A stretch of 64,000 bases of DNA from positions 4,712,001 to 4,776,000 of the forward strand of contig JAMPIQ010000002.1 in NCBI GenBank assembly GCA_024699855.1. The letters run 5' to 3'. How positions within the stretch are numbered: the stretch's first letter is position 1; every line of letters starts with the position of its first letter. Shown piece by piece: positions 1-64,000 of the stretch. The position numbers were made by a program, and so were the translations under genes. A model generated the notes under the pieces. It was not told the origin of the DNA and made no database searches. It saw only the letters and a list, made by a program, of their open reading frames with translations. The DNA is from Aphelenchoides besseyi. Its lineage: Eukaryota; Nematoda; Chromadorea; Rhabditida; Aphelenchoididae.

Positions 1-118
1 TCAATTTTCGTTTTAAGTCCTAATGGGTAAACACAAATAATTACTATGTACAGGGGGAAATAAATAAGACTACCCGTGAGTTGGCCTAAAAATGCTGAAT
101 CAGCGGCCACTGAAGGGT

Positions 119-880
119 TCATTCAACGTTTGCGGTGTAGTTCTCTTTGTAGCCTCGTGATTGTTTCAATTCGGCGGTCAACTCGACAGAACAATCGCAA
201 CAGATAGTGCAAACCATTCCAACTGGATAGCCTTTTCCATTCGTGCATCCATTCAATGGGACAAATGTTTGATGGCACTGAGAGTTTGAGGAAGCAAGCT
301 CGGAGGTTTGTTGGATCATGAAGTCTTCGTCATTTGCCATCGGTCCGTCACAGCCGATCATTCGACAGTTTGGTTTTTGGACCTAAAAAAATGATCTTAT
401 GTTTTTACTAAATTTACAAACCTTTGAAAGATCGGCACCTTCGAGAAAGTACGCGGCGGGATTGATGATCGGACGACCGTTTTCCGAAGTTGTGGTTTGT
501 TGGTTCAAGTTTGTTCGAAAACTACCAGTAAACTTCGGAACAACACCAATGGGCTTGAAATCAGACGAATCGGTAGTTTGTTCTTGCGTGTTCTCGGGTG
601 CATTGACTACAAACATGTCGGAGGTTTTTGGAATTTCCGCTTCGGTTGCTTTCGGTCCACCATAGCCATCCAGTTGTCCCGCATCGATTTCGGCACTCGA
701 TACGATCGCCAAGTCGGTTTTAACTGCGTGATTAGAAACAACCGGCAGATCGTAAAGATTGAACGGACGATACACAGCGTGTCCATTCAAAAGTTTCGTA
801 GAATCGGCGTTTGGAATCGATGGTGCGGCGTCGGTGGAAAGAAAGAAGAAGATCAGAATTGAAGTTGTGGCGAGATACAT
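119..880 (-). CDS. Secreted nematode protein with cysteine-rich C-terminus
   Basis: Two exons, 880-422 and 382-119, joined across a 39-nt intron, give a 240-residue protein. I start at the ATG at 880 because it opens directly into a signal peptide (MYLATTSILIFFFLSTDA). The reading frame runs further upstream without an ATG, and a TTTCAG just upstream could be a cis- or trans-splice acceptor. The middle is polar and low in motifs. The last 85 residues hold about nine cysteines, including the run CTICCDC. I do not recognise the family. The signal peptide and cysteine pattern suggest an extracellular disulfide-bonded protein; the function is unknown. Confidence 0.65.
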
Positions 881-1565
881 GACAATGATCAGGACCCGTT
901 TGTGTGAAGAGCGTGAAAATAGAATCTGAAATGAACGAATCAAACTCAAGTATCAGAACTCGAATCATCAGGTCAACACGAAAGCAAACGGTCAAGAAGG
1001 AATCTGAAATCGAAGCCGCGAGTTTCAGCTTTTATATTCGATTGGGTTGTTTACGCGTTTTTTGGGCGCCATTTACAATTCGTTGGGTTTGACCATTTCG
1101 GAACGGTGGGCGCGGCAATCACAATTTGGGCGGGGATTCTCGACTGGAAACTCACTCATTTTTTACATTTTTCCGCGGCTCTTTTTCCCGTCTTGTCGTT
1201 GATGTTTTACAACGCGCGGCTTCCAAAGGAAGATCGTATACTTCGAAGAATGTCGTGAATTCGGAGTACAAGTGCACTCAAGTGATACGGTTTCGTGAGT
1301 GAGCTTGTCGATCTTCGGACACTTGACTGAACACATTTGTCAGTAGATAGGAATGATAATCAAAGAAACCGTTCGAACCGACCACGCCCGTTGTTTATAC
1401 GTCAAGAGTTCTTTACGTCATTCATCTCCAAACAATCGACGACAAGCCTGTGAGAAAAGTTCGTGGCGCCGTTCTTGTGAGCATCATCTATCATTTGTAT
1501 TCTTTTTTCAATCACACCTAATTTAATTGAAATGTTCATCGTAAGATCTCGATCACAAATGTGCG
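881..1565. other. Intergenic stretch upstream of the secreted protein
   Basis: No open frame here has convincing splice sites or a recognisable domain. It probably holds the promoter of the minus-strand secreted gene and perhaps the 5' end of the plus-strand ALS2-like gene. CpG-rich runs and T-runs (for example around 1010-1200) are of the kind seen upstream of several genes in this window. Confidence 0.4.
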
Positions 1566-2256
1566 CAATTGAATGGCGGCGACAATTCGGTTTGCGCATC
1601 AACTTCCCTGTTGAGTATTTTGAATTCGTCGAAATCGAATCTCGCTAATGAGGAAGTCGACTGCCAAACGATCCGAGTTCTCGGGTTGTCCGAACCGGTT
1701 TGTTGTTATGACTGTCTAAGTGATCGGCTAACCGTTTCAAACATCATAGTGATCGGTTGGGGTGGAAGTAAACAACAAGAACTGTTTTGGTTCTCGATCG
1801 TCAACATTTGACCACGTATTGTTCACCGCTTCAATGACACACAGCCATCAATAATATTACGGTCAAAATGGACAAAACGATCGAACGCAAAAATGCGAGG
1901 AACTTGTGATTGATGAGCATCACGGAGGAATGTTGACAGTCGAAGGTATTCGTTCCTTCTAGCGCACAGTTTAAACTGCGAAAGTATTTGGTCCGATGGC
2001 GCGTTCGATCGCAAATTTTTTAAGTCATTGTCCGGCGAACAGAAAGTTTTCCATTTGAGTGAACGTTTAATTGAATCAAACGGAGATTACGGCGCCACAC
2101 GGGCGAAGTGACAAACCGCTCTATTTTCGGCGGTTCGTAGTTCACGAATTCCACACCCGATTTGTGGGATCCAGTCGACGTTCTGCAAACTGCAAATCAC
2201 GTTAATAAAAACAATTGAAAGCTTAAAACAAACTTACAACACGACGTGTATTTCAG
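1566..2256 (+). other. Exon-like stretches upstream of the ALS2-type gene
   Basis: Short open plus-strand stretches read like protein but cannot be joined confidently: about 1620-1810 (with VIGWGG), about 1855-1945 (YYGQNGQND then CEELVIDEHHGG) and about 1985-2110 (SDGAFDRKFF then HLSERLIESNGD). ALS2 proteins carry an N-terminal RCC1-like propeller built from GW-G-type repeats, so these could be its remains. I see no clean donor/acceptor pairs, and ALS2CL proteins lack this domain altogether. Coding status is uncertain. Confidence 0.25.
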
Positions 2257-5200
2257 ACCGAAAACCGACCGGCGACCTTTTGGCGTCGACTAGAAAACGA
2301 TGTGAATCGAGCGGAAAAGTGGGCCAAATTGACATCGAAGAATCTAAAGACATATCCACGCGAGTCAACCGACAGTCTGCTTGCCGGTTTTGTTGAGGAA
2401 CCAGAATGTCGGATCAATCGTATATCGCCGTCTTCGCTGGTCATTCGACAGTTCCTGGGCAAGTCACACACTTTGCTGTTGGTGTGGACTCGTTCGATCG
2501 ATGTGATACAGAAAAGTACGGTCACCAAGTTGGGATATCAGTTGCTACGTATTCAACGAGACAACGATAAGAATCCAAACTTTCTAAATCTTGCCGATCC
2601 AGAAACTTCGTTCGAGATCGAGTTCTCAAGTACCGAATCAGCGGTAATCTTTTCATTCTAGCCGAAATAAACTCGTTTTTCAGTCATCATTCTTGGAGCT
2701 CATTAACCGAGCATGGAGCTACTGGCGTACGCGTGCAAATTTTGCCAACAGTCCTATCGATTTTGTTCCTCAGACGCCGGTATTCGAATCTAGAGTTCGT
2801 TACGGTCGTTTTCGCTTTTCGCCTCTTCATTCACGTTTTGCCAACTGCGAATATGATGGTCAATGGTTGGACTTGCAACCACACGGACGGTATAATATTG
2901 AGCACATATGAAATCGAAAATATTCTGTAGGGGTTTCATCAAATATCCGGATGGACGACAATATCGTGGGCGATTTATACGCGGCGAAATCGACGGCCTG
3001 GGCGAAATGACTATGAAATCGGATGGCAGTTCTTCAATTGACATCTCGACTTCTCAATCGGCTTCTTTGGTCAACAGCATTTTCTATTCTCATCTGAAAG
3101 ATGTGACTGATTCGTGTGTTTGGCTGAAAGGGCGATTCAAATCCGGAAAACTGAATGGCCTTGGAACAGCAATGTAATCACAAACAATCTATAAGTTTAA
3201 CTGGTTTGTTTTAGGTTTTTAAACGGTGATACTTATGAAGGCTACTGGGCTAATGGTCTAATGAATGGGCACGGAGTTTATCGATCAAAAGACGATCATA
3301 ATGTTTATGTCGGTGGATGGAAAGGTAAGTGAATCCAGCATCCCGATCACAACTTGATTTTTGCAGATGGAGCAAAACATGGATACGGAGTGTTGTCATC
3401 GAACCGTGAAAGGTATATGGGCGAATGGAGTGATAACAAGCAAAATGGACAAGGAGCAATCATCACAATCGATGGTGTTTATCACGAAGGAGTATTTGAG
3501 AATACAAAATTTATTGTAATACCCTTACTTTCTACCTTTGTTCATTCGTACTTACAGAATGGTCGAGTTGTGTTCGAGACGATAACATCAATCTACGATC
3601 CAAATTCGATCGTCACATACGAAGGCAAATTTGATGGTCTGGGAGTCGCATCGGGAAAAGGTAAATCGTATGAGAATCAACTAATAAGATGTTTAGGAGC
3701 ATTGTATCTCAATCGTCGTGATTCGATTGTTGGAACAATGCACGGAAGAATTTTGAGTGATGAGTTGTCAATCACAAACGCCACCTACAAACACGATTTC
3801 ACTGAAACAAACGAAGAACAGTAAGATATACCGTTTTAGAACAATTTTAAATGAATGTCTTCTAGAGATTTTATCATGACTGGTGGACCAATTCGAGGAA
3901 GTTGGATGGTCGATGAAAAGCACAAGTGGATCGAACTTTTTGTTCATTTTCTTGAAGATCTCAAGGTTTCGCCAAGCGATTTTTTCGAAGTCATAAACTC
4001 AAAAGAAACGGTTTCTTTCGAATTGGCTGAACGAACTTGGAATCATTTGGCTGCTTCAATTTCGAAGATAAAGCAACAAAAAAAGTGATTCTAAGAATCA
4101 GAATCACAAGCTTAATGAACGCTTTTAGAGTGTCGTTCGATGATCGTTTGGAGCGTGTACCAAACTACAAAGCCGATTTTTCGCCCAGCTATTATGCAAG
4201 TGTAGTCGAATATTGGGATCTGGTTAGTTTGCTTTGATGTTTGTATTTTGATGAAATTTTAGTGTGCTGTCAACGAACATCATCCCTTACATCGTCTAAT
4301 ACGTGGTGTTGTTGAATTGTTTTGCTCATCCTATTGCTCTGTTGGCACGCATGTGAGTATGTACGATGCAGCAGTTCTCGAGTTACGCGAACTTTTGGCT
4401 CGTTGTTATGCAGTTGCAAGGTTTGAGTTACATTGAGACTTTGGATAATCTAAGATTTGAAGAATTTTGTTTGTCAACTTACCACCAGTTAGTGAAATGT
4501 TCACTTTAGTGCCAAATAGTCCAGATTTTCATCACGATGATGCATCTGACAATTCCACGGACACCGCTGAAACGTTGTCTATTGCATCGCTTGAAGAACT
4601 CAGCAATCGACCTTCTACTTCGAATTCGAGTCCCGTACGTGCAAAAGTCCGATCAAATTTCTCATCAACAGGTTCTACAAATTCGTCAACAGCGGTCTTA
4701 GGAACACCGTGTTGCGATTTTTTAATCAACGTCTTATTTCGCGATCTCTATGCCGATCTTTTTACCGTGTATTCGGAACGATGTCAAGCTGCTGACAAAC
4801 GTTATTGGGATCGTGTTCTTCAGCTAAACTCGCACACTGACGCCCAACTGTTACGATATTTCGATGTCAAAGGGTAAGTAACTGATTGGTTGTCAATTTG
4901 CTTATAGACTCGTCGTTCTAGGGATCTTTGGCCGGCGGATTTCGAAAACACTCGTGAATTGGACACTTTCACTGTGAGTTGCCAGCTTGAGCTGTTATAT
5001 GAAAGCAGTTCTCAGGTTCGAATTAGTGCCCGCAACAAGTTCTACAACAACGCCGTCACACAGTTTCAGCGAATAAGCGGAGTCTTCAATCCAACAGATA
5101 AACTAGCGATTTTGGTGGAAACTTTTTCGGAAATTACGAGCGTAAGTTGAAGACAGTGATTACCAACTTGATTGTTGTTTAGTGCACAGCGAAATTCGCA

Positions 5201-5419
5201 AACGTCGGCGAACATTACTCGATGAATTTGGACGATCTCTTCGGCCCGTTTCTGTACGTTGTGGCACGTTCCCAAGTTCAGCATCTGGGCGCCGAGATAC
5301 GATATATGTCCGATTTCTGTCGACACGTCGATTCGTCCAGCGAACTTGCCTACATGTTCACGATTCTCGAGACCGGTTACGTTCAAATCTGCAAAGAAGC
5401 CTCAAAGATTCATCCTTGA
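2257..5419 (+). CDS. ALS2/ALS2CL-type Rab5 guanine nucleotide exchange factor (5' end uncertain)
   Basis: About 12 exons encode roughly 900 residues. Order: a PH-like segment (2257-2750), a block of MORN repeats (about 2830-3500, e.g. GFIKYPDGRQYRGRFIRG, YEGYWANGLMNGHGVY, YMGEWSDNKQNGQG), a linker with a serine-rich insert (about 4500-4700), then a C-terminal VPS9 domain with HLGAEIRYMSDFCRH and FTILETGYVQI close to the stop. PH, MORN and VPS9 in this order is the ALS2/ALS2CL arrangement; the family activates Rab5 on early endosomes. Clear introns include 2644-2683, 2890-2930, 3174-3214 and 3325-3366. The first exon here starts at an acceptor, so the N-terminus lies upstream and was not found. 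It may be an ALS2CL-like short form or a full ALS2. Confidence 0.85.
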
Positions 5420-5893
5420 CTTTCATTCGTTTAATGAGCTTAATTTATTTATCATTGTCAGGTATAAACGAGACCATTTGTCTTTTGAGATAGTGAGCTG
5501 AGAGCTACGGGAGTTCTTCGAATTCCGACGGTTTCGTTCAAATCGGTGCAAATCGGAAAAATGGAAAGCGGACGGCGCGATTTGGAACGCAGCCGATCGA
5601 TTGAAATCCGAAGAGTCGGAGATCAAAATGCGATGGATTTCGCCGTCCACCAGTCGCGCGGTTTGTTTGCCGCTTCTTCGTCGTTGTCGCATTTCTGCGG
5701 GATGAGCGTCGTTGTGCACATTCGAATGGCTCACTTCCACGATTTGCGCCAATCGATCGCCAGACGCGCCGTCGATGAGCACAGACGTCGTGGCCTTTGT
5801 GTTTTTACGACTACGTGCTGAACCTTACCGTGTACATTTGCGTCGTAATCGAACGTGACTTTGCAGTCGATATCCTTTGGACGTCGAGGTCCG
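5420..5893. other. Intergenic stretch, CpG-rich
   Basis: Open frames of about 90-120 codons exist on both strands, but none has a domain, good splice sites or a supported start. It is probably 3' UTR of the ALS2-type gene plus the promoter of the next gene. Confidence 0.4.
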
Positions 5894-7463
5894 ATGTCGT
5901 TCGAACTTGCGAACTGTTCAATTCGAGTGCTCGTCGTCTTTGCGATCATTTTCTCGGTGGTAGACGCGCGGAAAGCAGCCGAATCAGATGAACTCTACAT
6001 TTTGCTCGAAGATGCGAGTTTGTTCTCATGTCGTGGTGGTGAGAAGCAATCGAAAGACAAAAGATTCCGTTGAGTTTCAGTAAAAAATGAAATCAAAATT
6101 GCGGAAGAAGACGTGGTTGTGGTCAATGAAAAGGGCAACAGAGTTCATTTCATTAAGGCTCCAGGTAACTCACTAGTTTTTATTGGGAAGATATTTTGTT
6201 GACCAGTTAATGGCTAAACAACGGAATCATTTGAACAGCGATATCACTGATAGTTTTTAGGCAACTACTCAATGCATTTTCGTCGAATCAACGTTCTTAA
6301 CGAATTCAGACATTTAACGGGAGAAATAGGCGTCACACTACAGGTCCCCATTCTTGAGGGCGCTGGAGTTCGTTTTGATGTTCCATACACAATGTAAGTT
6401 GTTTACACAAACAAGAATTGGGGAAGAATGTGAATGAGATCATACTTACTACAGCTTCGTATTAACTTTAAACGATGGCTAACAGAACGTTTCACTTATT
6501 AAGTGCTCGTTTTTAGGATCCCCGAAACCGGATTGTTGAGTCAGCAATGCGACGAATTCAGTGGTATTGTTGAAAGAGACAAGCGACAATATTGGTAATC
6601 TTTAAACGCTTCGACGATTCACAGCGTCCAGTTTTTAGTCGTTATTGCGAATTGTGTAGTTTGAGCGAGCAAATCGAAGCGGGACTTAACAAAGGAGAAC
6701 ATCAGTTTCTTCCCGAATTAGCGAAAGGAGAAGAGCAGGCATTTTCGCCGAAATGTGGACGAATCGGAGCGAACAGCTACGAGTTCAAACGAACAATCAA
6801 CTTACCCGGACGACACGAACTGGAAAGCAAAATTAAACAGAAGATCAGTGGAGTGGATGCTGAAATTCGTAAACGATTGAACAAAGGAGTAAGTGATTTG
6901 AGCATCAGAAGTGTAAAGTTGTTTTTTGTTTTAGCGTGGTCGTTTCCAAGTTTACTTGAATTTGATCAGTGCCAGTCAACCGCCAATTACGCAGAAGAAC
7001 TGGTTCGACGGCTCAGATCAAGTGACTAACGAGTTGTATGGTTGTTTTATTTCTGTTATTTTAGTGTCGTTGTTGTGGTCGAACAGCCGATCCATCATGT
7101 CGAAACGTTCTGAACTTCCTTTATTGTAATGTTGAAGAGTGCAAGAGTGCTTGGGCTCAACAGTGTTTGCACAACTCCGCCCGAATTGTTGCCTGTTACA
7201 CCGCCGAATTCAACTACCAATTGACGACAAATTACGATGAAGTTCTAGAGTTTCTTCGACAAAAACGACTTCCGAATCAAGAAGTCGGAACACCGCGACC
7301 AACCACCGCTCTTCCGATACATCCGATCGCCGAAGATGCGTCAATATCAAGTCGATGTGTCTCTCGAATGTCCGAAAAACAAACGCATCTTCGACGCTAT
7401 TGCACGATCTTCTGGAACGAAAAACTGTGCTGCCCGAATTGTCCCGGCGTAGACGGTTGTTAG
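5894..7463 (+). CDS. Secreted cysteine-rich protein of unknown family
   Basis: Seven exons (5894-6038, 6081-6164, 6261-6393, 6517-6594, 6639-6888, 6935-7021, 7065-7463) give an in-frame 391-residue protein. A signal peptide (VLVVFAIIFSVVDA) follows the first Met. Cysteines cluster in three places: CRYCELC near residue 150, CRCCGRTADPSCRN near residue 260, and CCPNCPGVDGC at the very end. An ENPG-like N-glycosylation site (NYS) lies near residue 80. There is no transmembrane segment or GPI-like tail. I do not recognise the family. Conserved-looking cysteine pairs and a signal peptide argue for a secreted or extracellular-matrix protein. An AATAAA at 7484 lies 20 bp past the stop. Confidence 0.75.
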
Positions 7464-7977
7464 ATTTCGATGTTTATAAGACAAATAAATTATTCAACTA
7501 ACAACTCTTTTAACTTCAGACTCAATAGGTAGACAAACAAAAGTGAGTGAAAAAACTGTCAGCTCGTGGAATACGAATCACAAAGTGTAATTGACGTTCA
7601 TTCAACTGGAGACTCGACAAGAACGCTAAATAATCTCAACTTCAAAAATGACCGTCGTTTGTGGTTTCTTATTGAGAACTTTGTTCCCAGTCGCAAATCA
7701 ATAAGGTTTTTTCGTTTGCTTTCGATTGTTGAGTGAACTCGATGATAATTGCATTTGCTCGAAATTCCATTTTCACTTCTGAGTTCTCTTCAAACCAATT
7801 CTTGAGGTTGCTTGTTATTCGACTTTCGTATCTTAAATTTTCTTTCCATCCACTTGTTCGGAGAGAAACATCATCGTTTTTGAGTTTTCAACGTTTCGCA
7901 GAAAATCGATTACGCGCGATATTCCAGTCGTTTCATTGAACTTGTTTTCAGTATCAAAACCGAATTCCGAATCGAAG
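7464..7977. other. Intergenic region upstream of RBX1
   Basis: Begins with the polyadenylation signal AATAAA (7484-7489) of the preceding gene. The rest is AT-rich with no supported exon. A TTTTCAG about 27 nt before the RBX1 start is a possible trans-splice or 5'-UTR acceptor. Confidence 0.4.
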
Positions 7978-8470
7978 ATGGCCGATGCAACCACAATGGA
8001 AGTTGACGAGCAGGCGATCGGCGGAAAGAAACGCTTTGAGGTATATTGCATCATCAGTTTGAGTCGATTGTTCTGATTTTAGGTGAAGAAATGGAATGCT
8101 GTAGCTTTGTGGTCGTGGGATATTGTGGTTGGTTTGTACGTTCGTTATGTTTGGAGAATATTTTTAGGTTGATACCTGCGCTATTTGTCGTAATCACATT
8201 ATGGATTTGTGCATTGAGTGTCAAGCGAATCAGGTACGTCGGCTCCTTCTCTTCGACTTTTCATCCGAATCATTTCAGGCAACGGCAAACAACGAGGAAT
8301 GCAATGTTGCATGGGGCGTCTGTAATCACGCTTTTCATTTTCATTGCATTTCGCGATGGCTACGTACTCGTCAAGTTTGCCCGTTGGATAATCGCGAGTG
8401 GGAATTTCAACGGTTGGTTCATGGAAGTTTTCGTGTTCTAATCTTGTGCTTTTTCAGTTATGGACATTAA
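7978..8470 (+). CDS. rbx-1: RING-box protein 1 (RBX1/ROC1), cullin-RING E3 ligase subunit
   Basis: Five exons: 7978-8040, 8083-8127, 8168-8233, 8279-8412, 8458-8470. The last codes only for the tail YGH. The protein is about 106 residues, the usual family size. It has the cullin-binding strand ([17 protein letters not shown]) followed by the RING-H2 domain: [16 protein letters not shown], then [20 protein letters not shown] and [10 protein letters not shown]. All zinc ligands are present, including the histidines of the H2 core. RBX1 recruits the E2 enzyme to cullin-RING ubiquitin ligases in nucleus and cytosol. The identification is near certain because this is one of the most conserved eukaryotic proteins. 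Confidence 0.97.
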
Positions 8471-10089
8471 ACTATTGACCTTATCTATCATTTGTTTTTC
8501 TGTATAAGCTAGTTTTTGGGGAACATAAACAAATTGTCGACAAATTTGATTGCGAATATTAAATGTATGGTCAGCATTGTGTATGGTGTTCAATTTTACG
8601 CTTTCGAGAGTCACATTTTAATGTGTGTATTGTTCTTCGTAACGGCAGCACCGTTTTAAACCGCTCGTTTGACGGACAGACGGGAAGTGAAGTCCGCTCT
8701 TCATAGTCGAAATGGAAAAGTAGCAAAAGGCCATTTAGGATTTCTGCCAAAAGGCGCAAAACATGTGCGGAAGTCGATGGCCGAGTGACGACCGGATTCG
8801 TTCGGTCCCTTTTCCGCATTGACTTAACAGAACGCCCTCTGAGAACGGGGATGTCAAGAAGTGAGACCTGGATGGTCGAAATCCTTTTATTCTCGTAGAC
8901 ATTCATCATACGTTCGGATCTATGGCTGTTCGTCGTCGTCGCTCAGCAATTTCTTCGTACTTAAAACGTTTGACTGAGCAACATGGTGGCTAGTGGGAAT
9001 GACGTCGTTGCAAATGAGCGTCAACACTCCTCCGCATTTCAAGTTGCAAACATCTCATATGAATCGTGTTGAACAAGCGAGAAATGTGTGCAATTACACG
9101 CCCATTCGAACTTGATTTCGGTTATCGGCGAGTCCCAAGCGACTGAAAAGCGGGGCGGTCGAGTTAATTTCCGAAAATGCTCCAAGACCCATTGCTCACT
9201 TCGCTTTCTTTGCCGACCCAGCAGCCAGTTAATTCCCCGTCTGATTCCAACGACACTGATTTCGCATTCTCATTTCGTTGGCTGTTGATGTTCCCGCGCT
9301 GTCGTCTACGAAGAGAACGTGAAGGCCACGGTCGTGGTGGCCACCGGTCGTCCGTACTTTACAATTGTTGAAGTGAAAATCGATTTTTCCCGCCAAAAAA
9401 CGCAACGTTTTCTATTGTGCCAACGGTGGAGGTTTTGCAAGCGGACGTTTTTGTTTGAAGTTTCAAAAAGGACGACTGCTCGTAGGAGTGAAAAAAGCGT
9501 GCCGTGAATTCCTCTCATCTGCGGCCCTTTCACACGACTGCGCGTCCATTTCATGACTTCTCGACCGTCTCAATTGTTCGTTTTTGCTTCTTTTCAACTT
9601 TCCATCGAACTGCGTTCTTAATCTCGTCGTCCGCGGTTCTGATGCTCGCGACGTTGTTAGTCACGGGCACATTCGCACTCCGAGTTATGCAAATTGGGTA
9701 TGATCGTTCGGACGTCGCGTTGCAATTCGCAAAAATGCGGAAATGTCCCCCCAAGGCCTTCTCGCAGGCGTCTTCATTCGCCGCGTTTTGGTTTGTTCGT
9801 CGTGTTCGAGACTTCGCTGCGTCTTTGCCCCAACGGAGAGTCTCGAAATGGCAAAAGTGAGCGGCATGAAATTTCGCCGTCTGAACCGTGTTGTGGCAAA
9901 ATTCGAGCGTTCCGCGTCAATTCCACGGCACACGCTCAAAATTTACCGTTGACGTCAAAGCTTCCACTCGTTGTTTTGGACACCACCGAGATCTCTAATC
10001 GTGTCGTGAACAACCTGCTTCTTTCAGTTTCCCACTTTTCAGGACTGGGTCTTAATTCGAGTTGTTGAATCCGTCGATCGACAGTCGCA
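8471..10089. other. 1.6-kb gene-free region, likely SNAP-25 upstream region
   Basis: Many overlapping frames of 60-120 codons on both strands reflect a local lack of stop codons rather than genes; none shows a domain or coherent splicing. The right half (9000-10080) is CpG-rich with spaced A/T runs. It most likely holds the promoter of SNAP-25. Confidence 0.4.
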
Positions 10090-12289
10090 ATGGCCGACGA
10101 CATTCCGCAAAGTTTGGAGGAAATCAATCTTCGCATGAACCAGACGACCGATGAGGTGAGTTTCCTGAAACAAGTTCTTTAGGTGAGCAGTAAGCAAAGA
10201 AACAAACCTCACGAGCTTCCCGAGCGAATAACTCGACTTCACCGAGAATTCCCAACAACTGGCAATTGCGTTGGGTTTTCGTGGGTTTGATGAAAAGGAA
10301 AGACAGCGCTCATCCATCGACGATAATTGATGATGCAAAGAGTGAGTGGTAGACAGCGGTTTGGGACGCGCAACTGTCCGTGAGGTTCGTCGAGATCTCA
10401 TTTGTGTTTTCTTAAGACCAACGACAATCGTACCAACAGATATGTCCAAACAATTGAAGGAGGAATTGAACTGTTGTCTCACCGTGCTTTCAAATTGCCG
10501 CCACTCGATTCCGTTTGAGTCTCGACGTATTATGTGAACATAATTGTGCTTTCGGTTCGATGATTGTTCGGGGACATTTGAACATATCGGCAAAAACGGT
10601 CGGTTCCGTTTACCACGTTCTCCACAAATCCAACAGAATCCGTCAACTCTTTTTCGCAGAGAAATTGACTAATTTTATTTGGTTCCCGCGGAATGGACTT
10701 ACGGCAACTTGGCGGTTTTGGCCGCTTAATTTTGTGCTCAACATTCCGCGTCTTGTCGTTCACCGTTCGCAGTTTGGCGGCAATGAAATTCGAGATACAC
10801 GGTTCCAGAGTCCACGACTCCCCTTCCGGTTCGACCAAATTGCCGGGTCGAAAGAAGCCATTGAGCGGTTTTATTGTCCTTTTATTGGCTCTCAAGAATC
10901 TCATCTTGTTCGTATGCTCATTCCATTTACTTGACGTGTTGCGTACAGGAGTTGAAGTCATTTAATGAGCTTGTAATAGTCATGCCTCTCACAACGAATA
11001 CCCGTTCCAAATCGACATCACGACAGAGTTCACGAGATGTCCCGGAATTTCGCGCCGTAGGCAACGGAGAGGTCGAACACGATGGACTTCGACTTCCGAA
11101 CGATATGGCCGATGAGTTGAAGACGTTGAATGTTTTTATCGATAAACAAACCTCACAAGTGGGCATTTCGAATCATCTCTTTGCTTACTGCTTCCAAATG
11201 GCTTTGAATCGGTCTAATTTCTAATTTTAGTCGTTGGAAGCAACACGTCGAATGTTGGCGCTGTGCGAAGAGGTAGAATCGAATGAGAAGATTTGACAGA
11301 AGAGAATTTTAGAGCAAAGAAGCGGGAATCAAGACGCTGGTGATGTTGGACGATCAAGGCGGTTGGTTTGAGAACTCGAGCGAATTTCACGGTCCGTTTT
11401 AGAGCAATTGGAACGAGTAGAGGGGAATTTGGATCAAATTAATGCGGACATGAAAGAGGCCGAAGAACATCTGAAGGGAATGGAGAAATGTTGTGGCCTT
11501 TGCGTTCTGCCGTGGAACAAGTAATTTGAGTTCGTTGTTAATCGTAACAACCTTATTTAGACACGACGATTTCGAGAAGAATTCAGAATACGCAAAAACG
11601 TGGAAGAAAGACGACGATGGCGGTGTAATCTCGGATCAACCTCGCATCACAGTCGGCGATTCTTCGATGGGTAAGGACAGATTATAGGCTTGTATCTGAA
11701 GATTCTTGTGTGTTTTAGGACCACAAGGCGGTTATATCACGCGGTTTGTTGTCACTCGAATCAAGCACCTTATCAATGGTATTTCAGAATCACAAACGAC
11801 GCACGAGAAGAGGAAATGGACGAAAACGTTCAACAAGTCGCTACGATGGTCGGAAATCTGCGAAACATGGCGATTGATATGAGCACCGAAGTCAGCAACC
11901 AAAATCGCCAATTGGATCGTATTAAGGATAAGGTTTGTTGTGTGACGTGAAGCCTAATAGTCGGGCATTTGATTCCGTTGTTCAGACGGCGTCCAATGAG
12001 ATTCGCGTGGGAAAAGCAAATGAGCGTACCGGAAAACTAGTCAACAACAAATGAGGCTAAAAGCCGAGGTCATAAAAATGTTTATTTCAAAACGCACGGT
12101 GATGGTTTCTGCTTATCTGAAACACTTTTTGCTAACTGAAATCAAATAAACTGGTTGCGGGAGTGAAAGTCATTCGTGTTTTCTATTCACGTATTTTCCT
12201 CTATCTTTTCAATTTTCCAGGCAAGTTCGAACGAAGTGCGCGTCGAAGGAGCAAACAAACGCACCAGCAATCTGATCAAGAAATCATGA
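10090..12289 (+). CDS. ric-4: SNAP-25, Qbc-SNARE, with alternative first and last exons
   Basis: The common core is six exons: 11231-11272, 11313-11361, 11403-11520, 11561-11670, 11719-11743, 11788-11932. Exon 1a (10090-10155) gives the standard start [20 protein letters not shown]. It carries two SNARE helices ([16 protein letters not shown]... and [20 protein letters not shown]), and between them the linker with the palmitoylation-type cluster [15 protein letters not shown]-25 pairs with syntaxin and synaptobrevin to drive vesicle fusion at the plasma membrane. A second in-frame start exon (10982-11158) and two in-frame last exons (11986-12054, 12221-12289) are described separately. Product length is about 208 residues with exon 1a. 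Similarity to nematode RIC-4 is very high through the core. Confidence 0.95.
10982..11158 (+). CDS. Alternative first exon 1b of SNAP-25
   Basis: A 59-codon open exon starts with ATG at 10982, ends at a GTGGGC donor, and leaves phase 0, the same phase as exon 1a. Its last residues ([18 protein letters not shown]) align in spacing and hydrophobic heptads with the end of exon 1a ([14 protein letters not shown]), so it restores the first SNARE helix while adding about 37 polar N-terminal residues. This would be made from a separate promoter inside the 1.07-kb intron. It is inferred from frame and helix continuity; no transcript evidence is available here. Confidence 0.7.
11986..12054 (+). CDS. 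SNAP-25 last exon, version 8a
   Basis: A 69-nt exon after a TTCAG acceptor codes [20 protein letters not shown] then NK and stop. It completes the second SNARE helix. It is followed by its own AATAAA at 12145-12150, 90 bp past the stop, and before exon 8b. Confidence 0.8.
   Translation, partial: TASNEIRVGKANERTGKLVNNK
12145..12150 (+). terminator. Polyadenylation signal between the two SNAP-25 last exons
   Basis: AATAAA in the context TCAAATAAACTGG lies between exon 8a and exon 8b. Its use would fix the 8a form; skipping it would allow 8b. Confidence 0.6.
12221..12289 (+). CDS. SNAP-25 last exon, version 8b
   Basis: A second 69-nt exon after a strong pyrimidine-rich acceptor (TTTTCAATTTTCCAG) codes [20 protein letters not shown] then KS and stop. 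Same length, phase and register as exon 8a, with about half the residues identical. An AATAAA at 12593-12598 would serve this form. Terminal SNARE-helix residues differ between the two versions (ERTGKLV versus KRTSNLI). Confidence 0.8.
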   Translation, partial: ASSNEVRVEGANKRTSNLIKKS

Positions 12290-12592
12290 TTCTCAACTCT
12301 GTGGTCTACGTACTTTCGATCTCAACGGTCATCTTCAAACTCCTCTTAGTCAATACTCATTGTTGTTACTTAAACATTCGAAAACACTGCACTGGATTTC
12401 ACGTTCCTAGTCAATTTTTCTCATTAAACACAACTTCTTAACGGGCCATTTTCTGTTTAGAAATCACTTTTCTTTCTAACATGACACTCACGATTTTTCT
12501 CCTAATCAGACTTTTATTTTCGTGCACTAGTTTTTCTAGCATAATAATCGTTTACACGCGTTGTATTTCTTTTTTGCTTATACGAGCGGATG

Positions 12593-12636
12593 AATAAAAC
12601 AGAAGATACTCGTTCAAGTTGTGTAATGACTTTATT
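12593..12636. terminator. Abutting polyadenylation signals of SNAP-25 (+) and AKT (-)
   Basis: AATAAA on the plus strand at 12593-12598 and its complement TTTATT at 12631-12636 serve two convergent genes. The 3' ends are only about 30-60 bp apart or may overlap. Confidence 0.5.
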
Positions 12637-12701
12637 TACAAGCTTCAAACTAAACTACTTGGTTATTGGTTTGATAAAAATATTGCTGCTGATCGTTGAA
12701 T

Positions 12702-15131
<2,430 letters not shown>

Positions 15132-15751
15132 TTTGCCTAATCGTAGTGCTTGTCCCAAAGTTCTCAACTAAATTATGGCCATACTAATCATTAATGAGCA
15201 CGTTCAAAAAGCGAAGTTGTTTTCGCAGCAACACGACACAATTCGCCACACAAACAAAAATCTTAATAGAGCAGATTTCAGACGCGACATAGACTCTAAA
15301 CTGCTACGGTAAGCGAGCGGACTCGTACAATGAAAATTGACAATAAAGACGAGAGTCAAGTTCGTTTTTTGTTTGCCCGACAAATCCCAATAACTAATCT
15401 TTTGAATCCAGCAATCTCTTCCTTCTTCACCGGATACTCGCTATTTCATTTTAACGAGGCAGCGATTAAATCGTATTAGAAGCCGTGGATGAGCTTTGCC
15501 AGTCCCAACAAACAGATTCCTTTGACGTAAACACTCAGACGTTATTATTCCGCGAAAGACTACGAGATTCGTCAAGAAACACCTACAAATTAACATCTCA
15601 CCCACGTGACAGACAACAAATACAATCTCTGAACTTAAATTACGACACTGCAACACTAAATTCGAAAAGGAAATTTGCATAAAGTGGGTTTCATTTTCGC
15701 TTTTAACACGATTTGTGAGTGCATTTCGCTAAAGAGCAAGCGGTTGTGGAG
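15132..15751. other. Divergent promoter region between AKT and the tyrosine phosphatase
   Basis: No supported exon. The region separates two divergently transcribed genes and presumably holds both promoters and the 5' UTRs. Confidence 0.5.
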
Positions 15752-17083
15752 ATGCAGCAACACACTTCGACGGCTTCAGAGCCGAATTCAGATGGTGGAA
15801 AGACGCCGAGCGAACGTTCGGAACGATCGGCGTTGATACCAAAAACTCCAACGTACAAAGCAACAAACTTCTGCACAAGACTTTTCTTTTCAGCTTTCGT
15901 CCACGTGTAGGCAAATTTCTTCACGATTTTCAAAGTGGAATCAACGACATGACTTTGGAGGTAAACGCGTAAATTGCGACCCGAGAATGATGCCCCCTTT
16001 TTAGGCATTCACACGTCGTCTATGTGCCATGAATGTGTATCGCGTGTTCTTCGACTATACGACTGTGATCATGTTGGACGTGAAAGAAGCGGCACCGTCT
16101 TTCGACAAACATCCCGAATTGAGTCGCTATTCGGACATCTCTTGTCGTGAAGCGACGCGTGTTCGTGTGCCGTGAGTTAAAGTCAAATTTGATGCTCTTA
16201 ATTAAGTGCACCATTTAGAATCCGCGACGCACCGAAACCAGAGCACGACTTTATACACGCCAACTACGTGGACGGCTTCCGAGAGCCGCGTAAATTCATA
16301 TTAACGCAGGCACCGTTATTGTCGACAATTGAGCAATTTTGGCGTATGGTTTGGCAGGAAAAGAGCACGATGGTTGTTGCGTTGACGATCATTGACAGCA
16401 TCAATTGCCCCACCTATTTGCCAACCACGAGCGGACACAAGTACACTGCTGGAACGTTTGTTATAACACACGCCGGAACTCGTCATATACGCGAATCTTA
16501 TGATGCCACAGTGTTGATGGTAACAACATTGCTATTTATTCATTTAGCTCTTATTTTGCAGGTGTCGAATGGCAGTGAACCGGCCCGAAAAATTGTACAT
16601 ATTACTTTTTACACGTGGCCAGACAAAGGCACTCCGACACGTCCAACCGAAGTTTTGTATTTGCTCGAAGATATGAATTTCAATCGTAAACTGCTCATGG
16701 AAGAAGCTAATCGTGCGGGTTGGTTGGCACCAAACGAACAGTATGTTGTAGCGGAGACTCTGGACTTTGATTTGTTTCTGACTTTTAGATCGCCAACTGT
16801 TGTTCATTGTGTTGCGGGAGTGGGTCGTTCCGGAGCTTTTGTGGCTCTTGACATTTGTGCACGTCGTTTAGATGGAACGTTCAATCGTCCTTTTGGTCCA
16901 TTGTGCGACGTTCGTGACACCGTTCTTCGCATTCGAACGCAACGTGAAATGGCGATTCAAAAAGCCGAACAATTTTTGTTTATTCACTTAGCAGTTGTTG
17001 AGTACGCACTTCGTCAACGTTTGTATGACACTGTTGATGCAATCGACCTTACACCGTTCATGATGAACTCTTCGATTCAATGA
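15752..17083 (+). CDS. Classical protein tyrosine phosphatase
   Basis: Six exons (15752-15852, 15894-15960, 16005-16171, 16219-16519, 16562-16740, 16789-17083) give 369 residues with no signal peptide or membrane segment. Domain marks in order: a substrate-loop equivalent (SRYSDISCREATRVRV), DFIHANYVDGF, ILTQAPLLSTIEQFWRMVW, the WPD loop with its aspartate (TWPDKGTP), the catalytic P-loop VHCVAGVGRSGAF, and the Q-loop region IRTQREMAIQKAEQF. All catalytic residues (Asp, Cys, Arg, Gln) are present, so the enzyme should be active. It is a single-domain cytosolic type resembling the large nematode PTP family rather than a specific vertebrate orthologue. AATAAA follows at 17107. Confidence 0.93.
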
Positions 17084-17112
17084 GAACATCGACATAAACA
17101 ATAGAAAATAAA

Positions 17113-17543
17113 CGTGGGACCCGAAAAACCGTTTAGTATATTCGAGAGTACCCGTTCTCGGAAATACGCGTGTTAGGATCAAAGGTCATGTTCCAGTAGT
17201 TCGACTTCGTTTTGTGGCTTCTCTGCCACTTGAAGCCGAACCAAAAAAGTCGAGGAGAAGGGCGCGGGCTCATTAGTGATTGTCGGACTCGATTCGAATG
17301 TTGTGGAGAAACGTGAACAGTCGACCGTGCAACCTCTAATCCAACCGCCGTGTTTCATGGCATTCGGTTTAACCCGTGATGTCGAAGAAGAACGATAGAA
17401 TCAACAAGCTAATTATGAATAATCTGGGTTTATTGTGCGTTTGTATGGCGAGAAAGAGTATACATGTAAAGAGAGTATTTGATTTCCTCGTTAATCGAAG
17501 CCGAAGTTGCTGCTTGTCGATGGTTGTCTGGACCCGAATGAGC
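17113..17543. other. 3' flanking region between convergent genes
   Basis: An open minus-strand frame (17369-17587) overlaps the end of the next gene but has no recognisable features. Nothing else is supported. Confidence 0.4.
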
Positions 17544-18193
17544 TTATCGATGGCCGTTGAATCCTGAAGAAGACGTTGAGAAGCCACGCGTGAATTTTGG
17601 TTTCTACGAAAAAACGGAAAAAACGTCGATGAAAAGGCGACTAACAGTATTTTTGGCGCATATTACGGTGAAGACCAAAGAGAAGAATTGAGCAATGAAA
17701 AGATACAAATGGCAAATCTAAATCGTCTACATCAGAACTTTCGAGTAATCAATTGATTACGATGATGTAGAAAAGATCGTTATTCTTTGGGTCTACTTCT
17801 GTTGATGATGCGGCAGACAGTCCACAAATAACAAAGATGATCGATATAGTGCTCAGTATTGCATCCTAAACGCCAATACACGAATACTTGTACATTGAAC
17901 TCACCAGTTTAACGTAAAAAAACTTCTGAATTGTGAACCACAACGAGATGATAATCAGCAATAGAGTAATCAAATCGGCAATTACAACGAATGTGAAACT
18001 ATTGTCCGTAGCAAAGCTGGGGCTCGTCGAATGCCAGATGAATAGAATTGCTATGTTACAGACCTAAAGACACTACCACGCTTGTTTGAGTCTTATTTCT
18101 GTTTACCACTGCATATAAGCGAACAACAAGTAGAACAGAAAATGGATAACTGAAGATGAACGCTGGCAAACTCCCGAACGGGTTCTTGATCAT
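17544..18193 (-). CDS. Small multi-pass membrane protein, family unknown
   Basis: Exons read from ATG at 18193: MIKNPFGSLPAFIFSYPFSV then LLVVRLYAVV, next CNIAILFIWHSTSPS and FTFVVIADLITLLLIISLWF, then ILSTISIIFVICGLSAAS. At least four hydrophobic segments with short loops are visible. The coding end is less sure. Either the frame stops just after YIIVIN near 17755, or a donor there splices about 150 nt on to a tail ending GFNGHR at 17544. The pattern recalls four-pass MARVEL- or tetraspan-like proteins, but no family motif is clear. An upstream coding exon is also possible. Confidence 0.55.
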
Positions 18194-19135
18194 CACTTCT
18201 GACGTTGTGTGAGTGTTGGATTATCTAGCAGGTGACTTTTGATTTGACTATCGTATTACATGCGCTACTAAGATGGAAATCCAAGATGGTGAGATGTTGA
18301 GCGTCTCGACGACCATGAAGTCGCTTAAACGTCCAAATTTCGACGCCTCGGAAAGAAAAGAAGAAGGTTAGACGATGCTGTTGCGCGTGTTTCTTTCCGA
18401 ATGAATACGGAAACTCAATTGACCGACATTCCCGCAACTCGTAACGTCCCAACAGATGTGGATAGTAAGGGAAACAAGAAAATTTGAGTTCCAGCACACG
18501 GTTCAATTCACAAGTCAACGGTTTTCGTCGAACAACTACGCTTCGCACATAAATATTTCAATACACAAAGAAATATACGTCGGTTGTTGGACTCGAAACT
18601 CGCAATTTCGAAATTGATTGCAATTCCGAGTACAATTCGGACTCCCAATTGAGTTCGCACTCTTTTCATTAATCCCGATTACTCGTCTCCAACAACCAGT
18701 GGCCGTTAATCTCGTTTTCTACACAAAAGAATGGAACAAAGCAAGGACCCGGGTAAAACTTTCGAACAGAAGGAACAAACCTCAAGGTCATGTTTTCATG
18801 GATCATAGTGGGAAAATTGAAGGGGACTCGGGATTTTGCTGCACATGCTAATGGCTTCAAAATGGCGAAATTTCGGTTCGGAAAAGTGAGCGAGACAAAT
18901 TTGACGATGACCCACTCACCTCTACCGCTCTAACTTTGCTCCACTAGTCGACAAATGAAGAATAAGCACACCTAGACCGTCAAACGCATGGAGGAGACGT
19001 TTCAAATTGTGGCGGTGAAGTGGCCGAAAAAATTCTTCGCATTCAAGTGAATTCTGAAGAATATTTCGCTAAACGTTCATCTAATTAAATGCCTACATTT
19101 ATTTACAACAAAACAACAATGAAAAGAACGACAAT
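18194..19135. other. Gene-free stretch
   Basis: A minus-strand frame of 107 codons (18225-18548) and a plus-strand frame of 77 codons (18618-18851) have no domain, membrane segment or splice context. I see no gene here; it likely contains the promoter of the preceding minus-strand membrane protein. Confidence 0.4.
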
Positions 19136-19946
19136 TCACTCTTCTTTTGTTGACGTAAGAAACGCGGTGAGTCGATCTTTGTTCCGATAACCATCTTCGA
19201 CCGTTTTGTATCGATCTTTCGGTTTGACTCTGTCCACTAATATTGGATCCGAGACTTTTTTCAATACCTGAAATAACATAAATTGCAATAAGTTTCGTTA
19301 GGATTGTGCTTACCCCAAGATAGAAGAGCGCATAGGCGGTGGCCACATTGATTCCATCCACCGCTCCTTGAAACCGCTTCCAATACCAACCAATAAAAGC
19401 ACCCGCAGCTGTAGCTCGATCCTAAATCCATGTTCCTGGGATTGTGAAATGATCACGAACCCAAACAAGTAGATCGTTATCACAACGAATAGCATAACAT
19501 TTGTTTTGCAATTCGCTTCGTGTCCACCCGTTCAACTCGGTAACCGCAAGCGAAACAACCGGAGCGGCAAGCACACTTCCAATCAATAAACGTCCCTAAG
19601 AATTGAAGAAACGAATCGGGCAAATGGGCGTTAACTCACTTGCATTCGACGGCAAATGTTTCGAATGATTTTTGTCGAGTTATTGGTCGTGTTCTCGGGT
19701 GTCAATTTCTTCAACAAGTAATAGCGATAAGCAGGATGCAGAATAAGTCCACCTGAAATCGACAGTAACCACCGTTTCGCAACTGGACTTACCAACAATC
19801 GACGCCGCCTGGGCACTTTTGAACGTCCACCAAATCGCGTATTCAACACGCGGTAACGGTACTTCGGCCAACTTATCGGGCGTGTGCGTCAGCCATGAGC
19901 CCAGTTGAGCGAAGTTAGCAAGCCAATTCTCAAGTCCAATCGGCAT
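19136..19946 (-). CDS. Unrecognised protein downstream of BMS1, possible membrane protein
   Basis: Five exons give about 213 residues, starting MPIGLENWLANFAQLGSWLT and ending AFLTSTKEE. Moderately hydrophobic, glycine/alanine-rich stretches (SAQAASIVGGLILHPAYRYY, LLIGSVLAAPVVSLAV, ATAAGAFIGWYWKRFQGAVD, VATAYALFYLG) could be membrane helices of an organelle protein. The tail is charged (DRVKPKDRYKTVEDGYRNKD). The intron at the TGG/GAT junction is 39 nt. I do not recognise the family. A TTTCTAG acceptor lies about 23 nt before the start, and a two-codon upstream ORF (ATG AAC TGA) sits between it and the chosen ATG. The position 143 bp behind BMS1 suggests an operon. Confidence 0.75.
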
Positions 19947-20088
19947 GACCTTCAGTTCATGCCTAGAAATCAAAAGTTGTCTGGAAAACTAGGCTTATAA
20001 GTACGTTGGAATCATAACTAATCGGAAGCTTGAAGTTCTGTCGAGAAAATAACAAATTTATTTTAACAATCAAACAATAACAATGACA
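19947..20088 (-). promoter_or_regulatory. Candidate intercistronic region of a BMS1 operon
   Basis: Read on the minus strand, this 142-bp gap holds AATAAA (complement at 20057-20062) about 30 bp after the BMS1 stop, a T-rich stretch (TTGTTATTTTCTCG) about 10 bp later, and a TTTTGATTTCTAG acceptor just ahead of the downstream gene. Poly(A) signal, short U-rich spacer and trans-splice acceptor is the usual layout of nematode operon junctions. Confidence 0.55.
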
Positions 20089-23000
20089 TTATTTCGAGCT
20101 GCGATGACCCACAGAACGCATCGACCGTTGAATTTTGGCCATTTCCTTCTTCGACAATCGACGACAAACGCTCTTTTTGGTGTTCAACATTTTTTCACGT
20201 CTCGACTTCTCGACCTCAGCAACTTTCTGAACACACCAATTACAGAACTGCAAAATCAGTCGAACGAACCTTTTTGTATTCTTTCTGCTTCTGGTCCATC
20301 TCTTTTTGCTGTTGTTCATGTCGATCTTTGTCCACGGTCTCCAGAATATGCATCAAGTTGTTCACTCGAGTCTCGTGTGGCTCGAGGACCACTGCGGTGT
20401 TTCGTTCGATCAAATTCGGCCGTTTCTCCACTAATTTTGGCTGAGCTGCCAGTTTTGGTTTCAAACGATATGGCAGTTGTGATTGGAGAGTTTTTGTAAG
20501 ATAAAGATCGGTTGGAACGAATGGTTTACGTTCGACAGGCTAAATAACAAGACTAAATATTGCATGTGCACGAAGATGTCTAACCTTGTAGTTTGAATCG
20601 TTTTTCAGTTCCGGTTTGATTCCAAGTTCATGTCGTAAACGGCCAACAGTTTTCATTCCGATCCAATCTTCTGTTGACGGAAGCAGTTTATCCGAAACCA
20701 CAGCAAAGAACTGCGGAATTGGAACCGTAACCCACGACTTGAGAAACACAATATCTACAAACGATGCGTAGATCATTGATTGAAGGATGATAACCAACCG
20801 CCCATTTTGATCATGTCTTCAAAAGTTGCACGAAACGCTCCGGGAGTTTCGCGAAGTCCCTTCTTGACCAGTCCACGAATTCCGCTGACCGTTCGAATTG
20901 CAGCACCTTGAAAACGAGCGACTTCAAGAGCACTGTTGAACATTCCCTAAACAACAAGAATGCTAGTCGAGAAGGCTAGAATTACCTTTATGAATGCGGT
21001 TTTGTTGAAAATCTTCATCGGCTCTCCAACTAATTTCAACTTTTTGACCACTTTCACAGTTTTATCCATGTTCAAAACAACTCCCGTTGCAGCAATTCGA
21101 AATCCTTTCTGAAATTGGGTGACAAATTACAATCATTTCGTTCCAACAAACCATCTTTTCATCCAATGATTGTATCGCTAAGAAGCCTGTGTTCTGGGCA
21201 ACGAGAGGACCCCAAAAAGTTCCATGACAAAACCTACAAAAATTAAGTTGACATGTCTGTCTCAATTTGCATTGTATCACATGTTTTGTGGTGTGTATTT
21301 CAAGAAACGTTGCCGCATATTATGATCTTGAACCGAGTAGATCATGATCGTTTGAAAACGACGCCAACCGCACGAAATGATCAACGGATCTCGAGATTTC
21401 AAGAGTCGTTCGTAGTATCGATGTTTGTGAACACGAACTTGAACACAACCCACGTTCTGTTCACCGGGCAAAACACCTCCAACGATCAGCGGTCGTTTCG
21501 GATCGAAGTGTCGAACAAATTCGACTGGAACGTTTGTGATTTCCATTCGAACGTAAAGTCCCGCACGAAAGCCTTCCAGCAACTGACGATCCACTTCGTC
21601 CATCGATTCAAATTCTCCACGATTAACCTTGAAACCGTCTATTAGAATGGAGTTTACATGCCTTACATACCTTTGCTTGGGCGTCCAACTCCTCTTTTAG
21701 CGTATTATAATACTCGTTTGTTTCATCATACTCGGCATCAAATCGAGCTTTCAGTTTCTCAGAAGCTTTCAGAGGCTTTGGTTTAGAATTTTCCTCGCCT
21801 TTTCCATTTTCAGTTTGTCCATTCAATTCGGTTCCATCTTCTGATTTCGTTTCGAACTCGTCTTCGTCCATGTATTCATCGTCGGAATCGTTGATTTCCG
21901 CATTCTCGTCCAACTCTCCATTTTCGTTATCCCATTCGCCCGTAACGAAACAGTTCGTTAAGAGTTCTTTGTTCGATTTATCGGTCCAATCGATTTGCGT
22001 ACTTGACGTTGGAAGAGTCAAGAAGGCAAAACCATCTTCTTGATCTTGAAGCGATTTCATCGATTTTGCGTCCTTAACGTTTGTTCGCCGTTTCAAAAGA
22101 CCACCAAACAATTCATCTTCGCTGTCTTCTTTGGGTTCCACCATTGGTTTTTCTACAAACACAAACTCATTTTCTCTTTGCCAAACGTAAACTCCAACCT
22201 TCAATTTCTTCGGTTTCCGACAATTCTTCCGCTTCTTCCAAGTCCGTATCATAATCTTCAGCATAGGCATCTTCATCCATTTCTTCGTCGTCAAGCTCGC
22301 TATCAGAACTCTAAAACAAAACTAAATCTTTTAGAAGTGCTTGTACCTCTTGATGATCCAAATGTGCAGAGTTTTTGAGCAATTTTAGACTCGATTGTCG
22401 AATCTGATCGTCCAATGTGTCGGCATTCTGCCCAATGGCTTTCACCATCTCCGAATGTTTTCCCTAAAAACAATGCTTATTGGTATCTTAGCATCCGACT
22501 TACTTCCACCGCAAACGAATGAGCACCACCGGTCTCGATGTAAATGGCATCTTTGTCGTAAACAATGTTTCCCAAGCCCGAAAATGGCGCATAGATCACA
22601 CGTTCTTTTTGATTCAATGAGCGTTTTGCTTCTTTTTGTGGAAAAGGACAGGGATCGGGAAGTGCAGAAACAACACTCAATCGACAGTCACCGTAGCCGG
22701 GAATATGAACAGCGGATCGATTCTTCAAATGACTCCCACGAACCCAACCGTACAAACAGACGTTTCGATCGATATTCGGATTATCACGAGTAATCTGAAC
22801 AGACAAACTCATTTGTTTCGTACTCTAAAGAATCTTACCAGTGGATCAGTGATGTCTTCGAATCGATCACAAATAACGAACGGATGAGCATCTCGCCAAG
22901 CCATCGGTCGGAATTTCATTACAGAAATGAAACGTGCCAAATTCTTCACTTCAACATGAAAATAACTCTCGTGTCGAAAGCCGGTTAAGAAGAACAGTTT

Positions 23001-23876
23001 TGCTCCTTGATAAACTTCTTTCCACAGACGATGTTTCAACAGTTTCTTCTGTTCTTTCAATTTCTCGGCTTTCTTGATCTGATCCATGTGCGTTAGAACG
23101 GCCATGAACTTGGGCATACCATGTAATTCACAGATCTAAAACGAAGACCTTCTTTTCGTTTTTCCTATGAACTTACGTTGATAAATTCGAAATGCTCCAT
23201 TTCAAAACCAAATGGTGTGTTGATAAGCAATAGAACCTGAAATTTGAATATCAAATGATCTACAAAAAAGAATCACCAAATCTGCGACTTTTGCTGCGTC
23301 AATCATCGAATTGATATCGTTCGGTACTTCAATGATCGTCATACGACGGTTCTTGCCGCTGACAAAAGAAACTGGACCTGTAACCGTTGTATTCCTAGGG
23401 CTACGATTGATTAGCATTACCTTTAATTTCGCTGATGTTTTGCCGAAGATGATGTTTAACTAGAGCTCGTACTAAGGTCGTCTTACCGACCTAAAAACCA
23501 ATCAAAACAATTCAAAATGTTCGCTTACCTTTGCTGGTCCAACCACAGCGACGACAATCGGTGGTGGTTCGACTGGAGTTCGATCGACCACTGGTATGTG
23601 CTTCTTCTTTTCATTCAAATCGGCAGCTCTAAAACGGATTTGAATGATCACATACGCTGATCGTGACAAACCGTTTGATTTTACGATGAGCTTTAACGGC
23701 CGATTGAAATGTGAAGGCTTTCGGGTTTTTGCCATATTTGCTTTTGTCTCCAACTCGTTTCAACTTCTTTACGATCTTGCCGCCTTTCTTTTGCGCTAGA
23801 AACCAACAAGGTAGTGTTAAGCTGGTGAAGTTAACTTACTTCTGAAGGCCTTGTGAATTTGGTCAATAGAATCCAT
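20089..23876 (-). CDS. bms1: BMS1, ribosome-biogenesis GTPase
   Basis: About 14 exons, starting [12 protein letters not shown] at 23876 and ending VGHRSSK at 20089, encode roughly 1,050 residues. Diagnostic stretches: [20 protein letters not shown], the P-loop [15 protein letters not shown] interrupted by an intron, [26 protein letters not shown], and [18 protein letters not shown], followed by [20 protein letters not shown] and [10 protein letters not shown]. The centre is a long acidic linker. The C-terminal half has the AARP2CN/BMS1-TSR1 region ([62 protein letters not shown]). BMS1 works in the nucleolus in the small-subunit processome. It is somewhat shorter than yeast or human BMS1, mainly in the acidic linker. 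Confidence 0.95.
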
Positions 23877-24078
23877 TTCAACAACTAAAACAAAAAATTG
23901 AAATGAATTGTAAAGGCGATGGGAAACCCAAGGCTCCGTATTTCTGAACCGACCTACGAATCGTGCAAACTGCGAGTGTCGCGACTGGTCCCGACATTTT
24001 TGTTGACAGAAACTTTTGTTAGCAAGTGAATAGCAATCAAACTGTCTATTGAATATTTGCAGTCAACAGTCGAGTAAA
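23877..24078. promoter_or_regulatory. Shared divergent promoter of BMS1 and MAX
   Basis: Only about 200 bp separate the two start codons, so both 5' UTRs and promoters must fit here. No E-box CACGTG is present that I can see. Confidence 0.5.
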
Positions 24079-24614
24079 ATGAGTGATAACGATTTTAGTG
24101 ATGGCGACGTACGTTTAGAATCTTTTGCTTCAACGAATGAGTTTACTTCATTTAGTTGGATGGCGATAGCAATGGTTCACCAGCAGCTTCCGGCTCAAAT
24201 GCCGATTCCAAGAAACATGCACGAGCTCAACACAACGCTTTAGAGCGAAGAAGGTAGATAAAACAGCTCAAGATCGAGAAGAACTGAGCAAATTGCTTTA
24301 GACGTGATAACATTAAAGACATGTACGGTTCGCTTCAGAACGAGATTTCAATGAACGGGAATGAGCGAGTAAGTTCGTTGTAAGTTCTTTTATGATAACC
24401 TATCTAATTCAAGGCTTCACGAGCTCATGTTTTGAAGAAGACGATTGAAAGCATCGAAGAGCAGAAATCCGAGAATCAAGAGCTCAGCGACGATCTTCAA
24501 CGAATTGAAGCTGAGAACAAGCGTCTAATTCAGGAGATTGCTGAACGTGAAGCAGCACTCCGCGAGCGTACTGCCACCGCATTCGAAACTCCAACAACTT
24601 CTAATCAGAATTAA
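24079..24614 (+). CDS. mxl-1: MAX-type bHLH-leucine zipper transcription factor (MXL-1-like)
   Basis: Four exons (24079-24108, 24156-24253, 24302-24368, 24414-24614) give 131 residues, the usual size for MAX. An acidic serine-rich start is followed by the basic region KKHARAQHNALERRRRDNIK. It keeps the H, E and R residues that read CACGTG, then a helix-loop-helix (DMYGSLQNEI ... ERASRAHVLKKTIESIE) and a zipper rich in Glu/Gln heptads (SDDLQRIEAENKRLIQEIAE). MAX is the common dimer partner of the MYC/MAD/MLX network. The third intron uses an AAG acceptor. Confidence 0.93.
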
Positions 24615-24867
24615 TTCGTAAAGTAAACGCCATCGTTTTAGTTGTCTTTTGATCTCCGTTATTCTGTTCCATAATAGTCACTAAGTGCTCAATAGAATTT
24701 TAATTTCCACAATTTGACAAATGTAAAAAGTAGTCAACATAAAAAACCGTAACAACATGCTTAAAAGTGGAAACTAATAGAACAACAATTTCAAATGTTT
24801 AAAGCACAAGCTTCCATATGGGGAATTTTAGGCACTTGAAACAACTTCTCCCCGCGGTTAATTCCAT

Positions 24868-27310
24868 CTAACAGAGTGATTTGTAGAGCTCGTCTTTGTC
24901 AAGAACACTTTGACTCAAATCCGGCAAATCTTCGGCTACGACACCTTCGATGGTGTTGATCTTCGAGTCGTCGACTAATTTTTTCAAACTAAATGACTTC
25001 GCATCGCCGCCTGCATCCTCGGTCTTCTCCGATTCGTCTTCTTCCAATTCCTTCAACGCGTTTCCTTGTGTTTCTTCCAAATAAGATTCCAAGAGCCAAA
25101 CGAAATGATCGTTCCCAAACATCGGAACGAGCTCTTCTTCTTGATCCCATTCGCTACGTTCTGGAATTTCCGCCGGTTTCGGCGATGCTTCGTTGGAACC
25201 GCCGTCTGGACGATGACCCGGAGTGTTGAAGACCTGAAAATCGTTTTAATACTCAAAAATCCGTTTCTTGAACAAACTTTTTTGCGCAGAAAGTTGATGA
25301 ACTTGGCACGTTCGTATGTGCCTAACTTGTTTTCGTCGATAAACTTCAAGAAATCGAACTGATGATTGTCGCGCATATGCTAAAGAGAACGATCAATAAG
25401 CTCGAGAACAAGCAGTCACTTCTACCTCCAACAATGCGGGAACTGTTTCTTGATTGTTGTTGCAGAATAAACAAACAGATCGAAATTGGTCTTCGTCGGT
25501 GTTGTCTTCCTGCCACTCGTTCCACGACTCCTCTTCTTCCTAAACAAACTAGTTTCTTCGTATTCAGTAATTTTTGTTCACCTCATCATCAGAATCAGCA
25601 AAAGTTGGCATCGAGTCTTCGAAATCCTCAGCCAACACTTCCAACCATCGCTTTCCGAGTTCCAAATAGTTGATGATGTAAAACTAAACAAAACATTCAC
25701 TCATAAGACCCTCTCTTCATTTACCTTGTCATAATAGTTGTTCGTTGGATTGACTTCCCGATGGTTTCGTTTACGCATATGTTCCCTAAATTACAAGTAA
25801 AATAACTTTCGTTTTTTGCTTCCAACTCACATGAGAATCATACGATCAGCAAACGTCTTTTCGCAGTAAATACACTCGTTGCTAAACGATTCTCTGTGAC
25901 ATGACTGCAATCAAACAACCCTACCGATTCATTTTTTCGCGAAGATACTCGATGTACTCGTGAACGAAAACCAAGTTGTCAGGTGATCCCAAATTCAAAC
26001 GATGAATACAGAAGAGATGATGAATGATTTTGGAACGATTCCCACGTGCAACATAACGACAGAAAATGCACGGCAACGAGAATGAAGAATCTTCGCGTTC
26101 TCGTTGTTGACAAGCAAGAGCTTCTTCCAGACGGCGCATAGCCAAACGTTGACGAAGAGCATAATCTTCGGGGACACGTTCAGACCTAGGATTTCGCATC
26201 TTTTCTTTCATTTCTCCACGTATACTTACATTTCAAAGTAATATTCAACTTTTCCAAACAACGGATCACCTTCTTTCGGCACGATCTTCGGGAAAACGTC
26301 AGTAATCGATTGCTTGGCAAATCGTTGGCGCCAATGTTCGACGTATCGTTTCGGATCTACAATCAAATCCACTTCTTCGATTACGATCTGATGTTCAGTC
26401 AACAAATGACTAAAAACAACATATCAATCAGTTATTCTACGTTCGTACAAGAACTCACTCAGAAAACTTCTCAATGAAATCGGGCAAATCGAAGAACTGC
26501 AAACACGAAAGACACATCGTAGGTCCTCCCCATTTTGGAGCGTATCCAACCGGCGGTACGGTACCAGACAACGTGCGAATTCGTCCACGTGGAATGATCA
26601 ACGAAGGCTTCTGATTGGCACGAGGAGTATCGTCATCATCAGAAGAGAATGGTTCTTCCAAATCGTAGTCGTCATAATCGAAGCTTTCGCCGGTCGAATT
26701 CACGGAGTACGACTTGTTGCGAAACTTTCCATTCGCTGAAATTTCATTTAAATAAAAGTATTTGAAGTTGCTTACAAGTCGTCGACGAACGGTTACGCTT
26801 CTTCTCTTCGCCTGAAGTTGCTCCACCGTCCTGAGATTGAACAGTCGAAGTGGAACGTGTCTTGTTGTTGGCAACTCGTCCCGGTTTCTCGTCGAACGAC
26901 TGTTTGCTCTTGGATCCCGTCTTGGAACGATTGTAAGACTGACGACGATCTTTTGCTGTTCGATCAGCGCCGTTGGCCGACTTGTTGTCGGTGGATGTTT
27001 GACGTTTGTATTGTTGCGAGCTGTTACTCACTTGTCGGTTGAACTAAAACCAGAGGGTTCAAGAAAAAAAGCAAAAGGTTCCTTACGTTCTTGGGCTTAT
27101 TTGCTTCTGTGGTAGGTTCTTTGTTGCTTTCTTGCGACTGCAATCGATCTTTGCGCGCCTTCTCTTCCACCGCTCGTTTCAACGAATCGGGATCGATCAA
27201 AATTGGCTAAACCCAGTGGTCAATGGAGACTGTTTCCGTTCACCAACCTCAATTCCGACTTCATCGTCACGATTCTTCTCGGCCGCTTGTCCGTTCTTCT
27301 TCGTAGCCAT
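24868..27310 (-). CDS. ZNF277-like C2H2 zinc-finger protein
   Basis: About 12 exons from ATG at 27310 to TAG at 24868 code for roughly 630 residues. The first 200 residues are low-complexity and basic/serine-rich (SSQQYKRQTSTDNKSANG). Then come conserved ZNF277 blocks: CLSCLQFFDLPDFIEKFSEH, SLPCIFCRYVARGNRSKIIH, CIYCEKTFADRMILMEHMRK with HREVNPTNNYYDKFYIINYL, CLFCNNNQETVPALLEHMRD, and NKLGTYERAKFINFLRKKVF. The C-terminal third is acidic. Vertebrate ZNF277 associates with Polycomb proteins and with ribosomal protein uS5; whether this holds here is unknown. The disordered N-terminal extension is unusual for the family. Confidence 0.88.
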
Positions 27311-28826
27311 CAGTTTAAGTGCGGCGTTTGAGTCCGATTTTTGGACGAAAATCGTATTTTAACCTGCAAACCACTTTGAATAAGCAGGTTCACGGCGGGA
27401 TCACGAACTACCTAAACGATTACCGTAAACAAAAAAAGCCCCGAAATGACGCCGATTTTCGTTGTTTGTTGTTTTTGAAGCGCCGACGCGAAAGAGCGCA
27501 CGTTTGAGCAGAAAGACGCAATCGCGGCAAAAGCGCGACGCGGAGTTTGAGCAGATGGACGGTCGCGAAAACACGAAGAACGTTGCGAAATCGCGCGGAT
27601 TAAAACGAACGGCGCCAAACCAACATTTCCGCCCCAAATTCCAACAAAATTTTTCTGGAAATTTCGCTCAAAATTCCGAATTTGTTTTCTGCAGACTTCA
27701 ATTTAACACTTCCACGTGTTCCGGACCGCGAACTGCACGCCGAAAACCCACGGCCAACGACGTCGCCGTTTTTCGCCGCTCAAGTTTTTGTTATTTGCAT
27801 GATAAACATTAGCCGCCATTTACGAACCCACGAACCTGAAGCGTTTCGACTGGAAATGGGATTCGTGGTGAAGAGACGAAACTTTCACTTCGGAGATCGT
27901 GATCTTCGAGTTTCTCCTCAACCTTCTCGTCCTCTGGAATCGCATTGTAGGAAAAGAAATCTGCGAATACATTCGGAAGTACAAACTCCGAAGACAAATT
28001 CACATCGAAAACGCTCGGAAAGAAGAGTTCCACGTGTAACTTATCATCGTTCCCAGAGGTTGACAATGCGCGTGATGGACCTGACAAAATTTCCGAGTGG
28101 GTGGGAGAAAATTCTTATGGAATTTTTCTTCAACGCGCAATGAACAGAAAGCAGAACGAAGAGACCAACGACTAGGCGCCGTTTTCTGCCACCGATAACA
28201 ACACTGAAAAAGAAGACGGCCGCGGAAAATAGCGAACAACTGGAAGAGAGAACTGCAGTTGCAAGAAAAAGGTTTGAGGGTGGAGAGCGACAACAAAATC
28301 ACGTGCGACAAATGGAAATTAAGTTGTTTATGAGCAATTAAAGAGCTTGGAACCTCAGCAACAACTCGTCGTTCGATCCTGTCGATTTGGTCGAAGCTTC
28401 GAAGATTAGCAATTGAAATGACACATCTACGCAGCCATGGAAATCGTAAACAAAATCGTAATGCTATTTTGGACTTTTAAGCATGACCTCCGATTTCCAT
28501 CTCGTTCATCGGAACGGCCGCTTGATCATGGGAACAGAAAAAGGTCGAAGCGGTTTCTGTGTTTGTTTTTGCTTTTGACTGATCACATGAATCGTTTTAT
28601 TTACGTTGCCCCCCTATTTCATTGCCTTTAGAGGCTGAACAACCAAACTAGTAAGAACGAGAAAACTGCTAGTCATGTATAATCAAACATCCCAAATAAG
28701 ATCATCAAAGTTCATGTTAAAAAAACAATGGAGAATCAAAACAACAAAAGCAAAAATTTGAATTTCAAGGCGAATATTCAAAGCGATTTTCATTTTCACT
28801 TGTTCTGCCGAACGACTTTTGAACTT
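27311..28826. other. Gene-free, CpG-rich region with phased A/T runs
   Basis: Overlapping frames up to about 150 codons occur on both strands but lack splice structure and domains. Around 27640-27710 short A-runs and T-runs recur about every 10-13 bp (AAATT, AAAATTTTT, AAATTT, AAAATT, AATTT). A short plus-strand ATG frame at about 28482 ends after roughly 31 codons and is not supported as a gene. Confidence 0.4.
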
Positions 28827-29164
28827 ATGTCTTCATCGTATTGCGATTTCGAGGATTCCGTGGATTACATGCAACGACTTCTAATCGTTTCCGTCTTTTT
28901 GCCCTTTCTTTTAAATCTGCTCTCCATCGCATTCTTGGTCTACACCACCTACTTGACAATCAATTTGCAGAACATGGTCGACGCATCAACTGCTGCGTAA
29001 GTTTCTGTTGACTGCTTTTCGTCATTCACTCGTTTAGAGCCCATTGGTTCATACAAAAGACTTGGAAGATTGGAATCGGAAAAACGTTGAAATTCAGATT
29101 GAATGAATTTGCCAGTACGCGCCCCGATTTGCAACCTTTGATTCAATCGCCGTCAATTTATTGA
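28827..29164 (+). CDS. Small single-pass membrane protein
   Basis: Two exons (28827-28997 and 29038-29164) join in frame to give about 98 residues. After MSSSYCDFEDSVDYMQR comes one strong hydrophobic segment (LLIVSVFLPFLLNLLSIAFL then VYTTYL) and a basic tail (KTWKIGIGKTLKFRLNEF). The same frame is open upstream to an ATG at 28728, so a 33-residue longer form is possible. AATAAA lies 15 bp after the stop (29179). Family unknown; it may be a nematode-specific membrane microprotein. Confidence 0.55.
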
Positions 29165-32100
29165 TGATTCTTGTTGTAAATAAAAGAAGGATTAGAGAAC
29201 TTTGGCGGTTTCTGGAGTCAATTGTCGACACTTAATTGCTCTGGATCGACCTTCGAAGCGATTGAAAGGTGTTGAGCCGCTTTGGTTGAACTTCAAAACT
29301 ACCGACTTTCGACATTCCACTCGACTGCTCATTCTACCGACTTGTTTTCAGGCATTCGTACTGTAAAATTGCGTATATTTTCGGCGTGTGCCGCATTGCA
29401 CCTGCCTTCTGTTGCGTTCTATTAAAACGACGGCACGCGTAACAAAGTGCTTGTTGACCATTACGAATAGTAGAATACGTTTGACTTCCGGTCAATATGC
29501 ATTTTCTCTCGCCAGTTTCGAATGAATGCAGCGGCATCTTAAGAAGGTTGAGTGGTCATTCGAATTGACAAGTTGCATCGAAGTTTCCGCACAAACAACA
29601 AAGAAACGATCCTCGCAGTACTTCCGTTGCGCTCGTTCGTGATTACGAACGAATTGGTGGGTCGGTTAAATAGCGAAGTTGATCCGTTCATTCCACCTGT
29701 CAAAACGATTTGAGTCGGCAGTCACGACTGAACGTTCGTTGTGCGTCGACTGTAGATTGTCCGATTGATGTTATTAAGCGTACGGATTTTGTCATTGCAG
29801 CGCCGAGACTTCAAACTTTCGCACAAGAGACATCTGAAACGAGAGGCCTCAAGCGGATGATCGACGGTCTGATAGGAAAAGAGTCGGCTTGTCAAATTTT
29901 GAAGTCCCGATGCGATGTCCGTAAGAACACGATGACGTTTGAGCTCAAATTTCTTCTTCCCGCTCGTCTTTTTTTGTTTCGGCCATTGGACTTTGTTGTG
30001 GACGAGCAGGTAGTCGAAACTTATCATCAGCAGCTCGATTCCGATGTAAATTTGCCATGTCCTTTGGTTGGTCGTTGCAGCTGTTGAACGAGAGTGCGGA
30101 AACAAGTTTCGCACTTACCGTACTTTCCCATTCGACCGTGAACTCTCGGATATGATCGATCGCCTTCTGACCGTCCTATTTCCACGTCGAATTCATTGCA
30201 AATTCCCGACGTTTTTGGCCCCATTGGTTGCGTGCAAAAAGTAGGCTTCAGAATTGACGGACAGCTCGTGGGATTTTCGCGTTTTAATTAAAATTGCGCG
30301 CCATCAAAGCGAATTCCATTGCGCGACTTGAGCGCGTGGATTTCGAAAAAAACTCACCAGCAATTTCACTCAAACGGCCGGAGACCAAAAGTTTCGACCA
30401 CAAACCTCCGACTCTCAACATTTCGTCCCTAATTTCGCGCACTCGGCAATTTTCGCGTTCGGGATTCTTGGCCGACGTCCTGTTTAAAAATTCTACGCAC
30501 CAACGTTTCCCGTTGCCAACCGACGACGTTAATTCTTGAGTCTTGTCATCGGCCAGTTTGTTTGCTAATTGACCGAATTGTGAACGGCCAACTTCCTCCA
30601 AAAGCTGCGACCTAATTTGATAAACGTTGCAGCGACCGAACTATCCATCTGGTTGCCACTTGTCATCAACAGCGGTCCGAATTTGGTGCCAAAATATTCG
30701 AAACGGGGGCCCTGGATTAGTGGTGGTGATCTGTCCGTTGCGCATTTCCTTCTACTCTTCGCACTCATGAATTCGCAGTTTTGATGCAAAAAACTTCGAA
30801 GTTAAGAGGTGCCAATAACTGTACGCCTCTGTCTTCCAACTTATGGACCAAAAAAGCTCTACGGCTCATTTGGTTACTTGCCGCTCCTCATTGTCCATGA
30901 GCTTCCAACTGCTTATTCGCTCCCTCTCATTGTTCACGTTGCGCAGATGTGTTTTCTGGTTGGCAAGTCGGATTGTAATCCGAAGTCTTAATTCGCCCGT
31001 TGAACATGTCTATCATTAGTTTTCCATTAAGAGGGTTGTGTTTTGTCCTTCGATTTCACAGCTGGAAATCGCAATTAGGACCCGTGGATTGGCCGCAACA
31101 TTCCATTACCTGTGAGATTTCCGCATGTTCGTGTCAATTGACCAGCCAAACTGACGGTAATTTTCGTGTCCTTCACCCGCAGTTACAACGAGCAATTTGT
31201 CGAGGGCAATCGACTTGTTCATAACCACAAATTCCTTGCGTTCACTCACCTTCACGGTTCCCGTTAGAACACTTCTCATGTTATGTTTTATGTTTATCTT
31301 CTCGATCAGCAATACGGTCAGTCAGTATTCAAATTGCCCGCAAGCCGAATTTCCACTGCTGGAGATCGCTTTGTTTCTCTCAAGCTGAACCATTGATTTG
31401 GTTCATTGTTCGTCGTGTACTTAACGCGCAATCGTCTCGACCCCAAATTGGCTCGTTTGTTTCTCCCTTATAACTGACCCCCGGACAAATGACCCTTGAG
31501 GAATTAGGGGCGTAGAAGATCGTAGCAAGTGTTTACCGCAGGGCGACCGAATCTTTAGGGTCCGGAACTTTCGTATGTTTATTTCGAAGATGTCGAGATT
31601 ATTTTCGTGCTCCCAAAACTCCCGCCGGTTTCTACGCCAAACGGTGGTTGTTAATTAGCGAGGTCGATGAATAGAAACGAAAAGGACGAGGTGTACGAAT
31701 TTTGGAGACAACAAAAAGTCGTGCCGTGCTTCCGTTTTGATTATCACACTCCTTCGCTTCAAGTGGCCGTAGGATTTCGCTTCGTGTCCGGTTTTGTCGT
31801 GTGTCATATTCTGCGGGGGAAATTTGCAAAATTTCGCTTTTACGCCTCGGAAAATCTGTTAAATTCGATTTTCCACTTTGTGCCCGCAACTCCCGACTAT
31901 GCGCGTCTTTGAGTTCCACCGATCAACTCTTCTCCGCTTCGAGACGGACGCTTTTTGGAAATTGCGAGTTAAAAGCAGTCGATTTACCTGCCAAAATTGC
32001 GCAGTTTTCAAATGCCACCGACTGTGACGGCGAATTTTGGTCAAAGAAAAACCTTTGCGTTTCATTCAAAACTTTCTTTTCAACGCCCCAAAATTGTAGG

Positions 32101-32992
32101 CGTCCAAGCAATTTTGCGTCCTTTCATCTTCGGCGTATTCACCATTGGGTCTTTTGTGGGAACGGAAGTGACCAACGATTCACACCTTTCAATTTTGCTG
32201 TTGTCCTGACGATGGCGCCTGTTCTTTTTCGCGCACTCCCTATTCTTCTTGTCCCCGAACATATGGACACACGGATTGACGTGCGTGTTTATGAGCTGGA
32301 ATCAGATAAAACGAAAAGCGGAACTCAAAATTTGCACTTTCCACATCAACCGAACTGTCCAATTGGAGACACTACGCGCACGCAATTTGACAACTTGGAT
32401 GAGCGGTTCAGCTACTTGGCAAATACAAGGTCCAAAATCGTCCAGGTCGCGCGATTGACATTCCGAATTACTTCGTCATTTCACACACCCGATTGAGCGT
32501 CTTCGAAAGACGGACACGTGCTGAAGAGTTTGTTCGCTCGTCAAGTAGTCAAAGTCGCATGTTGGTCATCGTCGAGCTGAACAAGCGCGTATGTTTACTC
32601 AAGCGAGTAACTCGCTCATCTACCGGAAGTCATTGGCAATTTCACTTGCGCGACCTGTAGACTTACCAATCCTACAATGCCAAACCCACAACTTACGTCA
32701 GTCTCATTTCTATTCTTTTCGGACACTATAACCAAAAAACTTAAAAAGAGTGGTTGGGAGATCGGTAGTGTGGGGCCGAATCAAATTGCAAGGCCGCTTA
32801 TTGAAACAGAAGTCGAATAGCGGAACTCGAAGGCCAAGATCGACTTTCGCCCTGGGCACCTGGTGACTTTGCTCTTGTCAATCTCACAGCACAGAAATTC
32901 TATACTTCGAGTTCGCGTTCACCCTCCGCCAACTACGCGCCATTCGTTCGCTTTTCTAAGTTACAAGATCTCAGATAAAGTTAATTTCAGCA
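29165..32992. other. 3.8-kb gene-free region upstream of Frizzled
   Basis: Open frames up to 231 codons (31801-32496) and 125 codons (29710-30087) exist, with equally long frames on other strands. None has a domain, signal peptide or splice support. Several blocks (30280-30500, 31800-32150) are CpG-rich with A/T clusters spaced about one helical turn apart. It probably contains the Frizzled promoter and 5' UTR intron(s): a TTAATTTCAG lies 2 nt before the Frizzled ATG. Confidence 0.4.
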
Positions 32993-35394
32993 ATGCGTGC
33001 TTTTCTGATACTGCTCGTGAGTGCTCAATTGGTAATGCAATTGGTTGTTGCCACCAAAAAATGCGAACCAATTACGATACCACTCTGCAAAAACATTGGC
33101 TACAACACCACAGCTTATCCGAACTCTCTTGGCCATGAAACACAAGAGGAAGCCGGTTTGGAAGTGCATCAGTTTTACGCGTTGGTCGAAGTGGGATGTT
33201 ATGTTCATCTCAGGTTTATGCTTTGTGGTTCGTTTTCACTTTGCCCGAATCTTAATCAGTGATATGTCTTTTCAGGAATTTACAGTCCGATTTGTCAAAA
33301 TGATTACGATCTCGACATTTTGCCGTGTCAAGAAGTTTGCAACGAAGCACAACGAAAATGTTCACCGTTGATGGAACAACACGGCTTCAAATGGCCCGAT
33401 ACACTCAATTGTGATCGTTTGCCACGTTTCAAAGATCAACAATCTACGGGAACTTTGTGTGCTGCACCACCCGATGCAACTCGTTCAGACAAATCGAAGG
33501 CCATCGATGAAGACAGTTCATTTAAAGTTGACGAAGAGCACAATCGAGTCAATGTCGATCGATCACGTGGACACAAAAGACCACCAGCTGTGCGTCCAAC
33601 TTCAACTGCCGATCGCTGTGATTGTCAGTGTACAACTCCATTCCGATTGATTTCAACAGAAAGTGGAAATTCGAACTTGTTTCAAGTCCAAAATGTTTCC
33701 AATTGCGCGTATTCGTGCGATGGTCTCTTGAACAATCCAACTCAGATAGATCGTGATTTCGTTCGCAAGTGGACGCTTATTTTGTAGGTTCTATAACGAA
33801 ATTGAGTGTTTAATTCCAACGATTTAGTACTGCTATTTGTTTTGGTCTTTCGTTCTTTACGGTCTTGACCTTTTCGATCGATTTGAATCGATTCCCATAT
33901 CCAGAACGGCCGATTCTTTACTTCGCACTTTGTCAGTCACTTTTTGCTGTTGGATACCTTGTTCCGGCACTATATGATGGCGAGCCACTTGGATGTGAAT
34001 CCGGACTTCTTCGTCAAGCAAATTCGCCAATTGCAAAAAGCGGAAGTTTCGGTTGCACGATTGTTTTCGGTTTGGTTTACTACTTCTCGATGGCTGGTGC
34101 AGCATTCTGGGTGGTTCTGACCGTTTCGTTCCTGTTGGCAGCCGTTCCACATTGGTCATGCGAATGGATTGCCCATTGGAGTCCTCGTTTCCATGTGCTT
34201 GCATGGGGAATTCCGGCAATTCAAACTGCATTGGTTTACTACTTCGGTGCCGTAGACGGTGATCCATTAACGGGAGTTTGTTCGGTTGGTAACACAAACA
34301 CCGAGTGGCTTCTTATTTTTGTGATTGGTAAGTTGAATTTCGGCAAACTTCTTTTAACTAATCTTTGACTTTAGCGCCTCTTGCTTTCTACCTCGTTGTT
34401 GGGCTTCTTTGTTTGTTCACCGGCTTCCGCAACCTTTGCGGCATTCGCGCCAATCTCAAAAAAACTCATCCAAGCATTGACAAAACGAGCAAATTGACTC
34501 AACTTATGTCGAAAATCGGACTTTTTGCCGCCATTTACTCGGTTTCCATTTTGCTACAACTCGCACTTCTCAGCTTCGAGTACGTGAATCGACCAAAGTG
34601 GGAACGAGCGCTTCTCTGTCCGTTGTGTTTGATCGATCAGCTGCCAACCAGTGAGTTTTACAGAATCGATTGCAAAATCGACTGAAAAAAAGACAAGAAA
34701 ATGTTCCAACTTACAAAAGTTGATTGGCGAAAATGAGCCAAACATTGCAAATGCTCGGAGCTAAAGGCACAAAATTCGTTTGTACGGACGATGAAAGAGC
34801 TAAATAGAGATCGTGTGTTTGGGTTGTCTGCACTCGTGCGGAGCCCATCAACTGATCGGACCATTAGCTGAAGAGAACTGAATGCAGCGGTAGTGCTGAA
34901 AATGCCCGTGATGATTCTTGAATTGGTTTCGCAACTAAATCTGATTAGTTAATGACGAGAACCCTTGGCTGTCTGAGGCAAATTTGAATTAAAAACTCCG
35001 TTAAAATAAAGGAAATCAAAACAAAAAACTAAACCTGAAACTTTCAGATGATACTTTGTATTACATGTCGTTGATGAAAACGGTTGCCGTGATGATAACC
35101 GGATGGTCGTCAGCAGTTTGGATCCTCTCACCAAAAACCATTCAGTCATGGAAACAACGTTTGTGTTGTCAAACTAGCCAATACGCAACATTGCCAGTGC
35201 CATTTGGTGACCATTTGGTTGGACCCTATCAACAGATTCCTCAGCTTCCAAAAAACCCACCTCCACATAATCAAATGAATAAAGCCATGTATCCATCGCC
35301 GATTCTCGATGTTTACAACTCACATGAAATTGTTGGATCTCCGTTTCTGTGCACGACAATGCGACACAACGGCTATTATCCTGATAATGTTTAA
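32993..35394 (+). CDS. Frizzled-family Wnt receptor
   Basis: Five or more exons code for about 610 residues. A signal peptide (MRAFLILLVSAQLVMQLVVA) leads into a complete cysteine-rich domain (KKCEPITIPLCKNIGYNTT, YYALVEVGC-like segment, CGIYSPIC, LPCQEVCNEAQRKC, WPDTLNCDRLP). A basic, disulfide-bearing linker is followed by seven membrane segments (CFGLSFFTVLTFSIDLNRFP, YERPILYFALCQS-like, GLVYYFSMAGAAFWVVLTVS, WGIPAIQTALVYYFGAVDGD, APLAFYLVVGLLCLF, GLFAAIYSVSILLQLALLSF, MKTVAVMITGWSSAVWIL). The Dishevelled-binding KTxxxW motif (KTIQSW, 35134-35151) follows at once. A 397-nt intron (34651-35047), long for this genome, splits TM6 from TM7. The C-terminus DNV resembles a class III PDZ ligand. 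I cannot tell which nematode Frizzled (mom-5, cfz-2, lin-17, mig-1) is the orthologue. AATAAA at 35618. Confidence 0.94.
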
Positions 35395-35802
35395 GTATAG
35401 ATTATTCTAAGTCATTCGTCTTGTTATCCACTACTGTAAAACCTTATCCGATTGATCTCATTGCTATCAATTAACGGAGCCACCTTTTGGTATTGTAAGC
35501 CGTATCTCGCCTGTATTTCGAGCTTAAACGTGCATTTTGCACTTCTAATTTTTCGTTCTCCTACACGAATTGGGTATCGTGTTCAATGTCTAATTGTTAT
35601 TTGTACATATTGAAGGCAATAAACTTGACCAATTTAACCATGAAGTTATTTATTTGAAGTAAACACACGTTGCGGGAAATACAAAGCACCAAATTGGCTG
35701 TAAGTTTACACTTTGCGTTTGGACCTGAGTTACGGCTGAGAAAAAAGAAACCCGAGTAATAAAAAACAAAAGTAGAAAACTAAGTCTTGTTAATTGGCTG
35801 TA
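35395..35802. other. 3' UTR of Frizzled and convergent gap
   Basis: Contains the AATAAA of Frizzled at 35618-35623; nothing else is supported. Confidence 0.5.
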
Positions 35803-37145
35803 TTACACTTCACATTGTTCCTCAATTTGAGGTTTGCGATTAGCCAAAACCTGTCGTTTAAGATCGAAAAGCAAGTTCAACAAATTGCGCAACTGTTTGG
35901 CAGTTTCGAGCATGAATTCTTCGAGATCCTGACCATGAGCTTGTTCACTGTTTGCCAGAAGGGCTACATATTCATTTAAACCGCAGGTCGAACCTAAAAG
36001 CCACAATTGAAATATCGAACAGCAATCTCAACCGACCAATACGTGGCATGAGATCTTTGGACAACTGCTCAATCATGTCAACTGCATCGCGAACAATGTG
36101 TTCCGAATGAAACAGCAGAGTCTGAATCTCTGTAGCACATTTGTAAAGTGTCGGTGACGATCCTAATTGCATCACAGCTCCTGAATCGGGTGTTGTTGAA
36201 GTCGAGCGACTCGAAGACAATGGTGGCAAAGAACTCAAATGTCGAAGTTCGCTGTTTAATTTGGCCGGGAAAAGACGTTTCGGTGTGTGATTGAAAATCA
36301 ATGATTTCGGTCGATCGCGAGACAAGTCGACCAATTCGCTGGTCTTTTCGCTGATCGTACGCAAACTGTCCGAGAGATTCTCGATTGTCGGTGTACTCTA
36401 AAGACAAACAACAAATCATTATCTTGCTCAAATCAGCCTACTTGAAGTGATGTATTGGCTGATCGTAATCGAACGGCTCTCAACTTCTCGGTATTCAGAT
36501 CGTGTTCCAACTTTCTGATTTCTTCGAGTTGTCCGCTATCCGCCTTCTTTAAACGCTGATTTTCAGCTTCCAAGTTTCGATTTTCGAACATCAGTTTGTG
36601 ATTTCCATCTTCCAATTTGCGGTTTCTTTTTTTCTCGGCTTCCAACTGCTTTTGTAATGTTTCCACTGTGAGAGTTTGCAACTGATAGGTGTGAGTTAAA
36701 TTCTCCCATTTGTACGATAGATTTTTCCTTCTAAAATTGTGATGACGTTAACACAATTGTTGAGCTGCTTACTCTTTCTTTTCCGTCAAATATTTTTGCT
36801 CCAACTTTGCACAACGATTGCAGCCCTTGAATGAATCATTGGTATATGAGCCTGAAAGTAATGCTTAGAAGGAAGTTTGTAAGAACCAATTCTTACGTCG
36901 TCGATCGTCGGAGAAAGTGTGATTGTTGCGATCTGAAGGCGTATATTCGCAGTGAATGTTTCCGTTGATTGACGATGTTCGACTCATATCGCACGTTGCC
37001 TCTTCGTGGCATTGGATTTGAGGACGAGTGATAGAATTCGAATTTTCACTACTCCTGAAAGATTAGTGAATAATACGAATGGATATCCCGTAGGTTTTGC
37101 TAGTTTTGCGTACCTATGCTTAGTTCGATAGAATATACCGTGCAT
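35803..37145 (-). CDS. Coiled-coil protein of unknown family
   Basis: Starts MHGIFYRTKHRSSENSN at 37145 and ends QIEEQCEV at 35803, about 350 residues in six or more exons. The N-terminus is polar. A CNRCAKLEQKYLTEKKE segment precedes a continuous coiled coil of about 75 residues (LTVETLQKQLEAEKKRNRKL ... LEAENQRLKKADSGQLEEIR). A serine/proline-rich linker (SSLPPLSSSRSTSTTPDSG) and a helical C-terminal region (QDLEEFMLETAKQLRNLLNL) follow. I do not recognise a domain. The layout fits a centrosomal, cytoskeletal or adaptor scaffold, which is inference only. Confidence 0.7.
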
Positions 37146-37493
37146 CGGACGCGCAAAATAGAATTCGATTTACAATGCCAATTAGAGAGTGAGGTCAAAC
37201 ACGACCTCTAACTTGAGTAGTGAGTCCGTCGCTCGCATATCCAAAAGAAAGCAAATGGAATTGAAGGGACGACGAGGCCATTCGTCGCGCGTATGCGGAG
37301 ATCTTGAGCTAATGACGAAACAACGGAAACCACAAAAACGGAATCCCAATAAACAAAAAGAGAGCCAAACGAGTCAAAAGATGGCAGCTGCCGCCTAAGC
37401 TGAACATCAAAAGATGTTGGGAATACGCGCGAAGCGGTTTTGTGGGAATGGAAGCGAAAATTGTCTTAAATCATTTAGCGCCCTTAAGGCGTA

Positions 37494-38771
37494 CTACTTC
37501 AAATCTTGCAATTGATATTTACTTGAAATGTTTTAGCGAAAATCTTGAGAACTTACGTGTCTCCGGTACCCAACGATTCCGATCCATTGGATTGAGCGTT
37601 CACGAGGTTAAAGTCCAGAACTGGACAATTATTAGCCACAGGCACCAGCGCCCGTTGGGGCGTTGAATGGTTAACTCCCGTTGTGTCGTCTAAAGTCAAA
37701 ACATTAGGTCCATAGATATAATGTCATAGATTCTTTTCGATTTTTGAGCACAAGAATGAAAAACAATTGGTTTACTCGTCTGCAAAAGCAGCTTCTTAGA
37801 TTCAACGATGAGCGACGAGAAAATGTTCTTTTAACGTAAAAGCAAGATGAATGAGGCCGAGTAGTGAAGAACCGAAGACAAGACGGACAGAAGCGCACGA
37901 GGAAATTTAATCTCTAAAACAAAACTCCACAACGGCACTTCTCTCGTGCATCAACGAAGCCGTCGCCCTTTTTAAGAATTCTCGTTGAAAGGCGTGAATG
38001 AATGTCCCACGTTCTTCAGTAGGTTGTGGCAAAAAGTTTGCGCAGAGAAGCGAAAAGATGGACGAGACGAATGGAAAGGCATATTGGAAATTAGCAGCAA
38101 TTCACCCAATCGTTTCTACGACACTCACTTCGTTGGTTTTCATTGTCGACAGAGAACTTGAGTCGCTCATTCTTGGCCTGTTGAACTGCGATTTGCCGTA
38201 GTGTTTGAAAACGATTCGGTTCCAAACACGAGTGTCGAACCGTTGGATTAGCTCTCCATTGCACGGTAGTTGGCGGAGAAAATGGACGAGTTGGATGAGA
38301 AACGGGTGGGAAATTGACTTCGGAAATTGTTTTGCGCGTGTATCGGGGATTATTGGGCATCGGATGACGAGCGGAGATGATAGTCGCATTATCATAATCG
38401 GCCGTTTGATCGTTAACACCCGTTAAATTGCCGTAACAACTTTGATTCATGAGCATCGAAGAATGCGGGATGTCGTCATAGGGTATGTTGAAATTCTGAT
38501 TGCATGTTCGTTTCTCCGTCCGACAAGAATGAACGTTGGGAGTCGATCCGAACCGTCGGCTTTGTTGTTTGTAATCAATGCAAAGACTCGAGTTTGATTG
38601 ATCGGGATCTTTGGGCGGAAGACCAACATTCATCAGACGTTTTTTTGACTTCGATGTCAAACGACGAAAACACTCCATGAACGTCGTTCCATTCAGTCCG
38701 CTTCTAGCAGGAATAATAATTGCAGACGATGATTTGGACGGTTTAAGACCGTACGGGCCAGTGGATGTCAT
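37494..38771 (-). CDS. Unrecognised polar protein (3' end uncertain)
   Basis: Exon 1 runs from ATG at 38771 (MTSTGPYGLKPSKSSSAIII) to a donor near 38118. A 430-nt intron leads to an exon at about 37690-37559 (DDTTGVNHSTPQRALVPVAN then LDFNLVNAQSNGSESLGTGD) whose phase matches. The simplest end is a 35-nt intron into KYQLQDLK and stop at 37494, but another acceptor near 37400 opens a longer frame. The protein is basic and rich in Ser, Asn, Pro and Arg, with no signal peptide or domain I know. If exon 1 is not spliced it ends at 38091 (226 residues). Confidence 0.55.
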
Positions 38772-39484
38772 TTTTCAAGTGCTAAAGCAAACGGAGGTTT
38801 ATAGCGAATAACCGGATTGTTATCACGCAACACACGACTCGATAAGTCGATTTGCAAAAAAGAGGCACATCTATAAGTCAAAGTATATCTTCTATTTTCT
38901 TTCGTATTGCGTATCAAATAACCGCGAGGCCAACAAGATTCATCCGGTCAAATGCAAACAACAGATAGCTGAAAGAAGTGAACAACCTCCCCTGACAGGC
39001 CTAACCGTCTTGTAAGCTCCGGTTCGAATGCTTATTGGAAAAACTATTTGGTTTAATTTATGAAAACGAGTTGGTCGCAATCGAAATGAGCATGACGTCC
39101 AATTGCTGAGAGGATAAACGTGTTGCTATGCGAGCGAAGTTCAACGAAAAGGTCAATTCTCATAGCCATCTGTCCAACCACTTGATTGAGGACAGGGTCA
39201 CACTGCGCCTCGACTTTTGGTAAATAAAAGCAGCGGTGGAAAGGTGAAGAGCGAACACGAGCTCCGAATTCCCAAAATTCTGCGGGAACGCCTCTCTTTG
39301 ACTCAGAAATGCCGGCGGACAGCATTTGAATCGCTTTTGCATGGAAAGGCGTGCAATTGAATTGGAAAGTTGCGACGACAGCGATCGAGCAGAACCAACA
39401 ACAAAAAGTACTCACTAATTTGAGCCTTTTAGTCAACTGAATGATTTCGAGTTTCGAATCAAAAGCTTGTCATTCTTCTACAAT
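38772..39484. other. Intergenic stretch
   Basis: A 127-codon minus-strand frame (39053-39436) is present without domain or splice support. Nothing convincing is seen. Confidence 0.35.
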
Positions 39485-39967
39485 TCAGAAATCAAACCGA
39501 CCGTGAAAGACGTCGTTCACATTTTCCTCGTAGTGACTGCAACGTTTACATGATCGACCATCCTCGTACATTGGAGTCATTATCACCGATTCGTCTTCAT
39601 CGTTGACGATCGGCTGTGCACTCTTTCTGGGAAACAGTCTCGACCACCAAACTGATTTACCCGGCGTAGTTCTGATCTTTGAGTTCTTTGAAACTGAAGA
39701 ATAAGCTCATCAAGTCTAACAACAAAATTTGATTGGAAAACATCGGCAAAACAAGTCATTTTAATTGAAAACGTAGTCAAAAAGGAGAATGAACTTACTG
39801 CGTGGTGTTGGTGCCATTTCGTGTAATACGTGAATATTGTTCCAACAAACGATGAGCGGCAAGTCGCCTAAAACGAACGCACCGCTCAAACAAGTGAATT
39901 TGGCGTTCGGTTTGAGATTCGTCCATTCGACGTCGAAGTTAGTCAAATGGAATGAATGTCTTGTCAT
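39485..39967 (-). CDS. Small two-exon protein, family unknown
   Basis: Exons 39967-39799 and 39693-39485 join in phase 1 to give exactly 125 residues. It starts MTRHSFHLTNFDVEWTNLKP, has a hydrophobic middle (LSGAFVLGDLPLIVCWNNIH) that reads more like a folded beta-rich core than a membrane helix, then a basic stretch (GKSVWWSRLFPRKSAQPIVN) and an end with a CxxC-His motif (CKRCSHYEENVNDVFH). I do not recognise it. Confidence 0.6.
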
Positions 39968-40151
39968 TAGGTTAATTTCCGTTCCGAACCCAATTACCGG
40001 ACCGTAAACCGGATTTTTATGTCAATTAAACGTTCAGCAGTGGTATGGTTGAAATCAGGATTTTCTATTGATTTGCGATTCCCGACGGCAGCACGAGAAA
40101 ACGAAAACCGCGATTGACTTTCGATTGAAATCAACTTCCACTCTCGACTTC

Positions 40152-41546
40152 ATGTTCCGATCGATCTTTTTCGTGTTGTTGTATAGTGAGGTGAGTTGCA
40201 ACTTCATTGACTATATCACAATTCTTTTTTAGTTTGTCTTATCATCAGTTGAACATCGACCACGAGAAATCGAAACGGGACCTAATGGTAACATCGTGAT
40301 CAACTTGGGTGGCACTTCAGATCCCCGTCAATTTCAATTTCCGATATTTCGATTATTACGAGCGGTGGGTTTTGAGGGACTTGATTTGCTTACATTCACT
40401 TAGAAGGTACCAAATGAACCCCAAGCAGACGTTCAGAATCAGTTGACTAAACTGGCAGACGAATCGTCTACAACCAAACGACCGACTTCACTTCCATACG
40501 TCAATGTCGATATATCAACCGAGAATTACGATTACGAGAGCTTCGATCATACCGGGGAAGGAAAAGAGACAAAGAAAACAAGTGGACCCAAAATTCGAAA
40601 ACCAAAACGGGCAAAATCGAAACGTGTTTCACTCGTCGAATTCATCAAAGATCTAATCGAACCGTCGCAGTCGAAAACTCAACGTACCACAATAGAACCA
40701 CCACAAAACCCACAAGCCAAAGCCTTTGGTGCTCATGTGGTTCGACATCATCAAGGGCAAGTCTTGAAACCTTTGGCTCAAGCAAAAGCCGGTGTGAACG
40801 TTGATGCGTATGTAATGCGCCCTAAAAACCATCATGCCAAGTTGGGAACAATTCCACACATTTCTTCAGAACGCAAAAGCATCAATAGCGGATGCCAATC
40901 GTGGGATGAATTCGAAAAGATTTCATCCACACTTACTCCATTACATACACATGATGTCGATATTCAGGTAAGCAGTTTGAAGTTTGATTGACTTCATAAA
41001 CAGAAATTGAAGATTGAAAAGCGTTCACAACCATTAGAAAATTCGAATATCGGTGATGCTAAGTTGACTTCTGCGACTTTTGATCTGAAAAGCAAAGAGA
41101 ACCAAGTAAATGATCCCGAATTGCCGTTGCCCGAGTGTTACAGGAATCAACAGGGTTTTGTTTGTTGCAATCGAGTTCTTGAGGTGATTCGTTTCAATTT
41201 CTTCGTAATCCCCACCCGACTTTAAGGAATTGATTTATCGTACAAGCGACTATATGCTTAATGCCAATGTGAACAAGTGCAACAGCCAAATATTTTCACA
41301 GCTTTTAAAGGTAAAAAGCACATTTACTGTTCAACTAATGGTCCTTTTAAGAACATGGCCGAAAAGCAGTTTCAAACGGCATTTGAAATCATCGTGGCTA
41401 ATGGCGACTTCGTTTCGAAGGTCCGATTCAAGGACAATTTAATTTGCAAAACAGTCACCAATAACAAATTCGTGATCATTTACGCAACAAGCCAATTGTA
41501 CGAATTAGCTCCATACAACCGACGGGAACCTTTGACTAGCGTGTAA
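40152..41546 (+). CDS. Ground-like domain secreted protein (long form)
   Basis: Five or six exons give about 390 residues. A signal peptide (MFRSIFFVLLYSEFVLSS) spans the first intron. A long basic, proline- and lysine-rich middle (KIRKPKRAKSKRVSLVEFIK) precedes a C-terminal ground-like domain: CYRNQQGFVCCNRVLEELIY, then FQTAFEIIVANGDFVSKVRF, CKTVTNNKFVIIYATSQLYE. The spacing C...CC...C matches ground-like proteins, a nematode-specific hedgehog-related group expressed in epidermis and secreted. A 38-nt intron with an AAG acceptor interrupts the domain. AATAAA at 41559. Confidence 0.88.
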
Positions 41547-41646
41547 TAATTTCTATCCAATAAACAGTTTATTCTTGTACTCAACGCTTTGCAATTAAAT
41601 TATACGATCGATAAAAAAGTTTTGGAAGCTTAAAAGCTCGTCGATC

Positions 41647-42010
41647 TTATGGACTCCATGCAGTTGCATATTGACCGTCCTTCTCGATTTTGCACGACTT
41701 GCCATCTTTGAAATGTGTCTTGAAAGCGTAATCGTCCATGCTAACTATTGTTTCAAATTTTGATCCAAGTTTAGTCTCGGCCATTGATTGTATACTATCG
41801 GCACTACTGAGCAGATCGCCGCCGGTCATCGCTTCTTTCATTGCACTTTCGAGAGCCCGGTTACAGCACGTGAAACTGAAAAACAAATTAGAACGTGCGA
41901 GCCGAAAAACCGACTGCTTACCCGCTGTCATTGATGTAACAAGTATCGTCCTGAGCCCAACAACTCAAAGTGATCGAAACAAAAATGACGACAACAGTGT
42001 AGACGTGCAT
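41647..42010 (-). CDS. Short ground-like domain secreted protein, copy A
   Basis: Two exons give 105 residues. Signal peptide MHVYTVVVIFVSITLSCWA, then QDDTCYINDSGFTCCNRALE, ESAMKEAM, KFETIVSMDDYAFKTHFKDG and KSCKIEKDGQYATAWSP. It consists almost entirely of the ground-like domain, with the C, CC, C cysteines in place. It is a close paralogue of the next gene to the right and lies tail-to-tail with the long ground-like gene. Confidence 0.9.
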
Positions 42011-42934
42011 GTCGAGCAACTGGACAGATTAACGGATTGAAACGACTGATTTTAAACCGGGAACGAAGAGGAACAAATGGATAAGTGACCGGCTCGCTTA
42101 ATACGCTAATCAAAAAGCTCCTTAAGGATCGTGAGTCGACAACAAGAAGGCGGAGAGAATGCCACTCGTCGTTAAGATTCGAATCGGAATCACAAGAAAA
42201 CGAGATCGTCATTCGCCGCAACAAAAGTCATGGGCGTAAATTCATTCAAGTGTGCTGAAGACTCAAATTAGTCTGCTCATCATCTCAAGCCGGACAAATT
42301 TGCGTGAAATTAAAGATACGAGCAGATTGCTGAGGGCCCGCCACTACGGTAGAAGTTGTTTTGTTTGTTTTTTTATTGTTATGCATCAATGGTGAGTGTT
42401 TTGTAATTGGGATATGAGTGTAACGTAATGAAGACTACTGTTTTGCTGTAGAAAGTTTTTTCATATAAGACTTATATAATGGATAGGTCCTTATCCTTCC
42501 AACAGCTGTTAAGGTTTATACGATTATTTTACTTGTTCCTATTAGCGAAATGATGAGAGAACGAACAGCCGATAGTTTTAATTTCTATAACATCTAAACA
42601 CCTATCGCTCAGTAAAGAACTTGGAATTCACTGTTATTGTAGTTTCACGGTTAAAAGTCTAATTCGTATCTTAGTTGGAGTATTGGGAAATTTCTTTCGA
42701 TCATCAAGTTTGTTCAATCGCACGAGTGTCATTAAGCAAAATTGTTCACAATTTTCGTTATCTGTTTCATTGGCACATGTTTCGAGCGTTCATTCAATAC
42801 TCACTAGATCCTTTATTATTGCCGTTTCCTTGTACGTGTTTCATGAGTCTACCGTGAAAGTACCAGTTTATTCAAAAACAAAAGACATTGTATTGCACGA
42901 GAATTTGTCAATAAAAATAGTTTATAGGAAGTAA
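42011..42934. other. Spacer between the tandem ground-like genes
   Basis: AT-rich, no supported exon; presumably the promoter of copy A and the 3' UTR of copy B. Confidence 0.45.
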
Positions 42935-43435
42935 CTAAGGTTGCCATGCAGCTAAAAAGAAGATAATTAGCTTTGTTCGTCAGCAATCGCTTACCTGCGT
43001 ACTGGCCATTCTTCTCGATTTTGCACGACTTTCCGTCTTTGAAGTGCGTTTTCGATGAGAAATCGTCTGCAGAAACCACGACCTCAAATTTGTTACCAAA
43101 CATTCCTAAGAAGAAAACGTAAAACTCTTCAAAAAGTGGTTGATTATACCTTCGGCCATTCCTTGTATTGTGTCGGCAGTGCCGAGCAAATCGTTCGATC
43201 CCATAGCACTCTTCATTGCACTCTCCAGCTGTCGATTACAACAAGTGAAACCACCTAAAATGAAGTCCAGAATTCGAAGTATTAAAACAGAAAGTTTCTC
43301 GAAACGTTCGCTTCGAAAAGACTGAGAAAATAAGTCTTCTGAAAACTACAAACCGTCATTGATATAACAGGTGTCATCTTGAGCGAAAACAACGCTCGCA
43401 ACCAACAAACAAACCACAGCAGTTGATCGGATCAT
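42935..43435 (-). CDS. Short ground-like domain secreted protein, copy B
   Basis: Four exons give about 104 residues. Signal peptide MIRSTAVVCLLVASVVFA, then QDDTCYINDGGFTCCNRQLE, SAMKSAMGSNDLLGTADTIQ, FEVVVSADDFSSKTHFKDGK and SCKIEKNGQYAAAWQP. About two thirds identical to copy A, but it carries two introns that copy A lacks (inside EG/MFG and inside QYA/AAW). Same strand, about 0.9 kb apart, so a tandem duplication. Confidence 0.9.
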
Positions 43436-43598
43436 TTCGTATGCCGGATACCAACTAAACACAAACGATCAGTTTAAGTTTTCTGTTGGAAATCGCGGAT
43501 GATTCGAAGTCATTTTCGTGTTCGGGTCAACAGACGAGTCAATTTCTGCGTTTCGATTATTTCCGCCTTCAGTCGTTTTTGAGTATGAATTCCGATGG

Positions 43599-44092
43599 CT
43601 AACAACCAATTTGTTTCGGATTGTTGACGCGCGTTTTGGCGTTCAGCTTTTTGAATTCAGTCACGATGTTGCGCCGTTTCGCATCCACGCACTCGGTAAT
43701 TTCCGATTGGCGTGAAGTGAAAGGGAAAAGTCGCCAATAATTCGCTTCTGCATCGGCATATTGTTTCCTCCTCTTTCGTTTTGGGGATTCAAAAAACACG
43801 AAATGATCGATTGCCATCGAAATTGTTCCGTTCATCCGCTAAACAAACACGCTAAATGTCGCAGAAACGAACTATACGATTCGACAAGTACTATCGAACG
43901 CCTATAGTCAGTTTGGAAAAGAACAAAACGTAAAAGTGGGCATCCGACTTGTTTACAGTACTCATCGATCCTCAGGCTGCCAATAAAAGAACGATAAACA
44001 GATTTGATGGCGTACGGAACCCGCGTAAAAGCCCGCTGATCTGATCGCGGATAGATGTACGAATAAGACGGCGAGATGCGTCGTTTAATCAC
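43599..44092 (-). CDS. Possible small basic protein
   Basis: A two-exon model joins MIKRRISPSYSYIYPRSDQR ... EYCKQ to RMNGTISMAIDHFVFFESPK ... NPKQIGC across a 105-nt intron in phase 0, giving about 127 residues. There is a cluster of basic residues (SPKRKRRKQ). Splice sites are acceptable but no family is recognised, so this could be chance. Confidence 0.3.
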
Positions 44093-44916
44093 ATTCTGAG
44101 CATCATCGCGTGTTTATTAAACTCGAATTAGTAGCTGATATCGATGCTTCTTGTTGACAATCAGATAGTTGTGCTCATCCAAAAAACTGCAAATCCGCCT
44201 TCTCATTTACGCAACTCAACGCCCCTCAAATTGTCCAGCAATAGACGGAAACTCGTTTGGATTTGAAATGTGTAACGAGTTTTCGTTAAATGCCGTCTCC
44301 GTTTCCGTCGATTACTCAAGTTGCAAAGGACGAACACGTAGAGTGGACATGAAGATGAACATGAGATTTCTCGGACATCCCGCAACGTCTCTTTGATCAA
44401 TCAACCGAGAATGACACTCCGCAAATCTCGTTCTTCGTTTCTTTCTTTTGGTACTCAGTTGTTTTTTGAATTCGTGTTCACTTGTCTTCTTTTCGTTTGT
44501 AAATTCAAAACAAAAATCGTTTATGTGAGTTTAGAAGACCAGTTTTATAAACCAAATCGAAAAGTGCAACTACGAGGTTCGAATAGAGGGAAAGTAGACA
44601 GTCGATCATGAACGTTTTTACAAATCGCAACTTTGAACTACAAAATCACTCAAATGTACGGAGACCAAACAAATAAAACGCAAGAGAAACAAAAGGGAAC
44701 TACACATTCCACAATTTGGAACAATAGATCACCGAATTCAACCAAAAACATTTGGGGTTTAATAAAACGCTTCATTAAGGAAACAGTTTGTAGCTGCACA
44801 CCAATGTTTACGGCAAATACAGAGAAGATACTGTGAAAATTGTACAACATATTCATTTAGTCGATAAAATAGAAACGAACAACTGAAACGCGGATTACCG
44901 TCCAGCGGTCACAACT
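44093..44916. other. Gene-free stretch
   Basis: No supported exons. It contains the 3' flank of PP4R3 and likely the upstream region of the minus-strand candidate to its left. Confidence 0.4.
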
Positions 44917-47900
44917 TCAGCTTTTAGAACCATTTGAATTCGTTGAGTCCTCTTCTTCCTCGTCATCCAACGGATAATCGACCAAACTATTGAATCCCTG
45001 AAGGGTGATCATAGAGTTTTTATCGATGTTGTTTCATACCTTTAAAAGTATTGGCTTTTCAAACTCCAACTCTGTACTGGATGTCGATTCGGCGGTTGAT
45101 GGCGGTCCGTTGGTTGTGGAAACACTGCGACTTTGGTTGAAAAGAGCTCGTTTCATAAACGCTGCGTTTGGACTTAACGACGATAATCTAGTACGTTTAA
45201 ACTCCGGTTCATGATCATCTTCGGTTATTGTTGTTAAATTAATCGAACTAAACGAAGAGGTAGCCAATGGACTTATTGAAGTGGAAGGAGAGCTTTGTGC
45301 AGTGCCAAATTGCATGGCTGGAATCGTGATTTCCGAACTATCATCATCGTTTTGTTGTGGTGGAGGTGTCGATGCACTTTCTGGTCGTTCACTCATTTTG
45401 ATTACAATCTTTCGTAGAGGATTTGAACCCGAAATACTCGGACTGAGATTTCCACCAAAAATGCTTCCCACACCGTCATCCTCCGTATTGACTGAAAGTA
45501 TATTCAGAAATAAATTTAAGATTACCCAATTGAAACTAACGTTTTCTTTTGGCAACAGAAGGGTACATCGGTTCAACGGCCATCTTTCTTTGAGGAAGTT
45601 TTCGTTCGGGAATGTTTTCAGCTTCGCCGGGCTAAAAATTCATATTAGTGGATGTGTTGGATCACATTGATTACTTCGAGTTCATCCTCCTCTTCGTCCT
45701 CATTAAAGAAAAGCTCATCGTTATCGTAATCTCTTTCTTTCATCCATTGTGAACTGAACAGTAAACGTTTTGGGTCATCGGATGTAGAGGAAGAAGACAA
45801 TTCTGATGTATCAGACTTGCAGTTGTCCATGGCATCAACTCGGGCCTTCATTAAAGTGAACAGTTTGGTGTACGTGACATCCTTTAGTGCGGTATTGTAA
45901 TATGTTCGAAGTACATGTACGATCAAAGACACGATGTTAAACTGAAATAAACAGAAAGTCAATAAAGATGAAGGGGAAAACATACATGATTCATAAAATC
46001 AAACAATTCGAGAATTGCTGAGTTCATCAAATTGTATCGATCTGAATTGGCGACGAAACACTCGATCACCGGATCTAATGATCGATTCTCTACGATGTAA
46101 CGATTGTACTGCTCATCCTTCTGTTGAACTATACGACGAAAAACGCGTAGTGCAGCTAGAAGCATCAACTTGTGATTACGTTTTTCGATTAACCCTACAC
46201 AAAGCCATAAAATGATGTTGACTCTTCAGATGAACACCCAAAACAGCGAGAAGGTTCTTTTGGATCACGACGTTTCGCATTGATTGAACGTGATTTTCGA
46301 CGCAGAAGCTGGTGAGCTCCATAATCAACGCCATTTGATTCGCTTTGAAGTAGTCATCTGAAGATTATTTGTCTGGTCAATTTAACGTAAAGCCTCAACT
46401 AACCACGCACAAGATTGCCGTTCTTTACGTTGTCGAAAAGCGGTTTCACTAGTGTGTCAATGATTCGGTTATAAAACATGGAGAAGAAGTCGAGTTTCTC
46501 GGCCTTCGATCCCGTTGTTTTTTCTAACAGCGATCGCGGCGACGGTCGACCAAGTGATGTCATGGTGGAAACGTTGTCTGAGTCTAACAAGCTCTTGATA
46601 AGCATGGAGATGTTGTTTGCCATGCTTAACTCTGGATCCTTGTCGAGCATAATAAGCTTGACAATCTTATTAAACAACACATCATCCTAAAAGATGGGTT
46701 AGTTGTTACAACTTTTCGCGCCACTCACTGGTCTGTCTTCCGGTACATTCCTTGCCTGTCGAAGCAAAAAGTCTCGCATGAACAAGGAGTTGTAATCGAT
46801 AATCATTGCGACGATTTCGATTGCCGAATTCCGAGTTGATGGTGAACCACTGGATATGCACAGATCGATGGCGGAAAGCATATCATTGGTGAGAATCGTT
46901 TTGAAGAATTGTTCTCGACCGGACGCTGCTGAACTTTGAAGTGAGTGAACGAATGAGCAAAATTCGCGGAGAAATTGAGTTAAATCACGTCGTCTTCGCA
47001 TGTCAAGATCTGGAGTTTTCAGCTCGTCGAACAGTCGTTTCATCAGTTCTTTGTCACTCTAAACATTAAAATAAGCTCATTTGTGTATTAACACATACGA
47101 TAAGCTGATTGACGATTTCCGCTCTTGAGAAGAACAAGTGGCTACTTAGACACGTTAGAAGATTTTCTTCGAAAAGTGATGGAGCCGGAAGACAAACGTC
47201 CTAAACACCATTCAAGTTACGCTCAATTTTGTTCGCAAACCTGAACGTATTGAACACGATAAGTCAACTGGATTTTGCTTTTCAATTCGTCGCTTTTGAT
47301 TGGAAGAACTTCTTTGAAACGAGATTTTTCGAACAGAAATTCGCGATGACGTTTGGGCTCAGCAGAAGTGGGATCATATTCGAGCATTCCAACGACGTCA
47401 CTAAACAAGTTCAAGATTCGGAAATCAAATCAATGAACGTTCACATACCGAAAGTACTTTTCATTCAACAGCTCGTTCAACATCACGTTCGTGTTCAATA
47501 GAAACATGTTCTTGGCGATCGAGTAAAACAACGGCAAATTCGTGTGTTCGACTTCTTCGCATTGACGAAAAACTTCTGTTAAACGCGCCAAATAACTGTA
47601 ATCAACGATAAAGACGCATACAAAGTATGTTTACTTTTGTTGTTGAAGTGCGTTTGCCATCTTTTCGCGTGCAGAAGGATTTCCCATGTTGTTGGAAATT
47701 ATTTGTTCGATATCGTTGATGTTATTCACATTGCAAGGAGGAAGAGATACGGAAGGTCCCAAGCCGGTAGAGCCGTTCGAGTTGCTGGAATCGCTTTGCT
47801 GATCGTCGACATCCGCTTCGTCGTCAATGATGTCCGGATCACGACCTTGGATTTGACAAATCTTGTCCCAAATCGCCGCGCATCCCGACTTTTCTTGAAA

Positions 47901-48607
47901 ACTAAGAGCCAAATCACAAGTCTCCGATTCGGACCACACAATCAAAGTTCCTTGTTGTCGTTGATAGACGGTATCCCTAAGCACTGGTGACTCAAGTACA
48001 TTTGCTTCTAAAACAATAGAAAACAAAGTTTAAAAATCGAGACTAACCGTTCGATTCCAGACGTACAATCAAACACCAATTCGATGTGTTCTCCGGGACC
48101 TGAACACAAACAACATGTCCAGTGCCACGATCATCCCTGAAAATCCGCAGTTGACTCGAATTCAATTTGAAAGATGTACCATGTCCTTTGATCGCACAAA
48201 ATGTAAAGTTTAACGCGATTGGCACTGCTCTGAAATCGAATGTCAAGAAAATAACGTCAGAAACAGAAACAAACCCTCAGAATTGGGATTTGATTCAAAC
48301 GTTCTTCACTCACGTTGGTTGGTCGTTGAACACCGGGATCATCTGGTACATCTGATTTTTCCGTCGATCCGCCGAGATTCTCAATCAATTCTTCGGACGA
48401 GTCGTTTGTGGTGGTTAATTTGGGACCATCAGAAGTGTGCTGACCATTCAGTTGGCGAGACGACGAGTTCGACGGATCGTCGACGCTAATCGATACGCTT
48501 TCTACGAGCACTTTTGTCGTTCGTTGAGTTTGCTTCCCATCGGTAGTTTGCACATCACGCACAGCCATCTGAGTGATTTGAACTTCGGAACGTTCGGTCA
48601 ACGACAT
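44917..48607 (-). CDS. smk-1: Protein phosphatase 4 regulatory subunit 3 (SMEK/SMK-1)
   Basis: About 13 exons code for roughly 1,000 residues. After a disordered N-terminal extension of about 105 residues comes the EVH1-like domain ([20 protein letters not shown] then [33 protein letters not shown]). The armadillo-like SMEK region follows ([113 protein letters not shown]). The tail is acidic and ends near [19 protein letters not shown]4R3 brings the phosphatase PP4c to FxxP substrates; worm SMK-1 is a DAF-16 cofactor. The N-terminal extension is not in vertebrate SMEKs. Confidence 0.95.
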
Positions 48608-49008
48608 AGGAATGAACGAATAGAAGAAACGGTCTTTTTGTTTTTTAACACACGTTCATCATCAGAACCAAAAGGAGTTGAGGAACGAAAATAAAACTGC
48701 GATTAAAACAATACGTTCAGACCGAAATTCAATTCACAAATTAGCGAACTTGGCGCCAGAATAAATAATGTTCGGAACTAATAATCAGCCGCTTGTTTTT
48801 TCTCCAACCAACCAGGAGGTCATTTGGGCGCTAAGGAGTGCAGATAGTCGTTCCAGAAACATCACTCACTTTGGCATTTCGTTGCATCTCACGAGTCTTA
48901 TTTGTGATGCGTATTACAAAATCCGAGTGATTCACTTCTCTCTTTTAAAGACTCCCGGTGTCGATTGTCAACTCAACGTGTCATTGTCGTTCGTTGTGAT
49001 CGTACGAA
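48608..49008. promoter_or_regulatory. Divergent promoter between PP4R3 and CHMP5
   Basis: 401 bp separate the two start codons. An open plus-strand frame from 48768 runs into the CHMP5 region in another frame and is not supported as coding. Confidence 0.5.
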
Positions 49009-49911
49009 ATGCGTCGTATGTTCGGATCCGCCAAACCCAAAGAACCGCCGCCAAATCTCAGCGATGCCATCGCCAACATCGATGCTCGAGGCGAGACAAT
49101 CGAAAAGAAGATTGCCAAATTGGATGCCGATTTGGTGAAACTCAAAGATCAAATGAAGAAGATGCGCGAAGGTCCGTCAAAGAATATGGTTAAGCAAAAG
49201 GCTTTAAGGTGATTTTTTGTTCATAAACTTTAATTTATTGATTTAGAATCTTGAAACAAAAACGACAATACGAGAATCAACGCGGTCAATTGGACACTCA
49301 ATCCTTCAACGTGAGTTGAACTGTTCGTCAAAATGAGAACCGAGTTTTAGATGGAACAATCGAACTTTGCCATTCAAGGAATGAAAGACAATCAAGTAGG
49401 CGGACGACCGAGTTTCACTTGACAAGTTTGTTTTCAGATGACTGTTGCGGCAATGCAACAAGGTTTGAAGACGATGCAAAAGGAGTACAAGAAGATGAAC
49501 ATCGACAAGATCGATACGCTTCAAGACGAAATGGAGGATATGTTGGAAATGAACAACGAAATTCAAGACGCTCTTTCTCGTCAATACGACACTCCAGATG
49601 TATGTTGAGTTTTTTGTCATTTCAATTTGTTTTTTCTTTTAGATCGATGAAGCTGATCTTGAAGCAGAATTGGAGGCCTTGGGCGATGAATTTGGTTTGT
49701 TCATTTTGTTACTTCTTAGTTAGAATGTTCATTTAGATCTTGAAGACAACTCTTATTTGGACGAAGCCATCAACGCTCCGAATATCCCTTCGAGCACGCC
49801 ATCTGTAAGCTGCGATTATTTGTTCACATTTTATTGTTGGAATTCTAGGCCTCGAAGACAGAACAAGGAATCGCAGTGGATGAATTCGGATTACCCAAAC
49901 TTCCAGCGTAA
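49009..49911 (+). CDS. vps-60: CHMP5/Vps60, ESCRT-III subunit
   Basis: Six or more exons give about 220 residues, the family length. It starts [20 protein letters not shown], continues [20 protein letters not shown], the highly conserved [28 protein letters not shown]-type helix ([20 protein letters not shown]), [20 protein letters not shown], and ends with [27 protein letters not shown] and [11 protein letters not shown]. The basic N-terminal helices and acidic C-terminal tail are typical of ESCRT-III. Vps60/CHMP5 acts late in multivesicular-body formation with LIP5/Vta1. AATAAA at 50073. Confidence 0.96.
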
Positions 49912-50501
49912 TTATTCAGCTTCCTTTTTGCGCTATAAAAATTACGTTTACTCTCATGTGAATACACGGTCTAATTGTAGCTTCGATACATAAACATCTT
50001 CTTATTATTCTACTTTTTCAAGACTTCAAGAAGCTCGTTGGCGTTGTCGGTGTTCAGAAATGTACATTCGAAAATAAACGGTCACCTGATGAAGTTTTTC
50101 TGTTTGAATATACGGATATTCGTGGTCAAGAAAGTTGCTGACGTTCGTTGAGTTTTATCTCAACCGAATCTAATTCAAAGGTCCGGTGAAGTTAAACGTT
50201 CAAAAGAAGGTGGTTGTTCTCGATTATTGAAGACATTGAAGAGAAATTCAAGAAGATTCGGATGGGAAAGGTCTCGAACTTATTGTCCGAGAGAGTGCGA
50301 CGGCCGGACGTCGAAGTTGGCCGTCAAAAGACGATCAAAAGCGGCTGTTCGATCTGATTCACTGCGTACGCTACGCGGAAACGCGTGGGGACGAGGGGCG
50401 CCGTTGAAAGCGTATCGATTCGTTTGCTCCGCTGAAGTTGGACGCTTTTTTTGGCGCGTTACGCGGAATTACACTTTCATTTTACAGTTAAATTTAGAGC
50501 A
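49912..50501. other. Intergenic region upstream of RSU1
   Basis: Contains the CHMP5 poly(A) signal (50073-50078) and a CpG-rich, T-run-bearing stretch (50230-50470). TTTTACAG about 14 nt before the RSU1 ATG may be a trans-splice or 5'-UTR acceptor. Confidence 0.45.
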
Positions 50502-51488
50502 ATGGGCCGCGAGAAAAGTCACGACGAAGAGACGGAAATCGAGTGCGTGGATCGTGGGATTCACACGTTCAGTCAACTGAACTTGAATTGTACGTTTTCG
50601 TTCGCTTTTTTTATCGTCAATTTCAGTCGACAACGAGAAGTTGACTCGATTGACGCTCAGCCACAACAAACTGTCGACGGTTCCGCCTAACATCTCCGGT
50701 TTAGTTAACTTGGAGTACTTGAATTTGTGGAACAATCAAATTGAAGAGCTGCCAACGACCATCTCAGCGCTTTCGAATTTGAAGATCCTTAACGTTGGGT
50801 TAGTTAGAAGCTTTTCCTGCATTTTGTTTGTTCGCATTTCAGAATGAATCGACTCAACAAATTGCCGCGTGGATTCGGTTCGTTTTCGAAACTCGAGATT
50901 CTCGATTTGACTTACAACAACCTTCGCGAACAAAGTTTGCCGGGAAATTTCTTTTTCATTCAAACGTTACGAGCACTGTGAGTTCAACAAGAAGCCGATG
51001 CGTAGTTCTGTTCTTTTAGTTATTTGGGCGACAACGATTTCGAGTCTTTTCCGGAGGATATTGGACATATGGTCAACTTGCAAATCCTCGTGCTTCGTGA
51101 GAACGATCTGATTGATTTGCCCAAGCAATTGGCTTCGTTGGGAAAACTACGAGAGTTGCACATTCAGGTAAAGAGTTTCTACTTACTGTGAGGAATTACT
51201 TCTGGTTTTCAGGGCAATCGACTTCAAGTTATTCCACCAGATTTGGGATTATTGGAGCTGGTGAGCGCAAAGAAAAACTCACACAAAGTTTTGCGTGTTG
51301 AAAACAATCCGTGGATTGGACCACTTCGAGATGCGTTGTATCGCGATGGAGTGCTGGGCTTTTGGAACTACGTGCGAAGTGACAATTATCGTCGTTTGTA
51401 CGACGGTCATCCACGCGGTTTAGGATCACCACCACCGAAGCGAAACAAGGAGAAAAAGATCAGTCGTCTTCGTAGCAAAAACGCCTAG
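50502..51488 (+). CDS. rsu-1: Ras suppressor protein 1 (RSU1), leucine-rich repeat protein
   Basis: Five exons code for about 270 residues. Leucine-rich repeats run nearly end to end (LTRLTLSHNKLSTVPPNISG, LEYLNLWNNQIEELPTTISA, LKILNVGMNRLNKLPRGFGS, LEILDLTYNNLREQSLPGNF, LRALYLGDNDFESFPEDIGH, LQILVLRENDLIDLPKQLAS, LRELHIQGNRLQVIPPDLGL). The RSU1-specific cap follows (VLRVENNPWIGPLRDAL), with a basic tail (KRNKEKKISRLRSKNA). RSU1 binds PINCH in the IPP complex at integrin adhesions; in worms UNC-97/PINCH sits at muscle attachments. Confidence 0.96.
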
Positions 51489-52528
51489 ATGGTTTATGTC
51501 GTCCCCATTGTTCTAAAAATAAGGTGCTACTCCACACGCAATCGTATCGAATTTAACTGCTCATTCTGCCAAACAACATTCTTCTATTGCCATTGTTTTC
51601 TTAATTAGCTTTTGTACACTCGTGAGTTGTTTCCCAAATTTGAAATCCGTTTAATGAGAAGATTTTAATGATAAACAAAAGGAAAGACTGTGCAATGTGT
51701 TCGATTTGTTGGGAAACAACGAAACAGTTGAACAAATAAACGGAAATTGAAGGTTCTTGCTGACTTCCGATTACCAAGCAAAACAACTCGAAGTCAGAAA
51801 CTGCAATTTGGTTGATCAGTTTCCCACTCGTGGACTTGTTCTTTCGCTCGACACTCGTGAAATACGAAAGTTCAACATGCACTCGAGAATTTCACGTTAA
51901 ATTTCGTTGTTTTTCAAGTACTTCTCATCTTGTAACGACTTCATTGGTTCGAAAGGAAATCAGAACGGTTCGAAATTTTAACATTCGACTTCGAACCGCT
52001 CGTTCCGTGCATCGTGTGTATAAGAAGCGAAGCTTTTGCTGTCTTCACAGGTCACGCGTTTAAGTCAATTTAATACACCGATTCTATAAATAACCACAAA
52101 TCAACGCTAAGCGACTTTTGATCAACGGTACGCTTCAAACTTGTCGTTGCGTCATCATGACGATATCGTGCAGGTCCTTGACTCCGGGAATGTTATTCGC
52201 GCACATTTTGGCTTATGAGCTCTGCAAATACCAAGTGATCTCGTGAGCTCGAAATCCGACAATCCGAGATCAATTGGAGTTTTTATTAACAGACTTTCTG
52301 AGTGGAAGTGTTTACTTGATTTTTTGACACGCATTGAAACATGTGAATGAATGCTTGTTGTATATCCCTTCAAATTCTAAAGTTACTGAATCTTAGGTCC
52401 GACAATTAGCGTTTAAACTCGTGGGTGGTTTAAGAAGTTAACGGACACGAACTCAAGTGGTTTTGTGAGCCGGGAATGTTTACCGTGAAAATTATTGTTA
52501 ACTTCGAGATTATTGTAATTTGTTTAGA
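51489..52528. other. Intergenic region between RSU1 and CAL-1
   Basis: No supported exons. It holds the RSU1 3' UTR and the CAL-1 promoter. TTTGTTTAG ends 1 nt before the CAL-1 ATG. Confidence 0.45.
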
Positions 52529-55500
52529 ATGATGGCCAAGTCAGTGAGTGCAAACGATGTGGCATTCGAGTCCAGTACGGAACGTTCCAACAACTCCAGC
52601 AATGGTCATCGTGGCCGCAATCTACGATTCGAAATTGACGCTCGACTATATGCCTGGTACACCGATTTGACGCGCTATTTTCTTGGTCCCGATGATCTAA
52701 CGAAAACCGGAATTCGAGATCTGAAAGTCGTACGAATGTTGAAACGGGTATGTTTCCACTTGAACTGTGAATGTGCTTCTCTTTAACCAAAAACTTTGGG
52801 CGTTGATTAATCGTAGTCTATTGCTTGAGAACATGAGATTGCTTGGATCTAAAACATCAGACGGTTTTGCGGAGATCGAATACTGATCGCGAAAATAAAG
52901 CAACAAGTCTCTATTCTCATTTTCTTAATTTTTGAACGCCACTACAGTGTCTCTAGCAAAGAGAATCGAGTGCTTAAACAGACGGTTCGCACTTGACTTT
53001 AACACTGACATCAGATGGAAAGAAAAACGGAAAATTTGTTCGAGTGTTTGTGTCAATTACTCTTGGATTTTGTACTGGAAAAAGACTAGCAGTAACTTCA
53101 GTTGAGATACGCTTTGTTATTCTAACAAATGATTGATGTAGAGAAGAGGTCGAGAGTATGGTTCATGACCGGAAATTTTGTCGTCAGCGAAAATGTTTTT
53201 GTTAGGAATTTGGTTTTGTTTTTAAACGAATTGCGTCTTCGTTTGCTGGATGGATTGACCTGTCAGTTTCGGTCTTCGGAATAAATAGTCCGTGACCCAT
53301 TGCTTAGCATGTGGAACGGCACTTCGATCGAGAGTCAGCTGCTTATTAAGAGCACTGCGAATACTTGAAATTCCAATCGGGTTGTCGCTGTTGCATAATT
53401 TTGACGAGACGTGATCAGAAGTCGAGGTCTTGCTTCCGACAATTCGTTTCATCAGTTACAAGAAATTTGATGTTTTCGATTCTAAGTGAAAACACGTGTG
53501 TGCTCATCACGTATAAATTGGTCTTCTTTAAGTCATAAACCTTTTAATTGCGAGCTTGAAGTTTGATCGTTAGTTACGATAACCTTCCCGATTTAGCCTG
53601 CCGCTTTGCATCACACCCATGAAATCTATTTCGAATTAATTTTATTGCCCAATAATCTCCGAGTTGCAATGATCGCCGCCGCAACGATCTCCGAGCGACG
53701 TTAATCTTCGTGGCCATGACATTTGGCTATCAATTGCTTTTTGGATTTCATTAGTCTGAAGGCCGCTGTTTCAAAAACCCAAAGCGAAACCTTGACGACG
53801 TTCTGCTCTTTGTCTCTGCATTTGGATGCTTGAAATCCGATTTCATTGCGACCTGTTGTTCAATCGGCCACCCTCGTTTTGGTTGCCATCGGCAATAGCA
53901 ACTAGTACTTTGTCGAAATTAGTTGGCGGGATTAGTAGTTTGCTGTAGTTGCCAGAGGCAATTTGAGCAACGACCGATGTTTGTTGATTTAAATTTGCAA
54001 ATGTCTATTGACGTACTTCACGTCGTCATTTTCCAAATTCCTCTTAATACTCTCGATTCTCGGAGTTTACGGTAAAAGACGAGTTTAAGCTCAATGACGC
54101 TAATTAACTTCTTGAGTGATTTCATCAGCAGAAGATGATCGAATGTCCAGACAATTAGCTGTTTCTTGTTAGGCCACTTTCTGAAACTTAAAAGAATGAA
54201 AATCGAAAAGTCGAGAGCAAGTTTTATGTCGACTTTTGAAGTTTGTGAAGCAAACTTTCAATTCTTTCGTTTATTTGATTTTAGTGAGATCATACTCATA
54301 ACTGACGGGCAATTAAATGCGTTAAGTGGTCGATTATCGAGATAATCATAATGGCAAATAAAGAGGTCAAATATAAAAAGAAGGTCATATATTCGGTTTT
54401 TGTTATTTCGAGTTCAAATGACACACGGTCGAAAAATAAAATACGTTGGGAAATGGCGACATTGGGTGAAGGTAAGAAGTCCACAGAGTTTCTCCGACTG
54501 TCGTCTTGTTTGTTTGAACTGCGATAAATGGGGGCGACCGTAAAGCGGAAATACGAGTCGAATGAAACGGTAAGAATTGCAAACCTTCTGACATATCCAT
54601 TACAAAAACGGAAGCACAAGGTGGGACTGAGTGACAGTTTAGGAGTTTTATGTCCACCGGTGCAGCTGCTTTTCGCGTGCGATTCCTCAATCAACAGCAA
54701 CACTTCCGGTGAAGTTTTGAACGTTTAAGTTAAAATAAAACAGCTGCGGGTTTTCACGTTGAGTGATGGCACACATTTCGTTTTTGAGTCCAGAGGTCGG
54801 GAACAGATCATTTTGTCATTTGTTCTTCATATCGACTTGTTGTTTTCATCGCAATTGGGAAATTTGACGATCATTGAGCCTTCGAATTGTTGTTGAATTA
54901 GCGTTATTGCGGGCGGATTTTGGAGATTAGTTGAGGCGAAAAACATCGTTTTTGGTCAACTGATTACGCTCCGTTTGGCTCGTACACCGCGCTTTCCAAT
55001 CAAACTGCTTTCCTTCTTCTACTTTTGGCACATTCGTAGTTACGAATGTTCAATTGACCGATCAATTTCATGGGCATATTTTGCACATTTTCGTTCTCTC
55101 AAAACTTTCATTCCTTTGAAACTAATACGCTTACTTCTTCTGAATCGCTTTTTTCTTATAATCACTAAATCAAATCGTATTGTAGGTCTACGAAACAGCC
55201 ATGGCATTGGGAGCTCACACATTGCAAACTTCTGCACATATGATGCAGTTTTCAGAAGAAATCATTAGACAAGTGAGTTCTTATCTCAAAAAACATAAAC
55301 AAAAATACAAATATGACGATTCTAACAAAATTATTTCAGTTGACAATCGAAGAGATCGACGAGTTTCGTGAGGTGAGTTATGTGATCGTGTGCTTTGACT
55401 GTTAAGTTCAAAAAAAGTTATCTCATTTATTCGTCTCTGAAATGAGACTTATGTTTTTACATACACAATCGAAAACTTCTTTTGCTAAGTCAGTAAAACA

Positions 55501-56332
55501 CAAGCTATATGGGGGATTATTTGAGCAGTGTATCAAAGGGAAAAGAGCCTTTGACCTTCAAGTAATGGTCATGGTTACTGACAATATGTTTGTAGGCTTT
55601 CATGATGTTTGACAAGGACGGAAATGGCACAATCTCGACAAAAGAGTTGGGCGTAGCTATGCGATCACTTGGACAAAATCCAACAGAACAAGAAATCTTG
55701 GAAATGATCAATGAAGTCGATATTGGTAAGTCGAAGAACTGAGTACTTAATCGAAGCATTTTAGATGGCAATGGTCAAATCGAGTTTCCAGAATTCTGGC
55801 AAGTCATTTCAGGATCTTTTGGTAATAAGTTTCGGAGCTTTCAGTGTCATGATGAAGCGTATGATGAAGGAAACTGATTCGGAAATGATTCGTGAGGCAT
55901 TTCGCGTATGTTAATTGATTGCAGAACAAAGCTAAAGCGAAATTGCAGGTTTTTGATAAAGATGGTAACGGAGTTATCACGGCTCAAGAGTTTCGGTACT
56001 TTATGGTAAGTTGCAACTATTTGCATCTTAATTATACTTTCTTTTCATTATAGATTCACATGGTGAGTTGGCGTTTAGTCGAATAAACTACAAGCTAACA
56101 AGCACACAGAATCAATATCTTTTTTAGGGTAACAACTTTTCGGAACAAGAAGTGGATGAAATGATCAAAGAAGTGGATGTTGGTAAGTGCCTAATTTGTG
56201 AATAGATCAAATGAGTTTATTTTCAGACGGAGACGGTAACTAGAGTTTCAATTCGAGTTTTTAGTTTCTCTTTAAGGTGACATCAATTATGAAGAGTTCG
56301 TCAAAATGATGTCATTCTCGCACACAACTTAA
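52529..56332 (+). CDS. cal-1: Calmodulin-like EF-hand protein, CAL-1 type
   Basis: Ten or so exons, including 52529-52747, 55186-55272, 55340-55372, 55596-55725, 55765-55798, and the two micro-exons 56054-56062 and 56227-56235. From [20 protein letters not shown] onwards it matches nematode CAL-1 almost residue for residue. It has four EF-hands: loops [36 protein letters not shown], and DVDGDGDINYEE. All calcium-ligand positions are kept. The first exon adds a 73-residue extension ([20 protein letters not shown] ... [10 protein letters not shown]) across a 2.4-kb intron, joined in phase 0; a shorter form starting at the MAL or MMQF methionines is possible. One intron is of GC-AG type. Calcium-binding regulator; targets unknown. 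AATAAA at 56476. Confidence 0.93.
52748..55185 (+). other. Long first intron of CAL-1
   Basis: 2.4 kb, about fifty times the usual intron here. It contains no supported plus-strand exon. A 76-codon minus-strand ORF (53222-53452) lies inside and is described among the findings. The length suggests regulatory content. Confidence 0.6.
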
Positions 56333-56545
56333 TCGACAGCTCATTAAAATCGAATTACATCTTTCGTTCGATAGGCATTGATCACTTTTCGATTGTCGAC
56401 ATTCCGCAGTTGAGAGACTTTAATGTTCACATTAACCCTCCTTCTGATTGCTCATTTGTCTATGTAATTGATTTGAATAAACTTATTTGTATGTCAATTT
56501 GTTTGTGGCTTAGCAAATTAACAACTCTTTCAATAGAGACATCTG

Positions 56546-57201
56546 ACAAGAAGAAGTCCAGAGTAATCCGCGCCAGTTTTGACTGAATTATGTATCAGTC
56601 TACGCGCAATTTTACGCTGATTATCGTGGTGAAGTCCGTTTGTTTTATCGCACTTCATTATGGAGATATTGGCCGTTCTATTTGCGCAGAATTCATTCCG
56701 GGTTATGGTCCGCTAATCTGCCCTCGAAAGTGTGAGCTGCAATAGTCGAGTGAGAAAGTGATGGGCTTGCGAACTCTTTTGGAGGTTGCAGGTTCAATTC
56801 TCTCTGTTGTCGAATGCAAGTTGATGTCATGTATCCAAAAAAGAAAAGAGTGAATAGTAGGTGACTACGAGGGATCCAATCGACTACTTTCTCACTTTTT
56901 GGAGTCTTTTTGGTAGAACGCAGCACTTGAAAGAGACAATCGAAGAAATCGAACTCGCAACCTTCAAAAGAGTTCGCAAGCCCATCACTTACTCACTCGA
57001 CTATTGCAGCTCACACTTTCGAGGGAACACTAGCGGACCATAACCCGGAATGAATTCTGCGCAAATAGAACGGCCAATATCTCCATAATGAAGTGCGATA
57101 AAAACAAACGGACTTCACCACGATAATCAGCGTAAAATTGCGCGTAGACTGATACATAATTCAGTCAAAACTGGCGCGGATTACTCTGGACTTCTTCTTG
57201 T
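56546..57201. repeat. 656-bp foldback element with 245-bp inverted arms
   Basis: Left arm about 56546-56790 and right arm about 56957-57201 are near-perfect inverted copies (only a few substitutions and a one-base indel), ending at ACAAGAAGAAGTCCAGAGTA and its complement. A spacer of about 165 bp lies between. No transposase frame is present. It looks like a non-autonomous foldback or MITE-like transposable element. Each arm also contains a stretch resembling a tRNA gene (AGTCGAGTGAG box-A-like at about 56744 and GGTTCAATTC box-B-like at 56791, with the mirror copy GAGTTCGATTTC). Target-site duplications are not obvious. Confidence 0.85.
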
Positions 57202-57616
57202 GAGGATCACGGTTCTCGAATTGCACTCAAAAATGTCGGGGATTTTTGACTTTCTGCTTCTCACCAAAGAACTTCTGTTTACACACAGTTAAACGTTCAA
57301 GGAGTTATACAAACCGGAAATTCAAGCTAATTATCGTCAAACAAACGTTCTCAAAGTATTTTATTGTTCATATTTTCAAAGAACAATCGCCGTTGTATCG
57401 ACGTAAAAGATTTGGTTTCGACGTGTGCAATTGTAATAGGCAGTGTTCTGAAACGCTATTTAGTGAGTCGAAATTGACGGTACCTTTGGTGCTTGACGAT
57501 GCACAGGAATGTTCTCGAGACCTTCGGTCGATGAGAAATTGCAGGACGTTGGGCACGATAGCGGAGCAAAATCAACTGTTGAACATTTCTTCCGCTGAAA
57601 CAGATGAAAAGACTCA
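57202..57616. other. Gene-free stretch
   Basis: A 124-codon plus-strand frame (57246-57620) overlaps other open frames and has no recognisable feature. Confidence 0.35.
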
Positions 57617-57988
57617 TTAGAACGTATTCAGGTCCACCTGTCGATACTGTAACCCAACCGGTGTTTCCCACTGAGACCATTGATCCGAACATTTTAAATA
57701 ACGAGAGAAATGACGCGAATTGTCGACACGATACAAAACGAAGGCCGTGCAAAGAATCAGCATTCCAACGACAACCAGCACACTTCCCAAAGCGCGTTCA
57801 ATGTGCAATCGACGAATCTGTTTCACCATTGCAGTATATTCATTTCGATCACGTTGCAAACATTCCAATTGTTCTCGATCGGCGGCATCGAAAATCTCGC
57901 TCAAACGTTGAAGTTGTGGATCAACGATGGGCATTTGAACGTGCTCTTCTTTCTTGTTCGTTGCATCGGGCTTAGCGTTAACGGGCAT
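57617..57988 (-). CDS. Small single-pass membrane protein
   Basis: A single-exon frame of 123 codons from ATG at 57988. A charged helical N-terminal half (LQRLSEIFDAADREQLECLQ, RDRNEYTAMVKQIRRLHIER) is followed by one clear transmembrane segment (ALGSVLVVVGMLILCTAFVL) and a short hydrophilic end. No signal peptide, so the N-terminus is probably cytosolic. An exon junction could trim the last 20 residues. Family unknown. It is divergent from the neprilysin gene 413 bp away. Confidence 0.55.
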   Translation of the reverse strand: MPVNAKPDATNKKEEHVQMPIVDPQLQRLSEIFDAADREQLECLQRDRNEYTAMVKQIRRLHIERALGSVLVVVGMLILCTAFVLYRVDNSRHFSRYLKCSDQWSQWETPVGLQYRQVDLNTF

Positions 57989-58401
57989 GATTCAATAGAC
58001 CAACCGTTTACCACTCGACCTTCATGAAAATGGAGACGAGTGTTGATGGCTCACTTGCCATTTGAAATTTGCAATGAAAGAAATTGGAATTCAAAAAAGT
58101 TTAGTTTTTGTTATTTTCTACGTGATTAATTGTTCCATTTTACAGGGATTGTGAGACCAATAATCAACAATGTATGTGATAAACAGTTGATCTTTTCGTA
58201 GTCAGTTTCATCGCAAAAAAGCAAACGTTTGTTCGTCCTTATGATTGGTAATGTCGTTCCGCAAGTTGGCAAACACGAAGCTTCCTTTTGTCATCAGTTA
58301 TCAATAAGGCGGAATTTTGTGTTAAGCTTCTTTCTGTTGGAACTTTTTTGATAACGATTCCCGGCGACTGTGTCATTTCAATCGGCTTCAAAGTTGCAGC
58401 C
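57989..58401. promoter_or_regulatory. Divergent promoter region
   Basis: Separates the small membrane protein (-) and neprilysin (+) starts. A minus-strand frame (58239-58577) overlaps the neprilysin first exons and is not supported. Confidence 0.4.
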
Positions 58402-61400
58402 ATGTCGAAGGTTTGGTTGGGCTTTATAGTTCGTAAGTACTTTGAATAACGATGTGGATGAATGTCTTGATTTAAGTTCTGGTAATTGGAAGCATTGCTA
58501 TTGGAGTTGTGAATGTTGGTAAGTGTTACAATAAGTATTGAAACGTATTTTTTAGTGTTCACAATCTTAACGCGCAACGATGTTCATAAAATAAACGGCA
58601 ACACTCAGAGCAATCCCAACACAACGGCAAGTCCAGTGTCTTCGACAACCGTTAGCGGTACGGTCAGTACACAGGTCGGCTGGAAGGTAAACGTTTATTC
58701 GATTTCTGTAGACATGACTTATTTCAAGGATGCTGCTCAGCAGCTTCTGAGAGGTTTAGATTTCAGTGTTGATCCGTGTGAGGATTTTTACGCATTTACG
58801 GTCTGAATTTCTTGTCTTTTTTAAAAGCAATCGAGGATCATTTTAGTGCAATAAGTATCTTAATGATACGCCAATACCCGAAGGTCGAAGTCGAATCGGA
58901 ACTTACGACGAAGCACAACAAAAGGTGAATGACATGATCAGCAAAGCATTGGAGAAGTTGGACCCGAACAAAGCGACACAAACCGAAATTCTTTCGAAAA
59001 AGATCTACGATCTGTGTTTGGACAATTTGAAGAAAACCGAGAACGACAAATCAAAAATAATTAATCAGCAACTGACAAAAGAGTGGGTAAATTGACGGTG
59101 ATCTTACTATTTGAGCATTTCAGCATCGGTGGAGTAAGTTAATTTTACGTGCACTTGTTCTTAAGTTCATGGGTTTGAAATATAATAAAAGTAGTCAGAG
59201 AAGATCAACAAGCCTTAGAGTTGCATTGATCTAATGGGCGGAGTTGAGAGTTCAAGTTCTATGATCAAACGATCTTTACAGATTCCAATGTTGACCAAAA
59301 GCTGGACACCAAGTACTCTCGACAAACTGTTGAATGTCGCAGGTGATTGGCAATCTCAATGGAATATTGATACGATTGCGTCCGCTTTTGTAACGGCGGA
59401 TTACGGACGGCCTTCACAATATGCGTTGTTTTTTGGATCACCATCTCTGGAATATCCACTGGACTATTACATTAAACCGACATACATAAGCCAGTTGGAA
59501 GAATATCGCCAAGAAACGATTGGCTTGTTCAAAACATTCGCCAAAAACATTGGAGCTGATGATTCGACTGTTGAAGATGAAGTGACAAAACTCGTTCAAT
59601 TCGAAGTCACACTCGCAATGGACATGATACCTTCGGATTTGCTTAAGAACAGTCGATTGCAATTTAACAACTACACTCTTGATGAGTTGGCCAAACGCTA
59701 TCCATCAATAGGAACTTCATATTTCAAAGCTCTTCTGAAAGATTATCTGCAGAGCCAAGAGATTGGAAAAGTTTGTCTTTACCGTTTTTTATGCAAATCA
59801 ACTTTGTAGGTTGATATGATCATATCGGAGCCTCGATACTTCCGCGCACTGGATTCTATTTTTGAAGATCAAACGGTAACATTTATTCTCAAGTATTTGG
59901 TATGTCGTCCTTATAGTTTGATATTCGAACATTTGCGAATTATCTTTCAATGCGATTTCTCTACGTAGGTCAGATGTAAGCTATAGCCTAAAGACGATGT
60001 TTAAGGCCAACGGTGAATTCGTAGGTGGGCTGATGAAAGAACGAATTCGAAAGATCCGGGAAGTGAAATTTGATGCGCGTTCAACCGAAGATTATGACGA
60101 AGACAAATTGGGATGCGTGTCGACGGTTCAAGGATACATGCCCTACGGTCCCGGATACATCTACTTGGTAGAAGTTGGAAAAGAAAATCGCGAGAAAATT
60201 CGACAAAATGTGTCCGATCAAGTTCAACTCACAATTGAAGAGTTTCTGAAGGCAAGTCGACGATTGCGGATTTAGCGATGCGGGCGCGGACTTTTGCGGA
60301 CGACGATCATCTCCGTGATTTACTAAGAATACTGGTCTCTCTCTTGTGTGTATGTCGTTAGTTAGAATCGTCGTTCGCATCTACAAATCCGCAAACGTCA
60401 GCCTGCTTTTGAAGAATGTTGATACGTTGGAATGGATGACATCAGACTCGAAAAAAGCCGTAAAGAATAAGGCACAGAATCTGGTGAAAAACATTGGCTG
60501 GCCATATTGGTTTGACTTCGACAATCCATCGAAATTGGATGATTATCATGCGAACTATTTGTTGGCAAAAGATGAAACCGACTATTTTACACTCCTCAAT
60601 AAACTTGGCACCGCGATGCAAAAGACGGAGAATTTAGGGCGATTGAAAATGGCCAAAGTAGACCGTCAGAACTTTCAAGATTCTCCCAGCATTGTGAACG
60701 CGTGGTACGAACCCACCCTGAATTCAATAACGGTTTGTTATACGAAGATGAATTTATAACAAAAGATCGAATGAAAAGAGAGTGTTGACGTGGAGAAAAA
60801 GTGATGTCAAAAGAAGTGATCCGGATCCGCGAAACTGCTTCCTTTTTATATGCGGTTTGGAGGGTGTTTTAACGCCCAAACTGCAGCAAAAGGGAGCGAT
60901 TTCGAAGAACATTCACAAGATTAGATTCCATTTGCAATACTTAATCCGCCGTATTACAAGTTGGTTAATTGAATTGCCAACAGTTAACTGTCATTTTAAG
61001 TTACGACTGGCCATTAGCGTACTCTTTTGCTGGAAACGCAGGGTAATTGAACGAAATTATTTTCATAATGTAAATGCTTTTAGTTCAATTGGTCACGAGC
61101 TGACACACGGGTTCGATTCTGATGGCGTACAGTTCGGCGGAAATGATAATTTCGCAAATCTTTAATCGTATATCAGATACTGTTTTAAGCGAACTCAGTA
61201 ATTGCAATTGGCAGTTTTGTACATTCTTGGATCAAAATTCTACGAATGGTTTCCTCAAAATGGCTAGCTGTGTAAGTAACTGTTTATGAACAAAAACATT
61301 TCAATTGTTCGCTTCAGGTAATATCTCAATACTCTGAGCAGTGTTGTCCTTTGAAATCTGGAAACGTGCACTGCGCAAACGGCGTGGAAACTCAAGGAAA

Positions 61401-61958
61401 GTTATCGAGAAGTTATCTCAGTTTTACAGTCCTTACGTGAAGCTTTAAAAAAATTAAATTGCGGTTATTGAAATCTTTTTTTAGGTGAAAATATCGCAGA
61501 TCTCGGGTTAGTTCGAAATCCTATCACAATTAAACAATTGAGTTGAAGTGGACAACTAGCCGCATACAACGCGTATCGACGTTGGGTAGCAGAAAGTCGC
61601 AATGGAGTGGAAGAGGATCGATTGCCGGGATTGGAAGGATACACGGCGAATCAAATCTTTTGGATTAGCTACGGTGAGTTCAACGACCTCGAATATATTA
61701 GTTATTCAAACATATAGGTTTCTCGTGGTGTATGAATCAGAACTACATATCACTCTCAAATCAACTGTTAACGAACGAACATGCCCCAGGTTCTTGTCGA
61801 GTTAATCAAGGTACATCCACTGGGTTATTTTTCGTTTAATTGATATATTTTTAGTGATGCAAGACATTCCTGCCTTTGCTAAAGACTTTGGCTGCAAGCC
61901 CAAATCCCCGATGTTTCCGCCAGCGGAACAACGATGCAAAGTCTGGACTGGAGTATAA
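58402..61958 (+). CDS. Neprilysin-family (M13) zinc metallopeptidase
   Basis: Many short exons code for about 780 residues. It is a type II membrane protein: short cytosolic start MSKVWLG, anchor FIVLLVIGSIAIGVVNVVFT, then the ectodomain with the first M13 block DFSVDPCEDFYAFTCNKYLN. Next come FGSPSLEYPLDYYIKPTYIS, CVSTVQGYMPYGPGYIYLVE, VDTLEWMTSDSKKAVKNKAQ and VNAWYEPTLNSIT, then IPFAILNPPYY. The zinc site SIGHELTHGFDSDGVQF, the third ligand ENIADLGG and the substrate-binding EHAPGSCRVN are all present, with the terminal CKVW motif. It should therefore be an active endopeptidase cutting small peptides outside the cell. Several introns use AAG acceptors and one a GC donor (60252). The exon join between about 61150 and 61215 is unresolved. 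Confidence 0.92.
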
Positions 61959-62037
61959 ACAACAGTTGTGGTAATTTGATTTCTATTCCATTCGACGACT
62001 TCAACGACCAGTGAATTTCTAATCTGAAAAAACTTTT

Positions 62038-62480
62038 CTACATTTCTTTCAAATAAAATTGTTGTAACCTGTTGGTATTGTCCGATTCGTACGTCGTGTT
62101 TTGTTGGTTGTCATCTAAATTACGTAATTCGTTGTTAGCTGCCTCGTGTTCTACATCGTCTAACAACACGTCCATTAGCAACTCATCAAACAGATCCGTC
62201 TCGAGCTCTTCGTCATTAAAGGAATTGTCATCGAGTACACATCCGCTGGCATCGTGAAGCTGAAAGTTGAATCGGATTGTGCGAGCAAGTAGTAACTTAC
62301 AATAACCGTTGAGTTGAACCACCGGTATTGCTGTCTTCGAACATTTTTTGGAACTTTTTGACAAGCCAAATTTGTGGTTTTCGTCGCAAACTCTTTATTG
62401 TACCGCCGCGGCGACACTTTGTCAAAGTTACCGTTTGTCGGCCCATTGTAGCAGTAGCATAAAGAAGCTCGGATATTACG
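62038..62480 (-). CDS. Acidic-tailed protein, 5' end uncertain
   Basis: Two exons are supported. One at about 62480-62302 reads RASLCYCYNGPTNGNFDKVS ... QQYRWFNSTVI. It joins in phase 0 across a 41-nt intron to an acidic exon (LHDASGCVLDDNSFNDEELE ... LLMDVLLDDVEHEAANNE ... FYLKEM). No ATG is found in frame in the first exon, so coding may begin further right, possibly behind a TTCTCAG acceptor at about 62514. Family unknown. It converges on neprilysin with about 80 bp between stops. Confidence 0.4.
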
Positions 62481-62489
62481 CAATTTAAG

Positions 62490-63400
62490 GTAAGTTTGAT
62501 TTCTGTTCTTTTGCTGAGAAGTTCAGCTCTACAGAAACACCAAATGGCGATATGAGAGTTTACGATAAGGGGAAAGTAGTTCTAGAGACCACCATATTCA
62601 AAGTTTGTTCGATTTGTGCAATTTAGTTGATAAATTCAACTTCACACAAGCACTCTCTTGGGGTGTACTGTTCTCAAATAAAGAACAGCCATTCACGAAG
62701 ACCTCACACATCTTAGTAGGTGTGGTTGCATCATATTAACTGATGAAGGCAAAATCCCCGGAGTCACTTACTGATGATTTGAAACTTTCTATCAGAAGAG
62801 AAGCGTTCTCGCGACAAATCGCAACTTCCGTTTTACCTTAAGGTTTGTTTTGAGTTTTACTATTCATTAATTGGTGATAGAGTCACCGCGAAACAGTAAT
62901 CTGTGGTTTGAGCGCTTTGTTCACAAAGAAAACACCTCGCGGTCCTCATAGCTAGAGGTCAGGTTTAAGTGATATCAATCAGTATTTAATGGTCTTTAGA
63001 TCTCCCAGAAACCATCATTTCTAGTCTGAGTGCTATCCTCGAAGATTACGCCCTTCGAGGTGAGTTTTGATCTCTGTTCTTTATTCTAACATATTCGAAC
63101 TTTCAGAATCTCTCAGCTCTTATTCAAGCGCTTTAGATATAAGTGTTCTTAATCACCCATGGCTTGATTTTTTCAACCATGGCTTGGAAACTTGGACAAT
63201 GCGCCAGAGTGATCCTCGAAGAGTAGGCCTTCGAAAAAAGTTTGGGTTTTTCAACCATGGCTTGGAAACTTGGACAATGCGCCAGAGTGATCCTCGAAGA
63301 GTAGGCCTTCGAGGTGAGTTTGATTCTTGCTTTTTATTCTAACATATTCGAACTTTCAGAACCACTCAGCTTTTGAGTACAAGTTCCATTCACCCATGGC
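62490..63400. repeat. Degenerate tandem repeat array, unit about 250 bp
   Basis: A segment of about 70 bp (CTTCGAGGTGAGTTTTGATC ... ATTCTAACATATTCGAACTTTCAGAA) occurs at about 63055 and 63310, 254 bp apart, with more decayed relatives near 62490 and possibly 62840. A shorter unit (TTTTTCAACCATGGCTTGGA then AACTTGGACAATGCG) occurs at about 63170, 63247 and 63408. The repeated core looks like an intron (GGTGAGTTT ... TTTCAG). Confidence 0.75.
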
Positions 63401-63407
63401 TTGATTT

Positions 63408-63870
63408 TTTCAACCATGGCTTGGAAACTTGGACAATGCGCAAAAGTGAACGAACCAAATTGACAACACCACAACGAGCAATGCAACGAAGACTTCTTGG
63501 GATTCAATTGCGAGACGAAGTTCGAAGTGTGGAAATCCGAGCAAAACACAATTCAAAGACGCGGTGGAAAACGCACTGCAACATAAGTTTAGATTGGCTG
63601 ATCATGTTGCAAGACGAACGGACAACCGATGGACAACTAGAAGCACATTCTGGAATCCTTGGGGTCGCAAACGATTAATTGGAAGACCGGCTGATCGATG
63701 GCGTAAAGACATGGAAAGAACGTTGGGCACTAACTGGAATCGAATCGCTCAGGACCGCAGCGAATGGAAAGAGCGGTCGAAGTATTCGCATCATCACATC
63801 AATTAATCATCTTTCTTTTTGTTTACATTTTATTGTTGATTTGATGATTGGAACGAATAAATCTTTGTGT
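63408..63870 (+). mobile_element. 3' end of an RTE-type non-LTR retrotransposon, frameshifted
   Basis: The sequence encodes the very C-terminus of an RTE/CR1-like ORF2 (HGLETWTMRKSERTKL, RAMQRRLLGIQLRDEVRSVE, then FRLADHVARRTDNRWTTRST, FWNPWGRKRLIGRPADRWRK and LGTNWNRIAQDRSEWKERSK). The reverse transcriptase and endonuclease are missing, so the copy is 5'-truncated. The two halves are in different frames, with a one-base slip near 63545-63550. A stop at 63804-63806 and AATAAA near 63857 mark the 3' end. No long poly(A) or simple-repeat tail is visible. Confidence 0.8.
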
Positions 63871-64000
63871 TTTGTGTATATTGCAAGTTGCTTTCTTTAG
63901 CCTTCTGTTCAGAACTTTTTATTTCGACTTTTCATCGTCAACAATCGGGAATCAGCACGCAAGACGAATCCTTATTGCATTTACCGTGTTTTTACACTGG

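Follow-up and report, generated by a model that had tools for sequence, protein, structure and literature searches.

Fusion is driven by the C-terminal half of the SNARE bundle, which is also the half where complexin contacts SNAP-25. Alternative exons are described for two genes of the fusion machinery that come closest to the locus analyzed here. In vertebrates, exon 5 of Snap25 is duplicated, thereby providing the variants 5a/5b (PMC2581893, excerpt). In C. elegans, UNC-75 switches the terminal exons 8a/8b of the syntaxin gene unc-64, with the site promoting exon 8a being placed in intron 7b, downstream of this exon, and the UNC-75 site is given as (G/U)UGUUGUG (PMC4946901, in the part available). 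A stretch related to the UNC-75 site is also found in the available part of PMC3585155. With respect to the protein, I192 of SNAP-25 is assigned to layer +5 of the SNARE helix (PMC4744192, excerpt), and cross-links of the complexin accessory helix to SNAP25 are lost when SNAP25 lacks its 12 C-terminal residues (PMC7116205, excerpt).

Here, we analyzed a ric-4/SNAP-25 gene in a stretch of 64,000 nucleotides (referred to as the window) from a nematode genome of 47.4 Mb in 31 contigs. Judged from the sequence, it is quite probable that the last exon of this gene was duplicated in tandem and that both copies were kept as alternative terminal exons. According to this explanation, the donor of exon 7 would be joined either to a proximal exon 8a with its own stop and a nearby polyA signal, or to a distal exon 8b with the usual nematode ending. 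Either choice would yield a full SNAP-25 with a different membrane-proximal end of the second SNARE helix (layers +3 to +8). That 8a and 8b are both spliced and translated we regard as highly probable.

As for vertebrate Snap25, one gene would provide mutually exclusive SNAP-25 variants by exon duplication. The vertebrate exon 5 is internal, whereas the nematode duplicate is the last exon, carries its own stop and polyA signal and encodes part of the C-terminal zipper region. Being terminal, it does not correspond to the duplicated internal exon of the 5a/5b type. With unc-64, as far as described in the available part of PMC4946901, the locus shares that a SNARE gene has two alternative terminal exons after a common exon 7 and an UNC-75-type motif in the adjacent intron. 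In unc-64, it is the membrane anchor of syntaxin that is exchanged, whereas the nematode SNAP-25 swap would change the SNARE helix.

Gene model and the two last exons

The model of the SNAP-25 (ric-4) gene consists of two alternative first coding exons (1a and 1b), six common exons and two alternative last exons. Together with the sequence motifs considered in the following, its features are:

10090..10155, + strand: exon 1a, alternative first coding exon, N-terminus as in P0001
10982..11158, + strand: exon 1b, candidate first coding exon in place of 1a, similar to the longer N-terminus in C. elegans RIC-4 (P0020)
11231..11272, + strand: exon 2, from the gene model
11313..11361, + strand: exon 3, from the gene model
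11403..11520, + strand: exon 4 with the CCGLC cysteine cluster, from the gene model
11561..11670, + strand: exon 5, from the gene model
11719..11743, + strand: exon 6, from the gene model
11788..11932, + strand: exon 7, second SNARE helix up to the common donor 11932/11933, from the gene model
11935..11942, + strand: UUGUUGUG, match to the UNC-75/CELF motif, begins at intron position +3 and overlaps the common donor, putative role
11986..12054, + strand: exon 8a, proximal alternative last exon with 22 residues and stop, predicted from frame, profile and homology
12145..12150, + strand: AATAAA, candidate polyA signal for transcripts with 8a, from the motif
12221..12289, + strand: exon 8b, distal last exon, ending canonical for nematodes and as in P0001
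12593..12598, + strand: AATAAA, candidate polyA signal for transcripts with 8b, from the motif

The protein encoded with exon 1a and ending 8b is identical to P0001 (source name Aphelenchoides besseyi), which assigns the genome to A. besseyi or a closely related nematode, and the four spliced forms resulting from two first and two last exons comprise 207 or 244 amino acids without internal stop. The gene product is a true SNAP-25, as both isoforms tested reached 80.3 bits for the SNAP-25 family domain PF00835 (cutoff 25) and the 8b isoform, with both Q-SNARE helices, matched solved SNAP-25 over nearly its full length in phmmer (6mdm_H over 4-203, E 1.8e-62; also the C and D chains of 1sfc). 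The Pfam SNARE domain (PF05739) stayed under its cutoff with 20 vs 26.8 bits. Exon 4 encodes KCCGLCVLP, the cysteine cluster of the linker that serves membrane attachment and is a putative palmitoylation site, of which KCCGL is invariant in 17 aligned sequences. The intron between exons 7 and 8a has 53 nt, which is in line with the other short introns of the gene (40 to 72 nt), while 288 nt separate exons 7 and 8b. In the rest of the gene, the single long intron is that after exon 1a (1,075 nt). By eye, two further genes were seen in the vicinity: a small RING-type gene resembling RBX1 on the + strand (~7980-8470), whose short introns end with TTTTAG or TTTCAG, and a protein kinase gene on the - strand (~12700-14500), which converges on the 3′ end of the SNAP-25 gene.

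The donor 11932|GT can be joined in frame to either last exon. Both exons are in phase 0, are preceded by CAG, have a length of 69 nt and end with TGA; they are the same at 42/69 nucleotides and 10/22 residues. The original prediction had proposed two 69-nt terminal exons behind one donor, in the same phase, with their own stops and with related but different last 22 residues; coordinates and translations agree with it, and 8a keeps the SNARE pattern. Also, the AATAAA proposed for each exon was found, as exactly two such motifs are present on the + strand at 10000-12700, one ~90 nt past the stop of 8a and the other ~303 nt past that of 8b; by chance, an AATAAA in 166 nt is not rare (0.117 expected). 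An isoform switch between 8a and 8b is likely.

Coding constraint on exon 8a and endings in other nematodes

Between 8a and 8b, the codon positions 1, 2 and 3 differ in 8, 4 and 15 of 22 cases, respectively. This corresponds to pN 0.325 and pS 0.681, and to dN ~0.43 and dS ~1.8, values that are noisy with 15.7 synonymous sites. The homology of the two exons is visible at the protein level and in register. A free DNA alignment of both exon regions was not significant (score 18 vs a mean of 16.9 and a maximum of 27 in 500 shuffles).

To score endings, a gapless profile was built from 98 distinct SNAP-25 endings of other proteins, excluding P0001 and including the faulty gene model P0047. Among the 59,436 stop-free 18-mers in six frames of the window, 8b ranked first with 34.0 bits and 8a second with 28.6 bits, followed by a third with 16.4 bits. 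With a profile of 95 clean endings, 32.5 bits were obtained for 8a and 38.2 bits for 8b, while all 3,000 Markov copies made of 11933-12220 stayed below the 8a score, the best one having 11.1 bits. Leave-one-out scoring placed 8a at the low end of real endings, 9/95 of which scored below it (median 40.8). Exon 8a retains the equivalents of S187, N188, R191, A195, N196, R198 and L202. A neutral model was started from 8b and adjusted to the observed identity of 42/69; the frame stayed intact in 14% of its runs, and the frame together with all seven residues in 0.01% (2/20,000), with these residues having been chosen with 8a known from positions kept in at least 25/30 nematode-like endings. The loss of the conserved acidic residue at 193/194 was considered as a mark against 8a and was rejected as not decisive, as 27/99 endings have no acid at either position.

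The original prediction had also proposed looking for a duplicated last exon in other nematodes. This found no counterpart: in a search restricted to proteins, no 8a-like copy of another nematode was found, and 0/159 retrieved proteins, among the matches listed, had the 8a ending (no TASNEI or RVGKAN). These proteins comprised 120 of 1,914 matches to the full-length 8a isoform, 29 matches to the ending alone, and matches to mollusc endings (44 matches from 46 candidates). Of them, 145 had endings of 19-24 amino acids (99 distinct), whereas 9 ended with another length and 5 lacked the anchor. The protein entries were clustered at 90% identity and isoforms differing in the ending alone may therefore be hidden; each protein found with the ending alone had many words in common with the upstream helix. 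The sole entry named A. besseyi, P0001, has the 8b ending, and nematode entries with complete endings are closer to 8b (e.g. C. elegans AQSNEVRVESANKRAKNLITK). The genome has two further SNAP-25-like loci, at which no second last exon was seen, the best ending-like frame on the gene strand reaching 8.2 bits in L013 (8.5 bits on the other strand) and 5.1 bits in L014.

Two observations on single entries were made in this protein set. P0022 of Panagrolaimus davidi has a normal body and the unusual ending TESNDVRIAKAHNRTTTLIDG, unlike P0007 and P0017; this ending may represent another nematode alternative last exon or a divergent gene. Furthermore, P0025, P0036 and P0104 are three diverged SNAP-25 copies which are all named RIC-4 a, and for which the sources disagree between Aphelenchoides avenae and Aphelenchus avenae.

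Exon 8a could be a relic tandem copy that has ceased, or almost ceased, to be spliced in, so that functional SNAP-25 would come entirely from 8b; the set of retrieved proteins without 8a, the resemblance of 8b rather than 8a to other nematode endings, the non-significant nucleotide alignment and the low score among real endings would all fit this, but a relic is hard to reconcile with an open frame of the same length, an acceptor, a stop and conserved residues kept despite pS 0.68, with rank 2 of 59,436 in the profile search, and with a neutral rate of 0.0001 for frame and seven residues. We thus consider a relic very unlikely. With all tests combined, 8a looks like a genuine copy under coding constraint, and it is probably a real, unannotated alternative last exon. 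Short duplicated last exons may thus escape automatic annotation, and SNAP-25 isoforms may be under-counted.

The membrane-proximal helix end in nematode and molluscs

Counted from I192, the last exon presumably spans layer +3 to just past layer +8 of the SNARE helix. Exon 8a has T N V A T L at the layers +3 to +8 and exon 8b has A N V A T L, so that both agree in 5/6 layers. A threonine at layer +3 is also present in 9/30 nematode-like endings, a group assigned by id list that includes 8b itself and the faulty P0047. Thereby, the earlier argument that the swap concerns layers setting the fusion drive is weakened. The two endings differ at 1/6 layer positions vs 11/16 other positions (one-sided Fisher P = 0.043), and the surface changes of 8a vs 8b comprise, in equivalent positions, G-K vs E-G at 193/194, E vs K at 197 and K vs N at 201. 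The swap would hence mostly keep the zipper core and mainly alter surface residues. 8a and 8b cannot be told apart by their mean helix propensity (0.449 and 0.446) or by their net charge (+3 each).

As the core layers are nearly constant, the isoforms would be expected to differ in surface partners and not in zipper energy. All 12 C-terminal SNAP25 residues of the complexin cross-link test fall inside the last exon. It is conceivable, and proposed here only tentatively, that the isoforms differ chiefly in surface contacts, e.g. with complexin or synaptotagmin. The position of 8a within the intron before 8b, where it would terminate the transcript early, would also be expected of a poison or premature-end element whose use, or an end at 12145, lowers the SNAP-25 output; since 8a completes a normal SNARE helix with 5/6 layer residues unchanged, which a poison exon does not need, such a role appears highly improbable.

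The original prediction knew of no described alternative C-terminal SNARE helix. This stands for the open-licence papers listed, whose titles and starts of abstracts gave no description of alternative SNAP-25 C-termini, a weak evidence with subscription papers mostly missing. It does not stand for annotated proteins: in five molluscs (Mercenaria mercenaria, Mya arenaria, Dreissena polymorpha, Babylonia areolata and Physella acuta), at least one isoform pair per species, all database gene models, is identical over all 194 or 198 residues before the same boundary and then has different endings. The 8a/8b arrangement is therefore not unique in kind, because these isoforms differ in the same segment. 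Among the eight invertebrate species compared, Biomphalaria, Haliotis and Tubulanus had one ending only (two entries each).

In the molluscs, the alternative part sets in at the same residue as in 8a/8b and comprises 21-22 amino acids. Unlike 8a, the second mollusc ending represents a type of its own, SLxxRVDxANKRAxxILRNQ, and, unlike in the nematode, the second ending of Mercenaria changes the layers +3, +4, +5 and +8. A common origin of 8a and the second mollusc ending was considered, but no sign of it was seen; 8a has SNE instead of SL and looks more nematode-like. That both arose separately is the simpler reading, in a comparison of 22 residues that cannot decide it.

Two further variations were noticed in these entries. 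In Mercenaria mercenaria (P0102/P0103, P0076/P0077), the same gene also has two versions of a stretch in the first SNARE helix (one being EAKEAGITTLVLLD), and this swap combines with either ending. The tubeworm proteins P0151 and P0156 (Lamellibrachia, Ridgeia) each have an ending that resembles a different one of the two mollusc types, and the ending swap may thus extend to annelids.

The two nematode exons could also mainly supply two 3′UTRs by alternative polyadenylation, thereby affecting localisation or stability while the protein change matters little, a reading that overlaps with two retained terminal exons because both exons would be used; while an own AATAAA after each exon and nearly the same core layers agree with it, 12/22 residues differ, with charge changes at the equivalents of 193/194 and 197, and molluscs vary the protein ending here, too, so that we consider it unlikely. 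The natural swap of the C-terminal segment would provide ready pairs to separate zipper energy from surface contacts, with core layers that hardly vary between the nematode endings and do vary between those of molluscs.

Possible control of the exon choice

In a further step of the proposed explanation, a neuronal CELF (UNC-75-type) factor bound to UUGUUGUG at the common donor would bias the choice between 8a and 8b. We consider this step doubtful, and confidence is lowered because in unc-64 the known site lies past exon 8a and not before it. In unc-64, the motif follows exon 8a and regulation is shown in the available part of PMC4946901, whereas the SNAP-25 motif precedes exon 8a at the donor and its regulation is putative. 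According to the excerpt of PMC12005262, exon skipping can occur with a site that covers a 5′ splice site, and in the unc-16 test this effect was independent of unc-75.

The motif (G/U)UGUUGUG, which was looked for after the sequence was seen, is present six times on the + strand and twice on the - strand of the window; one of these matches overlaps the common donor, with 0.003 expected per 53-nt intron. Between 8a and 8b there is none. Seven models of other species read past the exon with K and then V (P0030, P0034, P0042, P0047, P0056, P0124 and the mollusc-like P0159), as expected for an intron at the same place, and the motif at the donor, for which Val-Cys-Cys would be expected, is not encoded in these seven. 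In the genome, a strong match to CELF RRM3 was obtained at two loci, among 16 RRM matches. As a CELF regulatory site over the common donor, UUGUUGUG is given as a lead only.

On a wider scale, the SNAP-25 last exon might be a recurrent evolutionary switch which was separately duplicated in the nematode and in molluscs, with neurons choosing tips that differ in complexin/synaptotagmin contacts. The nematode choice would be set by a CELF factor as for syntaxin, and both t-SNAREs would change their membrane-proximal ends together. This scenario we rate as somewhat unlikely.

The acceptors of 8a and 8b scored 3.5 and -0.1, respectively, vs 8.2-11.4 for ten constitutive acceptors, using a weak matrix with these ten training sites scored in sample. 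In the window, 24% of the AGs scored at least as high as the 8b acceptor and 9% at least as high as the 8a acceptor, and with the same weak matrix AGs further downstream (12540, 12461) outscored the exon acceptors. Low acceptor scores of this kind may fit regulated sites.
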